In this document: positions 1 through 64,000 of the stretch, piece after piece | Position numbering within the stretch: the stretch's first letter is position 1 | Layout: the number at the start of each line of letters is the position of its first letter | Assembly: GCF_008124865.1 (NCBI RefSeq) | Contig: NZ_VNHY01000004.1 | Coordinates: 1-64,000, forward strand | DNA: 64,000 bases | Source: Fodinibius salinus | GTDB taxonomy: Bacteria > Bacteroidota > Rhodothermia > Balneolales > Balneolaceae | Direction: 5' to 3' | Program-made: the position numbers and the translations under genes | Notes under the pieces: generated by a model | Told to the model about the DNA's origin: nothing | Databases searched by the model: none | The model's input: only the letters and a program-made list of their open reading frames with translations

Positions 1-728
1 TCGTTGATACTCTTGTGGGCCCCAAAAATTCAGGCCCCAACAAGGGCTCGACGTGCGATCGTCTGTCTGTTCTCAATATGGTATAGAACAAAAAATATTG
101 CCCAAATGCTTCTGTGAACAACGCTCGGCCCTGCTTTAACAAATCGTTAACTTCAGTTCCGAAGCGATGCAAATATCAACACTCTGAAGGACATTTCCAA
201 ATTTAATTTTAACTCTTTTTTAGAGCTAAAAAAACGGGGTTGAGCTTGCTCTTTGAAGAGGACTCGACCCCGTTCTTAAATTGGAATTCCAAGATACTAT
301 AATTAGGGGGTTCGTGTCAACAAATATTTAAGGTTTTTTAAGAAAAATCGGTTATCCCAACTACCATTATTTAAAGGACATTTTGGCAAGATCATACCCC
401 CTTCATATAGGTTATATCGCCGGAAGATTTTTGATAGCTTGAGAATAATTTGCCTTCCAAATAAAAAACGGGGGTCGCTTAGTGCGCAGAAATATTAGAC
501 ACACCATTTCAGCTGTATGGGACAGCGTGTATATCCTAAATTTTGTTTACGTATTTATATGTAATTTCTGAATAAAGAACTAATTAGTACGGCTAATATA
601 GAAAAGAAGATCAGGGTTATATCATCTAAGATTCCAACTGGAAAACTTACGGCTTATCATTAAGCTGTCTATTATTACCGAGAAGGGGCACACAACAGAT
701 ATAATAACTACCAAACCAACTGTTTCTA
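1..728. other. Gene-free stretch with hairpins
   Basis: No open frame with protein-like composition is visible on either strand; the few ATG-started frames are short and end quickly. The stretch contains a GC-rich hairpin near 12-44 (arms CTTGT-GGGCC and GGCCC-CA-ACAAG) and a long terminator-like hairpin at 233-274. The rest is AT-rich. It could include the 3' untranslated region of the minus-strand transporter at 729-1505 or the end of a transcription unit lying outside the window. Confidence 0.6.
229..274 (-). terminator. Strong hairpin, terminator-like on the minus strand
   Basis: Arms AACGGGGTTGAG (233-244) and CTCGACCCCGTT (263-274) pair over 12 bp with one G-U. The loop can itself fold (CTCT-TTGA-AGAG). 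Read on the minus strand, the hairpin is followed by a run of seven T. It lies about 450 nt past the stop codon of the nearest minus-strand gene (729-1505), which is unusually far. Confidence 0.6.
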
Positions 729-1505
729 TCACTCAGAATCATATAAGCTGTGAGCACTGGGATCTTCCTCAAAGTTTTGGAAAATCTTAACACCCAAATA
801 GCAAAGTGGGGTATCAAAGAGTGCGAAGAAGAATTTAAAGAGATAAGAATTTAAAATGAGGATGATCAATTTTCCAATAGTATCTACTTCTTTTCCTAAG
901 TTACCAGCAACAAATAAAATAGTTAAAATAGCTGTAGAGTCTACTAGTTGACTAATAGTTGTCGATGCATTGTTTCGGAGCCACAAATGTTTGCCGTTGG
1001 TAAGCTCTTTCCAAAAATGAAATAAGCGTACATCCACAGTCTGGGCAACCAAGTAAGCGACCATGCTGGCAATAGTGTTCCCAATCATAAATTCATACAC
1101 CCCTTCAAAAAGCTGCAGTCCTCCACTCACTCCTCCTGTATTGGGCAACCAGTGATTAACACTCATCAGAAATAGCATAAATACATTCATCCAAAAACCA
1201 ACCCACACAACTAACTGGGCTTTTTTTCTACCATACAACTCAGATATTAAATCAGTTGCCAAGAACGTAAATGGATAAGCAATAACGCCCACAGGTACGC
1301 TCATAGTGTAGGTCCCATCATCCCGAACTAGTTCGGGCACAATAGATTGCATCCAACTGGATAGTTCAACTGAAAAAATAGTAACAAACTTCGTTGTTCC
1401 TATCACATTACCTAACACAAGAGACGTCAAAAAGATACCCGATAACGATAAAAAAAGTACATCTCTCTTATAACTTACAGGCGATTGAGAATTAGTTTCT
1501 GTCAT
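729..1505 (-). CDS. yhhQ: Queuosine precursor transporter (YhhQ/DUF165 family)
   Basis: This 258-residue integral membrane protein matches the VUT/YhhQ family, which imports preQ0/preQ1 for synthesis of the modified tRNA base queuosine. It has about six hydrophobic segments: the first at about residues 16-36, then a pair around 72-116. The family-like signature YPFTFLATDLISELYGRKKA follows the second segment. The start is the first ATG of the frame, and the N-terminus is short and polar, as expected for a cytoplasmic tail. It is divergent from the polymerase gene at 1596. I see no convincing preQ1 riboswitch in the 90-nt gap. The family call is firm; the exact substrate is inferred. Confidence 0.9.
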   Translation of the reverse strand: MTETNSQSPVSYKRDVLFLSLSGIFLTSLVLGNVIGTTKFVTIFSVELSSWMQSIVPELVRDDGTYTMSVPVGVIAYPFTFLATDLISELYGRKKAQLVVWVGFWMNVFMLFLMSVNHWLPNTGGVSGGLQLFEGVYEFMIGNTIASMVAYLVAQTVDVRLFHFWKELTNGKHLWLRNNASTTISQLVDSTAILTILFVAGNLGKEVDTIGKLIILILNSYLFKFFFALFDTPLCYLGVKIFQNFEEDPSAHSLYDSE

Positions 1506-1595
1506 TCGATTGCTTTTTAGAATTGTGTTGTAAATAACCTCGCCATAATAATAAATTACATAAAGAAAATTTTCAGCTTCAGCATTTAGTTTTTT

Positions 1596-2879
1596 ATGGA
1601 TACTTCGGTTTACGCCCTTATTGACTGCAATAATTTTTATGCTTCATGCGAGCGGGTGTTTGATCCTGCTCTGCGGGATCGGCCCATCGCAATTCTTTCC
1701 AATAATGATGGATGCATTATTGCTCGGTCAGATGAAGCCCAAAAGGCCGGGGTCGAAATGGCAGTCCCCAAATTTAAAATCCGAAAGTTAATAAAAGAAA
1801 AAGGGGTAATCCTTCGTTCTTCTAATTATGCACTATATGGGGATATGTCTCGCCGGGTAATGTCCACCCTTCGACATCTAACGGATAAAGTAGAACCATA
1901 CAGTATTGATGAAGCATTTATTGAACTTCCCCTACTGAATAATCAAGATCTGCGCGACTTTGGATGTACTATAAAATCCACGATTAAACAATGGACCGGA
2001 CTTCCTGTTTCGGTGGGTATTGCTCCCTCAAAAACACTGGCTAAAATTGCTAATGAAAGAGCTAAATCAAATCCTGATCATCACGGTGTTCTCAATCTTG
2101 TTGACAATCCTGAATCAGACGACATTTTACAGGATACTGACCTTACGGATATTTGGGGCATTGGCGGCGGACTTTCCCAACGGCTCTTCAAGGAGGGAAT
2201 TAACAATGCCTACCAACTTAAGAAGCAACATAGTCGCCCCGAATGGGTACGAGACCGACTCACAATAAAAGGACTCCGTACAGTGATGGAACTTAACGGC
2301 CAGCCCTGCATCGATATTGAGCATAGAACTGATCCGCGAAAGGGTATTATGACCTCTCGATCTTTTGGTAAAGCTGTTACTGAACTACAAAATCTCAAAG
2401 AAGCAGTGGCAGCATTTACCAGCATTGCAGCCGAAAAACTGCGGGCTCAAAAATCAGTAAGCTCTCTGTTACATGTTACACTGCGGACCAACAAGTACTC
2501 TAATTATAATTCTCAATATAAATATGGTATTGAAATCCCGCTCCCAACTCCCACAGCAAACACTTCTTATCTGATTAAATGTGCCCATGCCGCTGTACAG
2601 CAACTGTATAAAACAAAATGTAAATACAAAAAGGCTACTGTCATGCTTACGGGATTGATCCCAGAATCGGAAGTGCAGGGCGACCTATTTGACCGACAAC
2701 AATATTCCGAAGAACAGCATAATCTGATGAGCACTATTGATCAGATCAATACGAAATATGGATCAGATACAACACATTTTGCTGCTACGGGTATCGAACA
2801 ACCCTGGCAGATGAAGCAAGAACATCTTTCTCCAAAATATACGACCTCATGGAATGATATCCTCGAAGCAAAATGCTAA
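1596..2879 (+). CDS. umuC: Y-family DNA polymerase, UmuC-like
   Basis: This 427-residue protein is the catalytic subunit of a translesion polymerase of the UmuC (pol V) type. The metal-binding acidic residues are visible: Asp10 in the motif DCNNFYASCE and Asp105-Glu106 in YSIDEAF. The helix-hairpin-helix region (DIWGIGGGLSQRLFKEG) and a C-terminal little-finger plus DUF4113-like tail (HFAATGIEQPWQMKQEHLSPKYTT, given in part) follow in the usual order. Length is normal for UmuC. No UmuD-like protease gene lies beside it, although the two are usually neighbours in proteobacteria. It is probably damage-inducible, but I recognise no LexA box. Confidence 0.95.
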   Translation: MDTSVYALIDCNNFYASCERVFDPALRDRPIAILSNNDGCIIARSDEAQKAGVEMAVPKFKIRKLIKEKGVILRSSNYALYGDMSRRVMSTLRHLTDKVEPYSIDEAFIELPLLNNQDLRDFGCTIKSTIKQWTGLPVSVGIAPSKTLAKIANERAKSNPDHHGVLNLVDNPESDDILQDTDLTDIWGIGGGLSQRLFKEGINNAYQLKKQHSRPEWVRDRLTIKGLRTVMELNGQPCIDIEHRTDPRKGIMTSRSFGKAVTELQNLKEAVAAFTSIAAEKLRAQKSVSSLLHVTLRTNKYSNYNSQYKYGIEIPLPTPTANTSYLIKCAHAAVQQLYKTKCKYKKATVMLTGLIPESEVQGDLFDRQQYSEEQHNLMSTIDQINTKYGSDTTHFAATGIEQPWQMKQEHLSPKYTTSWNDILEAKC

Positions 2880-2963
2880 TCAATAAATTACGCAGTTGCT
2901 TACTACTCCGAATCAGGTTTTCTTATATGTTGGATTAACCCTTTAATCTAAGAATACTACCCA

Positions 2964-3893
2964 ATGTCACTCTTATTAATTGCTCCTGACCGCGACATGT
3001 CGGACTGGGAGCAAGCACTCCAAAAAAGCGATCCCAATCTGGATATTGAAATTTGGCCGGATGTTGAAGATCCAAAACGCGTACAATTTGCCGTTTGCTG
3101 GAATCACCCCAAGAATGTACTCAATCAATATCCTAACCTGCAGGCAGTATCTTCACTCGGGGCGGGTGTCGATCACCTATTAGCTGATGAGGAACTCCCA
3201 GAATCTACTGATATTTGTCGGGTTGTCTCACCTTCGTTAGTTCAACAGATGAAGGAATATGTGCTGGCAGCAGTCTTAAACATCCAGCGTAATATTGTCC
3301 ATTATATTCATCAAAATGAGCAAGGGAGGTGGCAGCCTCATAACCATCAACTCTCGGGGGAGGTAAAGGTAGGCATAATGGGACTCGGGGAACTGGGCCG
3401 ACCGGTGGCACAACAGCTGGCTAATATAGGATATCATGTGTCGGGATGGTCTCGCTCAACCAAAGACGTAGAAAACATTACCACTTATGCCGGAACCGAG
3501 GAGTTTGAAACTTTTCTCCACAATACCCAAATGCTTGTCTGTCTGCTTCCGCTCACTCAAGAAACGGAAGGGGTTTTAAATCTCGAAACATTCAAAGCTC
3601 TAAACAATCCCGCATGGATTATCAACGTAGGCCGGGGTGAACATCTAATAGACGAAGACCTGATTTATGCACTGGACAGTGATATACTGCAAGGCGCTTG
3701 GCTGGACGTATTTTCAGAGGAACCACTACCTGATAAGCATGCATTCTGGAATCGGCCAAACATTATCATTACCCCCCATATTGCTAGTATTACACAACCT
3801 TCTGGAAGTGCAGATCAGATTGTTGAAAATTATAAACGGGCATTGTCCGGAATGGAATTAAACTACAAAGTAGATCGAAATAAAGGATACTAA
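2964..3893 (+). CDS. D-2-hydroxyacid dehydrogenase, GhrA-like (glyoxylate/hydroxypyruvate reductase)
   Basis: This 309-residue cytosolic NAD(P)H-dependent reductase belongs to the D-isomer 2-hydroxyacid dehydrogenases. The Rossmann motif GLGELGRP lies near residue 140. The catalytic set follows in order: Arg in NVGRGEHLIDEDL, Glu in FSEEPLP and His in TPHIAS. Overall size and the early SLGAGVDHLL segment resemble E. coli GhrA, which reduces glyoxylate and hydroxypyruvate. Substrate cannot be fixed from sequence. It sits 84 nt after umuC and could be transcribed with it, but there is no functional link. Confidence 0.88.
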   Translation: MSLLLIAPDRDMSDWEQALQKSDPNLDIEIWPDVEDPKRVQFAVCWNHPKNVLNQYPNLQAVSSLGAGVDHLLADEELPESTDICRVVSPSLVQQMKEYVLAAVLNIQRNIVHYIHQNEQGRWQPHNHQLSGEVKVGIMGLGELGRPVAQQLANIGYHVSGWSRSTKDVENITTYAGTEEFETFLHNTQMLVCLLPLTQETEGVLNLETFKALNNPAWIINVGRGEHLIDEDLIYALDSDILQGAWLDVFSEEPLPDKHAFWNRPNIIITPHIASITQPSGSADQIVENYKRALSGMELNYKVDRNKGY

Positions 3894-3939
3894 TCTCTAA
3901 TCAAAAAGATGATAAGCAACAAGTAAAAAAACTCATTTT

Positions 3940-5022
3940 TTAGCTATTAACCGAAATCGGTGTAATCCATCCAAAAGGATCTTCTGCCTTACCCCACTGT
4001 ATATCTGTAATTTGGTCATGTAACTTTTGGCCAACAGGTCCGCGCTGCTCAAAATCAAAGCGTACCGACTGGCCATCGTGATGGATTTCTTCCACAGGAG
4101 CAATGACGGCTGCTGTACCTGCGCCAAAAGCTTCATCCAATGTTCCATTGGCGCCCGCTTCCATAACTTCATCAATCGTCAGGCGACGTTCTTTAACCGG
4201 CAGTCCCCAGTGCTTGGCCAACTGAATGACCGAAGCACGTGTAATGCCCGGTAAAATAGTACCACTCAGCTCCGGCGTTACCAGTACACCATCAATCACA
4301 AAAAAGATGTTCATCGTCCCCACTTCTTCAACAAATTTGTGCTCACAAGCATCAAGCCACAGCACTTGGTCAAACCCCTTCTCTTCGGCCTCTTGCGCGG
4401 GATACAAACTGGCGGCATAATTACCGGCTGTCTTCGCAGCTCCTACACCACCCTTAACAGCTCGTGCATATTTTTGAGATGTCGTAAGCTTAACCGGCCT
4501 GTTATAGTACGAACCCACCGGAGTTGTAATAATAAAAAATCGATAGCTGTCAGAAACGCGTGCAGAAATAATGGGGTCAAACGCACAGACAAAGGGACGA
4601 ATATACAAGGTATTTCCTTCTTTCTGAGGAACCCACTGATGGTCAAGTTTAATAAGCTTAGTTATACCGTCGATAAATACATCCTCAGATACGGGCGGTA
4701 TACACATTCGTTTACATGACCGAACAAGCCGCTGATGATTTTTCTCCGGCCGAAACAGATTAACAGTATTCTCATCTGCATAATAAGCTTTCATTCCCTC
4801 AAACACTGATTGTCCGTAATGCAGCGTATTGAGCGCCGGCGTCACCTCAATTGTCCCAAAGGGTTTAATTGAAGGTTTCTGCCACTGCCCTTCCCGATAT
4901 TCAACCTCCAGCATGTGATCTGAAAAACGTTCGCCAAACCCGGGGTCATCAAGATTTACATTCTCTACTCTTGTGGATGATACTTTGGTAATATTAAATG
5001 TATTGTCGGTACTCATAATCAC
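3940..5022 (-). CDS. ilvE: Branched-chain amino acid aminotransferase
   Basis: This 360-residue PLP enzyme is a fold-type IV, class II branched-chain aminotransferase. It exchanges the amino group between glutamate and the keto acids of leucine, isoleucine and valine. Visible signatures include the N-terminal TPALNTLHYGQSVFEGMKAY, the region around the PLP lysine (RAVKGGVGAAKTAGNYAAS) and the EVGTMNIFFVIDG stretch. Length fits the 350-365 residues usual for the class. The frame has two close starts (M1 and M3, offset by two codons); either is possible. The gene converges on the dehydrogenase at 2964-3893. Confidence 0.95.
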   Translation of the reverse strand: MIMSTDNTFNITKVSSTRVENVNLDDPGFGERFSDHMLEVEYREGQWQKPSIKPFGTIEVTPALNTLHYGQSVFEGMKAYYADENTVNLFRPEKNHQRLVRSCKRMCIPPVSEDVFIDGITKLIKLDHQWVPQKEGNTLYIRPFVCAFDPIISARVSDSYRFFIITTPVGSYYNRPVKLTTSQKYARAVKGGVGAAKTAGNYAASLYPAQEAEEKGFDQVLWLDACEHKFVEEVGTMNIFFVIDGVLVTPELSGTILPGITRASVIQLAKHWGLPVKERRLTIDEVMEAGANGTLDEAFGAGTAAVIAPVEEIHHDGQSVRFDFEQRGPVGQKLHDQITDIQWGKAEDPFGWITPISVNS

Positions 5023-5380
5023 TGTTTATTAAAGATATGGATATCCATTTCGAAAACTTTCAAGCACTTTCTAGCAAAAGCTAAATACCACAAACATTTG
5101 TATAACTTTTACCCATCAACGCAAATTACTTGGTTTCTACCGTCTTTCTTGTTGCCATTTTTCAATGGAAGAAACCGTGCAGAAGTTATGAATTCCTTAA
5201 TGAAAGCAAAAGGGGATCCCACACTATGCTTGAAGAATATGATTTTTTTGATGGGAAGGATGTTCGATATATTGACGGGCAGTAAACTCAGCTTTGGATT
5301 ATCCCCAAACCATAATATTTACCACTAAGAAACTAAGTACGCTACGAAATTACTTTCTCATTGAGTAACCAAAAGAATCT
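5023..5380. other. Intergenic region with a possible gene remnant
   Basis: The region separates divergent ilvE and the UDG-family gene, so it should contain both promoters. A 76-codon frame (5098-5328) has implausible composition and is rejected. In the neighbouring frame, 5106-5285 is open, and its last 19 codons from the ATG at 5226 read MLEEYDFFDGKDVRYIDGQ. That ending vaguely resembles the EYDFSKGVRGK-type segment of small antitoxin-like proteins, so a decayed antitoxin gene is possible but unproven. Confidence 0.3.
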
Positions 5381-6067
5381 ATGGACCAACTAGAATCTCT
5401 TTTTAAAGAACTAAAGAAAACACCGGAAGGTGCTTTTTTTAATCCCTGGTTTCAAGAAGATGCTGCTCACGATCAACCTGAGGATGCTCCGAATATTCGG
5501 CGGCGTCAGCTACGAACATACCTTAGCGAGCGGATGGGTAAAGCAAAGTACCTTTTTATAGCAGAAGCACTTGGCTATCAGGGCGGGCATTTTACCGGCA
5601 TTGCTATGACCTCGGAGCGTATTTTGCTCGGTCATCACAAATCTGTGCACGGCATCCCCGCCGATGGAGCCTTTACATCCATCAAACCAAAACGAACAAG
5701 TAAGCCTGCTGTAAACAAAAAAGGGATGTCGGAGCCTACTGCCACTATTATGTGGAAAGCCATTTACCAGCTGGGAATTGATCCTTATGAATGTGTATTG
5801 TGGAATGCCCTGCCCTGGCATCCTTATGATGCTGATGAAGGCTTGCTCAGCAACCGGACGCCTACGAATACCGAATTGGAAAAGGGATATCCGGCGCTGC
5901 GAGCGTTTTTGGAATTATATCCCGATGCCAGCATTATTGCCGTTGGAAGAAAATGCGAACAAAGCCTTGATGCCTTTGATATCTCAAACTACGTACCCGT
6001 CCGTCACCCGGCCCATGGCGGAGCACCCAAATTTCGACGACAAATGAAAAAGCTGATTGAGAACTAG
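5381..6067 (+). CDS. Uracil-DNA glycosylase superfamily protein
   Basis: This 228-residue protein has the single-domain layout of the uracil-DNA glycosylase superfamily, which removes damaged bases from DNA. The region YLFIAEALGYQGGHFTGIAM occupies the place of the water-activating motif, WNALPWHPY lies mid-protein, and VRHPAHGGAPKFRRQ near the C-terminus matches the DNA-intercalation loop (HP-S type). The classical GQDPYH motif of UNG is absent, so this is a divergent subfamily and its base preference is unknown. Start ATG at 5381 is the first in frame. It converges on ppc with a 34-nt gap. Confidence 0.75.
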   Translation: MDQLESLFKELKKTPEGAFFNPWFQEDAAHDQPEDAPNIRRRQLRTYLSERMGKAKYLFIAEALGYQGGHFTGIAMTSERILLGHHKSVHGIPADGAFTSIKPKRTSKPAVNKKGMSEPTATIMWKAIYQLGIDPYECVLWNALPWHPYDADEGLLSNRTPTNTELEKGYPALRAFLELYPDASIIAVGRKCEQSLDAFDISNYVPVRHPAHGGAPKFRRQMKKLIEN

Positions 6068-6101
6068 AAGTTAGGCATCAAAATGCGTCCATAGCTGATT
6101 A

Positions 6102-8891
6102 TTATCCAGTACTCTGCATTGCCGCGGCTATACCATTAATACTCAAGAATAATGCATCTCGTAAAGAGTCTTCATTATCCCTTTGATCATTTTTCCAACG
6201 ATCCAACAGTTCGGCCTGCATCATATTTAACGGATATGTGAACGGATTCCGAAAGCGTATTGATTTTTTAATTACCCGACTGTTATCCAAAATTTGTTGC
6301 TGGCCGGTTATTTTCTTGATTGCCTGCTCTGCCTTTTTAAAATCTTTTGTAATACGCTTGTGAAATGTTCCGTCTTCTATATCCTCATAAACATTAGCCG
6401 TAGGAATATGTGTACGCGCCATTTCGCGCTGTGCATTATCAAGCACCGTTTTGAAAAATATCCCTTCCTCATACCATTGCTGTAACTGTCTCAGCTTCTT
6501 ATCATTATCAACAAAATCATCAAGTGCCTGACCTATGCCATACCAGCCTGGCACATTATACCGTACCTGTGTCCAAGCAAATACCCATGGGATGGCCCGC
6601 AGATTTTCAAAATCAGCAGCCTTGGCACTACCCCGGGATACCGGACGGGAGGCAATCGGCAATCGACTGATATGCTCGATAGGAGTCTTTGCAGTATACC
6701 AATTCCAGAAATCTTCATCATCAATCAAGTTCCGATAAGCTTCCATTGACACAGTCGAAAGCTGCTCCATAGTGTTGTCAAACTTCTCTTGCTGGGGATG
6801 CCCTTCCTCCTCAGAAATAGTTATCCTAACCATCGCATTGACGATCTGTTCAAGATGGCGGTGAGTAATCGTTGCCAATGAATAACGAAAAGAAATTACT
6901 TCGCCCTGCTCTGTAAACCGGATACGTCCATTATTACTAATGGGAGGCAATGCTAAAATTCCCTGGTTCGATCGTCCACCCCCACGACCCACAGTACCAC
7001 CCCGGCCGTGAAATAATCGGAAATCTATGTCATATTCCCGGCAAACTTTGCCCAGGCTTCGCTGCGCTTTTTCAAGCGCCCAGTTGGCCATCCAGTAACC
7101 ACCATCTTTATTGCTATCGGAATAACCAAGCATAATCTCCTGCAGATTATCACGTGCTGCCAGCTGTTTCCGGTACAGCGGACTCTCATAGATCTCGGTC
7201 ATCAGTCGACCGCACTCTTCCAGATCTTCAATCGTTTCAAAAAGCGGAACAACATCAATCTGGCTTTCTACTTCACCATCCCTATAATTCCAAAGGCCCA
7301 TTTCTTTCGCCAAAATGAATACTTCCAGCATATCACTAACGCCATGCGTCATGCTAATGATATAATTACCAAAACTATTGGGGTCGAGTTCTAGCATCTG
7401 TCCGATGACATCAAACACTTCCAACATCTGTGCTGTATCGTCATTTAACTGGGCTCGCAATGGCGACAATGGACGTGGATTTTTTAACTCTTTCGTAAGC
7501 AGTGCAACCTTTTCCTCCTCCGACATTGTCTGATATTCATCCGTAACCTCTCCTATCGAAAACAATTCTGCAACGGCTTCTTCATGCTTGGCACTATGTT
7601 GACGGACATCTAACCCTGCCATATGAAAACCAAATGTTTGGGCACGCACCAGCAAGTGCTTTAATTTGCCCTGTGAACCTACACATTCCAGCCCGGATTT
7701 TATGAGGCTCTGCCCAATCATTTGAAGCTCGTCAATAAAATCCTGTGATGTGTACTTCTGGGCCTCTTCCAGCACGCGGTCCGAATTCTCAGACTTTGCC
7801 ACCTCTATTTGGTGACGCAGTTTATGCATCATATGTGTAATCTTTCGGCGATACGGTTCCTGAGTGTATAACCGCTGATACCGCTCCGAGGGCGGATCCG
7901 TCTGTTGATCTTTTTTCAACGAGTTAACCAGCTCATCCGAGATGGTATATTTGTTTTGAGAAATACTGAGGTAACGTCGCAAGTCATCAAGCTCGTTGAG
8001 ATACAGTTCCATTACAATTTGCCGCTGCTCTAGAATTGTTTCCCACGTCACTTCGGAGGTCACATTTGGATTTCCATCACGGTCACTTCCAATCCATGAA
8101 CGGTATTTTAAAATCGTACTAAAATCAGGAACTTCATCATAATACGTTTCAAAAGCATTGCGCAGATCATCATAAAGTACGGGGATGGTCTCCCAAATAG
8201 CATTACGGAAATAAAACATTCCGTTTTCAACTTCATCTTCGACGGTCACGCGTTCACTTCGCACCTCATCAGTAGCCAACAGCAAATGGATTTCATTAAA
8301 AATATCCATCTTCTTTTCTTTCCGTTCCGAGGGCGTCAAATCCTGCCGGCGTAATTGCCCGATCATCTCAGTAATACGCTGTTGTTTAACCAAAACACTG
8401 TGCCGACGTGCTTCTGTGGGATGCGCCGTAATGGTTGGTTGAATATCGAGCTTACCAATAACCTTAGCTGCTTCCTCCATATTATATCCCTTTTCCTTCA
8501 TATAGAATACAGCCTCGGCAATGCTTTCGCTGCGCGGGGATTGCGGATTAGTATGTATCGCCCGGTCACGATTAATACGTGTGATTTCGCGCTGCTCCTG
8601 AGAATTCATTAAATGGAAAAAGACGGTATAATACCGCAAAAAACCGGATATCTGCTCAATGGATAAATCATTAATTTTATGTTCCAGATCTTTGAAAGCC
8701 TGATCATCCCCATCATCAAAAGCACTGGCAGCCAGCTGTGGAAATGTAATAAGCATCTCGAGAAATGCTTCGCTCTCTTTTCCCCGGACAATGTCTTCTA
8801 AAAAATGAGTAAGCAGTTCAACCTGCCCCGCCAACTCACTGCTTATGTCAGTTTCTTCTCCGAATGTCTCAATTAATTTTTCCCAATGCAT
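6102..8891 (-). CDS. ppc: Phosphoenolpyruvate carboxylase
   Basis: This 929-residue cytosolic enzyme adds bicarbonate to phosphoenolpyruvate to give oxaloacetate, refilling the TCA cycle. The catalytic histidine is His157 in ITAHPTEA. The second signature GYSDSNKDGG and the glycine-rich FHGRGGTVGRGGG with its essential His and Arg are both intact. The C-terminus ends ...STG, matching the strongly conserved terminal glycine of the family. Length is that of a full bacterial PEPC (880-960). It is a single-gene unit, divergent from tag with a 64-nt gap. Nothing suggests truncation or inactivation. Confidence 0.97.
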   Translation of the reverse strand: MHWEKLIETFGEETDISSELAGQVELLTHFLEDIVRGKESEAFLEMLITFPQLAASAFDDGDDQAFKDLEHKINDLSIEQISGFLRYYTVFFHLMNSQEQREITRINRDRAIHTNPQSPRSESIAEAVFYMKEKGYNMEEAAKVIGKLDIQPTITAHPTEARRHSVLVKQQRITEMIGQLRRQDLTPSERKEKKMDIFNEIHLLLATDEVRSERVTVEDEVENGMFYFRNAIWETIPVLYDDLRNAFETYYDEVPDFSTILKYRSWIGSDRDGNPNVTSEVTWETILEQRQIVMELYLNELDDLRRYLSISQNKYTISDELVNSLKKDQQTDPPSERYQRLYTQEPYRRKITHMMHKLRHQIEVAKSENSDRVLEEAQKYTSQDFIDELQMIGQSLIKSGLECVGSQGKLKHLLVRAQTFGFHMAGLDVRQHSAKHEEAVAELFSIGEVTDEYQTMSEEEKVALLTKELKNPRPLSPLRAQLNDDTAQMLEVFDVIGQMLELDPNSFGNYIISMTHGVSDMLEVFILAKEMGLWNYRDGEVESQIDVVPLFETIEDLEECGRLMTEIYESPLYRKQLAARDNLQEIMLGYSDSNKDGGYWMANWALEKAQRSLGKVCREYDIDFRLFHGRGGTVGRGGGRSNQGILALPPISNNGRIRFTEQGEVISFRYSLATITHRHLEQIVNAMVRITISEEEGHPQQEKFDNTMEQLSTVSMEAYRNLIDDEDFWNWYTAKTPIEHISRLPIASRPVSRGSAKAADFENLRAIPWVFAWTQVRYNVPGWYGIGQALDDFVDNDKKLRQLQQWYEEGIFFKTVLDNAQREMARTHIPTANVYEDIEDGTFHKRITKDFKKAEQAIKKITGQQQILDNSRVIKKSIRFRNPFTYPLNMMQAELLDRWKNDQRDNEDSLRDALFLSINGIAAAMQSTG

Positions 8892-8955
8892 TGATTCACT
8901 ATATATTTTATATAAGGATAAATCATAAAATGCATTTTAAATTGTAAAAAAGACA

Positions 8956-9534
8956 ATGATGCCTGATCGATGCGACTGGTGCGAAAATACCTTTGACCAA
9001 TATGTCCGATACCATGATGAAGAGTGGGGTGTGCCTGTACATGACGACCGCGTACTTTTTGAATTTTTGATACTTGAAACCGCCCAGGCGGGATTAAGCT
9101 GGAGTACCATCCTTAAGAAAAGAGAAGGATACCGAAAAGCATTTGCAGAGTTTGACGTAGAAAAAGTTGTCAAATTTGATGCAGAAAAGATTCAACAGCT
9201 GCTAAACAACCCTGACATTGTGCGCAACGAACGCAAAGTTCGATCAGCCATTAGTAATGCTAAATGTTTTATCGAAGTACAAAATGAGTTTGACAGTTTT
9301 GACCAATATTTATGGTCGTTTGTTGACGGCAATCCTGTCCAAAACGAGTGGAATAACATGGACCAAGTACCGGCTACAACGAAGCTATCAGACAAGCTAA
9401 GTAAAGACCTCAAAAACCGTGGGTTCTCATTTATTGGAAGTACCACCATCTATGCCTATATGCAATCTGTTGGGCTGGTTAATGACCACCTGACCAGCTG
9501 CTTTCGCTACTCGAAAGTTAAGAACGCAAATTAA
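8956..9534 (+). CDS. tag: DNA-3-methyladenine glycosylase I
   Basis: This 192-residue protein is a Tag-type helix-hairpin-helix glycosylase that excises 3-methyladenine from alkylated DNA. It opens with the zinc-site residues in RCDWCENTFDQYVRYHDEEWG, close to the E. coli Tag N-terminus. It continues with the conserved LFEFLILETAQAGLSW and ends with GFSFIGSTTIYAYMQSVGLVNDH, which carries the remaining metal histidine. Length matches the family (about 187). Two adjacent ATG codons are possible starts. Together with umuC and the UDG protein it makes this end of the window rich in repair genes, though they are not one operon. Confidence 0.95.
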   Translation: MMPDRCDWCENTFDQYVRYHDEEWGVPVHDDRVLFEFLILETAQAGLSWSTILKKREGYRKAFAEFDVEKVVKFDAEKIQQLLNNPDIVRNERKVRSAISNAKCFIEVQNEFDSFDQYLWSFVDGNPVQNEWNNMDQVPATTKLSDKLSKDLKNRGFSFIGSTTIYAYMQSVGLVNDHLTSCFRYSKVKNAN

Positions 9535-9639
9535 TACATCATTTAGGGAAATGCCCTTTAACGCTGTTTCTCGATGTTTTTACTGACTAGAAAAAAGTTG
9601 TTTTTTAGTATTTTAAGTGCTTATTGAAATACAATAAAA

Positions 9640-9861
9640 ATGGGTAATATTATGCGCTCAATGTTCTCTCTGGAAGAAGTTGGTGAAATGTTAGACATGA
9701 AAACCAGTGAGATAGAAAAAGAAATTAAAAGTGGTCATTTAACGTACTCATTTCACGAAGGTGAAAAACAGATTACCCTGTACGATCTTGAAAAATACAT
9801 GGGGGCCGAACAGACTAAAAAGATCACCCAAGATTATTTATCCGAAAATAGCTCTGAATAA
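9640..9861 (+). CDS. Small MerR/excisionase-like helix-turn-helix protein
   Basis: This 73-residue protein resembles the winged-helix HTH_17/excisionase type: FSLEEVGEMLDMKTSEIEKEIKSGHLTYSFHEGEKQITLYDLEKYMG has the pattern of recognition helix, wing and a final helix ending in a Y-D-L-x-K-Y motif. Such stand-alone domains bind DNA as small regulators or recombination directionality factors. No integrase or phage gene is nearby, which argues for a regulator. The start is uncertain: ATG codons occur at residues 1, 5 and 8, and the domain begins only at about residue 9. It converges on the rhodanese fusion. Confidence 0.7.
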   Translation: MGNIMRSMFSLEEVGEMLDMKTSEIEKEIKSGHLTYSFHEGEKQITLYDLEKYMGAEQTKKITQDYLSENSSE

Positions 9862-9893
9862 TAACAGAGGCTTCCACATTTATGCTGTTATTT

Positions 9894-11309
9894 TTAAGTC
9901 GTAACAAGCTCCCCATTTAACGCCTTTTCTATTTGATCATTAACATATGTCACATTCAATCCATTGCGTTTGAGCAGTGCTGATGCAACAGATGCTCGTC
10001 TTCCTGAACGGCAATACACCAACCAATCTTTATCCTGATCCAACTTCTCTACTTCGTCGGCTAATCGAGTATGAGCAATGTTAACAGCTCCTTCGATATG
10101 TCCTTCACGAAATTCGGTAGCCTTTCGCACATCGAGAATAGCATACTCCTTATCGGTAATTTGGCTACGGGCCTGTTCAAAATTAACAGTCTCAATCTGT
10201 TCTGCATCAGCTAACGAGAAGAACTGCTCCAGATCTGCAGGCGTTGCATATCCTTGAATATTGTCTAATCCTATACGTACAAGATCGCGAATGGCAGTAT
10301 CCACTTCTTCATCGTTAATAATCAGAAAAATTTCATCATTCTCATCCACATATGAGCCGACAATGGTATTAAAGTGTTTGTCAAATTGCGCCAGCAGTGA
10401 TTCTCTGAGATGAGCATTCATGAATTCTATTCGTCCGCGTGTATCAATAACTGTCGCATCCGGTTGGCTACCCCGCGATGCAATTTTTGCCATCTCTATT
10501 TTCGAAGGCCTGGGGAGATCTCCAAGTACAGTCGGTCCACTTCTGTTATCACGCTTCATCCGGGCAAAGTAGAGCGGTGGCTCGGGCTGCCCGTCCAGCA
10601 CAAAATCCACAAAATGCTGCTCGGTATCAGTCGCTTGAATAGAAGGATTAAATCGCAGCTCGTAGCCCACTGTTGATTCGGGTACCGATCCCAAGGCCTT
10701 ACCACATGCACTGCCCGATCCGTGTCCCGGCCACACCTGTAGATACTCCGGCATAGACTTAAACTTTTCTACGGACTTAAACAATTGCCTGGCAGACGCT
10801 TCCATAACTCCTTCTTGTCCCGCAGCTGATTCCAACAGGTCTGGACGACCCACATCCCCCACAAATATAAAATCGCCGGTCAGAATACCCATAGGCTCAT
10901 CAGCCGCAGCACCATCGGTTACAAGATAGCTAAGATGTTCAGGCGTGTGTCCCGGCGTATGCCTAGTCTCAAAATGAATGTTTCCCACGCTAAACTTGTC
11001 TCCGTCTTTTATCAGCTGGTAATCATACGAACTGCCTGGGAGCCACTCATACTTCCAGTCCGAACCACCCTCGTCTGAAGCATATACTTTTGCTCCTGCT
11101 TCAGCAAATTCGCGAAGGCCAGAAAGGTAATCGGCGTGGATATGTGTTTCGGTTGCAGCCTCAATGCGCAATCCGTCTTTTTCTGCTATATTCTGATACC
11201 GATCTATGTCTCGCATAGGATCAACGATAATAGCTTCTCCTGAAGCCTGACAACCAATCAGATAGGTATACTGCGATAATTTTTCTTCGTAAATCTGCTT
11301 AAAAACCAT
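9894..11309 (-). CDS. Metallo-beta-lactamase-fold persulfide dioxygenase-like protein with two rhodanese domains
   Basis: This is a 471-residue fusion. Residues 1-230 form an ETHE1-like metallo-beta-lactamase domain with THIHADY (His56, His58, Asp60), the second ligand region HTPGHTPEH and the Asp in LTGDFIFVGDVGRPDL. In ETHE1 these positions bind one iron and oxidise glutathione persulfide to sulfite. The sixth position of HxHxDH is Tyr, consistent with a single metal. Two rhodanese domains follow: the first (about 270-360) has LIINDEE where the Cys loop should be and is probably inactive; the second (about 375-470) has the catalytic Cys in LVYCRSGRR. It likely acts in sulfide detoxification. 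Confidence 0.88.
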   Translation of the reverse strand: MVFKQIYEEKLSQYTYLIGCQASGEAIIVDPMRDIDRYQNIAEKDGLRIEAATETHIHADYLSGLREFAEAGAKVYASDEGGSDWKYEWLPGSSYDYQLIKDGDKFSVGNIHFETRHTPGHTPEHLSYLVTDGAAADEPMGILTGDFIFVGDVGRPDLLESAAGQEGVMEASARQLFKSVEKFKSMPEYLQVWPGHGSGSACGKALGSVPESTVGYELRFNPSIQATDTEQHFVDFVLDGQPEPPLYFARMKRDNRSGPTVLGDLPRPSKIEMAKIASRGSQPDATVIDTRGRIEFMNAHLRESLLAQFDKHFNTIVGSYVDENDEIFLIINDEEVDTAIRDLVRIGLDNIQGYATPADLEQFFSLADAEQIETVNFEQARSQITDKEYAILDVRKATEFREGHIEGAVNIAHTRLADEVEKLDQDKDWLVYCRSGRRASVASALLKRNGLNVTYVNDQIEKALNGELVTT

Positions 11310-11687
11310 GAAGGTTAACTTAATTGAAGTACTCTTATTAATGATACATCGGTAAGAAATTATGGCAGGCAGTAGATCTTTTTGAAAAAAATATCATTTT
11401 TTTTGATTTCAGTGTAACATCTTCACAAAAAACACGTAACCCTAACTGCTTGCTATTATTACCATCAAAATTATGCTATTGAAAAATACAAAAAATGGGC
11501 ACAAATAGCATTCTGGGACATTATGGATATCGTACTTTTATTATCCGTATCCTATTTCAAATAAATCCAGCCAATGAAAATAGTTTTACAACTAGATTTT
11601 TTTACAAATACGATCGAAATGCATAGTATTACTTTTTCAGAAAAATAGCTTAACCTATAACTACCTATCTAATAAAATCACAATAAG
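11310..11687. other. Divergent promoter region
   Basis: This AT-rich spacer lies between the divergent rhodanese fusion and the M16 peptidase operon. Short ATG frames exist, the longest about 43 codons from roughly 11496, but their composition is random-looking. I see no RNA gene. It should hold both promoters, though no sharp match to TAnnTTTG is evident. Confidence 0.5.
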
Positions 11688-13217
11688 ATGCTACGACGTG
11701 CAATAACCTTACTCACGGTTGTGCTGCTTAGTCTTGGTTATTTATACCAACCTTCGACAGCACAATCAATAGAAAAATTTGAAGATAAAGTAACCGAATT
11801 TACCCTTGATAACGGCCTCACCTTTATTGTTATCGAGCGACCGGTTGCTCCTGTTGTCAGTTTTGCCACTTATGTTAATGTTGGCGGAGCTAATGAACCG
11901 GTTGGTCATACCGGCATGGCTCATATTTTTGAGCACATGGCCTTTAAAGGTACTCATACTGTTGGAACAAGTAACTGGCAAAAAGAAGAAGACGTGTTGG
12001 AAGAAATGGATAACACCTATCAGAAGTGGCTGGCTGAAAAATACGAGCCGCAACCTGATTCTGCCCGCATGGATAATCTCTGGAGCAAGTTTAAGAAGTT
12101 GCAGGAAGAGGCTGGACAGTATGTTGTAAATAATGAATTTTCTCAGATTATTGACCGCAATGGCGGTACAGGGATGAACGCTTCAACAAGCCAAGACCGG
12201 ACCAATTACTTTTATAACCTGCCCGAAAACCGAATGGAGCTTTGGTTTAGCCTAGAATCAGATCGATTCAAAAATCCGGTATTTCGTGAGTTTTACAAAG
12301 AAAAAGAAGTAGTCCGCGAAGAACGACGCATGCGTACCGAATCGCAGCCCATTGGCCGACTGATTGAAGAATTTGCCGCCGTAGCATACACCGCTCATCC
12401 TTATGGACGTCCAACAATAGGATGGAATTCCGACATTACGGCCACTACTAGGGAGGATGCACGCAAATTCTATAATACCTATTATGTACCCAGTAACATT
12501 ACCTTTGCAATTGCCGGTGATGTTAAAGCTGAACGTGCGAAAGAACTTGCCAAAAAATACTTTGGTGATATGGAATCAGCTTCTAACCCTCCTCCCGTTT
12601 ATACCAAGGAACCCGAACAGCGTGGTGAGCGTAGATTTACCATCAAGGGTGAATCACAGCCATTTTTTATAATGGGATACCATACAGTATCACAAGAGCA
12701 TCCTGATTTCCAAGCACTGCAATTACTTGGGAGTATCTTATCTGGCGGGCGTACGTCAAAGCTATACAAACGTATGGTCGATGAAGAAAAAACGGCATTA
12801 CAGGTAAGTGCTTTTAATGGCTACCCGGGTACAAAATACAAAACCCTTTTTGCTACTCTTGCCATCCCTAATCAAAATGTTGGCGTTGATACGATGGAAA
12901 CAACCATCCTCGAAGAGATTGAGAAAGTAAAACAGGGTGAAATTTCACAACAGGCTCTAGATCGTGCACGAACCAATGCACGCGCAAGTTTACTTCGCAG
13001 CCTAGATTCCAACTCCGGTCTGGCATCTTCGCTTGCATCCGCTGAAGCACTGCGCGGGGACTGGAAAAAAGTATTTACTGACCTCGAAAAGCTGCAACAA
13101 GTTACGGTAGATGATATCCAGCGTGTAGCTAAGAAATACTTGACCAAAGATAATCGCACTGTTGGAGCTATAGTACCAAAATCTGACGACGAGGAGGTTG
13201 CAGATGCTAGCCAATAA
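11688..13217 (+). CDS. M16 family zinc metallopeptidase (active subunit)
   Basis: This 509-residue exported peptidase has an N-terminal signal peptide (hydrophobic to about residue 25, ending near STAQS). The inverted zinc motif HxxEH is intact as HIFEH at residues 79-83, and the third-ligand region EKEVVREERR lies near 205-213. Between them is an insertion of about 50 helical, charged residues (about 98-150). A second M16 domain (peptidase_M16_C) fills the rest. The next gene encodes a partner lacking the zinc motif, so the two probably form an active/inactive heterodimer in the periplasm, like mitochondrial processing peptidase. Confidence 0.93.
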   Translation: MLRRAITLLTVVLLSLGYLYQPSTAQSIEKFEDKVTEFTLDNGLTFIVIERPVAPVVSFATYVNVGGANEPVGHTGMAHIFEHMAFKGTHTVGTSNWQKEEDVLEEMDNTYQKWLAEKYEPQPDSARMDNLWSKFKKLQEEAGQYVVNNEFSQIIDRNGGTGMNASTSQDRTNYFYNLPENRMELWFSLESDRFKNPVFREFYKEKEVVREERRMRTESQPIGRLIEEFAAVAYTAHPYGRPTIGWNSDITATTREDARKFYNTYYVPSNITFAIAGDVKAERAKELAKKYFGDMESASNPPPVYTKEPEQRGERRFTIKGESQPFFIMGYHTVSQEHPDFQALQLLGSILSGGRTSKLYKRMVDEEKTALQVSAFNGYPGTKYKTLFATLAIPNQNVGVDTMETTILEEIEKVKQGEISQQALDRARTNARASLLRSLDSNSGLASSLASAEALRGDWKKVFTDLEKLQQVTVDDIQRVAKKYLTKDNRTVGAIVPKSDDEEVADASQ

Positions 13218-13260
13218 CTTATTATCTCAAAAATTTTTTAATACCAAGAATTCAACCATT

Positions 13261-15369
13261 ATGAAGAAACTAAGCATATTATGTCTGTTAGCTGCCTTTG
13301 TGGCTTCTTGCACAGGTTCTCAACAAACAGCTGAGACCAACAAGCAAGAACAGCAGCCGATGCAAGAGAAAAGCGCTCATGAGAAGCTTGAGTTTCCTGA
13401 GCTTGACGACTTCCAAAAGCCAGAAGTCAAAACATTTACTACTGAAAATGGCATCAAATTCTTTTTGGTGGAAGACGATGAACTGCCACTCATTAACCTA
13501 AGTGCTAATATTCGTACAGGTGGTGTACAAGTACCAAATAAAAAAGCAGGATTGGCCTCCATTACAGGTACTGTTATTCGTTCAGGAGGCACAAAAACGT
13601 ATCCCGCAGATTCGCTTAATGCCATGCTCGAAAATAATGCCGCCAGTATTGAAACAGGGATTGGGTTTACCTCGGGCAGAGCCAGTATGGATGTCCTTAA
13701 AAAGGATTTTGATACGCTGCTTCCTGTTTTTGTGGATGTCTTAACTAATCCGGCTTTCCCAAAAGAAAAAATTAAGCTGGCTAAAACACAGACCAAATCC
13801 GGAATTTCGCGTCGGAACGACGACACACAACAAATTGGATTCCGCGAATTTGATCGTCTTATTTATGGCAAAAATTCCGTCTATGGACGTAATACGGAGT
13901 ATGCTACCATCAACAACATCAGTCGAAAAGATCTCGTAAACTTCCATGATAATAATTTCGTAGCTGAAAATATGATGATTGGCGTAGTCGGTGATTTTAA
14001 CGCCACTGAAATGAAACAAAAGCTTCGTAAAGCATTTGGAGATATTCCTGAGGGTAATCAAAATAATTTAGATTTTCCTGAAGTTAATTACGAATGGGAA
14101 AGCACGATTAATTTCATTAACAAATCAGATGTTAACCAAAGCTTTGTACTGATAGGACATTTAGGTGGCATGCGCGACAATCCGGATTATGCCAAAATAC
14201 AAGTTATGAATCGAGTACTTAGCGGAGGCTTCTCAGGTCGGCTAATGCAGGTTGTCCGCACCGAAATGGGGCTAGCTTATTCTGTGTTTGGCCAATATGG
14301 TATGAACAGTTTTTATCCCGGAAACTTCTATGCTGGCGTTATGACTAAAAGTTCTACAACTGCCAAAGCCATAGATGCTATCATTAAACAAATTGAACGA
14401 CTGCAAAACGAACCCATAACAAAGAAAGAATTACGAGATACAAAGGATCAGATTCTAAATTCCTCGGTTTTTGAATATGACAGCTATGAAGAAGTACTCA
14501 GCCAACAGATGTCATACGACTATCGCGGACTGCCCAGTGACGCTTTCGAGCAATATATAGAAGGAGTCAAGAAAACGACAATTGAAGATGTGCAAAATGT
14601 TGCTCAGGAATACCTGAATCCAGAAAACCTGCAAATTCTGGTCGTAGGCAATAAGGATGAAATCGGCGATCAGCTTCAAAAATATGGTGATGTCAACACC
14701 ATCGACATCAGCATTCCAGAACCTGGTAGTGGCGACCAAAAGATGGTAAAAGGTGATGCTGCCAAAGGGAAGCAGTTGCTCAACAAAATGGCCGATGCCG
14801 TTATTAGTCCCAGCACTGACCTAAATACACTTACAGTTTCAGGTGAGGCAACCATGCAGGGACGTAAAATGCCTATGACTATGACAGTAGATTACCCCGA
14901 TGCCATTCAACAAACGATTGAAGGACCTACGGGAGAAGTCAAGTTGAATTATAAAGGAGGTTCTGGAACCATGGTCGCCGGTGGACAAGAACGTCCCCTC
15001 CCCCCGGCAATGGCCAAAGGACTGAAAAGTACCCTTAACAAAAGCTTTGTGTCTATAGCACTAAATGCCAATGAGGTTAATCCTCAATTTTTGGGTACCG
15101 AAAAAGTTGAAGGCACGACCTATAACAAACTTAACGTCACAGTAGATGGCTCTAATGTTACACTTCTGCTTGACCGGGAAACAAATTATCCTGACATCAT
15201 TCGCTACAAACAGTTCAATCCCCAAGCAGGTAGCCAGATAACGATTGAAAATCGTAATTCCAATTGGAAGGTTGTTGACGGCGTTGCATACCCCTACTCA
15301 CAAGTTACAATGCAAAATGGTAACAAAGCTTCTTCAGTGACCTACAAAAGTCATGAAGTAAACAAATAA
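13261..15369 (+). CDS. M16 peptidase-like lipoprotein (inactive partner) with extra C-terminal domain
   Basis: The frame is open from 13198, overlapping the previous gene, but the ATG at 13261 starts a clear lipoprotein signal (MKKLSILCLLAAFVASCTGS, lipobox VASC), so it is chosen, giving 702 residues. Two M16 domains cover about residues 45-480. The place of HxxEH reads TGTVIRSGGTKTYP, so zinc binding is lost. Residues from about 490 to the end form an additional domain, beginning GDAAKGKQLLNKMADAV and rich in beta-strands, resembling the LolA/LppX lipoprotein-binding fold. It follows its active partner by 43 nt and is followed by a strong terminator, so the pair is one operon. Confidence 0.88.
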   Translation: MKKLSILCLLAAFVASCTGSQQTAETNKQEQQPMQEKSAHEKLEFPELDDFQKPEVKTFTTENGIKFFLVEDDELPLINLSANIRTGGVQVPNKKAGLASITGTVIRSGGTKTYPADSLNAMLENNAASIETGIGFTSGRASMDVLKKDFDTLLPVFVDVLTNPAFPKEKIKLAKTQTKSGISRRNDDTQQIGFREFDRLIYGKNSVYGRNTEYATINNISRKDLVNFHDNNFVAENMMIGVVGDFNATEMKQKLRKAFGDIPEGNQNNLDFPEVNYEWESTINFINKSDVNQSFVLIGHLGGMRDNPDYAKIQVMNRVLSGGFSGRLMQVVRTEMGLAYSVFGQYGMNSFYPGNFYAGVMTKSSTTAKAIDAIIKQIERLQNEPITKKELRDTKDQILNSSVFEYDSYEEVLSQQMSYDYRGLPSDAFEQYIEGVKKTTIEDVQNVAQEYLNPENLQILVVGNKDEIGDQLQKYGDVNTIDISIPEPGSGDQKMVKGDAAKGKQLLNKMADAVISPSTDLNTLTVSGEATMQGRKMPMTMTVDYPDAIQQTIEGPTGEVKLNYKGGSGTMVAGGQERPLPPAMAKGLKSTLNKSFVSIALNANEVNPQFLGTEKVEGTTYNKLNVTVDGSNVTLLLDRETNYPDIIRYKQFNPQAGSQITIENRNSNWKVVDGVAYPYSQVTMQNGNKASSVTYKSHEVNK

Positions 15370-15392
15370 CTATATTTTAACTTTTATTTTTT

Positions 15393-15420
15393 AAAAGGCC
15401 GGAGCAATCCGGCCTTTTTT
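15393..15420 (+). terminator. Intrinsic terminator after the M16 operon
   Basis: Arms AAAAGGCCGG and CCGGCCTTTT surround the loop AGCAAT and run into a T tract, 24 nt past the stop codon of the second M16 gene. The A-rich 5' side makes it symmetrical enough to work on both strands. Confidence 0.9.
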
Positions 15421-15557
15421 ATTTTTAACAATAATACTTCCTCAAGCACCGATCTTTGAAGAATACTTTTACTCCAACACATAAATCATATTTTCTTCTC
15501 CTTATTTAATCCCCTACTATTTGAGCATAATATTAATTCCAATAGACACTCATTGTC

Positions 15558-16115
15558 ATGTCACTTTTTGACTGGGAAGATAATCATCCCCAACCTGATG
15601 AATACGGAACATTTTATCGCGGATATATTGAGCAGGTTACGAGCTCCAATGTACTACAAATGCTTATCCAACAGGGACAAGAAACCTACACCCTTATCCA
15701 ACAATTAACACCTAAACAAGCATCTTATCGTTATGCAGACGATAAATGGAGCGTCAAAGAAGTCATCGGGCACCTGATAGATACCGAACGCATCATGGCC
15801 TATCGAGCACTCTGTATCAGTCGCGGGGAAACCAAATCGTTACCAGGCTATGATCAGGACCAATATGTTGCCCAAGCAAACTTTGAAGAACGCAGCCTGC
15901 AAAACTTATCCAGCGAATATGATACACAGCGTAATGCCAACATCAGTTTGTTTAACAATTTAAGTGAACAACAAATTATGCGAAAAGGCACAGCCAATGA
16001 TGAAACAGTATCCGTTCGGGCCTTGGTATATATTATTGCCGGACATGAACGGCATCATCTCAACATCCTGGAAGAAAAATATAACATTGATCAGTCAACA
16101 AATCGCTCTAAATAA
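15558..16115 (+). CDS. DinB-like four-helix protein
   Basis: This 185-residue cytosolic protein fits the DinB/YfiT-like metalloprotein family, four-helix bundles that bind a divalent metal through three histidines. KWSVKEVIGHLIDTERIMAYR supplies the first histidine, and GHERHHLNILEEKY near the C-terminus supplies the others. Family members include thiol transferases using bacillithiol or mycothiol and many proteins of unknown role, so no substrate is assigned. It overlaps the 3' end of the minus-strand glycosyltransferase by about 20 nt. Confidence 0.85.
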   Translation: MSLFDWEDNHPQPDEYGTFYRGYIEQVTSSNVLQMLIQQGQETYTLIQQLTPKQASYRYADDKWSVKEVIGHLIDTERIMAYRALCISRGETKSLPGYDQDQYVAQANFEERSLQNLSSEYDTQRNANISLFNNLSEQQIMRKGTANDETVSVRALVYIIAGHERHHLNILEEKYNIDQSTNRSK

Positions 16116-17126
16116 AGACTGACTGTTTGCCATATTTTTTTCTTCAATATTATGAGCATCTAAAATATGTTGCACAATGCTTTTCGGGTTAGCAATTTCA
16201 TCAATAGCTACAGCATCTCGGTTTTGCAACCAATACCATATTTCTTCTTGCTTATTTTCAAGGGAATTTATGATTGTAACCCCCAGCTGTTGCAGCGCAG
16301 CGGCATTGCATGCTTGTTCATATTGATTTCGGATAGGGACTGCCAATAACTTTTTACCCAGAAACATTGCTTCAGCACAAGTTTCAAATCCTGCATTACA
16401 AATAACGCCACGACAAGAGGCAAAACTATCTAAAAATCGTTGGTTACTTATCGGGTAGATCCAACAGTTTCCAGATTGATATTCACTTTTGCAAGAAGGC
16501 GAAAAAATATGCCAATCTACATGTGTAAACGGTGCGAATATTTTTTGTAGTACTTGGTGATGATAAGCAGGCAAATACACGGTAATATGATTGCCTTGCT
16601 TAACATCCAACTCTCGAATAGCCTTACGTATAATAGGCGGTGATACAAAATCATCATACGACTTAAAATGAACTCCCACCGGCCGATCGACAGGCGCAAA
16701 ATGTCTGAGCAGAGTCTCTGATATCAGCGACCTTCTTTCAGGTCGTGGTGTATTGGGTGATAAAAAAGCTGCCTGATGACTCAATCCTACCACAGGTACA
16801 TTTTGCAACTTTGCTGACCATGCAGAAACCGGTTCATAATCACTGACCACCAAATCATAATCCTGTAATGGGATAGACTGTATGTCACTCATGAACTGAA
16901 TGGGCCGAAAATCACGAAGGGTATTCAACACCGACACGCCGCCGGCACTGTCATACGTCAGACTAATGCCATACTTCTGATATGTTATTTCATCCAGACT
17001 CAATTGGTTCGCATGACCACTGATTATTACATCCACTGAGGCATATTGACGTAATAGAGGAAGCAATTCACGCGCACGGCTGATGTGCCCGTGCCCAGTG
17101 CCCTGTACACCATATAAAATATTCAT
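16095..17126 (-). CDS. MurG-like glycosyltransferase, family 28 type
   Basis: This 343-residue protein has a GT-B glycosyltransferase layout. It opens with the glycine-rich nucleotide/lipid loop GVQGTGHGHISRARELLPLL and ends with the donor-binding motif GVICNAGFETCAEAMFLGKKLLAVP, as in MurG and the archaeal MJ1255-type proteins. The acceptor is probably a lipid, inferred from fold and neighbourhood. Its ATG overlaps the stop codon of the upstream LpxH-like gene by 4 nt (ATGA), so the two are translationally coupled and probably act in the same envelope-lipid pathway. The 3' end overlaps the convergent DinB-like gene. Confidence 0.8.
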   Translation of the reverse strand: MNILYGVQGTGHGHISRARELLPLLRQYASVDVIISGHANQLSLDEITYQKYGISLTYDSAGGVSVLNTLRDFRPIQFMSDIQSIPLQDYDLVVSDYEPVSAWSAKLQNVPVVGLSHQAAFLSPNTPRPERRSLISETLLRHFAPVDRPVGVHFKSYDDFVSPPIIRKAIRELDVKQGNHITVYLPAYHHQVLQKIFAPFTHVDWHIFSPSCKSEYQSGNCWIYPISNQRFLDSFASCRGVICNAGFETCAEAMFLGKKLLAVPIRNQYEQACNAAALQQLGVTIINSLENKQEEIWYWLQNRDAVAIDEIANPKSIVQHILDAHNIEEKNMANSQSLFRAIC

Positions 17127-17941
17127 CGTATCACTGTTACTTCTTTGATTTCTTGACGAACGGGAACAACTACTGATGCATCTTTATCAATAAATTCGTC
17201 TTCGGCATATTTATACATGTTCCACTCTCCGCCGTCATATTCCAAAGCTGTTAGATTTTCAATCCAATCGCCGGAATTCATATAGATGACCGATCCATTC
17301 TCATTTTGATATCCCCGAATTTTAGGCTGATGAATATGCCCACAAATAACATAATCGTACTCATTTTGGATGGCTAAATCCATGGCTGCCACTTCAAAAT
17401 CCTCAATGAAACGAACAGCTTTTTTTACACTGTCTTTAATCCGCTTGGAGAGTGATATTTTACTGCGTCCCGCCTTTCGCAAAATCCAGTTAACCAATCG
17501 ATTTAGCAGGATGAGCATATCGTAGCCCTTCCCTCCGATCTTTGCCACCCACTTGGTCTGTTTCATGGTTATATCAAAAATATCCCCGTGAAAAATCCAA
17601 CACTTTTCGCCATTGAGGTCCAGCACCAACTTGTCTTTGACAAAAAGCGGTCCCAGCTGTAGGCTCGAAATTTTGCGTATTACTTCATCATGGTTCCCCG
17701 TCAAATAATAAATATCCGTCCCGTTGCTCATCATGCTAAGAAAACACTTTACTACCTGCATGTGAGAGTCGGGCCAGTAATATTTTTTGAAGTTCCACAT
17801 ATCAAAAATATCACCATTAAGGATTAGCAACTCCGGTTCTATGGAATTCAAATACTGAGTTAATTCTACGGCATGGCAACCCACCGTCCCCAAATGCAAA
17901 TCAGAAAGAACAACAATATCAACTGCTCGCTTATTATCCAT
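17123..17941 (-). CDS. LpxH-like metallophosphoesterase (UDP-2,3-diacylglucosamine diphosphatase family)
   Basis: This 272-residue calcineurin-like hydrolase shows the full di-metal set in order: SDLHLG, NGDIFDMW, GNHDE, HGDIFD and CGHIHQP. The sequence around LGTVGCHAVELTQYLNSIEP is typical of Bacteroidota and cyanobacterial proteins annotated as UDP-2,3-diacylglucosamine diphosphatases. Genuine LpxH makes lipid X for lipid A, but many members of this group are only homologues. A 4-nt overlap with the following glycosyltransferase suggests a two-step pathway on a phosphorylated lipid. Role in lipid A is possible, not shown. Confidence 0.8.
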   Translation of the reverse strand: MDNKRAVDIVVLSDLHLGTVGCHAVELTQYLNSIEPELLILNGDIFDMWNFKKYYWPDSHMQVVKCFLSMMSNGTDIYYLTGNHDEVIRKISSLQLGPLFVKDKLVLDLNGEKCWIFHGDIFDITMKQTKWVAKIGGKGYDMLILLNRLVNWILRKAGRSKISLSKRIKDSVKKAVRFIEDFEVAAMDLAIQNEYDYVICGHIHQPKIRGYQNENGSVIYMNSGDWIENLTALEYDGGEWNMYKYAEDEFIDKDASVVVPVRQEIKEVTVIR

Positions 17942-18130
17942 ATATGTTTCTTTGTTTATGAGAAAACAACAAAACTGGTGTTAAGGAGCAATAGCCTCAC
18001 TGTTAATTTTCAGTCATTTCTATATTAAGAGAGTTTGACCTAAAAAGGGTATGCGAATTATATCAAGCTGATATTCTTTTCTTACATTGTAACTTTTAAT
18101 TGAATTCCGGTATACCAAATCCAACTTATT

Positions 18131-18586
18131 ATGGCTGACGAATCCAACAAGAAAAAGATTGTGCACGCTCATCTGCCCGAAGATGAACAGTTTACGACAA
18201 CGTTAACAGCTGGAAACCATGAATTGCTTGCTGATGAACCAACCAGTGTTGACGGTGGAAAAGACAAAGGCCCTGATCCCTATGACTACCTCTTGATGTC
18301 GCTCGGTACTTGTACGGTTATGACCGTAAAAATGTATGCTAATCGAAAAGGTTGGGAGCTCGGCAATACATATATGGAACTGCGTCACAATAAACAGCAC
18401 GACGTGGACTGTGAAAACTGTGACGATCCCAAGAGCAAAATTGACGTCATCGAAAAGGAATTGATTATCGAAGGCAATCTCAGCGACGAACAGCTAGACA
18501 AACTACTGGATATCTCTAAGAAATGTCCCGTTCATCGAACTTTGCTAGGGGATATAAAAATCGAGAGCAGCATTACTCAGCAGTAA
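18131..18586 (+). CDS. OsmC/Ohr family protein
   Basis: This 151-residue protein belongs to the OsmC family of thiol-dependent peroxidases. Both redox cysteines are present: Cys61 in LLMSLGTCTVMTVKMYA and Cys132 in KKCPVHRTL. Two more cysteines, Cys94 and Cys97 (DCENC), are unusual and might bind metal or form a second disulfide. The substrate class (organic hydroperoxides) is inferred from the family. It is a single-gene unit ending just before a 12-bp perfect inverted repeat. A second OsmC paralogue is encoded at 52038. Confidence 0.9.
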   Translation: MADESNKKKIVHAHLPEDEQFTTTLTAGNHELLADEPTSVDGGKDKGPDPYDYLLMSLGTCTVMTVKMYANRKGWELGNTYMELRHNKQHDVDCENCDDPKSKIDVIEKELIIEGNLSDEQLDKLLDISKKCPVHRTLLGDIKIESSITQQ

Positions 18587-18613
18587 CCAATCCGAACAAT
18601 ATAAAGTAATAGT

Positions 18614-18642
18614 TGTGAAGCTCACTCGATGTGAGCTTCACA
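18614..18642. terminator. Perfect inverted repeat between convergent genes
   Basis: Arms TGTGAAGCTCAC and GTGAGCTTCACA pair over 12 bp around the loop TCGAT. It lies between the convergent OsmC and channel genes and could end transcription from both sides, although neither side has a T tract. Confidence 0.5.
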
Positions 18643-18682
18643 CATCTAACCCATCGATTTATCAGTGGGCATTTGCCATTAC

Positions 18683-19624
18683 TCACAGCTCTTCATAATT
18701 GCTCAACCCTTGCATATCGATCATAATTTTACCCTCTTCATTAACATCAAAGATGCTTTCAAACTCAGCATTCCACGTGATTTCATCATATTTGTAGGAT
18801 GAACGAGTATGAACCGTCTGCGAAAATGTCTCATCAAAACCAGAAAGCAGAATCAATATCTCGGCGTCGTTCTGTTTAAAGCTCTCTTTGGATCTCTCCC
18901 AAAGTGGACTTTTTTCATCGATGGGATGCACGATGGTCCAATTGAGCGGGAAAAATGTAATTTTCTTCCGTTCGAGGGCTAGCGGATAAAATTGCCTATC
19001 ACCATCCTCAATACACGTAAAAATAACCTCAGCTGAGAGCTCCACAAGCTGGCTGGCACGTGCATTCGCAATCCGAAACATCAGTGCCGTTCCCTCTTCA
19101 TAAGGTGCAACAAGTGCCTGCTCGCTAAAAGCGATTTTCGCATGTGGACGTGAAAACCGTGCAAACATAAATCCCGTTACCAGTGCAAAGCCCAACAACC
19201 CGATAAACGATTCAAAGGTAAATAAAACGTTAGCTGCCACCCCTACGGGCGTCACTTGCCCAAAACCCACTGTGGTAAAAGCCTGTACACTAAAGAAAAA
19301 AGCATTCAAGAACAGTGAATCGATGCCCGTAATATTAGTTCCAGCCAACGCTTGCGGAGCCAATGCCACATATCCCAGTGCAAAGATGGCGTTTACCACT
19401 AAGTAGGACCCTAACGCAATCAGGTAAAACTTGAGCCACGAGACCTGAATCAAAAAGTGGTACAACGTCATCGACTCCCAAAACGGCAGTCCATCACGTT
19501 CAACATTAAAGCTGCCATCTTTGTTAAGCAACCGATAACGACTTTCACTGCTTACGCGTGAGCCAAAACCAAGATCTTTCAGCTCATCTTTTAAGTTTTG
19601 ACGATAGCGTTTCCAGTCTAGCAT
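18683..19624 (-). CDS. Inward-rectifier-type potassium channel (KirBac-like)
   Basis: This 313-residue membrane protein has the Kir layout: an N-terminal cytoplasmic segment with a slide helix (LPFWESMTLYHFLIQVSWLKF), TM1 at about 64-87, a pore helix and filter, TM2 at about 128-155, then an immunoglobulin-like cytoplasmic domain of about 150 residues. The selectivity filter reads TVGFG (118-122) where most potassium channels have TVGYG; Phe occurs in some functional channels. The FTTVGFGQVTPVG stretch removes doubt about the family. It is presumably gated by lipid or ligand through the C-terminal domain. Confidence 0.9.
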   Translation of the reverse strand: MLDWKRYRQNLKDELKDLGFGSRVSSESRYRLLNKDGSFNVERDGLPFWESMTLYHFLIQVSWLKFYLIALGSYLVVNAIFALGYVALAPQALAGTNITGIDSLFLNAFFFSVQAFTTVGFGQVTPVGVAANVLFTFESFIGLLGFALVTGFMFARFSRPHAKIAFSEQALVAPYEEGTALMFRIANARASQLVELSAEVIFTCIEDGDRQFYPLALERKKITFFPLNWTIVHPIDEKSPLWERSKESFKQNDAEILILLSGFDETFSQTVHTRSSYKYDEITWNAEFESIFDVNEEGKIMIDMQGLSNYEEL

Positions 19625-19711
19625 GAGAACTACTTCCCATCAATTTTGATTCAGAAAATGCGCAAATTATGTAATAAAATATAACGGCGCCTCTCAGCTA
19701 TAAGATGCAAA

Positions 19712-22627
19712 TTAATCTACAGCGGCCGGCTCTTGCCCCTCGGCATAAGCGTCTACAGGCACACAGTTACACATCAGATTACGGTCGCCATAGGCATCAT
19801 CCACACGACCGACTGCCGGCCAAAACTTATTAAATCGGAGGTAGTCCAACGGAAAGATAGCCTGTTCTCTGCTGTAGGGACGGTCCCAATCCTCATCCAT
19901 AACTACCCGCATGGTATGAGGTGAATTCTTAAGTACATTATTTTCAGGCTCGGCTTCCCCTTCCTCGACTTCACGGATTTCTTCGCGGATTGAAATCATT
20001 GCCTCACAAAAACGGTCAAGCTCCTCCTTCGTCTCACTTTCCGTGGGTTCTACCATCAATGTACCCGGCACAGGAAACGACATCGTGGGCGCATGGAATC
20101 CGTAATCCATCAGGCGTTTGGCCACATCAATAGAACCAATACCAGCCGATTCTTTGAACGGACGTAAATCCACAATAAACTCATGCGCCGTACGGCCATT
20201 CTTGCCGGTGTATAGGATGGGATAATAATCTTTGAGCTTCTCTTTCAAGTAGTTCGCATTCAAAATCGCGTATTGTGTTGCCTGCGTCAATCCTTCGGCG
20301 CCCATCATCTTAATATATGCATATGAAATCGACAAGATGCTGGCACTACCCCACGGCGCAGCCGAAATACCCGGAATAGCATGTTCACCACCGGTTTCGA
20401 TTACAGCGTTAGTCGGTAAAAACGGACCCAGCTCTTCGGTAGCAGCAATGGGACCCATACCCGGACCGCCACCGCCATGAGGAATACAAAATGTTTTATG
20501 CAGATTCAGGTGACAAACATCAGCACCGACTTCAGCGGGACTCGTCAATCCTACCTGTGCATTCATATTCGCGCCATCCATATATACCAATCCACCGTGA
20601 TCATGAATAACTTGGCAAATCTCTTTAATGTCTTCCTCGAATACACCGTGCGTAGAAGGATAAGTTACCATCAATGCCGCAAGGTTATCTTTATGCTCCT
20701 CCGCCTTTTCACGCAGGTCATCGAGATCAATATTTCCGTGCTCGTCACACTTGGTAACCACCACATCCATGCCGGCCATCACTGCACTGGCAGGATTAGT
20801 GCCGTGCGCAGAATCAGGCACAATAGTCACATTGCGATGAGCTTCACCATGATGCTTGTGATAGGCGCTGATAGTCATTAAACCCGAAAATTCGCCCTGA
20901 GCACCGGAGTTTGGCTGCAGCGATACAGAGGGAAATCCCGTAATTTCTTTTAGTTGATTTTCCAGCTTTTCAAACAGCTGATGATACCCTTTGGCTTGAT
21001 CCTCAGGCGCAAATGGGTGAATATTACCAAACTCGGACCACGTCAACGGAATCATCTCAGCCGTAGCATTTAACTTCATTGTACATGAACCGAGAGAGAT
21101 CATCGAATGTACCAGTGATAAATCCTTATTCTCCAATTTCTTCAAATAGCGAAGCATCTCGTGTTCGGAGTGGTACAAGTTAAATACCGGATGGTCAAGA
21201 TAGCTGGATGTCCGTGTTAGTGCTTCCGGATAGTCAACCTCTACAGACTCTGAAAGTGATGGAACATTAACGGTATTTTCTACATCTTTTACAGATGCAA
21301 AAAGGGTCAAGAGTTCCTGAACGTGATCCAGTTCCTTTACCTCATCAAACGAAATACCCACCGCCGGCTCATCGAAATAGCGCAAATTAAACTCGTGCTC
21401 AAGTGCTAAGCTTTGTAGGGCTTCTTTTTGATCCTGATCAGTCAGCGACACTTTTAATGTATCAAAATAACAATCGGTCTCAACCTCAAAACCAAGTTTG
21501 TGTAATCCCTGATCCATAATTTTTGCCAGTCCGTGAATACGCTCAGCAATTCGGCGCAATCCATCGGGGCCATGATATACTCCATAAAATCCGGCAATAA
21601 CAGCCAACAGCACCTGAGCGGTACAAATATTAGAGGTTGCGCGTTCGCGGCGAATGTGCTGCTCCCGCGTCTGCAACGCCATCCGATAAACGGGATTTTC
21701 TTCGGTATCCTGCGACACCCCAATAATGCGGCCCGGTATTTTACGTTTATATTTGTCGCGCGTAGCAAAAAAACCGGCATGCGGTCCGCCATAGCCCATG
21801 GGTACGCCAAAACGCTGGGTCGATCCTACCACCACATCAGCCCCCATTTCACCAGGTGGAGTTAGCAAGGTTAGGCTCAGCAGATCAGCTGCCACAACCA
21901 CATTTACATTTTGGTCATGAGCTGCTTCAATCAGGCTCGAGTAATCTTCAACTGATCCGTCAGTGGCCGGATACTGTAACAGCATACCAAAAAGGTTTTC
22001 GTCCGTTACATCCAGCTCGTTATGATCACCAACAATTACCTCTATATCCAGCGGTTCGGCCCTTCCCTGTACCACATCAATGGTTTGGGGATGACATAAC
22101 TCAGAAACAAAAAACGTGTCGGCTTTTTTACGCTTGGCGCCGCGCCGCGTAGAATAGAGCATCGACATACCTTCAGCAGCGGCCGTCCCCTCATCTAAAA
22201 GTGAAGCATTAGCCAGCTCGCGTCCCGTAAGATCCGAAACCATCGTCTGAAAGTTAATAAGTGCTTCGAGCCGTCCCTGTGCAATCTCAGCCTGATAGGG
22301 AGTGTACGCCGTGTACCACCCGGGATTTTCAAGCACATTCCGTAAAATTACGTTGGGCATTAACGTATCGTAATAGCCCATACCGATAAACGATTCATAA
22401 ACTTCATTCTGATCCGCAACTTCACGAAACTCTTCTAAAAACCGATATTCACTCATCGGCTTGTCGAGACCAAATTCTTTGGTCAAACGAATGCCCTCCG
22501 GAATGGTCTCATCCATCAGCTTTTTGAGAGACGAAGCGTCAATGTCAGAAAGCATTTCGGTAGTTTGATTCTCATCCGGACCGATATGACGATGTAAAAA
22601 ACGTTCTTTATCAAAGTTGATGCTCAT
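19712..22627 (-). CDS. gcvP: Glycine dehydrogenase (decarboxylating), P-protein
   Basis: This 971-residue enzyme is the P-protein of the glycine cleavage system, which decarboxylates glycine with PLP and passes the aminomethyl group to the lipoyl arm of the H-protein. Both halves (P1 and P2) are fused. The PLP lysine lies in [19 protein letters not shown] at about residue 710. The N-terminus [10 protein letters not shown] is diagnostic, and the C-terminus is complete. It stands alone here: gcvT and gcvH are not in the window. No glycine riboswitch is apparent in the 460-nt upstream region. Confidence 0.97.
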
Positions 22628-23087
22628 GTAACTTAAGCCTTTATGTAGATTGTAAAATAGTGACCCAAAACAAATTTGGGGATAAAAAAATTTTATAGAG
22701 GCTGTTTCTATATCCTGAAATTAAATGGCAGAAATTACAAAAAAAGTTGCATAGTTAACACATATAACCTCCAATTAGCTGCACCGCACTCCAGTTTAGT
22801 AAACCTTTTATATAACCCCATTAAAACTCTTCCCCTAAACTAAACATCCTGTAACATCTTTTGGATTTTGAATAAACGGCCCCACTTCCTCTTTATATTT
22901 ACTGTAGCAGAAAAATAGTGCGCCACAACCAATACCCTCCCCTTAAAACTACTTTGGCATTCGAGCAGAGTAATGCATAAGCCCCGGATATAGAACGTTT
23001 ATTTTAGCCTTAGCTAATTTATAGTTTTTATTTACTTTATAAATTTATTTTCTTGTGTCTTAATAAATTAGAAATAAGAACTTAACT
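22628..23087. other. Long divergent intergenic region
   Basis: The 460 nt between gcvP and the ZIP transporter hold no plausible gene. A small hairpin (CCCAAA / TTTGGG, 22664-22680) lies in the gcvP leader, about 40 nt upstream of its start. I looked for a tandem glycine riboswitch on the minus strand and did not find the characteristic conserved core. Promoters for both genes should be here. Confidence 0.5.
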
Positions 23088-23924
23088 ATGGAATCTTGGT
23101 TTTTAAATGATTGGTTTATTTCGCTCAGTCCCATTTACCAAAGTTTGTTCGGCGGACTTTTTACCTGGGGATTAACCGCACTGGGCGCAGCTATTGTCTT
23201 TTTTACACGCAATGTAAACCAAAAGGTGCTGGATGCCATGCTCGGCTTTGCCGCCGGGGTAATGATTGCTGCTAGTTTTTGGTCGCTGCTTGCCCCCGCT
23301 ATAGATATGGCCACTGCACAGGGGATAACCGCTTGGTTACCGGCTGTTACAGGATTTCTGATGGGCGGCCTTTTTATTCGAATTTGTGATGCATATCTAC
23401 CTCATTTACACCTCGGATTTCCTATGGAAGAAGCAGAAGGAATACCAACCTCTTGGAGACGCGCCACTCTTTTAGTCTTGGCTATTACCCTGCACAACAT
23501 TCCCGAAGGATTAGCTATTGGCGTTCTCTTCGGAGCGGCAGCTTCGGGTATTGAAGCGGCTGGTGGAGCTACCGTAGCAAGTGCCGTTGTACTGGCTATT
23601 GGTATTGGCATTCAAAATTTCCCCGAAGGTACAGCCGTCTCGGTCCCCCTTCGGCGCGAAGGAGTTTCAGTAGGTAAAAGTTTTTGGTATGGACAACTCT
23701 CAGGCGTAGTAGAACCAATATCTGCAGTCTTTGGGGCAGCAGCAGTATTGCTCGTACAACCCATTCTACCCTATGCCCTGGCTTTTGCAGCAGGGGCTAT
23801 GATTTATGTAGTCGTTGAAGAACTTATTCCCGAATCCCAGTTAAAAGGAAATACTGATATTGCTACACTGGGAACAATGCTTGGGTTTGCTATTATGATG
23901 CTTTTGGATGTAGCATTAGGATAA
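23088..23924 (+). CDS. ZIP family metal transporter
   Basis: This 278-residue protein has about eight hydrophobic segments and the ZIP metal-binding motifs: [10 protein letters not shown] in TM4 and NFPEGTAVS in TM5, where Asn replaces the usual second His-type residue. A loop with [12 protein letters not shown] between TM3 and TM4 could bind metal. ZIP proteins import zinc, iron or manganese into the cytoplasm; this subgroup (GufA-like) is broad, so the metal is not assigned. It precedes a stand-alone receiver protein by 75 nt. Confidence 0.92.
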
Positions 23925-23999
23925 GTTCAAATTTGCTTTATTCCCCTGCTTGATATTTCTTGTGTCATGGTTATGAGCACCAAGAAATAACATGTACAT

Positions 24000-24386
24000 A
24001 TGAGCAGTTCTATTTCGGAAAAAAAGATACTCGTCGTCGAAGATGATATGATTATCGCACTGGCCCTAGCCCAATCCGTTAAACAATTGGGGCATGCGGT
24101 GGTTGATAAGGTAACTTCCGGTGAAGGTGCTATCAATGCAGCTTTAGAGCACAAGCCGGATCTTATTCTGATGGATATCAAACTTGAAAAAAGTATTGAT
24201 GGTATTACGGCCATAAAAGAAATTAGAAAAGAGATGGAGGTAGATGTCATTTTTATCACCGGCAATTCCGACCGTCACAATTTAACACGGGCTGAGGACA
24301 CAAATTTCATAGACTACCTCGTGAAACCCGTACAAAAAAATCATCTGCGACAATCCTTTTTAAAAGCGTTCTCAGAAACTGATTAA
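24000..24386 (+). CDS. Single-domain response regulator
   Basis: This 128-residue protein is a bare receiver domain with no output domain. The acidic pocket is Glu15 and Asp16 (ILVVEDDM), the phospho-acceptor Asp59 in LILMDIKLEKSIDGI, the switch Thr87 in VIFITGN and the conserved Lys109 in YLVKPV, all intact. Such proteins work by protein-protein contact or as phosphate relays. No histidine kinase is nearby, so its partner lies elsewhere. The SIDGITAIKEIR region resembles receivers of cyanobacterial and Bacteroidota hybrid kinases. Confidence 0.92.
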   Translation: MSSSISEKKILVVEDDMIIALALAQSVKQLGHAVVDKVTSGEGAINAALEHKPDLILMDIKLEKSIDGITAIKEIRKEMEVDVIFITGNSDRHNLTRAEDTNFIDYLVKPVQKNHLRQSFLKAFSETD

Positions 24387-24463
24387 AATAATTTTTTTAC
24401 CGCCCATAATTTGATTTATTGAATAGCGAACAGCAATCCAGCAATTTTTAAAGGGCATTTGGT

Positions 24464-25552
24464 ATGGCTGCAACAAGGATTTCTTTTAAAGGGAAAGACA
24501 AGAAAAATTTTTCTCGTGAATTAAAAGAAAGAGTTGACAAGTACTTCGAAGAAAACAACCTATCTAAACATGCTAATACCCAGATGGTTGCCAAAACCAT
24601 CATACTACTGACTCTCTATTTTGGCAGTTACACCCTTATTATGATGGAGAGTTTAAGTGTAGGAGGTATGGCTCTACTCTGCTTTTTGATGGGAATTGGC
24701 ATGGCCGGTATTGGCTTTTCGGTATCTCATGATGCCTTACACGGTGCCTACTCCTCGAACAAATACGTCAATCAGTTTCTGGGATATACCTTTGACCTTA
24801 TGGGAGCCAACAGTTATATCTGGAAAATAACCCACAACATCATCCACCATACCTATACCAACATCTATGAACATGATGAAGACCTGGAAGTCGCTGAATT
24901 TATTCGTCTTTCGCCCAATGCCGAACACAAAACTATTCACAGATTACAACATATATTGGCTTTTTTTGCTTACGGGTTTGCTACTCTCTTCTGGGCTTTC
25001 ATTAAAGATTATAAATATTTCTTCCAGTCCAGCCTAGGACCTTACGAAGATAAAACTCATCCTGCCAAAGAATGGATTACCCTTGGCATTACCAAAATAC
25101 TATACTACGGATATATGCTGGTTTTACCTTATATCCTACTCCCTATCACCTGGTGGCAATTAGCTATCGGCTTTTTGATTGTACATTTTACCGCCGGTAT
25201 TATTTTGGGGGTCATCTTTCAGCTGGCACATGTTGTGGAAGAAACCGAACATCCCACCGAAAATGAGGAGGGTAACATCGAAAATGCCTGGATGATACAC
25301 CAGATCGAAACAACCTCTGATTTTGCTCATGACAACGATTTGCTCTGCTGGTACATTGGTGGACTAAACTATCAAATTGAGCACCATCTGTTTCCTCAAA
25401 TTTGCAGTGTCCACTATCCCGAAATAAGTGATATTGTACGAGATATGACCCAAAAATATGGGCTCCCGTATAATTATCACGAAACATTGGGTATCGCTAT
25501 AAAATCACACTACAATACCTTAAAAGAGTTTGGCAAGCCTGCTAACGCTTAA
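24464..25552 (+). CDS. Fatty acid desaturase (acyl-lipid/linoleoyl-CoA type)
   Basis: This 362-residue integral membrane di-iron enzyme introduces a double bond into acyl chains. All three histidine boxes are present: HDALH at 89-93, HNIIHH at 124-129 and QIEHH near residue 303. The Q in the third box places it with front-end desaturases and the bacterial group annotated as delta-6-like acyl-CoA desaturases, although no cytochrome b5 domain is attached. It probably adjusts membrane fluidity. The preceding receiver gene, 77 nt upstream, might be co-transcribed. Confidence 0.92.
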   Translation: MAATRISFKGKDKKNFSRELKERVDKYFEENNLSKHANTQMVAKTIILLTLYFGSYTLIMMESLSVGGMALLCFLMGIGMAGIGFSVSHDALHGAYSSNKYVNQFLGYTFDLMGANSYIWKITHNIIHHTYTNIYEHDEDLEVAEFIRLSPNAEHKTIHRLQHILAFFAYGFATLFWAFIKDYKYFFQSSLGPYEDKTHPAKEWITLGITKILYYGYMLVLPYILLPITWWQLAIGFLIVHFTAGIILGVIFQLAHVVEETEHPTENEEGNIENAWMIHQIETTSDFAHDNDLLCWYIGGLNYQIEHHLFPQICSVHYPEISDIVRDMTQKYGLPYNYHETLGIAIKSHYNTLKEFGKPANA

Positions 25553-25628
25553 TCATTGCCGAAAGTTGCATTCTTGCCCTGCCATTACTATTTATTAACA
25601 TTCCACAAACCAAAAATGGGAGGGTATT

Positions 25629-26102
25629 ATGGAAATACACTTTCTAATGGCAGCAATCTCGGGCTTGGTGGGAGCAATTATTCTAACCCTGCTGATCTAT
25701 TTACTGCCAATCTTTGATTATGACTTGGATATCCCCTACCTGATTGGATCTCGTTTTGTTGACATCCAAAATACAAAACTGGTTTATACAGTCGGAATCA
25801 TTGCACACCTTCTTGTCGGGGCCGGATGGGGAATCCTGTATGTCATTTTATTAACAGCCATGGTGGTTACTCCCAATTGGCCCGCCGGTATTTTATGGGG
25901 TTTCGCACACGGTATTTTTGTGGGAGCCATGATGGGAATATTGGCAGACACACATCCAAATATAGGTAAAGGAAAGGCCATTGCTCATCCCGGCATCATG
26001 GGACGGCGATGGGGCGCTGCAATGCCGTATTTTATTTTAGGATTTCATATCATTTTCGGTGTTTGTGCTATGACTCTCTACCATTATCTGGTTCTGGGAT
26101 AA
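25629..26102 (+). CDS. Four-helix membrane protein of unknown function
   Basis: I do not recognise this 157-residue protein. It has about four hydrophobic segments (about 5-27, 54-78, 84-108, 130-155) and a polar loop with HPNIGKGKAIAHPGIMGRRWG between the last two. Glycine-rich helices (GAGWGILYVI, GFAHGIFVGAMMG) are reminiscent of small bacterial inner-membrane proteins of the DUF family near lipid enzymes. It follows the desaturase by 76 nt in the same direction and may be co-transcribed. Confidence 0.75.
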   Translation: MEIHFLMAAISGLVGAIILTLLIYLLPIFDYDLDIPYLIGSRFVDIQNTKLVYTVGIIAHLLVGAGWGILYVILLTAMVVTPNWPAGILWGFAHGIFVGAMMGILADTHPNIGKGKAIAHPGIMGRRWGAAMPYFILGFHIIFGVCAMTLYHYLVLG

Positions 26103-26118
26103 ATGGATAAGGTTCTAC

Positions 26119-27570
26119 CTATTCTTCTAATCTATCCTTATGCACCTTTTGTATAGGAGTGCCATTCCATGCCGTCCATTCCTTAATATCGATTGCCTCC
26201 TCTTCGGTGAGTTCGCGCACCTTAAAGGAGCGCCCCTGATTACCGCTTGCCACATGTATGATAATATCTGCTAAATCCAGCCGAGACTGAAAGGGGTTTT
26301 GTTTAACCTGTGCAGATTGGATTCGGTATTTTTGAATTATAGCTGTTGTCTTGCTCAATAAACGGGCTGTCATCACCAGTGTGGAATCATCCGAACGCAC
26401 CTCAGCATCCCGGTACTGCTGATATCCCAGCAATAACATTGGAATAAGAATAAACCATGAAAATACGCCATACGGAACCGCCCACCATATAAGTGCAATA
26501 AGAGGCAGTGATATCCAAACCATCTGTAGTAAATAACGCCGTAATCCCAGTCTGTTAATCTGCAGCCGGTGATTGGTTTCAACGTCATATTCGGGAATTA
26601 CTTTTTCGATAAAGCTATTTAGCCTGTCTTTGCGAATCAGCGGAAACAGCGTATTCGAGTTCCCCTCATTTTCACCGTATCCCGCACTTTCAATAACAAG
26701 CGAAGCATAACCCAGCGGTTGGCGCAGCAGTCCCTCTTTGATTTGAACAGCTTGGATACGGTTAAAGGGGATAGTCAGTTGTTTGCGTTCAAATAATCCT
26801 TTGGTGATAAGAAGATCATCTTCCCGCACTTCTACAGAAAAATCATAATACTTAATCAACGTACTTAAGAAAGCAAATAGCCATGCTATTATAATTGCAA
26901 CCAAAATACCGGAAACGATAAGCGAAGCAGAGGTAGAATGCGGCATATGCGTCTGTATAAACTGTATCATCCGCTCTTCCGAAACCACTTGGTCAAGTTG
27001 CGAAAAGGCACCCCCAACAATCGATAGTGCTACTCCCATCCGACCAGAGGTTGAAGCAGCAGTAAGCAAATCTTTGGTATCAAGAGTATATAGCTCTGAC
27101 AGTGATTCCTGCTTGGATTCTGATTTAACCTCATCTCCATTTGAACGAAGTAGGTTTTTTAGTCGCTCAGCTTCTTCGCGACTCAGAGCATCGATCTTGG
27201 CTTGTTTAGAACCACTGCCAGCTGTCTTCACTTCTACAGCTACCAAACCAAATATGCGCTGTATTAGTCCCGCAGAAATATCAATTACCTGAATACGGTC
27301 GGCCGTTAAGTATATTTTTTTATGGACGAACACTCCCTGTTCTATTTTTAGCTCACCTTCATCTGCGCTAAAGGTAAAACGAAGCCAGGATATAATACCC
27401 CAAATCAACAGTATGATAAAAGCACCGAAAATCCAGTAAAGGGTAAAACTCCCTTCATTCCCGAGATTTCCTACAAAAAGCAAAATAAGGATAGTGAAGA
27501 AGTTAGCCCTGATAATCTCAAAGGAACGGGCTAGTGCTGCTACGGGATGTTGACGCTGCGTGTTAAACAT
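26119..27570 (-). CDS. PH-domain membrane protein, YdbT-like
   Basis: The frame is open from 27636, but the ATG at 27570 gives the start MFNTQRQHPVAAL and overlaps the upstream ydbS-like stop by only 8 nt (ATGTTTAA), so it is preferred; the protein then has 483 residues. It holds paired transmembrane segments each followed by a bacterial PH (bPH2) domain, the layout of B. subtilis YdbT: helix pairs near the N-terminus, at about 230-255 and at about 350-395. YdbS/YdbT in Bacillus have been linked to antimicrobial peptide resistance. That role here is inference. Confidence 0.85.
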   Translation of the reverse strand: MFNTQRQHPVAALARSFEIIRANFFTILILLFVGNLGNEGSFTLYWIFGAFIILLIWGIISWLRFTFSADEGELKIEQGVFVHKKIYLTADRIQVIDISAGLIQRIFGLVAVEVKTAGSGSKQAKIDALSREEAERLKNLLRSNGDEVKSESKQESLSELYTLDTKDLLTAASTSGRMGVALSIVGGAFSQLDQVVSEERMIQFIQTHMPHSTSASLIVSGILVAIIIAWLFAFLSTLIKYYDFSVEVREDDLLITKGLFERKQLTIPFNRIQAVQIKEGLLRQPLGYASLVIESAGYGENEGNSNTLFPLIRKDRLNSFIEKVIPEYDVETNHRLQINRLGLRRYLLQMVWISLPLIALIWWAVPYGVFSWFILIPMLLLGYQQYRDAEVRSDDSTLVMTARLLSKTTAIIQKYRIQSAQVKQNPFQSRLDLADIIIHVASGNQGRSFKVRELTEEEAIDIKEWTAWNGTPIQKVHKDRLEE

Positions 27571-28054
27571 CTTCTTTGGCAAGCCGGGCAAACCTGGAAA
27601 TTTGATTACGCACTTGTTCAGCTGTTTCTTCGTCAAGTGCAGGAATACGATGTGTGGTGGCAGCAGTGGATATGGTTACATCTGCTAAACCATAATTTCT
27701 TAATATAGGTCCCTGTCGTGTATCAACGTGCTGCACGCGCTTAACCGGAACCAGCGTACGCGTGATAATAAAAATACCGTTCTGTAAATCGATTTCATGT
27801 TTGTCAACCTGGTAATACCAGTGCTGCCAGCGCACCTCCGGCAGATAGGTAATAAATAATCCTGCGATGACTACAATAAGAAAACCCAAAGTAGCAATCA
27901 TCCAAATGGAAAAATTCCCCTCCCCCGGACTAACCACATTGTATATCCAAAATAAAAAGGGGATAAACCCTATAAGCAGGCAAAAAATGCATGTAGTGAG
28001 CCGCCATGCCTTAATTGCTGCCGACGATAACTTATTTTCTGGTTTAGAACGCAT
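27563..28054 (-). CDS. PH-domain membrane protein, YdbS-like
   Basis: This 163-residue protein has two transmembrane helices (about 15-38 and 44-66) followed by one bPH2 domain with the typical RTLVPVKRVQHVDTRQGPILRNYGLADVTISTA segment (given here only as the family hallmark region, residues about 98-130). It is the small partner of the YdbT-like protein whose start overlaps its stop codon by 8 nt, so the two should be made in fixed ratio and form a complex. Confidence 0.88.
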   Translation of the reverse strand: MRSKPENKLSSAAIKAWRLTTCIFCLLIGFIPFLFWIYNVVSPGEGNFSIWMIATLGFLIVVIAGLFITYLPEVRWQHWYYQVDKHEIDLQNGIFIITRTLVPVKRVQHVDTRQGPILRNYGLADVTISTAATTHRIPALDEETAEQVRNQISRFARLAKEDV

Positions 28055-28076
28055 AAATTAATATCCTGCTGGTAGT

Positions 28077-29387
28077 TTAATCAAATGATGATGCTCCATC
28101 GACCTGTACCTGCTCTGCATTGGGAACGGTGTAAAGCAATCCGAAACCAATAACAAAAAGAGCGACAATTACAGTCATTCCTATTCGCTGGCTGCCCGAC
28201 CAATAGGTAAGCCATCCCACAAGAAATGGTCCCATAAAAGCAGTAACCTTTCCAGAAAGAGCCATCAGTCCAAACATCTGATTTTCTAACCCCTCTGGAG
28301 AAACGCGAGCCATATACGTTCGGCTTGCAGCTTGTGCAGGGCCTACAAAAATACCCAACAACAGTCCAAAAACCCAAAACAGGTTCAAACTTGTAACAAG
28401 CAAAACGCCTGAGGTAGTCATAATAAGCCCCAGCAAAGAAATAAGCATTGTCGGTCGGCTGCCAATTTTGTCATCAAGCCAAGCGAAGATTGCTGCCCCT
28501 ATTCCGGCAGTCAGATTCAATCCAATCCCAAAATAGAGTACTTCGGTAAAACTAAAATCAAATACTTCTTTGGCATAAATACCGCCATACGCAAATACTG
28601 TCGCTAAAGCATCAACAAAAACCATGCGGGCAATTAAAAAACGAACAATATGTTTATACTCACGTACATTTTTTATAGATGTTTTAAGTTGCTGCCAACC
28701 AGATTTTGCTGCTTCCAATAAACTTATATTCTGTCTCGGCCGATCAGAAGTTTTCACAAACATAGGAACAGAAAAAACAGCATACCATATTGCTACCAAT
28801 ATGAAAGTAGCCCTTATGTGTTCCGATGATGCTTTTGAAAGCCCCAATGGAGGCTCTTCCACATTTACAAATATAAATAGCGCTACAATCAGACAGGCCA
28901 AACCGCCGGCATAACCCAGCCCCCATGACCAACCCGACCAACGCCCTATTCGCTGCTTTGATGCAAGGTCGGGCAGCATAGCATTATAAAAGATGATGGC
29001 AAATTCAGCCCCTATTGTCCCAAAGAATACAAGCACCATGGCTAGTACAATATAATCCTGTGAAGGCTCTACAAACCAGAGAGCTGCTGTAGCCCCTATG
29101 GATACCAATGAAAACCATCCAATCCAGGGCTTTCTTCGGCCAAGTTGATCGGCAATAGCACCAACAAACGGAGCTGTCAAAGCAATGACCAACCCTGATG
29201 CAGCTACAATATTTCCCCAAAGCGTACTACCAAGCGTCTTATCCTGAACAACAGATTCAGAAAAGTACGCTGCAAAAACAAAAGTCAGGATAACCGCAAA
29301 AAAAGCACTGTTGGCCCAGTCGTATAGTGCCCAGGAAAACAGCGAAATAAAAGACTCAGATTTGTTATTTTTACTCTTACTCATCAT
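28077..29387 (-). CDS. MFS transporter, UMF1 (Atg22-like) family
   Basis: This membrane protein of about 436 residues has twelve hydrophobic segments and the UMF1 hallmark ALYDWANSAFFAVILTFVFA in the first helix. The frame extends upstream to 29465, but the first 26 residues are polar and unlike the family, so one of the two tandem ATG codons at 29387/29384 is the likely start. UMF1 proteins export solutes, often amino acids; the substrate here is unknown. It lies 22 nt upstream of the PH-domain pair and is probably co-transcribed with it. Confidence 0.85.
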   Translation of the reverse strand: MMSKSKNNKSESFISLFSWALYDWANSAFFAVILTFVFAAYFSESVVQDKTLGSTLWGNIVAASGLVIALTAPFVGAIADQLGRRKPWIGWFSLVSIGATAALWFVEPSQDYIVLAMVLVFFGTIGAEFAIIFYNAMLPDLASKQRIGRWSGWSWGLGYAGGLACLIVALFIFVNVEEPPLGLSKASSEHIRATFILVAIWYAVFSVPMFVKTSDRPRQNISLLEAAKSGWQQLKTSIKNVREYKHIVRFLIARMVFVDALATVFAYGGIYAKEVFDFSFTEVLYFGIGLNLTAGIGAAIFAWLDDKIGSRPTMLISLLGLIMTTSGVLLVTSLNLFWVFGLLLGIFVGPAQAASRTYMARVSPEGLENQMFGLMALSGKVTAFMGPFLVGWLTYWSGSQRIGMTVIVALFVIGFGLLYTVPNAEQVQVDGASSFD

Positions 29388-29484
29388 AAAATTATATACA
29401 AAATTCATCGTTAGTATGAATGGAATATTTTGAAAATGCAATCTGTTATTTTGGTCCACCGGCAAAGCAAACTATACCCACGCT

Positions 29485-30051
29485 ATGAGCACTGATAAAC
29501 AAAATTTGATTTATATTTACGATACCGATCGTCAAAAAATCATTATGATTAACGGTGAAACCGGTGAACAAGTAGACACCAAAGATGACCGGGTTACGGC
29601 GCTGATCAAACATCTTAATAGCGATAATCGCTCTATCCTTTTGCGAAAATTTGCCGTTTGGTGTGTACAACAAATCAATGATGATCTAAAACCTATTCAG
29701 AAAAAAATTCTTGAACTGGCCGAAAAAGCAATTCAACAACAAGCTACTGAAAAAGAATTACGTGAGCTCTATGAAGAAACTGAAGGGACAGCTATTGCAA
29801 CTGATACAGTAGGATTACGCCAGGGAGAAGAAAGTGCTCCAGCTTATCTTGCAGCTCGGGAATGTATTAATCCTGATGTATTGGAGGGTGCTATTCAAGC
29901 GGCACGTTTCCACCGTGTTTGGGCCGAAATAATGCACAAAAATGACAAAGAGCCCGTTCTTAAAGAAGTGAAAGCCAACGCAACTAAAGATATAGTGCAC
30001 AAAGTAGAACAACAGCAAACCGACTATTTACTTGATTTAATGAACAAATAG
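29485..30051 (+). CDS. Orphan alpha-helical protein
   Basis: This 188-residue soluble protein is predicted mostly helical after a short beta-rich start (LIYIYDTDRQKIIMINGETG). The segment RKFAVWCVQQINDDLKPIQKKI and the later AARECINPDVLEGAIQAARFHRVW resemble the repeating helices of the putative Imm5-type immunity family, but the match is loose. There is no toxin or secretion gene nearby. It is divergent from the UMF1 operon and stands alone. Function unknown. Confidence 0.75.
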   Translation: MSTDKQNLIYIYDTDRQKIIMINGETGEQVDTKDDRVTALIKHLNSDNRSILLRKFAVWCVQQINDDLKPIQKKILELAEKAIQQQATEKELRELYEETEGTAIATDTVGLRQGEESAPAYLAARECINPDVLEGAIQAARFHRVWAEIMHKNDKEPVLKEVKANATKDIVHKVEQQQTDYLLDLMNK

Positions 30052-30336
30052 TTTTTTGCTCTATTTAAGAGTAAGTTTTTACTTTTTAGAAACATTTTCA
30101 GTGAAATGATAATTAATTTCGCAGCCCCGCCTGTCCAAACCACTTACCTGGCAGAACCAACGCTCCCAAAAACCAAAACATATTACACTACTCTAAAATA
30201 CGTGGTCGGAAGCCACTAATATCTTTCCTGTACGTTCGAAAAGTAATACCCTATTATACTAACGAACAACAAATCTACCGTTAGGAAGAATTACAAAAAA
30301 AGAAGATAATACCGAGAAAAATGAACGCTTAGAACT

Positions 30337-30344
30337 TATATTTG
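30337..30344 (+). promoter_or_regulatory. Candidate TAnnTTTG promoter element
   Basis: TATATTTG is an exact match to the Bacteroidota -7 consensus TAnnTTTG, about 40 nt before the TTG start at 30385. No good -33 TTTG is present about 19 nt upstream, so the match is suggestive only. Confidence 0.4.
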
Positions 30345-30360
30345 GGTTTACTCAATAAGC

Positions 30361-30375
30361 ATAACTTAAAGTTAT
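30361..30375. promoter_or_regulatory. Perfect palindrome, possible operator
   Basis: ATAACTT-A-AAGTTAT is a 7+1+7 palindrome between the candidate promoter element and the TTG start codon of the next gene. Its position downstream of the promoter is where a repressor would sit. No regulator gene is adjacent. Confidence 0.35.
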
Positions 30376-30384
30376 ACACATATT

Positions 30385-31851
30385 TTGGCTGATAAAAAAT
30401 TTTGCTTGGTTACTGGTGCTACAGGGTATATCGGCGGTCGACTAGTACCCCGTCTTTTAGAGGAAGGGCATCGGGTTCGTGTGCTTTCAAGAAATATTGA
30501 TCGGCTGGATGGACGCCCCTGGGCTGAGAAAGTAGATCTGGTTGAAGCAGACGTTCTAGAACCTGCGACTCTCGAAAATGCCTTCGAAAAAATTGATGTC
30601 GCCTATTACCTAATACACAGCATGAGTGGTAATGAAAATGCTGACTTTCATAAAAGAGATATGCGGGCAGCAACAAATTTTGGAGATGCTGCTAACAAGC
30701 ATAATATCGGCCGTATTATTTACCTGGGAGGCTTAGGTGACGACAATGATCAACTATCCAAACATTTATCTTCACGTCAGCAGACAGGTAAAGTGCTTCG
30801 TAAATCCGGCATTCCTGTTACCGAATTTCGGGCAGCCATCGTTGTTGGCTCTGGCAGCAAATCGTTTGAAATGATTCGTTATCTGACCGACCGTCTCCCT
30901 GCAATGATTTGCCCAAGCTGGGTCTATAGCAAAGTTCAGCCTATTGCAATCCGAAATGTACTGCAATACTTAACAGCAGCAATCAATAATGAAAAATCCA
31001 AAGGAGCGATTATAGAAATTGGTGGCAGCAGCGTTATCACATATGCTCAAATGATGCAGATTTATGCTGATATCAATGGGCTCAAACGCCTACTTATTCC
31101 CGTGCCCGTACTTTCTCCCGGGCTCTCTTCTCACTGGGTACATTGGATGACGCCCCTTCCTGCTTCTCTGGCAAGACCATTAATTGAGGGATTAAAAAAT
31201 GATGTTGTCGTTAAAGATCAACGAGCCCATGAAATATTTCCTGATATAGAACCCCTTAGTTATGCTAAAGCTGTAAAGTTAGCAATCACACGCCTTACTA
31301 CCACGGAAGACGAAATTGAAACCACCTGGAATGATGCCCTTCTTAGTAGCAAGGGTGATGAGCAGCCCGTAACGCTGAAATCCAAGCAAGGCCTTAATAT
31401 TGAACGCCGTATCCGTACAGTTGATGCTACACCACAACAAGTATTTGATACATTTACGGGCCTAGGCGGTAAAACAGGCTGGCTTGCCTTCAACTGGGCT
31501 TGGAAACTACGTGGAATTATCGATCGATTAGTGGGAGGCGTCGGGTTTCGACGCGGGCGGCGTGATGCCAATGAATTACGTGTCGGTGATGCTCTCGATT
31601 TTTGGAGAGTTGAAGCGGTTAAAGAAGAAGAACTTTTACGCTTACGCGCCGAAATGAAAGTGCCGGGTAAAGCATGGCTCGAATTTCAATCTATAGAATT
31701 AAAAGATGGCAAAACAAAACTCGTACAAACTGCTTACTTTGCCCCAAAAGGTTTGCTGGGGTTGCTATATTGGTATTCGTTATATCCTTTTCATGCCATC
31801 ATATTTTCGACAATGATTAACTCTATAGCAGAACACGCAGAGTTAAAATAG
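30385..31851 (+). CDS. NAD(P)-binding SDR protein with DUF2867 domain
   Basis: This 488-residue protein starts at a TTG codon. That start is supported because the Rossmann motif VTGATGYIGGRL begins only eight residues in and an in-frame stop lies just upstream. Residues 1-300 form an atypical short-chain dehydrogenase/NmrA-like domain with the YLIHSMSG segment. Residues 330-480 form a DUF2867 domain, a START/SRPBCC-like fold (RIRTVDATPQQVFDTF, FWRVEAVKEEELLRLRAEMK). This fusion is common in Bacteroidota and actinobacteria and is of unknown substrate; quinone or lipid reduction has been suggested for relatives. Confidence 0.88.
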   Translation: MADKKFCLVTGATGYIGGRLVPRLLEEGHRVRVLSRNIDRLDGRPWAEKVDLVEADVLEPATLENAFEKIDVAYYLIHSMSGNENADFHKRDMRAATNFGDAANKHNIGRIIYLGGLGDDNDQLSKHLSSRQQTGKVLRKSGIPVTEFRAAIVVGSGSKSFEMIRYLTDRLPAMICPSWVYSKVQPIAIRNVLQYLTAAINNEKSKGAIIEIGGSSVITYAQMMQIYADINGLKRLLIPVPVLSPGLSSHWVHWMTPLPASLARPLIEGLKNDVVVKDQRAHEIFPDIEPLSYAKAVKLAITRLTTTEDEIETTWNDALLSSKGDEQPVTLKSKQGLNIERRIRTVDATPQQVFDTFTGLGGKTGWLAFNWAWKLRGIIDRLVGGVGFRRGRRDANELRVGDALDFWRVEAVKEEELLRLRAEMKVPGKAWLEFQSIELKDGKTKLVQTAYFAPKGLLGLLYWYSLYPFHAIIFSTMINSIAEHAELK

Positions 31852-31901
31852 ATATAAATTATTGGTAAACCTGTCCGTGATTTGTAGCTTAACTATTATA
31901 C

Positions 31902-32681
31902 ATGCTGTATTATAAAACATATCATAAAGATGAAGATGCCGACTGGGTGGTATTTGTCCATGGTGCGGGTGGCAGCTCTTCTATCTGGTTCAAGCAACTT
32001 AAGGCCTACAAAAAAGATTTTAATGTGTTATTGGTAGATTTGCGCGGACACGGCAAATCAAAAGGAATGCTGCAACAGTATTATGAGGATGAATATTCCT
32101 TTAAGCTGGCCAGCCAGGATATTATTGATGTTCTGGACGATGCAGGCATCGAAAAAGCACATTTCGTTGGGGTATCCCTGGGAACAATCATCATTCGTAC
32201 GATCGGTGAGATGCAACCCGAGCGTGTGCAGTCACTGGTGATGTGTGGAGCTATAATGCGACTTAATATACGTTCCCGGTTTTTAGTTTCACTCGGGCAC
32301 TTATTCAAAAAGGTTGTGCCATTTATGTGGCTGTATAAACTTTTTGCGTGGATTGTCTTACCCCGAAAACATCATTCTGAATCTCGAAATCTATTTATTC
32401 GCGAGGCCAAAAAACTATATAAAAAAGAGTTTATAAAATGGTTCAATCTTACGCACAAAGTTAATCCCCTGCTAAAGTATTTCCGCGAAAAAGAACTCAA
32501 GATTCCCACACTATACGTGATGGGCAGTGAAGATTATCTTTTTCTTCCCCCTGTCCAAAAGATGGTTCAAAATCATACTAATTCCATTCTTAAAGAAGTG
32601 GAAAAATGTGGTCATGTAGTCAATGTAGAGAAACCTGATGTCTTCAATCGCGTATCGCTTAACTTCTTGAAGAATGGCTAA
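31902..32681 (+). CDS. Alpha/beta hydrolase
   Basis: This 259-residue cytosolic hydrolase has the oxyanion HGAGGSSSIWFKQ loop and the nucleophile elbow GVSLG (Ser in HFVGVSLGTIIIRTIGEM). The acid Asp lies in VMGSEDYLF and the His in KCGHVVNVEKP near the C-terminus, so the triad is complete. The family hydrolyses esters, amides or epoxides; the substrate is unknown. Its stop overlaps that of the convergent nucleotidase by 4 nt, and it follows the SDR/DUF2867 gene by 50 nt. Confidence 0.9.
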   Translation: MLYYKTYHKDEDADWVVFVHGAGGSSSIWFKQLKAYKKDFNVLLVDLRGHGKSKGMLQQYYEDEYSFKLASQDIIDVLDDAGIEKAHFVGVSLGTIIIRTIGEMQPERVQSLVMCGAIMRLNIRSRFLVSLGHLFKKVVPFMWLYKLFAWIVLPRKHHSESRNLFIREAKKLYKKEFIKWFNLTHKVNPLLKYFREKELKIPTLYVMGSEDYLFLPPVQKMVQNHTNSILKEVEKCGHVVNVEKPDVFNRVSLNFLKNG

Positions 32682-33118
32682 GGTAACAGATAGGAAAGTA
32701 CTGATTCCCAGTCTTTGTACGGTTCACTGCCAAATTGAATATGCTCTCCTTTAAATTCCGCAGCGCCATTAGCCGCACGATCATCGATAAGATAATCACC
32801 GTGGGTTAAATTTTTGTGATGCGTTAAGGTTAACCGTTTGTGACCAACCTCTGGTAAATGTTTTTGGACCCACAATAATTTATCCGTCCACGCAGATGGA
32901 TTTCCCCACGGAGCTGTGGACAAAATATAGGTATCATAGTGGTGACTCAGCTCTCGAAATCCATTAATAGCTCCGTCAACGGGGGGCAAATCACTAAAAA
33001 AACCGGAAATTTCATCAAGCTCTCCTTCATACTCTTTCTTTATCTCCTCTGAAAGCTGTTCCACGCCCCATGGGAAATCAACTAATACATTATCCATATC
33101 AACATGTACAATCTGCAT
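32678..33118 (-). CDS. 5'(3')-deoxyribonucleotidase-like HAD phosphatase
   Basis: This 146-residue HAD-fold protein opens with VDMDNVLVDFPWG, the NT5C-type motif DxDxV in which the first Asp is the nucleophile. ILSTAPWGNPSAWTDKLLWVQKHL and LIDDRAANGA provide motifs II-IV. Members dephosphorylate deoxynucleoside monophosphates. Length is short but usual for the bacterial form. It follows the quinone oxidoreductase by 30 nt on the same strand and is probably in its operon. Confidence 0.85.
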   Translation of the reverse strand: MQIVHVDMDNVLVDFPWGVEQLSEEIKKEYEGELDEISGFFSDLPPVDGAINGFRELSHHYDTYILSTAPWGNPSAWTDKLLWVQKHLPEVGHKRLTLTHHKNLTHGDYLIDDRAANGAAEFKGEHIQFGSEPYKDWESVLSYLLP

Positions 33119-33148
33119 AAAAATATATGCTCCTATTTAAAATTAGAA

Positions 33149-34174
33149 TTAAGGTACCAATATAACCTTACCGATATTTTTGCGCTGCTCAATATATCGA
33201 TGGGCATTACCCACATTTTCAAACTCAAATACCTTATCCACCCGTGGATTAACCCAACCATCTTCAACCCCCTCAAGCAATGTATCTATCCATAATTCTG
33301 CCTTTTGTGATTCGTGCCACAGGTGACCAAGATTAACGCCGAATACACCTTTATTTTTATTGAGCAATGGCAACGGGTGGTAAAATGGCATCTGCAACAA
33401 TGTCTTAAACATATTCCACATTCCCTTTACTCCACCTTGCGTACCTTCACTGGCAGAGGAAATTCCGAACATGCCTAGCCTCCCGGTTGAACGCAGTGCT
33501 TTATAGCTTCGCTTCCATTCTTTGCCGCCCAGCGGATCCGTAATAAGCTCCACGCCCTTGTCGTCGGTAAGCTCCATCAGTACATCATACCAGTCATTAT
33601 TACGATAATCGATAGCATAATCGAGTCCGCGTTTATCTAAAAAATCATGCTTCCGCTGACTGGCCGTGCCATATGTAGTGGCTCCAATATGCTGGGCTAT
33701 ATCCAGAGCAGCAACGCCTACGCCCCCACCTACATTGTGAATCAGGATTGATTCATTGGGCTGCAGCGATCCCATTACCACAATCAATATATAGGCAGTA
33801 AGGTAATTTACGGGAATAGCTGCAGCCTCTTCGAAGGACAATTGCTGCGGCTTTTCAAAAACTTGATGAGGTTGTACTGCTACTTGTTCAGCCTGTCCTT
33901 TAAACCGGGTTGTTGCAATAACGTTCTTACCGATCCATTGGTCATTTATACTGTCACCAACTTCCGACACAATACCGGACACTTCATATCCCATCACACA
34001 TGGTTTGTCGGGTCCGTCCGGGTACTGACCTTTACGAGCCAAGATATCAGCAAAATTAATGCCCGATGCTTTTACATCAACAACCAGCTCTTTGGGTTTG
34101 GGAACTAAATCAGGTACTTCTTGCAGCTTAAGTATATCGTATCCGCCATTGGCTGTATTAACAATTTGTCTCAT
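33149..34174 (-). CDS. Medium-chain dehydrogenase, quinone oxidoreductase/VAT1-like
   Basis: This 341-residue MDR-superfamily protein has an N-terminal GroES-like domain (SGINFADILARKGQYPDGPDKPCVMGYEVSG) and a Rossmann domain with the NADPH motif HNVGGGVGVAALDIA. The zinc ligands of alcohol dehydrogenases are missing, as in quinone oxidoreductases. The SNDWYDVLMELTDDKGVELITDPLGG region and the long central part resemble VAT1-like members. It probably reduces quinones or enones with NADPH. First gene of a two-gene unit with the nucleotidase. Confidence 0.88.
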   Translation of the reverse strand: MRQIVNTANGGYDILKLQEVPDLVPKPKELVVDVKASGINFADILARKGQYPDGPDKPCVMGYEVSGIVSEVGDSINDQWIGKNVIATTRFKGQAEQVAVQPHQVFEKPQQLSFEEAAAIPVNYLTAYILIVVMGSLQPNESILIHNVGGGVGVAALDIAQHIGATTYGTASQRKHDFLDKRGLDYAIDYRNNDWYDVLMELTDDKGVELITDPLGGKEWKRSYKALRSTGRLGMFGISSASEGTQGGVKGMWNMFKTLLQMPFYHPLPLLNKNKGVFGVNLGHLWHESQKAELWIDTLLEGVEDGWVNPRVDKVFEFENVGNAHRYIEQRKNIGKVILVP

Positions 34175-34227
34175 TACGATTAATTATATATCGGGATTAC
34201 AGTTACAAGTATAGTAAACTAAATTTG

Positions 34228-34237
34228 GCCGATCGGC
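34228..34237. promoter_or_regulatory. Short perfect palindrome in divergent promoter region
   Basis: GCCGATCGGC is a 10-bp perfect palindrome in the AT-rich gap between the oxidoreductase and MFS genes. It might be an operator, but a sequence this short can arise by chance. Confidence 0.2.
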
Positions 34238-34361
34238 ATTTCTATCAATAAATCTAATATATGAATATATTTAGAAGAAGTTAGTTCATGCATATTGCAA
34301 GCAGTTTCATATCTTTAGCAGACATAATTTTAGTCATTAAATTGATAATTGTTTAGCCTGA

Positions 34362-35558
34362 ATGGCAGCATCTTCTCCCTTCGAACAAAACTCTACATCA
34401 AAGAATATATTACTCATTGCGGGCATCGTTCTTATTGCCCTCAACCTTCGTCCGGCGTTGGCAGGCGTGGGGCCACTTATTGGCGCTATCCGTGATTCAA
34501 CCGGCCTCTCCAATACCATGCTGGGCCTGCTTACCACTATTCCCTTACTAGCTTTTGGGGTTCTTTCTACCCTTACCTCCCTATTTTCGCGCCGTTTAGG
34601 CATTGAAGGCACATTAGCCCTGGCCATGGGATTACTTTCGGGTGGAATTCTACTTCGCGTGATCCCGGCAAACTGGGCACTGTTCACCGGAACTATACTA
34701 TTGGGTATTGGTATTGCTTTTGGCAATGTATTGCTCCCAAGCTTAGTAAAACGTGACTTCCCAAACCGCTCAGGAATTATGACAAGCGTTTATTCCAGTA
34801 TGCTTGGGCTGGGTGCAACACTGGCCGCGGGCATTAGCGTACCCTTAGCACAAAATATTGGCTGGGGATGGCGATGGTCACTCGGTGCTTGGGCCGTAAT
34901 TTCAATTTTAGCACTGATTGTTTGGATTCCACAACTCAAAAATTTGACCTTACCCAAATATGAACGGAGTTTTGCTAATTCTCTAAAAGACCTTGGAGGC
35001 TCCAAAACCGCCTGGCAAGTTGCTTTTTTTATGGGATTACAATCACTCGCCTTTTACGTAATACTAGCATGGCTGCCCGAAATTCTACAAGATCGTGGAC
35101 TATCTGCCAGCAAAGCCGGATGGATGCTTTCTCTTTCACAGGGGATGGGTGTAGTGGGTACTATTTTAATTCCGGTATGGGCCGAAAATATCGAAGATCA
35201 ACGTGGCCTTGTCTGGCTGTTGGTAGTCTTTGAGACCGTCAGCTTGATTGGGCTTATGCTTCCCAGTGGATTTTTGGTAAGCCTTTGGAGCTCCCTGATT
35301 GGCCTCGCATTAGGAGGAAGTTTTGGATTAGCGCTTCTATTTATTGTTATGCGATCGCCTGATCCAGAAACGGCTACCGAACTTTCAGGGATGGCCCAAT
35401 CTATTGGCTATTTGCTTGCTGCCTTAGGCCCTACCCTTTTTGGGGGGATTCACGATATCACGCAGGCGTGGGTTGTACCTCTTCTTTTCTTAATTATTGT
35501 TGTTGGCCTTAAACTTATTTTCGGCTTGGGTGCCGCACATCCAAAAGTAGTTTCATAA
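34362..35558 (+). CDS. MFS transporter, CynX/NimT family
   Basis: This 398-residue permease has twelve hydrophobic segments and the CynX/NimT signature in the first loop: LRPALAGVGPLIGAIRDSTGLS followed by GLLTTIPLLAFGVLS. Family members carry cyanate or 2-nitroimidazole or are drug exporters; the substrate here is unknown. No cyanase gene is near, which argues against a cyanate role. The start at 34362 is the first ATG; the preceding nucleotides have no ribosome-binding site. Confidence 0.9.
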   Translation: MAASSPFEQNSTSKNILLIAGIVLIALNLRPALAGVGPLIGAIRDSTGLSNTMLGLLTTIPLLAFGVLSTLTSLFSRRLGIEGTLALAMGLLSGGILLRVIPANWALFTGTILLGIGIAFGNVLLPSLVKRDFPNRSGIMTSVYSSMLGLGATLAAGISVPLAQNIGWGWRWSLGAWAVISILALIVWIPQLKNLTLPKYERSFANSLKDLGGSKTAWQVAFFMGLQSLAFYVILAWLPEILQDRGLSASKAGWMLSLSQGMGVVGTILIPVWAENIEDQRGLVWLLVVFETVSLIGLMLPSGFLVSLWSSLIGLALGGSFGLALLFIVMRSPDPETATELSGMAQSIGYLLAALGPTLFGGIHDITQAWVVPLLFLIIVVGLKLIFGLGAAHPKVVS

Positions 35559-35745
35559 TTAGAAAGTACTATTTAAGAACTGTTAATACGAGGGTAAGGA
35601 AGGGAATGTAAATTTTTCACCCCTCTCATCTCTTTTAAAACCGTATTTAATTCTCTCTCTTTATAGATTATTAAATTTTGATAAGCCCCTTACTCAACAG
35701 TGTATTTATTCCCTATCTTACTAAAAATAATAGTAGGGGTTCAGT

Positions 35746-36132
35746 ATGGGACAACAACAACTTCTTATAACAATTTTAGTTACTATCATTATAGGCATCG
35801 CAATTGTGGTAGCAATTAACACCATGCAAAAAGCAGGTAAGGATGCCCAAAGATCTGCAATGCGACAAGATATTTTGATGGTCATAACAGACGCCAGACA
35901 ATATTATCAAAAGCCAACAGCGTTAGGCGGAGGCGATAAATCTTTTGATAATATCTCAAAGGATAATATTCTTTCAATTGATCCAAATAATGAAAATGGC
36001 TCATATAGCATTTCAGGATCGGGCAACTCAGTAACGGTAACTGGTACTGGTTCTAATGGTGACATAACTTTATCTGCTACAGCTACCAAAACAAATGATG
36101 GGATGGATATCAGTTGGTCAGACTCTAATTAA
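35746..36132 (+). CDS. Type IV pilin-like orphan protein
   Basis: This 128-residue protein begins MGQQQLLITILVTIIIGIAIVVAI, here only partly quoted, with a hydrophobic helix immediately after a G-Q-Q-Q motif, then an amphipathic continuation (NTMQKAGKDAQRSAMRQDI) and a short beta-rich tail. This is the layout of a type IV pilin or pseudopilin: cleavage after Gly2 would leave an N-terminal Gln. The usual Glu5 is absent (the position holds Leu), and no pilus assembly gene is nearby. It overlaps the 3' end of the DUF368 gene by 8 nt. Confidence 0.65.
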   Translation: MGQQQLLITILVTIIIGIAIVVAINTMQKAGKDAQRSAMRQDILMVITDARQYYQKPTALGGGDKSFDNISKDNILSIDPNNENGSYSISGSGNSVTVTGTGSNGDITLSATATKTNDGMDISWSDSN

Positions 36133-37270
36133 CTAAAGAGCTTGACCCACGAAGCCTATCAAGCCCGAGCACCATTAAAACCCCAATTAGCATCCCTCCT
36201 ATACCCGACCAAAAATGAGAAGTACCGGCATCTTGCCTCGTTATATATGGCACAAACGGACTGCTAGCAATAAGCTTTTGTTTGACTGTAAGTACTTCTA
36301 CTTTTTGAGATGACTGTGAAGATGAATCAGTCGAAATAATTTTGCCAAGCTTAGTAAATTCCGGCTGTTTTTTATTGATAGGATTGGAGCGAAGTTTTTG
36401 GGCCTGCGGACTGTAATATTCAACAATACTTCTGTTTGATACAATCTCTTTGTAGCTGCGATCCTGATAGGGCCAAATCACATAAAGGGAACCAATTAAA
36501 AAACCGATCAAAACAGCGAGTGTTTTAGCCTCATAACGGTTCAACAACCAAGATAATATTCTTGAAAATATTGCCAATCCACATATAGCGCCAAACACAA
36601 AAGGTAATAATGCCCACAAACCCGCTCCCATTTCGGGCGTCCCAACCTTTCCTACCTCACTCAGGATATAATCATATTTTCGGAGGATAAGTAAAATATA
36701 TGATCCCGAAATGCCTGGCAAAACCATGGCACAAATGGCAACAGATCCACTTAAGAAAACAAAAAGCGGCGATTCGGGAGTACTGGTCGGTACCAATGTA
36801 ACTACCCAAAACCCTATTCCAGCACCCAATACAATCATCAGTCCGTATATCCACCCAAAACCATCAATGGCTTTAACCAAAATCACTATGGATCCTACGA
36901 TTAATCCAAAGAACAGTCCATATATCAACTCCGGGTCAGTGAACATATAAACCTGCAAAGGAACAACTTTCGTAAAGAACAATACAGCTCCGATCATTCC
37001 GCAAAAAAGTACCAGCAGGAAACGCCAATCCACTTCGCGGAGTGCCGACTTAAATCTGAGTGTTAGCAGTCGCTTAAAAAATGTAGTGTCAAAACTTTTA
37101 ATAGCATTAATAAGACGGGTATAAATCCCCACAATCAGTGCCATCGTGCCCCCGCTTACGCCGGGTACAATATCGGCCGACCCCATTAAAAACCCTTTCA
37201 AAAATAAGAATGGAGACTCTTTCCAGAATAAAGAGTTAGACTTTGAATCAGATTGCTCGGTTTTGGGCAA
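36125..37270 (-). CDS. DUF368 membrane protein, PopT-type polyprenyl-phosphate translocase
   Basis: This 381-residue membrane protein begins with the DUF368 signature GFLMGSADIVPGVSGGTMALIVGIYTRLI, repeated in inverted form at SVAICAMVLPGISGSYILLILRKYDYI. DUF368 proteins (PopT) were recently shown to return undecaprenyl phosphate across the membrane for cell-wall synthesis. A polar insertion of about 60 residues (about 275-335) before the last helix is not part of the core. It follows pcm by 75 nt on the same strand. Confidence 0.88.
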   Translation of the reverse strand: MPKTEQSDSKSNSLFWKESPFLFLKGFLMGSADIVPGVSGGTMALIVGIYTRLINAIKSFDTTFFKRLLTLRFKSALREVDWRFLLVLFCGMIGAVLFFTKVVPLQVYMFTDPELIYGLFFGLIVGSIVILVKAIDGFGWIYGLMIVLGAGIGFWVVTLVPTSTPESPLFVFLSGSVAICAMVLPGISGSYILLILRKYDYILSEVGKVGTPEMGAGLWALLPFVFGAICGLAIFSRILSWLLNRYEAKTLAVLIGFLIGSLYVIWPYQDRSYKEIVSNRSIVEYYSPQAQKLRSNPINKKQPEFTKLGKIISTDSSSQSSQKVEVLTVKQKLIASSPFVPYITRQDAGTSHFWSGIGGMLIGVLMVLGLDRLRGSSSLVN

Positions 37271-37345
37271 AAGAATGAAAAGTTAATAATTAGGAATTAG
37301 CATAAGCAAAAAGATATAGTAAGGAATGCAATTCTTCATTCCCAA

Positions 37346-38014
37346 TCACTCCTTCCAACCCTTTTTGCCAATTAGAGGCACAAATTTAAAATTACTAAAG
37401 CGCTCTTCTTCAAATTCATTTTCTCGAATCTTGGTTATACGCACCATTTCCTGACGATTGTCATCCCCGACGGGAACAACCAGCCGACCGTTGATATTTA
37501 ACTGTTCCACCAAATCTTCGGGTATCGACGGCGCCCCCGCCGTAACCACAATAGCATCATAAGGAGCATAGGCTGACCATCCCAACGTGCCATCTCCCAG
37601 CTTAAACCGGACCGAATAGCCCAACTCTCCAAGAATGGATCGTGCTCTTTCATACAGTTTTTTGTGGCGCTCAATGGTATAAACTTCGGCTCCCAGTTCA
37701 CATAATACAGCAGCCTGATAGCCCGAGCCAGTACCAATTTCGAGTACTTTTTCGCCGGGCATTAGTTGCAATAACTCTGTTTGACTAGCCACTGTAAACG
37801 GCTGCGATATGGTTTGCTCTTTACCAATGGGCAAAGCCGTATCTTTATAGGCTCTGTCGCGCAAAGCGGTATCTAAAAACATATGGCGGGGTACCATATT
37901 CAATGCTTCCAGCACAGCTTCATCTTGAATACCCTTCTTGGCTAGTTTTTCAACCAGCTGTCTGCGGCGCCGCTTATATTTTGGATTGTTAGCTCCTGAA
38001 CCCCAATTCAACAT
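37346..38014 (-). CDS. pcm: Protein-L-isoaspartate O-methyltransferase
   Basis: This 222-residue SAM-dependent enzyme repairs isoaspartyl residues in aged proteins. The SAM motif I is VLEIGTGSGYQAAVL, preceded by the substrate-loop segment IGKEQTISQPFTVASQTELL, which is diagnostic for PCMT. VVTAGAPSIPEDLVEQL is the post-II motif, and GRLVVPVG motif III. Length is typical. It probably begins an operon with the DUF368 gene; the function is unrelated. Confidence 0.96.
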   Translation of the reverse strand: MLNWGSGANNPKYKRRRRQLVEKLAKKGIQDEAVLEALNMVPRHMFLDTALRDRAYKDTALPIGKEQTISQPFTVASQTELLQLMPGEKVLEIGTGSGYQAAVLCELGAEVYTIERHKKLYERARSILGELGYSVRFKLGDGTLGWSAYAPYDAIVVTAGAPSIPEDLVEQLNINGRLVVPVGDDNRQEMVRITKIRENEFEEERFSNFKFVPLIGKKGWKE

Positions 38015-38151
38015 GCCAAATAAAAATTATGGAAATGAGTAAACACTATAACATAAAAAACTTGCAGCAATAAAATCGATTTTAATTGTACTATCAATTG
38101 TCAGACATCTATATTTAAAAATAAAATTCTATTACTCGAGGCTATGTTATT

Positions 38152-41100
38152 ATGAAAACATTTTTAAAAATTGTTGGTGCTATTTTAGCCCTCTTCATCG
38201 TCGTCATCATTGGACTCAACATCTATTTCACCAATGAGCGGCTGCAATCAACTATCATGCCTTATGTGAATGATGCAGTAGGACGAACGGTAGAAGTTGA
38301 ATCAATGTCGCTTACTATATTTAGCACCTTCCCACAACCAGGTCTAAGTATCGAAAAAATGAGTATCCCCGGCGAAACACAGCAAGACACCCTTCTTGCA
38401 CTCGATGAACTGGTTGCCTCTGTTGAACTATTTTCTTTGATGGGGGACCAGATTGAAGTTTCCCAGATTAGCTTGCGAAACCCCCAATTTACTTACGTTG
38501 TTCATTCAGACGGATCTACCAACATTGATTTCTTGATGACCAGCGAAGCGACCGCCACAGATACCTCGGCTGCGGATACAACAGCCTCTGCTGGTTTTGC
38601 TGTAAACATTCCCTCATTCCAAATTTCTGGCGGCGATTTTGGATATACCGATTCAACCGCTAACACTACGGCCCAACTTAACAGCCTAGATGCCAACATT
38701 GCCCTCCGTTATGCTGACCTTATTGAAAGCACTATCGACCTGCAGGTTGGGGGGATATCGGCTAAGGTTGAAGACACTAATTACTTAAACGGGCTTGCGC
38801 TGGACCTCAACCAGCAATCGACCATCGATATGAAAAACGAAAACCTGATGCTGGATAAGGGAACGCTTTCTATTCGCGGGCTTGCGCTCAATCTTTCGGG
38901 TACCATATCCGACTGGAGCAAATCCCTGAATGCCGACCTTGCGTTTAACTCTTCATCAGACGACTTCGGCGAACTACTTCGGCTGGTCCCAAAATCATAC
39001 GAAGAGTACATTCAGGGACTTAAAACTGAAGGATCCTTAGCCATTGACGGAACACTCAAAGGTCCATTAGCCGGTGACAAACTACCCCGCTTTGATGTAT
39101 CCACAAAAGTACAAGACGGCTATCTCAAAAATCCCGATTTACCAAAACCAATAGAAAACATTCAGCTTGATGCCTCGGCCTCAAACGATCTAGTTACCAT
39201 TTCTAAACTTAATGCCGAAGCCGGAGAAAATACGCTCTCTGCCAGCGGTGAACTGCAAAATCCCCTGGAAAGCAGCGGTAATTTTTCCCTGGATATTGAT
39301 TCCGACGTTAACTTAAGCACCATCAACAATTTTTACGATATCTCACAATTTGATATCGAGCAGCTGGACGGTCAGCTTTCGGTCAATGGTACAGCCAACG
39401 GCAACACCAGCAATCCCGAAGAAGCTAACTTTGATGCCGCTATCTCACTTAGTAACGGCGGGCTGACTTACGCTGATGTCAACAAACCAATTGAAAACAT
39501 TACCATTGATGCCCAGGCCAGTCAATCTAAGATCGACATTAACAAATTAGCCATGGAAGCGGCTAGCAACACTATCTCCATACAGGGCGACATCAATCAG
39601 CCGTTAAAAGAAGAACAACGAAGCATAGACCTGACTGCTAACCTCCAATTTGATCTAGGAACCGTAAAAGACTTTTATCCCATTAGTGAAGATACTATGC
39701 GACTGGATGGCATGTTTACAGCCAATGCCACACTCAAAGGTAAGGCTACGCAGATCGAAAATGCCGTGCAAAGCGGTTCCATATCACTAACAAATGGATT
39801 TATTGAACATAAAACACTCGCGAAACCACTGCAGGACATTACACTGCAGTCGGATTTAAGCGGTTCAACTATTAGCATTTCTAAGGCTAGTTTCCGCACA
39901 GGCAATAACGGAATGTCGGCTTCGGGAACAATTTCAAATTATTTAAGCGATAACAAAACCGTGGACCTTAGGCTTGAAGGGCAAGCTGACCTATCACAAA
40001 TTACCGAATATTATGATTTGAATCCGACGATTACCAAACTAACCGGCAATGCTGACCTTAACTTGCGTGCTTCCGGTGCGCCGGGAGATCCCGCTAATAT
40101 GCAATTCAATGGCAAATTAACTGCAAACGGTATCAACATGCAAGGAGAGGCATTAACACAGCCGGTCAAGAATCTTAATGGCAAGCTTACCCTTTCTCCT
40201 GCTAAGGTAAGCCTTGATGCCCTCAACTTTAATCTAGGCTCTTCGGACATTTCGCTTAATGGTTCGCTTAATGACTACATGGCCTATTTGAAGGCAGAGA
40301 AAGATCGGGATACAACACCACATCTTACCGGATCATATAAAAGTAAACTACTGAATGTAGATGAACTTATTAACTGGGAAGATACCACTACCACTTCTAA
40401 CGAACCAGTACCTATACATCTGCCTGATTTAACTAGCTCCGTTACGGCCGAAATTTCTAAGCTGGTCATTACAGAAGTTACCATGAAGAATCTCGAAGCC
40501 AAGGCCAGCACCACCCCAAAACAGATTAAGCTAAACAGTGCCAGCGTTCAACTTTTTGGCGGACAGGCAAATGGTTCGCTGATATGGAATATTCCCCAAC
40601 CTGACCGCACAAACTTATCTTTCAATGGCTCGCTGGATGGCATGCAGGTCAACACTTTTTTTGAGGAATACCAAGTACTGGGCGAAAACAGTAAATTCCA
40701 TGAATATGTCAGCGGCAATTTTTCGGCTAATGTAAACTACGCTACTGAGCTTGATGATATGCTGCTGCCTGTGATGAAAACATCAACTATGGACGGTGAT
40801 ATGAGTATGGCTAATGCCCGGCTGCAGGAACATCCGCTACAAAATAAATTAGCGGTACTCTTTAATTCGAATGAACTTAAAAATGTAGAACTTGATGATT
40901 TTAAAAGTACTTATACACTAAAAGACAATATCTTTACCATTAAGAACCTGCGGCTCACCAGTGGTGATATTGGCATGCAAATGGACGGCACTCAACATAT
41001 GGTTACCGGTAAAATTGACTATCACATGAAAGCTTACCTCCCCGGGCGATTTCAGAGTGCTATCGGATCAGTAATTAGCGATCGGGCAGCAAAAGCATTA

Positions 41101-41256
41101 AAGCAAGAAGATGGCACCATTATGGTTCCCTTGCGAGTAACCGGCACGCAGGATAACCCCAAAATTCGTCCCGACCAAGAGGCCATAAAACCTATCATCA
41201 AAGAATTCCTGAAAGACAAGGCAGGCAACACTCTCAAAAAATTATTTGACGGCTGA
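38152..41256 (+). CDS. AsmA-like envelope protein with tandem repeats
   Basis: This 1034-residue protein starts with one N-terminal membrane anchor (about 4-27) and continues as a long periplasmic region typical of the AsmA family (AsmA/TamB-like, now seen as bridge-like lipid transporters). Four repeats of about 110 residues can be read from a recurring K/QP-(I/L/V)-(E/Q/K)-(N/D)-(I/L) element near residues 326, 440, 552 and 663 (KPIENIQLDASAS, KPIENITIDAQAS, KPLQDITLQSDLS, QPVKNLNGKLTLS). The C-terminal AsmA_2 region (LRLTSGDIGMQMDGTQHM) follows. It probably maintains outer-membrane lipid composition. Confidence 0.9.
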   Translation: MKTFLKIVGAILALFIVVIIGLNIYFTNERLQSTIMPYVNDAVGRTVEVESMSLTIFSTFPQPGLSIEKMSIPGETQQDTLLALDELVASVELFSLMGDQIEVSQISLRNPQFTYVVHSDGSTNIDFLMTSEATATDTSAADTTASAGFAVNIPSFQISGGDFGYTDSTANTTAQLNSLDANIALRYADLIESTIDLQVGGISAKVEDTNYLNGLALDLNQQSTIDMKNENLMLDKGTLSIRGLALNLSGTISDWSKSLNADLAFNSSSDDFGELLRLVPKSYEEYIQGLKTEGSLAIDGTLKGPLAGDKLPRFDVSTKVQDGYLKNPDLPKPIENIQLDASASNDLVTISKLNAEAGENTLSASGELQNPLESSGNFSLDIDSDVNLSTINNFYDISQFDIEQLDGQLSVNGTANGNTSNPEEANFDAAISLSNGGLTYADVNKPIENITIDAQASQSKIDINKLAMEAASNTISIQGDINQPLKEEQRSIDLTANLQFDLGTVKDFYPISEDTMRLDGMFTANATLKGKATQIENAVQSGSISLTNGFIEHKTLAKPLQDITLQSDLSGSTISISKASFRTGNNGMSASGTISNYLSDNKTVDLRLEGQADLSQITEYYDLNPTITKLTGNADLNLRASGAPGDPANMQFNGKLTANGINMQGEALTQPVKNLNGKLTLSPAKVSLDALNFNLGSSDISLNGSLNDYMAYLKAEKDRDTTPHLTGSYKSKLLNVDELINWEDTTTTSNEPVPIHLPDLTSSVTAEISKLVITEVTMKNLEAKASTTPKQIKLNSASVQLFGGQANGSLIWNIPQPDRTNLSFNGSLDGMQVNTFFEEYQVLGENSKFHEYVSGNFSANVNYATELDDMLLPVMKTSTMDGDMSMANARLQEHPLQNKLAVLFNSNELKNVELDDFKSTYTLKDNIFTIKNLRLTSGDIGMQMDGTQHMVTGKIDYHMKAYLPGRFQSAIGSVISDRAAKALKQEDGTIMVPLRVTGTQDNPKIRPDQEAIKPIIKEFLKDKAGNTLKKLFDG

Positions 41257-41588
41257 TATTTTAATACCCCATCCCTGTCCTGCGGAATAGAACTCAATTC
41301 CACAGGGTATATACCTTCTTTGGAAAGGAGAGATTGTAAAGAATAACGTAACACTTAAAAAACGTAACATTCGGGGAGCGGCTACTAAACCAATTCTATC
41401 TCAACCCGGAGACGATTACAAGTTTAAAATTTGTCCTCATTTCTATACCTGTAACGACTTCTTCGTCTCAGCCTATACCTCCTTTAATATTTATATCTAA
41501 TCACAAAATGAAGATTGTCAACTATTCGATCTAAACTTTATCTTAGAGTTCAATAAATTTTGTGCGTTAACAAGAGTCATCCCACTCC
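41257..41588. other. Intergenic region with a hairpin, no gene
   Basis: After the AsmA-like gene lies a bulged hairpin (CCCTGT ... ACAGGG outer arms 41273-41278/41302-41307; inner GGAAT/ATTCC) with no T tract. The rest, up to cysS, is AT-rich and has no plausible coding frame. No tRNA or T-box fold is visible. It presumably holds the cysS promoter. Confidence 0.5.
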
Positions 41589-43052
41589 ATGAATAACCTG
41601 CATATTTACAATACGCTTAGTCGCAGTAAAGAAAAGTTCGAACCTATTAATGAAGGATTCGTCGGCATCTATGTATGCGGCCCTACCGTTTATGGGGATC
41701 CCCATCTGGGCCATGCCAAAAGCTATGTCTCTTTTGATGTCGTGGTGCGTTATCTCCGCTATCTGGGATACAAAGTTCGCTATGTGCAAAATATTACCGA
41801 TGTAGGTCATCTTACTGATGACGCCGATCAGGGAGAAGACAAGCTCGAAAAACAGGCTGCCATCGAAAAACTCGAACCCATGGAAATTGCCGAGAAATAT
41901 ACGTACAACTATTTTCGCGATATGGATAAGCTAGGCGTGCAGCGTCCCGATATTTCTCCTCGTGCAACAGGCCACATCATCGAACAAATTAAGATGGTAG
42001 AGAAATTACTCGAAAATGGACATGCCTATGAAACTGAAGACAATGTGTATTTTGATGTTTCTTCGGATGAGAGCTACGGCAAGCTAAGCGGCCGTGACAT
42101 TGAAGATCAGGAAAGTGGCTCGCGTATAGATACTGCCAGCGACAAAAAAGCACCCGAAGATTTTGCACTATGGAAAAAAGCCGGCGACGGACACATTATG
42201 AAATGGCCTTCTCCCTGGGGAGAGGGTTATCCTGGCTGGCATGTCGAATGCTCAGCCATGTCCACAAAATATCTGGGCGAACATTTTGATATCCATGGCG
42301 GTGGCATGGATAACCAGTTCCCTCATCACGAATGCGAAATTGCCCAAAGTGAAGGTGCTTTTGACCAACCGTTTGCCAACTACTGGATGCACAATAATAT
42401 GGTAACACTGGAAGGCCAAAAGATGGGAAAATCACTGGGCAATGCGATTTCGCTGGATCAGTTTTTCTCCGGTGATCACGAACTGCTAACCCGCGCTTGG
42501 GATCCGCAGATTATTCGCTTTTTTCTATTGCAAAGCCATTATCGAAGTACCACTGACTTTTCTGAAGATGCGCTTTCCGGTGCCGAAAATGGACTCCAGA
42601 GCCTACAAGATATGGTTAAAACAATTGACCGCATTGATCCCGATGAGGCAGGTAATGAAACCTATGAGCTTGAGAAACTACGTACCACGCTGGAAAGCAA
42701 ACTCAATGACGATTTTAATACTGCCCAGGCCATCGCCATTCTGTTTGAAGAACTTAAGGCTATCCGGAAAAAAATTAGCGAGGGTGATGTTCCGGCGAAT
42801 ATTAGCGAGATTAACGAATTTCTACATAACTTTGTGGATGGCGTACTGGGACTTTGGCCGAAACAGGAGCACACTACATCTCAAAATGACAAGACGGAAC
42901 AACTTATCGAGCTGCTTATTGATTTCCGGAATGAAGCGCGTCATAATAAAAACTTTGAACTCTCAGATGCTATCCGCGATCGCCTGCAAGAAATGGACAT
43001 TAAATTGATGGATGGCCCCGAAGGAACAGAATATAAAATTGATAATGCGTAA
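41589..43052 (+). CDS. cysS: Cysteinyl-tRNA synthetase
   Basis: This 487-residue class I synthetase charges tRNA-Cys. The zinc-site cysteine Cys30 lies in [15 protein letters not shown], which also contains the HIGH motif (HLGH 39-42). The other zinc ligands are Cys in WHVECSAMS and the His/Glu of HHECE. The KMSKS equivalent is KMGKSLGN. The C-terminal anticodon-binding helices end in [13 protein letters not shown]. Full length, no deviation. It is 34 nt upstream of lgt on the same strand, separated by a 10-bp hairpin. Confidence 0.97.
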
Positions 43053-43053
43053 C

Positions 43054-43086
43054 GAGTAATAAGTAAACCCCTGTTCCTTATTACTC
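43054..43086 (+). promoter_or_regulatory. Perfect hairpin ending at the lgt start codon
   Basis: Arms GAGTAATAAG (43054-43063) and CTTATTACTC (43077-43086) pair perfectly over 10 bp; the second arm touches the ATG of lgt at 43087. The hairpin fills almost the whole cysS-lgt gap. There is no T tract, so it is more likely to affect translation initiation or RNA processing than to end transcription. A second ATG lies 18 nt downstream. Confidence 0.5.
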
Positions 43087-44130
43087 ATGACTAAAAATGA
43101 ATATATGCAACAATCTGATTATCTAGTTTGGAACATTGATCCGGTAGCCCTCGATTTTGGTACCATAAACCTGCCATTCTCTATTTCTATCTTGGGTATT
43201 TTGGCAGCCCTTGTATTCATCTACCTGGGATATCAAAAGATTAAACCTGAGAACACAAGACAAGATGAAGAAGCTGAACCCCCGCCCCTGAAATTTTGGG
43301 GGCTCGTGCTCGGTTCTTTTGTACTTGGACAACTCCTATTTTTGATTCTCCCGTCACCCACTATTAGTGAACTTGGTCCCATTCAGTTACGGTGGTACAG
43401 CCTGCTTTTTGCATCCTCATTTTTAGTGGGATTTTGGCTGACTCGTAAAATGTTTATCCACGCTGATCGTGATCCTCTAGAGGTTGATCAGCTTTTCTTC
43501 TATGTCATTATTGCTACTGTTCTGGGAGCACGGCTGGGACACGTACTTTTTTACGATCCTTCTTTTTATCTACGTCATCCCTCCGAAATATTGGCCGTAT
43601 GGCATGGTGGATTAGCTAGTCACGGTGCAGCTGTAGGTATCTTAACTGCACTATACTTTTTTGTCCGTGATAAAAGAAATATGAGTTTTTTGTGGGTTAC
43701 CGATCGGGTAGTCGTTGTCGTTGCCATCGCTGGAGCCTTTATCCGAACGGGCAATTTCTTTAACTCCGAAATTATAGGCGAACCCACCGAAATGGCCTGG
43801 GGAGTTATTTTTACGCGGCTCGATATGATTCCCCGCCATCCTACCATGCTATACGAGGCGATCCTCTGTATTGGCGTCTTTGCGATTCTCTGGAAGATCT
43901 ATAAAAACTATGACAATGATCCCCCAGAAGGCTCTTTATTTGGCCTTTTCCTCGCTATCCTTTTTAGCGGTCGCTTTTTGCTGGAATTTACGAAGATGGA
44001 GCAGGCTGCCTTTGCCGCTGACTGGATTTTCAATATGGGGCAATGGCTGAGTATACCACTGATCGCCGTCGGCATCTGGCTGGTCACAAAAAAAGTAGAT
44101 TGGCAACAGTCTCCTGAAATTGAATCTTGA
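43087..44130 (+). CDS. lgt: Prolipoprotein diacylglyceryl transferase
   Basis: This 347-residue inner-membrane enzyme transfers diacylglycerol to the lipobox cysteine of prolipoproteins. The signature GAFIRTGNFFNSEIIGEPT holds the conserved Arg and Asn, HGGLASHGAAVGI the essential His region, and RHPTMLYEAILC the next loop. It has about seven hydrophobic segments. About 60 residues longer at the N-terminus than E. coli Lgt, including a first TM and a charged loop. The start is either 43087 or the ATG 18 nt further on. Several lipoproteins in this window are its substrates. Confidence 0.95.
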   Translation: MTKNEYMQQSDYLVWNIDPVALDFGTINLPFSISILGILAALVFIYLGYQKIKPENTRQDEEAEPPPLKFWGLVLGSFVLGQLLFLILPSPTISELGPIQLRWYSLLFASSFLVGFWLTRKMFIHADRDPLEVDQLFFYVIIATVLGARLGHVLFYDPSFYLRHPSEILAVWHGGLASHGAAVGILTALYFFVRDKRNMSFLWVTDRVVVVVAIAGAFIRTGNFFNSEIIGEPTEMAWGVIFTRLDMIPRHPTMLYEAILCIGVFAILWKIYKNYDNDPPEGSLFGLFLAILFSGRFLLEFTKMEQAAFAADWIFNMGQWLSIPLIAVGIWLVTKKVDWQQSPEIES

Positions 44131-44335
44131 CAACAAATTTAGCAGGTTCTCATTTTTTCTGCTATAGAAGAAAATAACTTTCTTTTATTTATCATAAGGA
44201 AATTAAATAAACCATCCTTATGCTCCTACTTGATAAAGAGGGAGTGTTCTGCGAATTCCAAAACTGAAACAAGCTTCTAAATTCTCTCCTTCCAAGGAAA
44301 CTCACTGAAATAATTAGAAAATTCATTAACCGCCT

Positions 44336-46072
44336 ATGCAATCATTAGATCCTGAAATTAAAGAAAAAATAAAGCAGTGGCTCAACGGTAGCTACGATAA
44401 AGAAACCAAAGATGCCATCCGTCAAAAGCTGGATCAGGAAAAATATGATGAACTGACCGATGCTTTTTATAAAGATTTGGAATTTGGTACCGGGGGACTC
44501 CGCGGGATTATGGGTGTGGGATCGAATCGCGTCAACAAATATACCTTTGGTATAGCCACACAGGGGTTTGCTAACTATCTGAACAAGGAGTATCCCGATG
44601 AGAAAATTAGTGTAGCTATTGCACACGACTGCCGCAATAATTCCGAATCTCTTGCTCGTGTAGTGGCAGATATTTTTTCTGCTAACGGTATTTACGTGTA
44701 TCTGTTTGATGGGCTGCGTCCCACTCCAGAACTGTCTTTTGCCATTCGCGAACTCGACTGTCAGGGTGGTGTAGTACTAACGGCTTCTCACAATCCCAAA
44801 GAATACAACGGCTATAAAGCATACGGCTCCGACGGTGGTCAGCTGGTTGCACCACAGGATCAAGCCGTGATGGAAGAAGTGCAAAAAATTACAAGCATTG
44901 ATGAGGTAAACTTCCAAGCTGATGAAAGTAACATCGAGATGATTGGCGAAACTATTGACAAGAAATATCTCGATGCCATTGCCGACCTATCTGTTTCTGA
45001 GGATGCCATTGCCCGGCAAAAAGATTTGTCCATTGTATTTTCCCCCATCCACGGTACCTCCGGAGTAATGGTCCCCCCGGCACTGAAGCGATACGGGTTT
45101 GAAAATGTACACTTGGTAAAAGAACAAATGAGCTTCGACGGTAACTTTCCCACCGTAGAGTATCCCAACCCCGAGGAAAAAGAAGCACTATCGATGGCAC
45201 TCGAGAAAGCCAAAGCCATCGACGCCGAGCTGGTAATGGCTACCGATCCCGATGCCGATCGTGTGGGCATAGCTGTAAAAAACAACCATAATGAATGGGT
45301 ACTGCTCAATGGCAATCAAACAGGCACACTTATTATCAACTATATGCTCAACGCCTGGAAAAAAGCTGGCAAGCTATCCGGCAATGAGTATGTCGTCAAA
45401 ACTATTGTCACTTCTTACCTGATTGATCGTATCGCCGATGAGTACGGCGTGGACTGTTACAACACCCTTACCGGCTTTAAATATATTGGCGAACTAATGA
45501 CCAAGCTCGAGGGCAAAAAACAATTCATTGCCGGTGGAGAAGAAAGCTACGGCTACCTGATTGGCGAACACGTCCGCGATAAAGATGCGGTGGTTTCGGC
45601 AGCAATCATTGCCGAAATGACGGCCTATTATAAAGATCAGGGGAGCAGCCTATTTGAAGCTCTTTTAGACATGTATATTGAACATGGTTATTATCGGGAG
45701 CGATTAGTTTCGGTTTATAAACGGGGACGCGAAGGGGCTAAAGAAATTAAGAAGATGATGGATAACTACCGGAAAAATCCACCTAAAAAGCTGGGCGGTT
45801 CGGAGATTATACGAATCAAGGATTATCAGACGAAGCAGGAACAAGATCTCAAGTCCGGAGAAACCCAAGCTATTGAGCTACCTCAATCAAACGTTCTGCA
45901 ATTTATCACTAAAGATGAATCTATCGTTTCGGTTCGCCCCTCGGGCACGGAGCCAAAAATTAAGTTCTATTGTAGCGTGAACACAAATATCGAAAACAGA
46001 GCAGACTTTGATACTACTACTAAGCAGCTTGAAGATAAGATGGATGCTATTATTAATGACCTAACTGAATAA
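44336..46072 (+). CDS. Phosphohexomutase (phosphoglucomutase/phosphomannomutase)
   Basis: This 578-residue enzyme interconverts sugar 1- and 6-phosphates through a phosphoserine. The catalytic Ser151 lies in LTASHNPKEYNGYKAYG, the metal site in TDPDADRVGIAV, the sugar-binding loop in GGEESYGYLIGE and the phosphate-binding loop in RPSGTEPKIKFY. Length and domain order match the PGM2/YhxB (PgcA) type rather than short ManB. Substrate preference (glucose, mannose or pentose phosphate) is not decided by these motifs. Confidence 0.95.
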   Translation: MQSLDPEIKEKIKQWLNGSYDKETKDAIRQKLDQEKYDELTDAFYKDLEFGTGGLRGIMGVGSNRVNKYTFGIATQGFANYLNKEYPDEKISVAIAHDCRNNSESLARVVADIFSANGIYVYLFDGLRPTPELSFAIRELDCQGGVVLTASHNPKEYNGYKAYGSDGGQLVAPQDQAVMEEVQKITSIDEVNFQADESNIEMIGETIDKKYLDAIADLSVSEDAIARQKDLSIVFSPIHGTSGVMVPPALKRYGFENVHLVKEQMSFDGNFPTVEYPNPEEKEALSMALEKAKAIDAELVMATDPDADRVGIAVKNNHNEWVLLNGNQTGTLIINYMLNAWKKAGKLSGNEYVVKTIVTSYLIDRIADEYGVDCYNTLTGFKYIGELMTKLEGKKQFIAGGEESYGYLIGEHVRDKDAVVSAAIIAEMTAYYKDQGSSLFEALLDMYIEHGYYRERLVSVYKRGREGAKEIKKMMDNYRKNPPKKLGGSEIIRIKDYQTKQEQDLKSGETQAIELPQSNVLQFITKDESIVSVRPSGTEPKIKFYCSVNTNIENRADFDTTTKQLEDKMDAIINDLTE

Positions 46073-46333
46073 TATAGTATCGAATGATAAATAATGCATA
46101 TGAAAGGATTTACAAGGGAAGCCTACTTCCACTATTCTGAGATACAAGTGCAGAATTACAGTTTCTTTATTAGAGATAGGCAATAATACATGGCTTTGCA
46201 GCAGAGTTTTTAACCATCTATTATTTTACTCCTCAGTCATCACTTCCCTATTTAATTCCATTCTAAATTTTAGCATCCCGATGGATTAGGAAAAAGCTAT
46301 ATTTATATTCCCCTGCATAAACTATTATACCTT

Positions 46334-47086
46334 ATGTCAGAACTCCTTCAAAATCCTGCTGTTCAAGTTTTTCTGTATGCCCTGATTACTGCCATTGCCA
46401 CAGGGTTAGGGGCCCTTCCCTTTTTCTTTATAAAAAATCTGACACGCAGTTGGCTAGGGATTTCTAACGCTATAGCTTCGGGGCTCATGCTTGCTGCCAG
46501 CTTTGGGCTAATATATGAAGGACTCAACCACGATCTATGGTTCACATTCTGGGGTATCCTGATTGGCCTGGGATTTATCGTCCTCAGTCAAAAAGTGCTG
46601 GACCAGTATGATGGAGACTTTTCTATCAAAAATATCAACAAAGCCGACAGCGCCAAGATGCTGCTTATTGTTGGTATTATGACACTACACTCTTTCACCG
46701 AAGGTGTAAGTGTAGGTGTATCATTCAGCGGTGGTATTGACCTAGGATTATTTATCACTACTGCAATTGCCGTTCATAATATTCCCGAAGGGCTTGCTAT
46801 CTCCCTGGTACTTATCCCCCGTGGCACTTCTGTAGCTCGAGCGGGCTGGTGGAGCATCTTCTCGAGCTTGCCTCAACCGCTGATGGCTGTACCTGCTTTT
46901 CTGTTTGTAGAAATTTTTCGTACCTACCTGCCCATGGGGCTTGGCTTTGCAGGCGGCGCTATGATCTGGATGGTCTTTGCTGAACTTATCCCTGATGCCA
47001 TCGAAGAAACCAATACATCAACTGTAGCAACTACTACCACTATTGCCATAACATTGATGATTGTCTTTCAGACACTTATCGGATGA
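46334..47086 (+). CDS. ZIP family metal transporter (second copy)
   Basis: This 250-residue protein is the second ZIP in the window. TM4 and TM5 carry MTLHSFTEGVSVGVSF and [11 protein letters not shown], both with the His-x3-Glu metal pair. It has about eight hydrophobic segments and no long histidine loop, unlike the ZIP at 23088. Metal unknown. It stands upstream of the DPP-IV-type peptidase by 85 nt in the same direction, without functional link. Confidence 0.92.
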   Translation: MSELLQNPAVQVFLYALITAIATGLGALPFFFIKNLTRSWLGISNAIASGLMLAASFGLIYEGLNHDLWFTFWGILIGLGFIVLSQKVLDQYDGDFSIKNINKADSAKMLLIVGIMTLHSFTEGVSVGVSFSGGIDLGLFITTAIAVHNIPEGLAISLVLIPRGTSVARAGWWSIFSSLPQPLMAVPAFLFVEIFRTYLPMGLGFAGGAMIWMVFAELIPDAIEETNTSTVATTTTIAITLMIVFQTLIG

Positions 47087-47171
47087 TAAATATTTTACTT
47101 GCCCAACCCTGTAATATTTAATTACTTCTACTAATCTGAAAAGAATTGATTTTAAACCATACTGCAAAGAA

Positions 47172-49406
47172 ATGAAAAAACTATCTACATTAGGCTTTCG
47201 GATTTTCGCTTTAACTATTTTTATTGCTGGCTTTGCTTTTTCTCATCAAGCGTATGCCCAACAGAAAAAACAGTATTCCAGCGTTAAAGAAGCACTTTCA
47301 AAGAGTAGTCAGCTCAGTGGCTCCAACGGCCCCCGTAATGTTACATGGATAGATAACGGCAACCGGTACTCCTACATGCAGTACAACAAAGAGACCGAAA
47401 GCATGGAAATTCGAGCCTATGACCCTGCCACCGAAGAAGATGAACTGATATTTAACAATACCAACCACACCTTCCCATCCACAGATTCTACCTTTGAATA
47501 CTCGTCATTCCAGTGGTCTAAGGATTCGGAATATTTGGTGTTTAAATCAAACTTCCGTCCTGTTTACCGGCGCTCTGGTATTTCTGATTATTACCTCTAT
47601 TCTGTTAATAAAGGCACACTGAAACTATTGGTCGAAGATGCTCGAACAGCAGAACTTTCACCAAACGGTGAAAAAATCGGTTATGAACGAAATGGCGATT
47701 TGTTTGTCTATGATTTGGAATCTGAAAAAGAAAAACAACTTACCAACAGTGCCAAAGAAAACTTTTATAATGGACGATTTGGATGGGTTTACGAGGAAGA
47801 GTTTGGATTAGCACAAGGCTGGGAATGGTCACCGGATAGCAAACATATTGCCTATTGGCAAACGGATGAACGAGACGTCAACATTTTTCAGATGACAGAC
47901 TATTCCGGCCAACATCCTGAATACCAGGAAATTCCGTACCCAAAAGTAGGCGACAAAAATCCCAAGGTGAAAATTGGTGTTATCAATATTGAATCAACGA
48001 ACAAGCAATGGATGGACATCCCTGAAGGCGGATACATCCCACGATTGTACTGGACCTCAAAAAGTAATAAACTAGCGATAGTGCATCTGAATCGTGCTCA
48101 AAATCACCTTAAACTACATTTTAATGATATAAATACCGGCACTAGCCGACTGGTAATGGAAGAAAAATCGGATGCATGGATTGATGTGTTTGACTTTTTC
48201 GCCGGTATCAATCACCTGTTTTTCTTTCCCAAAGACAGTGAAGAATTTTTCTGGATATCAGACCGCGACGGTTATAGTCACATTTATCGCTATGGATATG
48301 ATGGCCAGCTCAAGAATCAAGTAACAGATGGGAACTGGGAAGTAACCTACGTACATACCGTAGATTATCGCAATAATCGCATCTATTATAATTCTACAGA
48401 AACTTCTCCCCTCGAGCGTCATCTGTATTCTATCAACTTCAACGGCGACAATAAGATGAAGCATACCACTGCCCAGGGTACTCATGATATTAGTATGGGA
48501 TCAAACGGCAAGTACTTTATCAACCGGTACTCAAATACCACCACTCCTACGCAGGTTGAACTCTGGAACACCATGAATGGGAAGATGAAGGTATTGGAAA
48601 ATAACAGCTCAGTTAATGATTTTATTCAATCTCACATTTATTCTCCGCGCGAACTGTTTTCCTTTACCACATCCGATGGCCAACAGCTCGACGGCTACAT
48701 GATTAAGCCCGTTGATTTTGATCCGGACTCAACCTATCCGCTACTGCTGAATATTTATGGGGGACCCGGTGCACAGGGTGTTTATAATTCGTGGGAATCC
48801 AACGGATGGAATCAATATTTAGCTCAAAAAGGTTTTGTCGTTGTTAACGTCAATAATCGTGGCAGTGGCGGTTATGGCTCGGAATTTGAAAAAATTGTAT
48901 ATAAACAATTGGGTAAATGGGAGGCCAATGACTTTACCGAAACAGTCAAATATATGGCACAAAAAGATTGGGTGGACGGTGATCGCATGGCCATCCGCGG
49001 GCATAGTTACGGTGGATACATGACCACTTATACCTTAACAACTCATCCCGATGTTTTTGCCGCCGGTATTGCCACAGCCCCTGTCACAGACTGGCGATTT
49101 TACGACAGCATCTATACCGAGCGCTATATGGGACTACTTAAAAATAATAAAAGTGGATACAAGCAAAGTGCCTCTATTACACATGCCAAGAATCTTAAGG
49201 CTAATCTACTGCTCTCGCATTCTACGGTGGATGAGAATGTGCACATTCAAAACACTATGCAGCTAATGACTGCCTTTACCGGCAACGGTATTGGTGTGGA
49301 TCTGCGAATATATCCGCCCGGCGCCCACGGCGTGGCATTCAATACAGCTAGCTATTATTTGCTCTATGAAACTTATACTAATTATTTAATTGAACACCTT
49401 AAATAA
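47172..49406 (+). CDS. Dipeptidyl peptidase IV (S9B) family protease
   Basis: This 744-residue exported protease has a signal peptide (hydrophobic to about residue 29, ending SHQAYAQQ). Residues about 40-480 form the DPP-IV beta-propeller, with WVYEEEFGL supplying the two-glutamate (EE) motif that binds the substrate N-terminus. The alpha/beta hydrolase domain carries the triad: Ser612 in RGHSYGGYMT, Asp in STVDENVHIQNT and His in PPGAHGVAF. It removes X-Pro or X-Ala dipeptides from peptides in the periplasm. A strong terminator follows. Confidence 0.95.
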   Translation: MKKLSTLGFRIFALTIFIAGFAFSHQAYAQQKKQYSSVKEALSKSSQLSGSNGPRNVTWIDNGNRYSYMQYNKETESMEIRAYDPATEEDELIFNNTNHTFPSTDSTFEYSSFQWSKDSEYLVFKSNFRPVYRRSGISDYYLYSVNKGTLKLLVEDARTAELSPNGEKIGYERNGDLFVYDLESEKEKQLTNSAKENFYNGRFGWVYEEEFGLAQGWEWSPDSKHIAYWQTDERDVNIFQMTDYSGQHPEYQEIPYPKVGDKNPKVKIGVINIESTNKQWMDIPEGGYIPRLYWTSKSNKLAIVHLNRAQNHLKLHFNDINTGTSRLVMEEKSDAWIDVFDFFAGINHLFFFPKDSEEFFWISDRDGYSHIYRYGYDGQLKNQVTDGNWEVTYVHTVDYRNNRIYYNSTETSPLERHLYSINFNGDNKMKHTTAQGTHDISMGSNGKYFINRYSNTTTPTQVELWNTMNGKMKVLENNSSVNDFIQSHIYSPRELFSFTTSDGQQLDGYMIKPVDFDPDSTYPLLLNIYGGPGAQGVYNSWESNGWNQYLAQKGFVVVNVNNRGSGGYGSEFEKIVYKQLGKWEANDFTETVKYMAQKDWVDGDRMAIRGHSYGGYMTTYTLTTHPDVFAAGIATAPVTDWRFYDSIYTERYMGLLKNNKSGYKQSASITHAKNLKANLLLSHSTVDENVHIQNTMQLMTAFTGNGIGVDLRIYPPGAHGVAFNTASYYLLYETYTNYLIEHLK

Positions 49407-49437
49407 TCATTCAGTCAAAAGAACGATTATTTCTTAT

Positions 49438-49474
49438 CCCCTGTTTGGAATCACATCCAAGCAGGGGATTTTTT
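49438..49474 (+). terminator. Strong intrinsic terminator after the DPP-IV gene
   Basis: Arms CCCCTGTTTGGA and TCCAAGCAGGGG pair over 12 bp with one G-U around the loop ATCACA and run into ATTTTTT, about 30 nt past the stop codon. Confidence 0.93.
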
Positions 49475-49633
49475 ATGCTAAAACATCTGTAATCTTTTGG
49501 GTACTTAACGCCGCCTTTTTAAAAAGCTTTTGTATGAAAACGTTGTCTCAAAAGATTAAAAAGTCTTAATTATAGTTTTTACATTCAACGCTCTCCCACT
49601 CCTAACACAATCCATAAACTTTTAGCCTTAATA

Positions 49634-50899
49634 ATGGTTTATACCAAAACAAACGTTACCCTTTTATTCATAATTATTCTTGTTCCTTTTATCAGTCATG
49701 GTCAAAAAAAGGATGTTTCAGATGGTACCATCAAAATATTTTTAGATTGTAACCGATGTGATCGCTCATATATCCGCGATAACATTAACTTTGTTAATTA
49801 CATGCGAGACAAAGAGGATGCTCAACTTCATCTACTGCTAACAAAACAACGCACAGGTAGTGGGGGAACGCAATACACGTTGCGTTATATCGGGCGTAAA
49901 AACTTTAATTCACAAGATCAAAAGCTAACGTATACTTCTCCAAAATCGGATACCAAGGACGAGGAACGCAAAGGATTAGTTAAAAAAATAAAAGTTGGCC
50001 TTATTCCTTATTTATCAACCAGTCCTGTTTTAGGGAATATTAATATAACCTATAAAGCAGATAATGAGTCTACAGATCAAAGATCTGCTCAATCTGACAA
50101 ATGGAATTACTGGGTATTTGAGTTAGATGGAAGAAGCTTCTTTAATGGCGAAGAAAGCAGGAAAAACTTATTTATTTCGATGGGTGCTTCAGCAGATCAC
50201 GTTACTAAAAACTGGAAAGTAAACATGGAATATGATTATGACTACAACAGAAAAAAGTTCACATCGACCGACTCATTAGGTAACGAAGAAACCAATATCT
50301 TTGTAACACGGGGGCAGAGTTTTGAAAGTTCTGTTGTCAGAAGTTTGACAGAGCATTGGTCGTTGGGCTTACTTGCCGAATCGTTCTCTTCCAGTCGAAA
50401 TAACATTGACTTTAATATTTCTGGCAGCCCCGCTATTGAGTATAATGTATTCCCCTACGAAGAATATGCAGAACGCAGAATAAGCTTCATGTATGTAATG
50501 TCTGCAAGTTACTTTGACTACCAAACAGAAACCATTTTTAATAAAAAGACTGACTTTCTGATCCGTCCTGAACTACGAAGTCGATTAGAGTTTACCCAAC
50601 CATGGGGAGAAATCGAAGGCCGAGTAAAAGCGTCTACCTATCTTCGCGATCTCAGTAAAAACCGACTTGATCTTAACCTTGAGTTTGACTTTCGCATATT
50701 CCGGGGACTTTCGTTAAACCTATCTGGTCGATATTCACTAATAAATGATCAACTTTCAATCCCTAAAGAAAGTATATCGGACGCCGAACAACTACTGAAT
50801 TTGCGCCAGCAGAGTACCTCTTATTCCTATCGTGGTTCAGTCGGTATTGAATACTCCTTCGGATCTATCTATAACAATATTGTCAATCCACGATTCTAA
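49634..50899 (+). CDS. Outer-membrane barrel-like protein with N-terminal CxxC
   Basis: This 421-residue protein has a signal peptide (about residues 8-24, ending ISHGQ). After cleavage comes a short domain with FLDCNRCDRSYIRDNINFVNY (CxxC) and LHLLLT, then alternating strands rich in aromatic ends (WNYWVFELDGRSFF, WKVNMEYDYDYN, LNLSGRYSLI) with a C-terminal VGIEYSFGS segment and final F, the pattern of an outer-membrane beta-barrel. The cysteine pair is likely oxidised in the periplasm. Function unknown; I do not recognise a named family. Confidence 0.7.
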   Translation: MVYTKTNVTLLFIIILVPFISHGQKKDVSDGTIKIFLDCNRCDRSYIRDNINFVNYMRDKEDAQLHLLLTKQRTGSGGTQYTLRYIGRKNFNSQDQKLTYTSPKSDTKDEERKGLVKKIKVGLIPYLSTSPVLGNINITYKADNESTDQRSAQSDKWNYWVFELDGRSFFNGEESRKNLFISMGASADHVTKNWKVNMEYDYDYNRKKFTSTDSLGNEETNIFVTRGQSFESSVVRSLTEHWSLGLLAESFSSSRNNIDFNISGSPAIEYNVFPYEEYAERRISFMYVMSASYFDYQTETIFNKKTDFLIRPELRSRLEFTQPWGEIEGRVKASTYLRDLSKNRLDLNLEFDFRIFRGLSLNLSGRYSLINDQLSIPKESISDAEQLLNLRQQSTSYSYRGSVGIEYSFGSIYNNIVNPRF

Positions 50900-50927
50900 G
50901 TAATGTCGTAATGCTCAAAATATTATT

Positions 50928-51842
50928 TTAATTATCTTCTCGGGTTGATTGCTCCCTATTTTCCAACATAGCATTCAACTTTTCTCCCCCGCGAATTCCA
51001 AAGTCGAGCGTCCGGATTGGGAATGGAATCATGATATCGTGTTCATCAAATTTATTGGTGATAGCCATAATCGCATCACTGCGGGCCGACAGGTAATCGG
51101 GATTATTGCGGAAGTCCACCCAAAATCGAATACTGAAATTGATGGAACTGCCTCCAAACTCATCATAATAAAACTCGACGTCGCGGGCGCTGTTATAGTT
51201 GTCCAATCCCTTGACAGCTTCAATCGCCAGCTCTTTCGCCTTTTCTAAGTCATCACCGTAAGAAACACCGCACGACAAATCGATACGCCGCTCGTTATTT
51301 GCTGTATAGTTGATAAATGGATTTTCATACACTTCCTTATTGGGAATATATACGAGTTGTCCCTGCGGGGTTTTCACCAGCGTATTGCGGAGATTTATCT
51401 TACGGACAGTACCATAAAAATCATTGCTCTCAATAATATCACCTTTACCAAACGGATGCCGGATAGAAAGCAGGATACCCGAAATAAAATTGGCTGCAAT
51501 ATCCTGAAATGCAAAACCTATAGCCAAACCAATAATACCAGCACCTGCCAGCAGCGAAGTTACTGTACCTTGTAGATTCAAGATCCCTAAGGCAATAAAT
51601 AGCCCAATGCCAACAATAATTACGCCAACAATAGTCTCAAGGAGATCAATAATCGTTTGATTGTTGGTTGCTTTGTGTAACAACCGATCAACCATTTTGC
51701 GAATCAGCTTACCCAATAATACAAATGCAGTAAGAATTACCGCCGCCAATAAGAGATTGGGTAGCATTTCGATCGTTGCATTCAGCCATCCCTGCAGTTT
51801 ATCTAAAAGCTGTCCATAAGCTTCGTTAATACTTATATCCAT
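50928..51842 (-). CDS. Small-conductance mechanosensitive channel (MscS family)
   Basis: This 304-residue channel releases solutes under membrane tension. It has three transmembrane segments (about 20-45, 65-90, 93-125), with the pore-lining TM3 region GTVTSLLAGAGIIGLAIGFAFQD, full of the Gly/Ala pattern of MscS. The beta domain begins NFISGILLSIRHPFGKGD and the alpha/beta C-terminal domain ends with PFPIRTLDFG. Length is close to E. coli MscS (286). It converges on the outer-membrane protein gene. Confidence 0.95.
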   Translation of the reverse strand: MDISINEAYGQLLDKLQGWLNATIEMLPNLLLAAVILTAFVLLGKLIRKMVDRLLHKATNNQTIIDLLETIVGVIIVGIGLFIALGILNLQGTVTSLLAGAGIIGLAIGFAFQDIAANFISGILLSIRHPFGKGDIIESNDFYGTVRKINLRNTLVKTPQGQLVYIPNKEVYENPFINYTANNERRIDLSCGVSYGDDLEKAKELAIEAVKGLDNYNSARDVEFYYDEFGGSSINFSIRFWVDFRNNPDYLSARSDAIMAITNKFDEHDIMIPFPIRTLDFGIRGGEKLNAMLENREQSTREDN

Positions 51843-52037
51843 CGTTCAAAAAAATTTAAGTATTTATTTTTTTCTGATTAATATGACAATCAATTCAAGA
51901 AAATTGCTCGACATTCCCCATCAAATGAGAAACATTTTTTGATGCCCTAATATAAAAATATTATGCGAAGGAATGCCTAATGATTTGCAATTGTTATCAG
52001 TTCATAATCAGAAAATATAATTAATCATTATTTTACT

Positions 52038-52466
52038 ATGCCAAATAGAAAAGCAAAAGCACAATGGAATGGAAATCTGGAATCAGGAAAAGGAAATATG
52101 TCGTTTGGCAGTGGTGCCTATGACGGCGATTATTCTTTTAAATCACGATTTGAGGAAGGAGACGGTACTAATCCCGAAGAACTAATTGGGGCTGCCCATG
52201 CCGGGTGTTATTCCATGGCTTTGTCTGGAGCTCTTGCGGAAGAAGGATTTTCACCAGAATCAGTACAAACTGATGCTGAAGTATCTCTCGAAATAGTGGA
52301 TGGTGATCCTGCTATTACTACTATTACACTTAATACAGTCGGTAATATTGCGGATATTGATGATGAGACGTTCCAGGAAATTGCAGAAGCGGCAAAGAAA
52401 AACTGTCCGGTTTCAAAGGCACTGGCAGGCGTCAATATTAAACTAAATGCCACACTACAAAGCTAA
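52038..52466 (+). CDS. OsmC family peroxiredoxin
   Basis: This 142-residue protein is a true OsmC-type hydroperoxide peroxidase, with both redox cysteines: Cys57 in GAAHAGCYSMALS and Cys123 in KKNCPVSKALAG. FGSGAYDGDYSFKSRFEEGDGTNPEELIGAAHA matches the E. coli OsmC N-terminal half. It removes organic hydroperoxides and is usually induced by osmotic or stationary-phase stress. Followed by a strong terminator. Paralogue of the protein at 18131, which is more divergent. Confidence 0.95.
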   Translation: MPNRKAKAQWNGNLESGKGNMSFGSGAYDGDYSFKSRFEEGDGTNPEELIGAAHAGCYSMALSGALAEEGFSPESVQTDAEVSLEIVDGDPAITTITLNTVGNIADIDDETFQEIAEAAKKNCPVSKALAGVNIKLNATLQS

Positions 52467-52492
52467 ATTAACGACTTCCATTTTATATTTTG

Positions 52493-52523
52493 GGGATGTC
52501 TCGCTTCAGGACATCCCTTTTTT
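52493..52523 (+). terminator. Intrinsic terminator after osmC
   Basis: Arms GGGATGTC and GACATCCC pair over 8 bp around TCGCTTCAG and run into six T, 27 nt past the OsmC stop codon. Confidence 0.92.
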
Positions 52524-52582
52524 AGTAAGATTGTGCCGGCCCACAACATCATTAAAAAAAATTCACATAAATAGATCTTACT

Positions 52583-53197
52583 ATGAAATACACTTTTACT
52601 GCTTTTTTTGCTTCTTTCCTATTAATACTAGCCACCTCTCTTCAAGCGCAATCATATGCGAAAAAACCATCAGAAATTAGTCCTGTCCTCACTGGGTCCA
52701 CTATACCTAATTCTTCTCTTCAAACAATTGACGGCTCTCTGGTCAATTTAGAAAATTTGATTAACAAACAAGCAACAGTGCTCGTGTTTTATCACGGCGG
52801 ATGGTGTCCATTTTGTAATACCCACTTGGCCGAACTCCAACAAATCCAACAAAAGCTGGTAGATATGGGATACCAAATATTGGCTGTAAGTCCCGATAAA
52901 CCCAGCAATCTTAAAAAGAGTATTAAGGAAAATGACCTGGACTATACCCTGCTTTCCGACAGTTCAATGAAACTAGCTCGGTCTTTCGGACTGGCATTTA
53001 AGTCAAATAATGAAGAAAAGAGGTTGACAATAGAAAAAAGCTCGGGACAAAAACATCATCTACTGCCGGTTCCATCAGTCTTTCTGGTTAATCCTGACGG
53101 ACTCATTACCTTCCAGTATGTAAATCCCAACTCCAAAACGCGCATTAACTCAGATGTACTGTTAACTGCAGCAAAGGCTTATCACCCCAATAATTAA
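52583..53197 (+). CDS. Exported peroxiredoxin-like (AhpC/TSA) thioredoxin-fold protein
   Basis: This 204-residue protein has a signal peptide (MKYTFTAFFASFLLILATSL, cleavage near LQAQ). The thioredoxin fold shows GGWCPFCNTHLAELQQI with Cys75 and Cys78 in a CPFC arrangement, then LAVSPDKPSNLKKS and PVPSVFLVNPDG with the cis-proline. It is close to the PRX-like2 group of AhpC/TSA proteins. It may act as a periplasmic thiol peroxidase or reductase; its neighbour is an OsmC, so oxidative stress is a plausible context. Confidence 0.87.
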   Translation: MKYTFTAFFASFLLILATSLQAQSYAKKPSEISPVLTGSTIPNSSLQTIDGSLVNLENLINKQATVLVFYHGGWCPFCNTHLAELQQIQQKLVDMGYQILAVSPDKPSNLKKSIKENDLDYTLLSDSSMKLARSFGLAFKSNNEEKRLTIEKSSGQKHHLLPVPSVFLVNPDGLITFQYVNPNSKTRINSDVLLTAAKAYHPNN

Positions 53198-53246
53198 TCA
53201 GTACATAGTTTTCAATAACTGGTTAACAACACTGCGACAGTATTTG

Positions 53247-53254
53247 TATCTTTG
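53247..53254 (+). promoter_or_regulatory. Candidate TAnnTTTG element abutting rlmN
   Basis: TATCTTTG matches the Bacteroidota -7 consensus exactly and ends 5 nt before the rlmN ATG at 53260. If used, transcription would start at or near the A of the ATG, giving a leaderless mRNA. The -33 element is not clear. Confidence 0.4.
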
Positions 53255-53259
53255 GGGTT

Positions 53260-54372
53260 ATGGCTACAAAAACCGATACCAAAGAGAAAGTAAACCTCAA
53301 AGATCTTACGAAAACCGAACTACAGGAGTTCTGTGATGATCTGGGACTTCAATCTTTTCGAAGTGATCAGATCTTTCAATGGTTGTATCAAAAAGGCGTG
53401 CATAGCTTTGAGGAGATGACTAATCTCTCCAAAGACTTACGCAACCAGCTTGCTGAGGTAGCAAAAGTGCCTACTATTGAACACGTGCGCCAACAGGAAT
53501 CCAAAGACGGTACTATCAAATTCCTGTTTAAATTGCAGGGTGAAGAAGAACACAAAGTAGAATCGGTACTAATTCCCGACTTTTATGATGATGGAGCCGC
53601 TAACCGACTAACCGTCTGCGTGTCATCCCAGGTTGGGTGTGTATTCGGATGCTCGTTTTGTGCAACTGGCAAAATGGGATTTTTCCGTAGCCTCACGCAC
53701 GGCGAAATTGTTGATCAGGTACAATATATCGACGAGCTTTGCGAAAAGAAGTTCGGCAAGGGCATCACCAATATTGTATATATGGGAATGGGTGAACCAC
53801 TGCATAATTACAGTGCTATCGTCAACTCTGCATCCATTATTACAGACGAACTAAGTATTAACCTTTCTCCCAAACGAATCACCGTCTCTACGGTAGGATT
53901 AACAAAGCAGATAAAGCAACTTGCAGATGAGCGGCAACCCTTTAATCTGGCGATTTCGCTGCATGCAGCCAATGATGAAAAGCGTGATGAGATAATGCCC
54001 ATCAACAATTCGATGAACCTCGAAAAACTCGAAGAAGCCGTAAAATATTATTACGGCAAACTCCATCGCCCGATTACTTATGAATATCTATTATTTGATG
54101 AGTTTAATGATACTCCCGAAGATGCTCGTCAGCTTGCTGACATTGTGCAATGGGTTCCCAGCAAAGTCAATATCATCATGTACAATGATGTTGCCGGTGT
54201 TGCGCTAAAGGGAGCGCGCGAAGATCGGTTGGATGCATTTATGCAAGAACTTGTTAAACGTGATATTACCGCTACAGTACGTCGAAGCCGCGGTGATGAT
54301 ATAGATGCCGGCTGCGGTCAACTAGCCATCAAAGACGGTCAAGAGAAAGGAAAGACCATCCGCAAGAATTAG
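53260..54372 (+). CDS. rlmN: 23S rRNA (adenine2503-C2)-methyltransferase / tRNA A37 methyltransferase
   Basis: This 370-residue radical-SAM enzyme methylates A2503 of 23S rRNA and A37 of some tRNAs. The iron-sulfur cluster cysteines are Cys127, Cys131 and Cys134 in VGCVFGCSFCATG. The methyl-carrying cysteine is Cys352 in RGDDIDAGCGQLA. The GMGEPLHNY and VSTVGL motifs are intact. Length is normal. It converges on lepB; a weak hairpin (GTTATTGGTT / AACTAATAAC) lies in the 60-nt gap. Confidence 0.97.
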   Translation: MATKTDTKEKVNLKDLTKTELQEFCDDLGLQSFRSDQIFQWLYQKGVHSFEEMTNLSKDLRNQLAEVAKVPTIEHVRQQESKDGTIKFLFKLQGEEEHKVESVLIPDFYDDGAANRLTVCVSSQVGCVFGCSFCATGKMGFFRSLTHGEIVDQVQYIDELCEKKFGKGITNIVYMGMGEPLHNYSAIVNSASIITDELSINLSPKRITVSTVGLTKQIKQLADERQPFNLAISLHAANDEKRDEIMPINNSMNLEKLEEAVKYYYGKLHRPITYEYLLFDEFNDTPEDARQLADIVQWVPSKVNIIMYNDVAGVALKGAREDRLDAFMQELVKRDITATVRRSRGDDIDAGCGQLAIKDGQEKGKTIRKN

Positions 54373-54432
54373 TTATTGGTTCACTTTAAAAAACTACCTA
54401 CATCTATTAACTAATAACAGTATAACCAACAA

Positions 54433-55521
54433 CTATTCATTAATAAAGTTAAGCATGCGTCCAAAGCGCGGTAACCAGCGTTCGCTGTCCCAAGAAAAAT
54501 AGATCATGCCTGCCTTACCCACAATATGAGACTGAGGCACAAATCCCCAGAACCGGCTGTCCTGGCTGTTATCGCGATTATCACCCATCATAAAATAATA
54601 ATCCTGTTTGATGGTGTAAGTATCCGTCTGTTTCCCATTAATAACAAACTGATTACCATTACGTTTTACATCATTCTTTTCGTATCGAGTGATAATATTT
54701 TCGTAAATATGGTAATTATCAGGTGTTAATGTAACTGTATCACCTTTCGACGGAACAACTACCGGAGGCAGATGGTGATGATTATTGAATCCCGATGAAA
54801 AGTTAAAGTCGGCACGACTGTATTCATTAAAATTATCGGGTAGTACAAAAGGCTTTACGTTATTTACTTCCGGCCAATTTTGTACCGTCTCAGCAACTTC
54901 TTTGGTCATATTTACCCGGTAACCATTGCCACCCTGAGAGCGCAGAAGCTGTCCACCGGCAGCACGTACTTTGGCAGAGCTTAACCGCACGCGATCCCGA
55001 ACCTGTACCGCATATGTATTTTGGATCCCGGCAAAAGATTCGGCCGAATCACCATTAACGTAAAGCTGGGTATCATCGATTGAGAGTGTATCGCCAGGCA
55101 TACCTACCGCACGTTTAATATAATTTGTCTTGGCTGCTATAGGTGATAAATCAATAGGATAATTAAATACAACAATATCGTTACGCTCTATCTCCTCAAA
55201 ACCGGGCAGGCGGGTCCATGGCATCACAACGCCAGGCAAATACACATTTGTAAAAGGCACACCCAAGACCATAGGAGTTCGAGGACCATAATTGATTTTG
55301 GATACGATAAGAAAATCCCCCGTCAACAATGTCTTCTCCATCGAGGGCGTAGGAATACGATAGGCTTCAAAAAGAAACGTTCGAATAATCAGTGCGGCGA
55401 TGACTGCAAAAAACAGTGCATCCATCCACTCCCTAAGCCATCCCTTAGCCTGTTTATTCTTCTTTTTAGTCCGCTGTTTTCGGCGTTTTTTGCGTTCTTC
55501 TTTCGAAAGTTGATCTGCCAA
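54433..55521 (-). CDS. lepB: Signal peptidase I
   Basis: This 362-residue membrane protease cleaves signal peptides. A very basic cytoplasmic N-terminus (residues 8-28) precedes the single anchor (about 33-52). The catalytic Ser60 lies in RIPTPSMEKTLL and Lys136 in YIKRAVGMPGD, and MGDNRDNSQDSRFWGFVP is box E. Between boxes D and E is an insertion of about 170 residues, larger than in E. coli, with a beta-rich extra domain. It is the last gene of the lepA - secreted protein - lepB operon, 24 nt after the middle gene. Confidence 0.95.
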   Translation of the reverse strand: MADQLSKEERKKRRKQRTKKKNKQAKGWLREWMDALFFAVIAALIIRTFLFEAYRIPTPSMEKTLLTGDFLIVSKINYGPRTPMVLGVPFTNVYLPGVVMPWTRLPGFEEIERNDIVVFNYPIDLSPIAAKTNYIKRAVGMPGDTLSIDDTQLYVNGDSAESFAGIQNTYAVQVRDRVRLSSAKVRAAGGQLLRSQGGNGYRVNMTKEVAETVQNWPEVNNVKPFVLPDNFNEYSRADFNFSSGFNNHHHLPPVVVPSKGDTVTLTPDNYHIYENIITRYEKNDVKRNGNQFVINGKQTDTYTIKQDYYFMMGDNRDNSQDSRFWGFVPQSHIVGKAGMIYFSWDSERWLPRFGRMLNFINE

Positions 55522-55545
55522 TGTTTACTCCTTATCGTCCATTAA

Positions 55546-56211
55546 TTATTGATCGTAATTTATGTCCATTCCGTTGGGAGATGATATTTTCTCAGTCTTA
55601 TATTCACCGTTCTTATACTCCACTCGAAACCACTGCTCCCGCTCAGGAGAATAAAAATAATCACTATAGTCTCCCGGCTCTTCAATATTCATCAGTTTTC
55701 TAACAAAACTACGCTTAATTTGCGGCATCAGGTCAATATATTTGCTCGCTCCTCCAAAGACCAGCCCATCTGTAAACGGCCCGTCCACATCCAGTACCAT
55801 CATCGGAATGCTGTCATTGACCGTAAACCAGTATTCGAATTGTATAGCCTTTCCAGGTCTAAACCCTTTTGTATTTATTAGGTCTTCAAGCGTTTTTGTA
55901 GGATTCCCAAAAGCAGCTTGTAGTTTTGCCCGAATCTTATTCGTTTTTATATCATCCAAATCGGTGTTGTCATATAGTCCGCGACCGGTCCAATTAATAT
56001 CTTCGAATTGTTGCGAAAACTGCTCGTGCTGGTCCGCTGTTATTTTTTTAAACTCCGGTTTTTCAAACTGGGCATTTGCCACACTGGCAAATAACAACAT
56101 ACAAACTAGGAGCAAACAGCCCCGCATACGTTGCCGAAAAGAGGATTGCTGCAATTTATGTAGTCGTCCTGAAAGCATTATTTTCTTCATTTTGGCTAAA
56201 TTAGCATACAT
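55546..56211 (-). CDS. Secreted protein of unknown function, in lepA-lepB operon
   Basis: I do not recognise this protein (221 residues from the longest start). A signal peptide is clear at MRGCLLLVCMLLFASVANA, which begins at residue 29; starts at residues 1, 8 and 29 are all possible. The start at 56211 lies 6 nt after the lepA stop, which favours it or the residue-8 start by coupling. The mature part, about 170 residues, has FEDINWTGRGLYDNTDLDDIKTN and GRPGKAIQFEYWFTVND-like strands. It is between lepA and lepB, so it may be a periplasmic factor of protein export. Confidence 0.75.
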   Translation of the reverse strand: MYANLAKMKKIMLSGRLHKLQQSSFRQRMRGCLLLVCMLLFASVANAQFEKPEFKKITADQHEQFSQQFEDINWTGRGLYDNTDLDDIKTNKIRAKLQAAFGNPTKTLEDLINTKGFRPGKAIQFEYWFTVNDSIPMMVLDVDGPFTDGLVFGGASKYIDLMPQIKRSFVRKLMNIEEPGDYSDYFYSPEREQWFRVEYKNGEYKTEKISSPNGMDINYDQ

Positions 56212-56217
56212 TAGAGG

Positions 56218-58029
56218 TTACGAATTGTCATCATCCATCGACAATACAGCAAGAAATGCCTCCTGGGGTACTTCTACTGTTCCTACTTGTTTCATTCGTT
56301 TTTTCCCTTCCTTCTGTTTTTCGAGCAGCTTACGCTTTCGAGAAACATCGCCGCCGTAACACTTTGCCGTTACATCTTTACGAACAGCCGGGATTGTCTC
56401 ACGAGCAATAACATTCGACCCAATAGCGGCCTGGATGGGAACCTCAAACTGATGACGATCAATTAAGTCTTTCAATTTCTTACATAACTTACGACCTAAT
56501 TCATAGGCTTTGTCACGATGAACAATACTTGATAACGCATCCACCGGATCTTTATTAAGTAGAATATCCAAACGGACCAAATCACCTTCGCGATACTCCA
56601 GGAAGTCATAATCTAGAGACGCATAACCACGCGTACCACTTTTGAGGCGATCGTAAAAATCAAAAACTACTTCAGCCATCGGCAGTTCGTATTTAATCTC
56701 TACCCGTTGACTCTGCATGTGAAGCTGATTCACATATTTGCCGCGTTTTTCTTCGCACAAGGTCATTACCGGGCCAATGTAATCCGAGGGAGTTAATATA
56801 CTAGCCTTGATATATGGTTCATACACTGCATCTATTTTATGCTGGTCGGGCATGTCCGTGGGACTGTCAACCGTTATTTTCTGTTGCTCCCCGTGCTCAC
56901 TCATGAGTACTTCATATTCCACGTTGGGCACGGTAGTAATAATATCAATATCGAACTCACGGTCCAGCCGCTCTTGTACAATCTCCATATGCAGCATTCC
57001 CAAAAATCCGGCACGAAATCCAAAGCCAAGTGCTTTCGACGTTTCCGGCTGATAAGTAAGCGACGCATCATTAAGCTGTAGCTTTTCCAGTGCTGATCGC
57101 AGGTCCTCAAAATCATCGGATTGTGTAGGGAAAAGCCCGCTAAATACCATCGGCTTGGGCTCTTGATATCCCGGAATAGGCTCTTCAGCAGGATTATCAA
57201 CCGACGTCACTGTATCACCCACTCGGGCATCATCCAGCGATTTTACGCTGCCTATCACATAGCCCACATCGCCAGCCTCCAGTTTTTCGGTCTGCTCTTT
57301 TTCGAGCTTGAGATAACCAATCTCTTCGGCTTCATATTCTTTCTGCGTTGCCATAAATCGGATAGCATCCCCCTTCTCGAGTGTACCCTCCATCACCCGT
57401 ACATAAACAATAGAACCACGGTAACTGTCGTGAATGGAGTCAAAAATAAGGGCTCTCAGCGGCTCCTCAGATTTACGTCCCGGTGCGGGAATACGCTCGA
57501 CGATCGCTTCCAGCAGCTCATCAACACCTTCACCGGTTTTGCCTGATACTTTTAAAATTTCCTCATGGTCACAGCCAATAAGATCCACTATCTGCTGACC
57601 TACACCTTCAGGATCGGCGCCCGGCAGATCAATTTTATTAAGCACAGGTACAATTTCAAGATCTTGCTCCATCGCCTGATAAAGCGTTGAAATAGTCTGG
57701 GCTTCAATCCCCTGAGCAGCATCAACCACCAGCAGTGCACCTTCGCATGCTTTAAGAGCACGAGACACCTCATAGGCAAAGTCAACATGCCCAGGTGTAT
57801 CAATAAGATTAAAGAGTACCCGCTCCCCACTTGGCCGCTGGTAATCCATGCGGATAGCATGACTTTTAATAGTGATCCCCCGCTCGCGTTCCAGATCCAT
57901 ATCATCAAGAATCTGTTCCTGCATTTCGCGCTCAGTAATAGCACCGGTGCGCTCAAGCAAACGATCTGCGAGCGTTGACTTGCCGTGATCAATATGGGCA
58001 ATAATACTAAAGTTGCGAATCTGAGTCAT
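56218..58029 (-). CDS. lepA: Elongation factor 4 (LepA), ribosome back-translocase
   Basis: This 603-residue translational GTPase is LepA/EF4. The G domain has G1 [10 protein letters not shown]3 DTPGHVD and G4 NKIDLPGAD. The unique C-terminal LepA domain is present, with [45 protein letters not shown] (given as region 520-590) ending near residue 600. Length is exact for the family. It is the first gene of an operon with a secreted protein and lepB, an arrangement resembling the lepA-lepB operon of E. coli. A separate terminator (58132-58167) isolates it from the upstream YkoF-like gene. Confidence 0.95.
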
Positions 58030-58131
58030 AAAGACGTGCCGTCAACAAAAATTGGGTTTCTGAAAAGAACGGTCAAGATACAAAAATGGCGAGGGCATTG
58101 CATACATATCCGTCAGAAAAGCAAAAATAAT

Positions 58132-58167
58132 CTTAAAGCCCAATACCAGAAAGTATTGGGCTTTAAG
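58132..58167 (-). terminator. Perfect 15-bp hairpin terminator, minus strand
   Basis: Arms CTTAAAGCCCAATAC and GTATTGGGCTTTAAG pair perfectly around a six-base loop, followed on the minus strand by ATTATTTTTG. It ends the YkoF-like transcript at 58182, so lepA needs its own promoter in the next 100 nt. Confidence 0.8.
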
Positions 58168-58181
58168 AACAAATTTCTGAT

Positions 58182-58463
58182 CTATTCATCACCACTGGGG
58201 ATATCTATTGGATCCTGCTCTTCTGCTTCGGGACTTAGCAATTCAACATGGAAACGGAATTCTTCTTTTTCTATCGTCATAGTGTCATACATTTCACGAA
58301 TCAGTTCAAACACTACTTCGGTCTCACCCCGAACACTTGTTGATAGATAATTTACATCCACTTCTACATCATGCTGAGCAACCAGCTCCAGCAAATAATC
58401 AATACTCTCACGCGGATCAGCCGCTCGAAGCGGGATGTAAGTAAATTGAGCCGTTGTAATCAT
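58182..58463 (-). CDS. YkoF/MTH1187-like small protein (thiamine-binding-type fold)
   Basis: This 93-residue protein shows the pattern of one repeat of the YkoF/UPF0045 (MTH1187) ferredoxin-like domain: ITTAQFTYIPLRAADPRESIDYLLELV, then VDVNYLSTSVRGETEVVFELI. STSVRG is the region that recalls the STCVRG motif by which YkoF binds thiamine. The C-terminal 20 residues are acidic and probably disordered. Ligand binding and role are unproven. It ends at its own terminator and is not in an ABC transporter operon. Confidence 0.6.
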   Translation of the reverse strand: MITTAQFTYIPLRAADPRESIDYLLELVAQHDVEVDVNYLSTSVRGETEVVFELIREMYDTMTIEKEEFRFHVELLSPEAEEQDPIDIPSGDE

Positions 58464-58864
58464 AATATTATATCTCGATTAATTTTCTGTTATATCTTAT
58501 TCAATTATAAGAATAATCGTTTAGGTATAATAGATCAATCACTAAAATAACCTAAATACTGCGATGGGGAACAATTATTATCGGCGGTAGTAAAAGTATA
58601 TTTAATACCACTGTACAAAACTTATTAAATGTATAAGTCCGCATGCTCAAAAAATTGATTTATAATCCTATTATACAGTTTTCCCTCTTTACTCTCCTGC
58701 TTATTGTTTTCGTAGCGGCTATTTATGCCTGATTAGAACATTTTATCCCTACTCTAAACGAAATATGCAATTAGACTATTTCAAAAAGGTTTAACGTCGA
58801 AACAAATTTTAGCAGGTGGGGTTAAAATCTATTCTAATGAAAACATGAATAAATTTATACTGCT
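58464..58864. other. Intergenic region containing a tiny ORF
   Basis: This 401-nt gap between the divergent YkoF-like gene and the DUF4382 gene contains an E. coli-like TATAAT at 58526-58531 and the 29-codon membrane ORF at 58643-58732, listed separately. Another short frame at 58564 (MGNNYYRR) is too short to be counted. The remainder is AT-rich with no fold I recognise. Confidence 0.5.
58643..58732 (+). CDS. Candidate 29-residue single-pass membrane peptide
   Basis: The ORF runs from ATG at 58643 to TGA at 58730-58732. It has an in-frame stop two codons before the start region, so the start is fixed. The peptide begins MLKKLIYNPIIQFSL, with two lysines, followed by about 18 strongly hydrophobic residues ending AAIYA. 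That is the layout of small membrane proteins or of type I toxins of the Hok/Ibs kind. No ribosome-binding site is evident, and I know no named homologue, so it may also be chance. Confidence 0.4.
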   Translation: MLKKLIYNPIIQFSLFTLLLIVFVAAIYA

Positions 58865-59701
58865 ATGAAAAACATTTCGCTACTATTAACGATTATAATG
58901 ACTCTTGCTATGGGATTTACCGCATGTGACAACACTGGATCTAATGGTGGAACAGGCACCATGGAAGTTACCATGACCGATGCCCCCACTAATTACGATT
59001 CAGTAAATGTCACCATTAACAAAGTGCGTGTTAACAAAAAAGAAAACGCAGAAACCGATAGTACAGAATCCGATGAGGAAGCTGAAGAAAACGGATGGGT
59101 TACCATCATGAATCAGCAGATGAAAATAAATCTACTAGAATTAACCAACGGTAACCAAATCATGCTTGGTTCCAAGGAACTAGAAGCCGGTACTTATTCA
59201 CAAATTCGGTTTATTTTGGGTGACGATAATACCGTTACGGTAGATGGACAAACTCATCCCCTGCAAACACCCAGCGCAAAACAATCCGGGCTTAAGCTTA
59301 ATGTAGATGCCGAAGTAGAAAACGGTGTAACCTACTCTCTACTTATCGATTTTGATGTTGCTCGGTCTATTGTAGAAAAAGGAAATGATGGATATTTGCT
59401 CAAACCGGTGCTTCGTGCGGTAAATCTTGCAGAAACTGGATCTATTGCCGGAAATGTACAACCCGCAGATTTTAACACCAATGTGCTCGCTGTGCTCGAA
59501 GGCGATACAGTAACATCTACTATCACCGCCGAAAATGGAACCTTCGAAATTATCGGCCTTGCTCCCGATAGTGACTATGAAGTTGTTTTTGATCCCAGCA
59601 GCGATCAGTATTCTGATTCTACACAAACCAATATTAAAGTAGAGGCAGGTAAAGAAACTGACCTTGATACTATCCAGTTAGAACAAAACAGTACTCTTTA
59701 A
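58865..59701 (+). CDS. DUF4382 lipoprotein with carboxypeptidase-regulatory-like domain
   Basis: This 278-residue protein has a lipoprotein signal (MKNISLLLTIIMTLAMGFTAC, lipobox FTAC at Cys21, quoted in part). Residues about 35-190 are a DUF4382 domain: GTMEVTMTDAPTNYDSVNVTI and LELTNGNQIMLGSKELEAGTYSQIRFILGDDN. An acidic patch (residues 60-75) interrupts it. The C-terminal part (about 195-278) is a CarboxypepD_reg-like beta sandwich (GSIAGNVQPADF ... IIGLAPDSDYEVVFDP). Role unknown; probably surface or periplasmic. Confidence 0.88.
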   Translation: MKNISLLLTIIMTLAMGFTACDNTGSNGGTGTMEVTMTDAPTNYDSVNVTINKVRVNKKENAETDSTESDEEAEENGWVTIMNQQMKINLLELTNGNQIMLGSKELEAGTYSQIRFILGDDNTVTVDGQTHPLQTPSAKQSGLKLNVDAEVENGVTYSLLIDFDVARSIVEKGNDGYLLKPVLRAVNLAETGSIAGNVQPADFNTNVLAVLEGDTVTSTITAENGTFEIIGLAPDSDYEVVFDPSSDQYSDSTQTNIKVEAGKETDLDTIQLEQNSTL

Positions 59702-59725
59702 CCCCTCAAGGTTAAATGATGAGTC

Positions 59726-59758
59726 AAAGGCTCTTGTCGCAAGGCAAGGGCCTTTTTT
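59726..59758 (+). terminator. Intrinsic terminator after the DUF4382 gene
   Basis: Arms AAAGGCTCTTG and CAAGGGCCTTT pair over 11 bp with a G-U around TCGCAAGG, followed by T residues. It separates the two lipoprotein genes. Confidence 0.88.
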
Positions 59759-59890
59759 ATTCGAACATCTTTGGCGGAATATTAAAACAAATTAATCCAA
59801 AATACCTTTAAATGGATTTTTGCTACGAAACATTACCGGCCTCAAAACAATTTGATTGACCTAAATTGAAGTCGAATAAAAAACCAATAC

Positions 59891-60892
59891 ATGAAACGAT
59901 TATCATTACTAATTTCTGTTGTTTTAATTTCACTCTCATTGGCATTTACAGCATGTAATACTACAAATTCAGATGGTGAGGATGGAACACCCGATCCTGT
60001 TCCACCAAGCGAAGCGCAAAACGGGGAATGGACACTGGTTACCTCCTCAGTAGATAATACTATTCACGATGTGGTTATTACCCCCGAAGGAGCCTACGCT
60101 GTAGCAGAAGGTGGCATCCTACTTGAACGGACCCAAGAAGAATGGATTAAAGTTGTCGATAGCGGCGTATCCGGTAACGGCAACAACCTGTTTGGCTTAG
60201 CTAAAACTGCGGATGAAAATAAGCTCTGGATGGTTGGTTCCAGCGGAGCTGTAGGCGAATACAATATATCTACTGGCAATCTTAATGACTTTTCTCAGCC
60301 GATGGATGCATCCAACAATTTCAATGATGTTGCCGTCACCCGAAAGCCTGATGCCACTAATATTTACATAGCCGGAGATTCAGGACAAATGTATTACAAT
60401 TTTGATGACGGCAAAGAAGGGAAATGGAACAGCGTTACCCCGGGTAATGGTTCTGCCATTAACGCGGTCGGATTTTTCAATGATCGGGAAGGGCACATTA
60501 TTGATGCGAATCAATCAGTATTTGTTACCCAAGACGGCGGTACGTGGAACCAAGCTGGTATTGCCGATGCAGATGTTGATTTCGAAGGCATAGACAGTGA
60601 CGGCACAAAAAACGTTCGGGTTTCCGGAGGCAATGGCATGATCTTTACATGGAATGGTTCGGAATGGATGTCCACCAGTGTAGCAGAGGCAACATTAATG
60701 GACATTGAAGTCGATGCTGAAGATCAGAGTGGGTATGCCGTTGGTGGTGGTGCCACGATAATTAGCTACAATGGATCCACTTGGTCACCCCAAGAAACGC
60801 CAACAACCGAAAATATCAATGCGGTTGCGCTGGGATCTGACACACAACCTGATATTGCAGTAGGTGCCGGTGGTACCATCTTGGAACGATAA
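59891..60892 (+). CDS. Lipoprotein with seven beta-propeller repeats
   Basis: This 333-residue protein has a lipobox signal (LSLAFTACNTT, Cys22). After a short linker come seven similar units of about 38-42 residues, each running from an I/V-x-D/A-V segment (IHDVVITPEG, FNDVAVTRKP, INAVGFFNDR, MDIEVDAED, INAVALGSD) to a G-x-G-T/I segment (AEGGILLER, GSSGAVGEY, GDSGQMYYN, GGNGMIFTW, GGGATIISY, GAGGTILER). This is the pattern of a YCF48/BNR-type seven-bladed propeller. No catalytic site is seen; it may be a scaffold or binding protein. Confidence 0.8.
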   Translation: MKRLSLLISVVLISLSLAFTACNTTNSDGEDGTPDPVPPSEAQNGEWTLVTSSVDNTIHDVVITPEGAYAVAEGGILLERTQEEWIKVVDSGVSGNGNNLFGLAKTADENKLWMVGSSGAVGEYNISTGNLNDFSQPMDASNNFNDVAVTRKPDATNIYIAGDSGQMYYNFDDGKEGKWNSVTPGNGSAINAVGFFNDREGHIIDANQSVFVTQDGGTWNQAGIADADVDFEGIDSDGTKNVRVSGGNGMIFTWNGSEWMSTSVAEATLMDIEVDAEDQSGYAVGGGATIISYNGSTWSPQETPTTENINAVALGSDTQPDIAVGAGGTILER

Positions 60893-60915
60893 GTCCGATA
60901 TGGTAACTTTGCAGT

Positions 60916-60948
60916 AAGGCTCCCTTTTTAACGGGGAGCCTTTTTTTT
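60916..60948 (+). terminator. Intrinsic terminator before the histidine operon
   Basis: Arms GGCTCCC (60918-60924) and GGGAGCC (60934-60940), extended by A-T pairs, are followed by eight T. This is a strong terminator, 24 nt past the lipoprotein stop codon, and it isolates the his operon from upstream transcription. Confidence 0.93.
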
Positions 60949-61007
60949 GAAAATGTTTTTATCTCGAGGTCAGTTACAATAGCAGAATTAAATTTTTGCA
61001 GATAAAT

Positions 61008-61015
61008 TATTTTTG
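61008..61015 (+). promoter_or_regulatory. Candidate his operon promoter element
   Basis: TATTTTTG matches the Bacteroidota -7 consensus TAnnTTTG exactly, 35 nt before the leader peptide ATG. The -33 region is weak. The expected start near 61020 would put the leader ORF about 30 nt into the transcript. Confidence 0.5.
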
Positions 61016-61049
61016 TGGATGATTTACAAAAAATGTTATCTTAGATCTG

Positions 61050-61112
61050 ATGCAAGAACAACAGTTCCATATTGATTCCCATCTCCATCATGGCGGTTCC
61101 CACCGTCAATAG
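61050..61112 (+). CDS. Histidine-rich leader peptide of the his operon
   Basis: The ORF from ATG at 61050 to TAG at 61110-61112 has 20 codons, five of them histidine (positions 7, 11, 13, 14 and 18), in the sequence ...FHIDSHLHHGGSHRQ. It lies 82 nt upstream of hisG and inside its presumed transcript. Histidine makes up 25% of a random-size peptide, which is far above chance. It is therefore very likely a leader peptide whose translation senses charged tRNA-His. A hairpin (GGCGGT/ACCGTC, 61092-61107) lies inside it. Confidence 0.75.
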   Translation: MQEQQFHIDSHLHHGGSHRQ

Positions 61113-61121
61113 CATCGCTTT

Positions 61122-61139
61122 AGGTAGCTAATACTACCC
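61122..61139 (+). promoter_or_regulatory. Second hairpin in the his leader
   Basis: GGTAG-CTAATA-CTACC forms a 5-bp stem between the leader stop and hisG. It is not followed by a T tract, so it is not a standard terminator; it could be part of an alternative fold, or a pause. Confidence 0.35.
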
Positions 61140-61194
61140 ACATCTCCCGACATTTCTACAAAACTTTTCTCATTCAATATAATAAACTGTTGTT

Positions 61195-62076
61195 ATGCAA
61201 CGCACTGCCGACTCTAAGACTTCACTACGTATTGCCATTCAAAAATCCGGACGTCTGACCGATAAAACCATTGATCTGTTGAAAGGTATCGGTCTCCGTT
61301 TTGATGATTACAAACGAAATCTGCTGGTTAAATGCCGTAATTTTGATGTTGAGCTCCTGCTCATCCGCGACGATGACATTCCCGAATATGTACAAGACGG
61401 TGTTTGTGATCTTGGTTTTGTAGGAGCCAATGAAACACAAGAAAAAGGTGCTGATGTTACTGTACTTCGTGGTTTGGATTATGGCGTTTGCCGATTATCA
61501 TTAGCTGTCCCTAAAGATGGTAACATCCAATCGGTTGAAGATTTTGAAGGAAAATCAATAGCAACAAGTTATCCCAATATAACCCAAAACTTTTTTAAAG
61601 AACGTAATATCAATGCTGATACGGTTACAATTTCGGGAGCTGTAGAAATTGCACCCCGCCTGGAAGTGGCCGATGCTATTTGTGATCTGGTATCTACCGG
61701 AAACACCTTAAAAGCCAACGGACTCCAAGAGTTAAAATCAATCTTGGAATCGGAAACGCAGCTCATCCGCACCAACAAAAAATTATCGCCAGGCAAAAAA
61801 CAGCTTATTGACAAATTTTTGCAACGGATGGACGGGCACCAGCAAGCCGAGCGCAGCCGGTATATCATGATGAATGCTCCTGAAGAAGCAGTACCACGAA
61901 TCAAAGAGATCATCCCGTCACTCAAAAGCCCCACTGTTATGCCCCTGGCTGATAACGGCATGGTGGCAATTCACACGGTTATCCCAATTGACGAATTCTG
62001 GATAGTAATGGAAAAACTAAAGACCGAGGGCGCAACCGGTATTGTTATCCTTCCTATTGAAAGTATGATATTGTAA
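61195..62076 (+). CDS. hisG: ATP phosphoribosyltransferase, long form
   Basis: This 293-residue enzyme performs the first, committed step of histidine synthesis: ATP plus PRPP to phosphoribosyl-ATP. LRIAIQKSGRLTDKTIDLL is the N-terminal HisG hallmark, and CDLGFVGANET and EIAPRLEVADAICDLVSTGNTLKANGL follow. Length and the C-terminal ACT-like domain (about 220-293, VMPLADNGMVAIHTVIP ... TGIVILPIESMIL) place it in the long, histidine-inhibited, HisZ-independent form. It is followed by hisD after only 2 nt. Confidence 0.96.
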   Translation: MQRTADSKTSLRIAIQKSGRLTDKTIDLLKGIGLRFDDYKRNLLVKCRNFDVELLLIRDDDIPEYVQDGVCDLGFVGANETQEKGADVTVLRGLDYGVCRLSLAVPKDGNIQSVEDFEGKSIATSYPNITQNFFKERNINADTVTISGAVEIAPRLEVADAICDLVSTGNTLKANGLQELKSILESETQLIRTNKKLSPGKKQLIDKFLQRMDGHQQAERSRYIMMNAPEEAVPRIKEIIPSLKSPTVMPLADNGMVAIHTVIPIDEFWIVMEKLKTEGATGIVILPIESMIL

Positions 62077-62078
62077 CC

Positions 62079-63368
62079 ATGAGACAGTATACCTATAGCA
62101 ACTTAACGGAAGAACAGATACAAAAGCTCTGCCAGCGGCCGAAGATGGATTTCAACTCTATCTTCGAGCAGGTTGAGCCTATTATCCAGCGTGTTACTGA
62201 GGAAGGTGACGATGGGATCAACCATTTCACTACTAAGTTTGATGGCGTTACCCCTGACCCGTTGGTCATCAGCCCTGAGAATCAACAGATCAATTTGGAT
62301 AATAAAATTAAAGAGGCCATAGATACGGCATTCGATAATATCTATAAATTCCATAAGGCCCAGCTTCCTTCTACATTAGAAGTAGAAACCATGTCCGGCG
62401 TGGAGTGCAAACGTGTAACTCGTCCCATTCAGCGAGTGGGATTGTACGTGCCCGGAGGCACCGCCATTCTACCCTCTACCCTGATGATGTTAGGCATTCC
62501 CGCAATGTTGGCCGGTTGTTCTACAATTGCAATTGCAACACCGCCTCAAAAAGACGGCTCCATTGCTGATGAAATTTTGTATATCGCCCAAAAGGTCGGT
62601 GCTACACACCTACTTAAAGCCGGAGGGGCGCAAGCAGTAGCCGGAATGGCTTTAGGTACGGAGTCTGTGCCGAAGGTGGATAAAATATTGGGTCCGGGTA
62701 ACCAATACGTAACTGCGGCTAAAATGATGCTTCAAAACAGTGAAGCACAAATAGCTATTGATATGCCGGCCGGACCATCAGAGGTACTGGTCATTGCTGA
62801 TGGCTCTGCCAACCCAGAGTTCGTTGCTGCAGACTTACTTTCCCAAGCCGAACATGGCAAAGACAGTCAGGTGGTGCTGTTGGCTACTGCCAATTTTGAT
62901 TGGAATACATGTAAGCAGGCCATTGCAAAACAAATGGACGATCTACCGCGCAAGGAAGTTGCTCAAAAAGCAATTGAGCAAAGTTTCAGCATTACAGTAG
63001 AAAATATTGAGCAGGCCTTTACATTTTCAAATCAGTATGCCCCTGAGCACCTGATCATCCAGTGTAAAAATCCACAACAATTTGAAGAAAAAATCATTAA
63101 TGCTGGATCAGTATTCTTGGGACACTGGACCCCCGAGAGTGCCGGTGATTATGCTTCGGGAACGAACCATACATTGCCAACTTATGGCTATGCCCGGATG
63201 TTCAGCGGGGTCTCTGTAGATTCATTTATCAAGCAAATAACAATGCAGAAAATTACTGAGGATGGCTTGCAAGCACTTGGCCCCACGGTAGAAAAATTGG
63301 CCGAAATTGAAGGATTACAAGCTCATAAAAATGCAGTCTCTATTCGGCTTGCTGACATAAATAAGTAA
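62079..63368 (+). CDS. hisD: Histidinol dehydrogenase
   Basis: This 429-residue zinc enzyme oxidises histidinol to histidine in two NAD-dependent steps, the last of the pathway. The NAD loop RVGLYVPGGTAILPSTLMML, the signature GPSEVLVIADGSANPEFVAADLLSQAEHG, the catalytic Glu/His in YAPEHLIIQ and the metal-site HWTPESAGDYASGTNHTLPT are all present. Start ATG lies 2 nt after the hisG stop, so the genes are translationally coupled. Normal length. Confidence 0.96.
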   Translation: MRQYTYSNLTEEQIQKLCQRPKMDFNSIFEQVEPIIQRVTEEGDDGINHFTTKFDGVTPDPLVISPENQQINLDNKIKEAIDTAFDNIYKFHKAQLPSTLEVETMSGVECKRVTRPIQRVGLYVPGGTAILPSTLMMLGIPAMLAGCSTIAIATPPQKDGSIADEILYIAQKVGATHLLKAGGAQAVAGMALGTESVPKVDKILGPGNQYVTAAKMMLQNSEAQIAIDMPAGPSEVLVIADGSANPEFVAADLLSQAEHGKDSQVVLLATANFDWNTCKQAIAKQMDDLPRKEVAQKAIEQSFSITVENIEQAFTFSNQYAPEHLIIQCKNPQQFEEKIINAGSVFLGHWTPESAGDYASGTNHTLPTYGYARMFSGVSVDSFIKQITMQKITEDGLQALGPTVEKLAEIEGLQAHKNAVSIRLADINK

Positions 63369-63391
63369 CACAACAAATACTTTTTAAGACG

Positions 63392-64000
63392 ATGAGTAGT
63401 TCATTTAATATTGAAAATTTTGTTCGTCCTAATATTCGACAACTTGAACCTTACCACAGTGCTCGCGAAGATTTTGAAGATGGGTTGCTACTTGATGCCA
63501 ATGAAAATAGCCTGGGTGCACCTTTTACTGATGACAGTAAGCTACATCGCTACCCGGATCCAGCCCAAAAAAGGCTGCGGGGGCTCATTGCCAAATGGCG
63601 GGGTGTTCGAAGGGAAAATATATTTACCGGAGTTGGCAGCGATGAGGGGATCGACCTGTTATTTCGCATCTTCTGCACTCCCGGTAAAGATCGGATATTA
63701 ACGGTCCCTCCTACTTATGGGATGTACACCGTATCTGCTAATATTTACGATATTGCAATTGATGAAGTATTGCTGGAAGAAGAAACGTTCCAGCCACGGG
63801 TAGAGCCCATCCTAAATGCGACAACTCCAGAGACAAAGATTCTATTTCTCTGTTCTCCCAATAATCCAACGGCTAATACTTTTGAAGCTGACAGAGTAGA
63901 ACAACTGGTGGAAAAATTCCCAGGTATTGTGGTAGTGGATGAGGCCTATATCGACTTTAGCGAAGAACCTAGCTGGACTTCAAAAATAGCTGAATATTCA
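63392..64000 (+). CDS. hisC: Histidinol-phosphate aminotransferase, truncated by window edge
   Basis: The first 203 codons are visible, from ATG at 63392, 23 nt after hisD. The protein reads FVRPNIRQLEPYHSAREDFE, then LLDANENSLGAP, GVGSDEGIDLLFRIFC, SPNNPTANTF and VVVDEAYIDFSEEPSW, the hallmarks of HisC (class I/II PLP aminotransferase) up to the DEAYIDF motif. The PLP lysine lies beyond the edge. It converts imidazole-acetol phosphate to histidinol phosphate with glutamate. Confidence 0.95.
   Translation, partial: MSSSFNIENFVRPNIRQLEPYHSAREDFEDGLLLDANENSLGAPFTDDSKLHRYPDPAQKRLRGLIAKWRGVRRENIFTGVGSDEGIDLLFRIFCTPGKDRILTVPPTYGMYTVSANIYDIAIDEVLLEEETFQPRVEPILNATTPETKILFLCSPNNPTANTFEADRVEQLVEKFPGIVVVDEAYIDFSEEPSWTSKIAEYS

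Follow-up and report, generated by a model that had tools for sequence, protein, structure and literature searches.

A histidine-rich leader without a conventional terminator precedes hisG in Balneolaceae

How might a histidine-rich leader control the operon behind it when no conventional terminator stands between the two? The question is raised by the his operon that closes the window, the 64,000-nucleotide stretch of Fodinibius salinus DNA analysed here, where the parts of the operon and its leader region described below lie on the + strand. The leader ORF (61050-61112) comprises 20 codons plus TAG and encodes MQEQQFHIDSHLHHGGSHRQ, with histidine at codons 7, 11, 13, 14 and 18. Sequence and translation confirm what the initial annotation had read here, a 20-codon ORF ahead of hisG with five histidine codons, two of them (13 and 14) adjacent. 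Behind a spacer (61113-61194) follow hisG (61195-62076; PF01634 match), hisD (62079-63368) and hisC (63392-64000, extending past the window end), the last two being ORFs named from a reading of their translations. The genome belongs to the Fodinibius/Aliifodinibius group, and its HisG shares up to 92% identity with that of named relatives. An isolating terminator had been described upstream of the promoter, and it is there: the intrinsic terminator of the upstream gene, a 10-pair stem and then a T tract, occupies 60916-60942 and isolates the his promoter. A consensus scan of 60800-61400 found no second terminator beyond it. Two ORFs upstream of the operon (58865-59701 and 59891-60892) have lipoprotein-like N termini.

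The leader is conserved across the family. We searched 92 Balneolaceae genomes for HisG and obtained matches in 87, at 88 places; upstream DNA was compared for 85 of these, three partial matches (G027, G050 and G070) being left out. A His-rich leader precedes hisG at 79 of the 85 loci, which backs the leader-peptide control proposed from the window. Close relatives without a His-rich ORF had been named as evidence against such control, and none was found, since all 12 genomes of the window's genus that were examined carry one. Histidine makes up 648 of the 1965 leader residues at the 79 loci (33%), whereas reading the other two frames gives 49 and 33 among 2044 (~2%); adjacent histidines (HH) occur in 75 of the 79 leaders. 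Outside the 79 stand L014, where the contig ends 130 nt upstream of hisG and a cut leader is partly readable, and L022, where it ends 63 nt upstream. No His leader was seen upstream of the divergent hisG copies of L162-L164, which were dropped before the 79 were counted. The divergent hisG of the Balneolaceae locus L161 (G036; 47% identity), also outside the 79, is preceded by a His leader and then a strict intrinsic terminator. Of the 18 hisG loci from f5, another family of the order, 16 (L181, L185-L188 and L190-L200) show no His leader, and the stretch ahead of hisG is short.

A cognate-codon-rich short ORF before a biosynthetic operon, one trait of classical attenuators, is present here. 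Rfam covariance models gave no score near gathering in 60880-61400; a Phe_leader match, at 20.5 bits against a gathering threshold of 55, overlaps the upstream terminator and was rejected. In an Rfam scan of 15 loci, 14 had no match, the sole match (L222) was an SRP RNA, and no leader or T-box family was returned.

The leader lies close to its putative promoter. The TAnnTTTG-like element noted initially is present as TATCTTAG (61037-61044), one mismatch away from TAnnTTTG and 6 nt ahead of the ATG, and TTTG at 61012-61015 is a weak candidate -33 element picked by eye. The predicted transcription start is 61049, so that the start codon of the leader is the predicted +2. Among the 79 loci, a TAnnTT[T/A] box stands exactly 5 nt (33 loci) or 6 nt (31 loci) ahead of an in-frame ATG or GTG, 64 loci together, as against 4 box matches together in the other two frames at the same gaps. 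Because leader calling gave starts near a promoter box a bonus, the spacing claim is based on this separate count, which took all three frames. No such box occurs at gaps of 4-8 nt at 13 of the 79 loci, six of them in group g19. The start codon tracks the spacing, with GTG in 32 of 33 gap-5 leaders and ATG in 19 of 31 gap-6 leaders. In flavobacteria the -7 box extends from -12 to -5 (PMC9723704), and the conserved gaps therefore put the leader start at the predicted +1 or +2. Box spacing at 64 of 79 loci hence predicts that the leader mRNA is leaderless. Leaderless mRNAs are rare in this phylum, amounting to 5.5% in F. psychrophilum (PMC9723704), and 5' UTRs shorter than 10 nt make up about 3.7% in B. 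thetaiotaomicron (PMC7366714); the his leader links a predicted leaderless start with regulation. At leuA no leaderless-type sORF was seen in the 12 loci viewed (of 20). A sigma-70-type promoter at 61155-61183 was considered and rejected, promoter-like sites being no commoner than in shuffles (2 found, 1.7 expected).

Relatives also bear out the absence of a conventional terminator. We called a terminator strict when its hairpin had 6 or more pairs and reached -8 kcal/mol, with a T tract immediately behind. Such a terminator follows the leader at 1 of 79 Balneolaceae loci and in 0 of 79 shuffles (one per locus), which here, as in the lenient search, the masked folding and the antiterminator-pairing test below, preserved composition only. 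At comparison loci, which were chosen for a His-rich leader after reading and with their hairpins visible during the choice, strict terminators follow 5 of 15 leaders in the order's other families, 9 of 9 in the class's other families and, elsewhere in the phylum, 14 of 15; the genomes of this last group were placed by phylum only. These loci comprise 9 of 20 from one set, 15 of 21 from a second and 15 from 34 of a third, in which 19 were submitted and 15 gave a leader. By eye, L110 (Melioribacteraceae) likewise has a leader and a terminator. By this criterion, the absence of a terminator after the his leader is family-wide in Balneolaceae.

The window's genus is nevertheless able to make proper terminators, as its trp genes show. 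All 12 genomes examined from the genus have a hairpin CCCACTGCAG..CTGGAGTGGG with a T run upstream of trpE, and in 11 of them a WWW leader was seen ahead of trpE. In the window's own genome (L258; G000 contig C1, upstream of 449192) the Trp leader MEKSTHKNVSWWWLR and then CCCACTGCAG..CTGGAGTGGGCTTTTTT precede trpE, a textbook attenuator. Set against other groups and against trp of its own genus, the his leader shows the departure from textbook attenuation that the initial annotation had suspected. The Balneolaceae his system is attenuator-like and falls outside the classical type, because the intrinsic terminator that defines this type was looked for and is missing.

The two short pairings that had been seen in the window, GGCGGT/ACCGTC and GGTAG/CTACC, are both present. 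The first lies within hairpin P1 at the 3' end of the leader (61091-61108), whose first base is the wobble position of His codon 14. The second forms P2, past the stop codon (61123-61138) and with no T tract behind it. Both hairpins are conserved in the genus: across its 12 aligned sequences, P1 and P2 together have standard pairs in 92.9% of cells (shuffled mean 88.1, 0/500 shuffles) and 11 cells changed on both sides (shuffled mean 5.2, 0/500), while two of five measures fall within shuffle range, namely the 3 pairs with both-side change (348/500 shuffles) and the 6 pair types (198/500). Eight of the 13 pairs are invariant, and the alignment favours P1 and P2 over versions slid along it, the nearest of which (+3) is 62.2% paired.

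More broadly, the end of the leader tends to pair with its own post-stop sequence. In permutations of partners, uncorrected for relatedness and with L005 measured from its own early stop, this pairing is supported in three of four groups: the Rhodohalobacter type (34 loci; beaten by 0/5000 permutations), the window's genus (12; p 0.0018) and the Balneola/Gracilimonas type (24; p 0.016), with p 0.26 in g19 (6). The window's own leader-end pairing is the weakest of its genus (-5.5). Across the genus GGCGG meets the P2 side in different registers, so we claim no one homologous pairing between them, and pairing internal to the leader was set aside, with p 0.038 in one group and 0.40 to 0.90 in three others. 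In 26 comparison loci that carry a strict terminator, the segment preceding the terminator pairs with its 5' arm (mean -9.0 versus -6.8 kcal/mol shuffled, p 1.4e-4), a signal of the antiterminator type that comes mostly from loci elsewhere in the phylum and hardly from the class. Because their pre-terminator segment pairs in this way, the leader-end pairing of Balneolaceae sits at the relatives' antiterminator place.

Masked folding asked how this region would respond to a ribosome, placed either at the second His codon or at the stop codon, and compared the opening of the spacer with that of shuffled spacers. With the ribosome at the stop codon, spacer opening amounts to 0.094 over the 79 loci, versus 0.052 when shuffled (p 0.0017). 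The effect is clear in g11 (0.150 versus 0.065) and g19 (0.196 versus 0.019); a switch is unsupported in the window's genus (0.028 versus 0.056) and in g2 (0.001 versus 0.044).

The spacer itself is C/U-rich and G-poor, and its composition makes it a candidate Rho-loading tract. The composition controls were taken from ATG-started ORFs of at least 120 aa, not from annotated genes. At the 79 loci the 60 nt before hisG contain a mean of 3.13 G and 15.57 C, and 55 control upstream regions, drawn from 45 named loci, have 9.49 G and 12.38 C. At most 4 G are present at 88.6% of the loci (5.5% of controls), and the best C/G ratio in 60 nt has a mean of 5.87 (2.53 in 81 controls). Rho-type C spacing, scored with a pattern that we take to be that of RhoTermPredict, occurs in 43 of 79 hisG spacers and 18 of 81 controls. 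G makes up 6.8% of the whole spacer in Balneolaceae; the figure is 12.9% for the remainder of the order, 21.1% for the class and 17.9% for loci from elsewhere in the phylum. A C-rich, G-poor tract before the gene, as in uORF attenuators of the Rho type (tnaC/toiL), is therefore present at these loci. In the window alone the signal is modest, since at most 4 G occur in 6 of the 28 upstream regions, that of hisG among them, and one of 27 controls exceeds the C/G ratio of hisG. Composition by itself is insufficient to prove Rho. The Rho RNA-binding domain has two matches in the window's genome (G000:C3:312509-312727, in a 494-aa frame, and G000:C2:227572-227784, in a 399-aa frame), which may point to a second Rho-like protein.

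Judged by its codons, frame and position, the mini-gene very probably senses histidine shortage or the charging of tRNA-His. For the output, the missing terminator and the composition of the spacer give Rho-dependent termination within the spacer close to an even chance. The whole, ribosome-mediated his attenuation with a non-intrinsic off-signal that is most likely Rho, we put forward tentatively, as somewhat short of an even bet. On this proposal, the promoter would be so near the start codon that ribosomes load on the leaderless 5' end, as the conserved spacing suggests. When charged tRNA-His is low, the ribosome would stall at the His codons, whose number and conservation point this way. 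The free leader end would then be able to pair with the first part of the spacer, at the place of the relatives' antiterminator, and RNA polymerase would continue. When histidine is ample, the ribosome would reach the stop codon and depart, leaving the bare C/U-rich spacer exposed to Rho, and Rho would stop transcription ahead of hisG or soon after its start, an outcome suggested both by the lack of an intrinsic terminator and by the spacer. The pairing behind a stalled ribosome is supported in other genera, whereas in the window's genus masked folding lends the switch no support.

Spacer composition favours a Rho output; a second feature, confined to the window species, favours a translational step. 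Leader segment AACAACAGTT (61057-61066) is the exact complement of the 10 nt that precede the hisG ATG (61185-61194) and lies within a longer helix. In translational attenuation of this species, leader codons 3-6 would pair with those 10 nt and block initiation, until stalling at the first His codon (61068) brought a ribosome over the segment and freed hisG; Rho might trim the untranslated message, much as for toiL/topAI. The helix is strong. Its fold has an MFE of -34.4 kcal/mol (z -3.07, 1/200 shuffles as good), and at -21.4 kcal/mol it far exceeds the next best of the 79 loci (-8.0). The duplex energy between the first part of the leader and the hisG start is reached by 0/20000 dinucleotide shuffles, but by 3/5000 shuffles of the whole leader. 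Accessibility of the hisG start would rise from 0.36 when the leader is free to 0.52 with a ribosome at codon 7, yet a stall at codons 13-14 would not open it (0.39 and 0.36). Nor is the pairing conserved, as it would be in a translational uORF: strong in the window, it ranks a leader's own partner at a mean of 0.497 over the 79 loci and gives a permutation p of 0.68 in the genus, and at L133, one other of the 79, an exact 10-nt complementarity likewise joins the leader to the hisG start. With own-partner ranks averaging 0.497, the helix is not a family trait, and we reject it as a family-wide mechanism. Since the strong helix is found in the window species alone, translational control stays a live rival there, albeit one that we consider unlikely.

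Attenuation by a degenerate terminator, intrinsic or through pausing, is a good deal less probable. Here P2, or in other genera the stop-codon hairpin, would halt RNA polymerase without a good U tract. Under a lenient criterion a terminator was called at 25 of 79 Balneolaceae loci where 11.3 were expected, so weak terminators may exist in some genera of the family; at the Gracilimonas-type loci L017 and L018, GTGCATTAATTGCAC is followed by CTTTTTTG, and P2 has been kept with changes on both sides. Against this stand the single strict terminator among the 79 loci, the window's P2 itself, which has 5 pairs and is followed by CACATCTCCC, and the proper trp terminators made by the same genus. That the leader is a translated relic, retained after regulation was lost, is very improbable: the f5 loci imply that leader loss is tolerated, since 16 of 18 have no His leader, but histidine richness, frame, start spacing and pairing are kept over the 79 loci, and the gaps within the leader in the alignment of the window's genus measure 6 and 3 nt.

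Our preferred reading, ribosome-mediated attenuation with Rho as the likeliest off-signal, shares parts with several known systems. As in hisL of E. coli and Salmonella, a His-rich leader ORF precedes the his operon and the leader end can pair downstream; unlike hisL, as portrayed in PMC3896937, Balneolaceae have no intrinsic terminator (1/79), a predicted leaderless start and a G-poor spacer. The hisL-type layout was also seen in other Bacteroidota loci that we examined. The leader sORFs of mycobacterial cys genes are likewise rich in cognate codons, with no obvious terminator and with Rho suggested as one possibility (PMC1262725); leaderless polycysteine sORFs, a start that is predicted here, were reported later according to PMC13236596. 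They differ in that they are cysteine leaders of Actinobacteria, later described as translation attenuation, and there is no known homology.

The window helix recalls E. coli toiL/topAI, where the uORF base-pairs with the ribosome-binding site that follows it and has been connected with premature termination by Rho (PMC12121999). The helix could act on hisG in the manner of toiL on topAI; however, toiL is described there as sensing ribosome-targeting antibiotics and no amino acid, and the window helix is unconserved. In S. meliloti trpL the mRNA begins at the ATG of the leader ORF, as predicted here, but that system concerns Trp and is described with an ordinary transcription terminator (PMC7298713). 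Leader-peptide attenuation of amino-acid operons has already been suggested in Flavobacterium (PMC9723704), and potential leader peptides are mentioned for C. jejuni (PMC3847290). In the open-access literature that we searched, we found no description of a terminator-less Balneolaceae his leader; none of the titles named a Bacteroidota his leader, and a paper that mentions hisG does so for other groups only.

These comparisons suggest a history that is speculative and, taken as a whole, rather doubtful. The ancestor would have had a textbook his attenuator, and Balneolaceae would have swapped its intrinsic terminator for a Rho-loading tract, joined by a stop-codon hairpin that acts as an 'anti-rut' switch and by leaderless ribosome loading, with window-like species adding a direct block of the hisG start. 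If true, an attenuator can change its output stage and keep its sensor. The family has a conserved amino-acid sensor with an apparently changed off-switch: comparison loci have a terminator behind the leader, Balneolaceae do not, and trp of the same genus keeps one. Because the off-switch differs between related groups, the evolution of attenuator outputs becomes testable.
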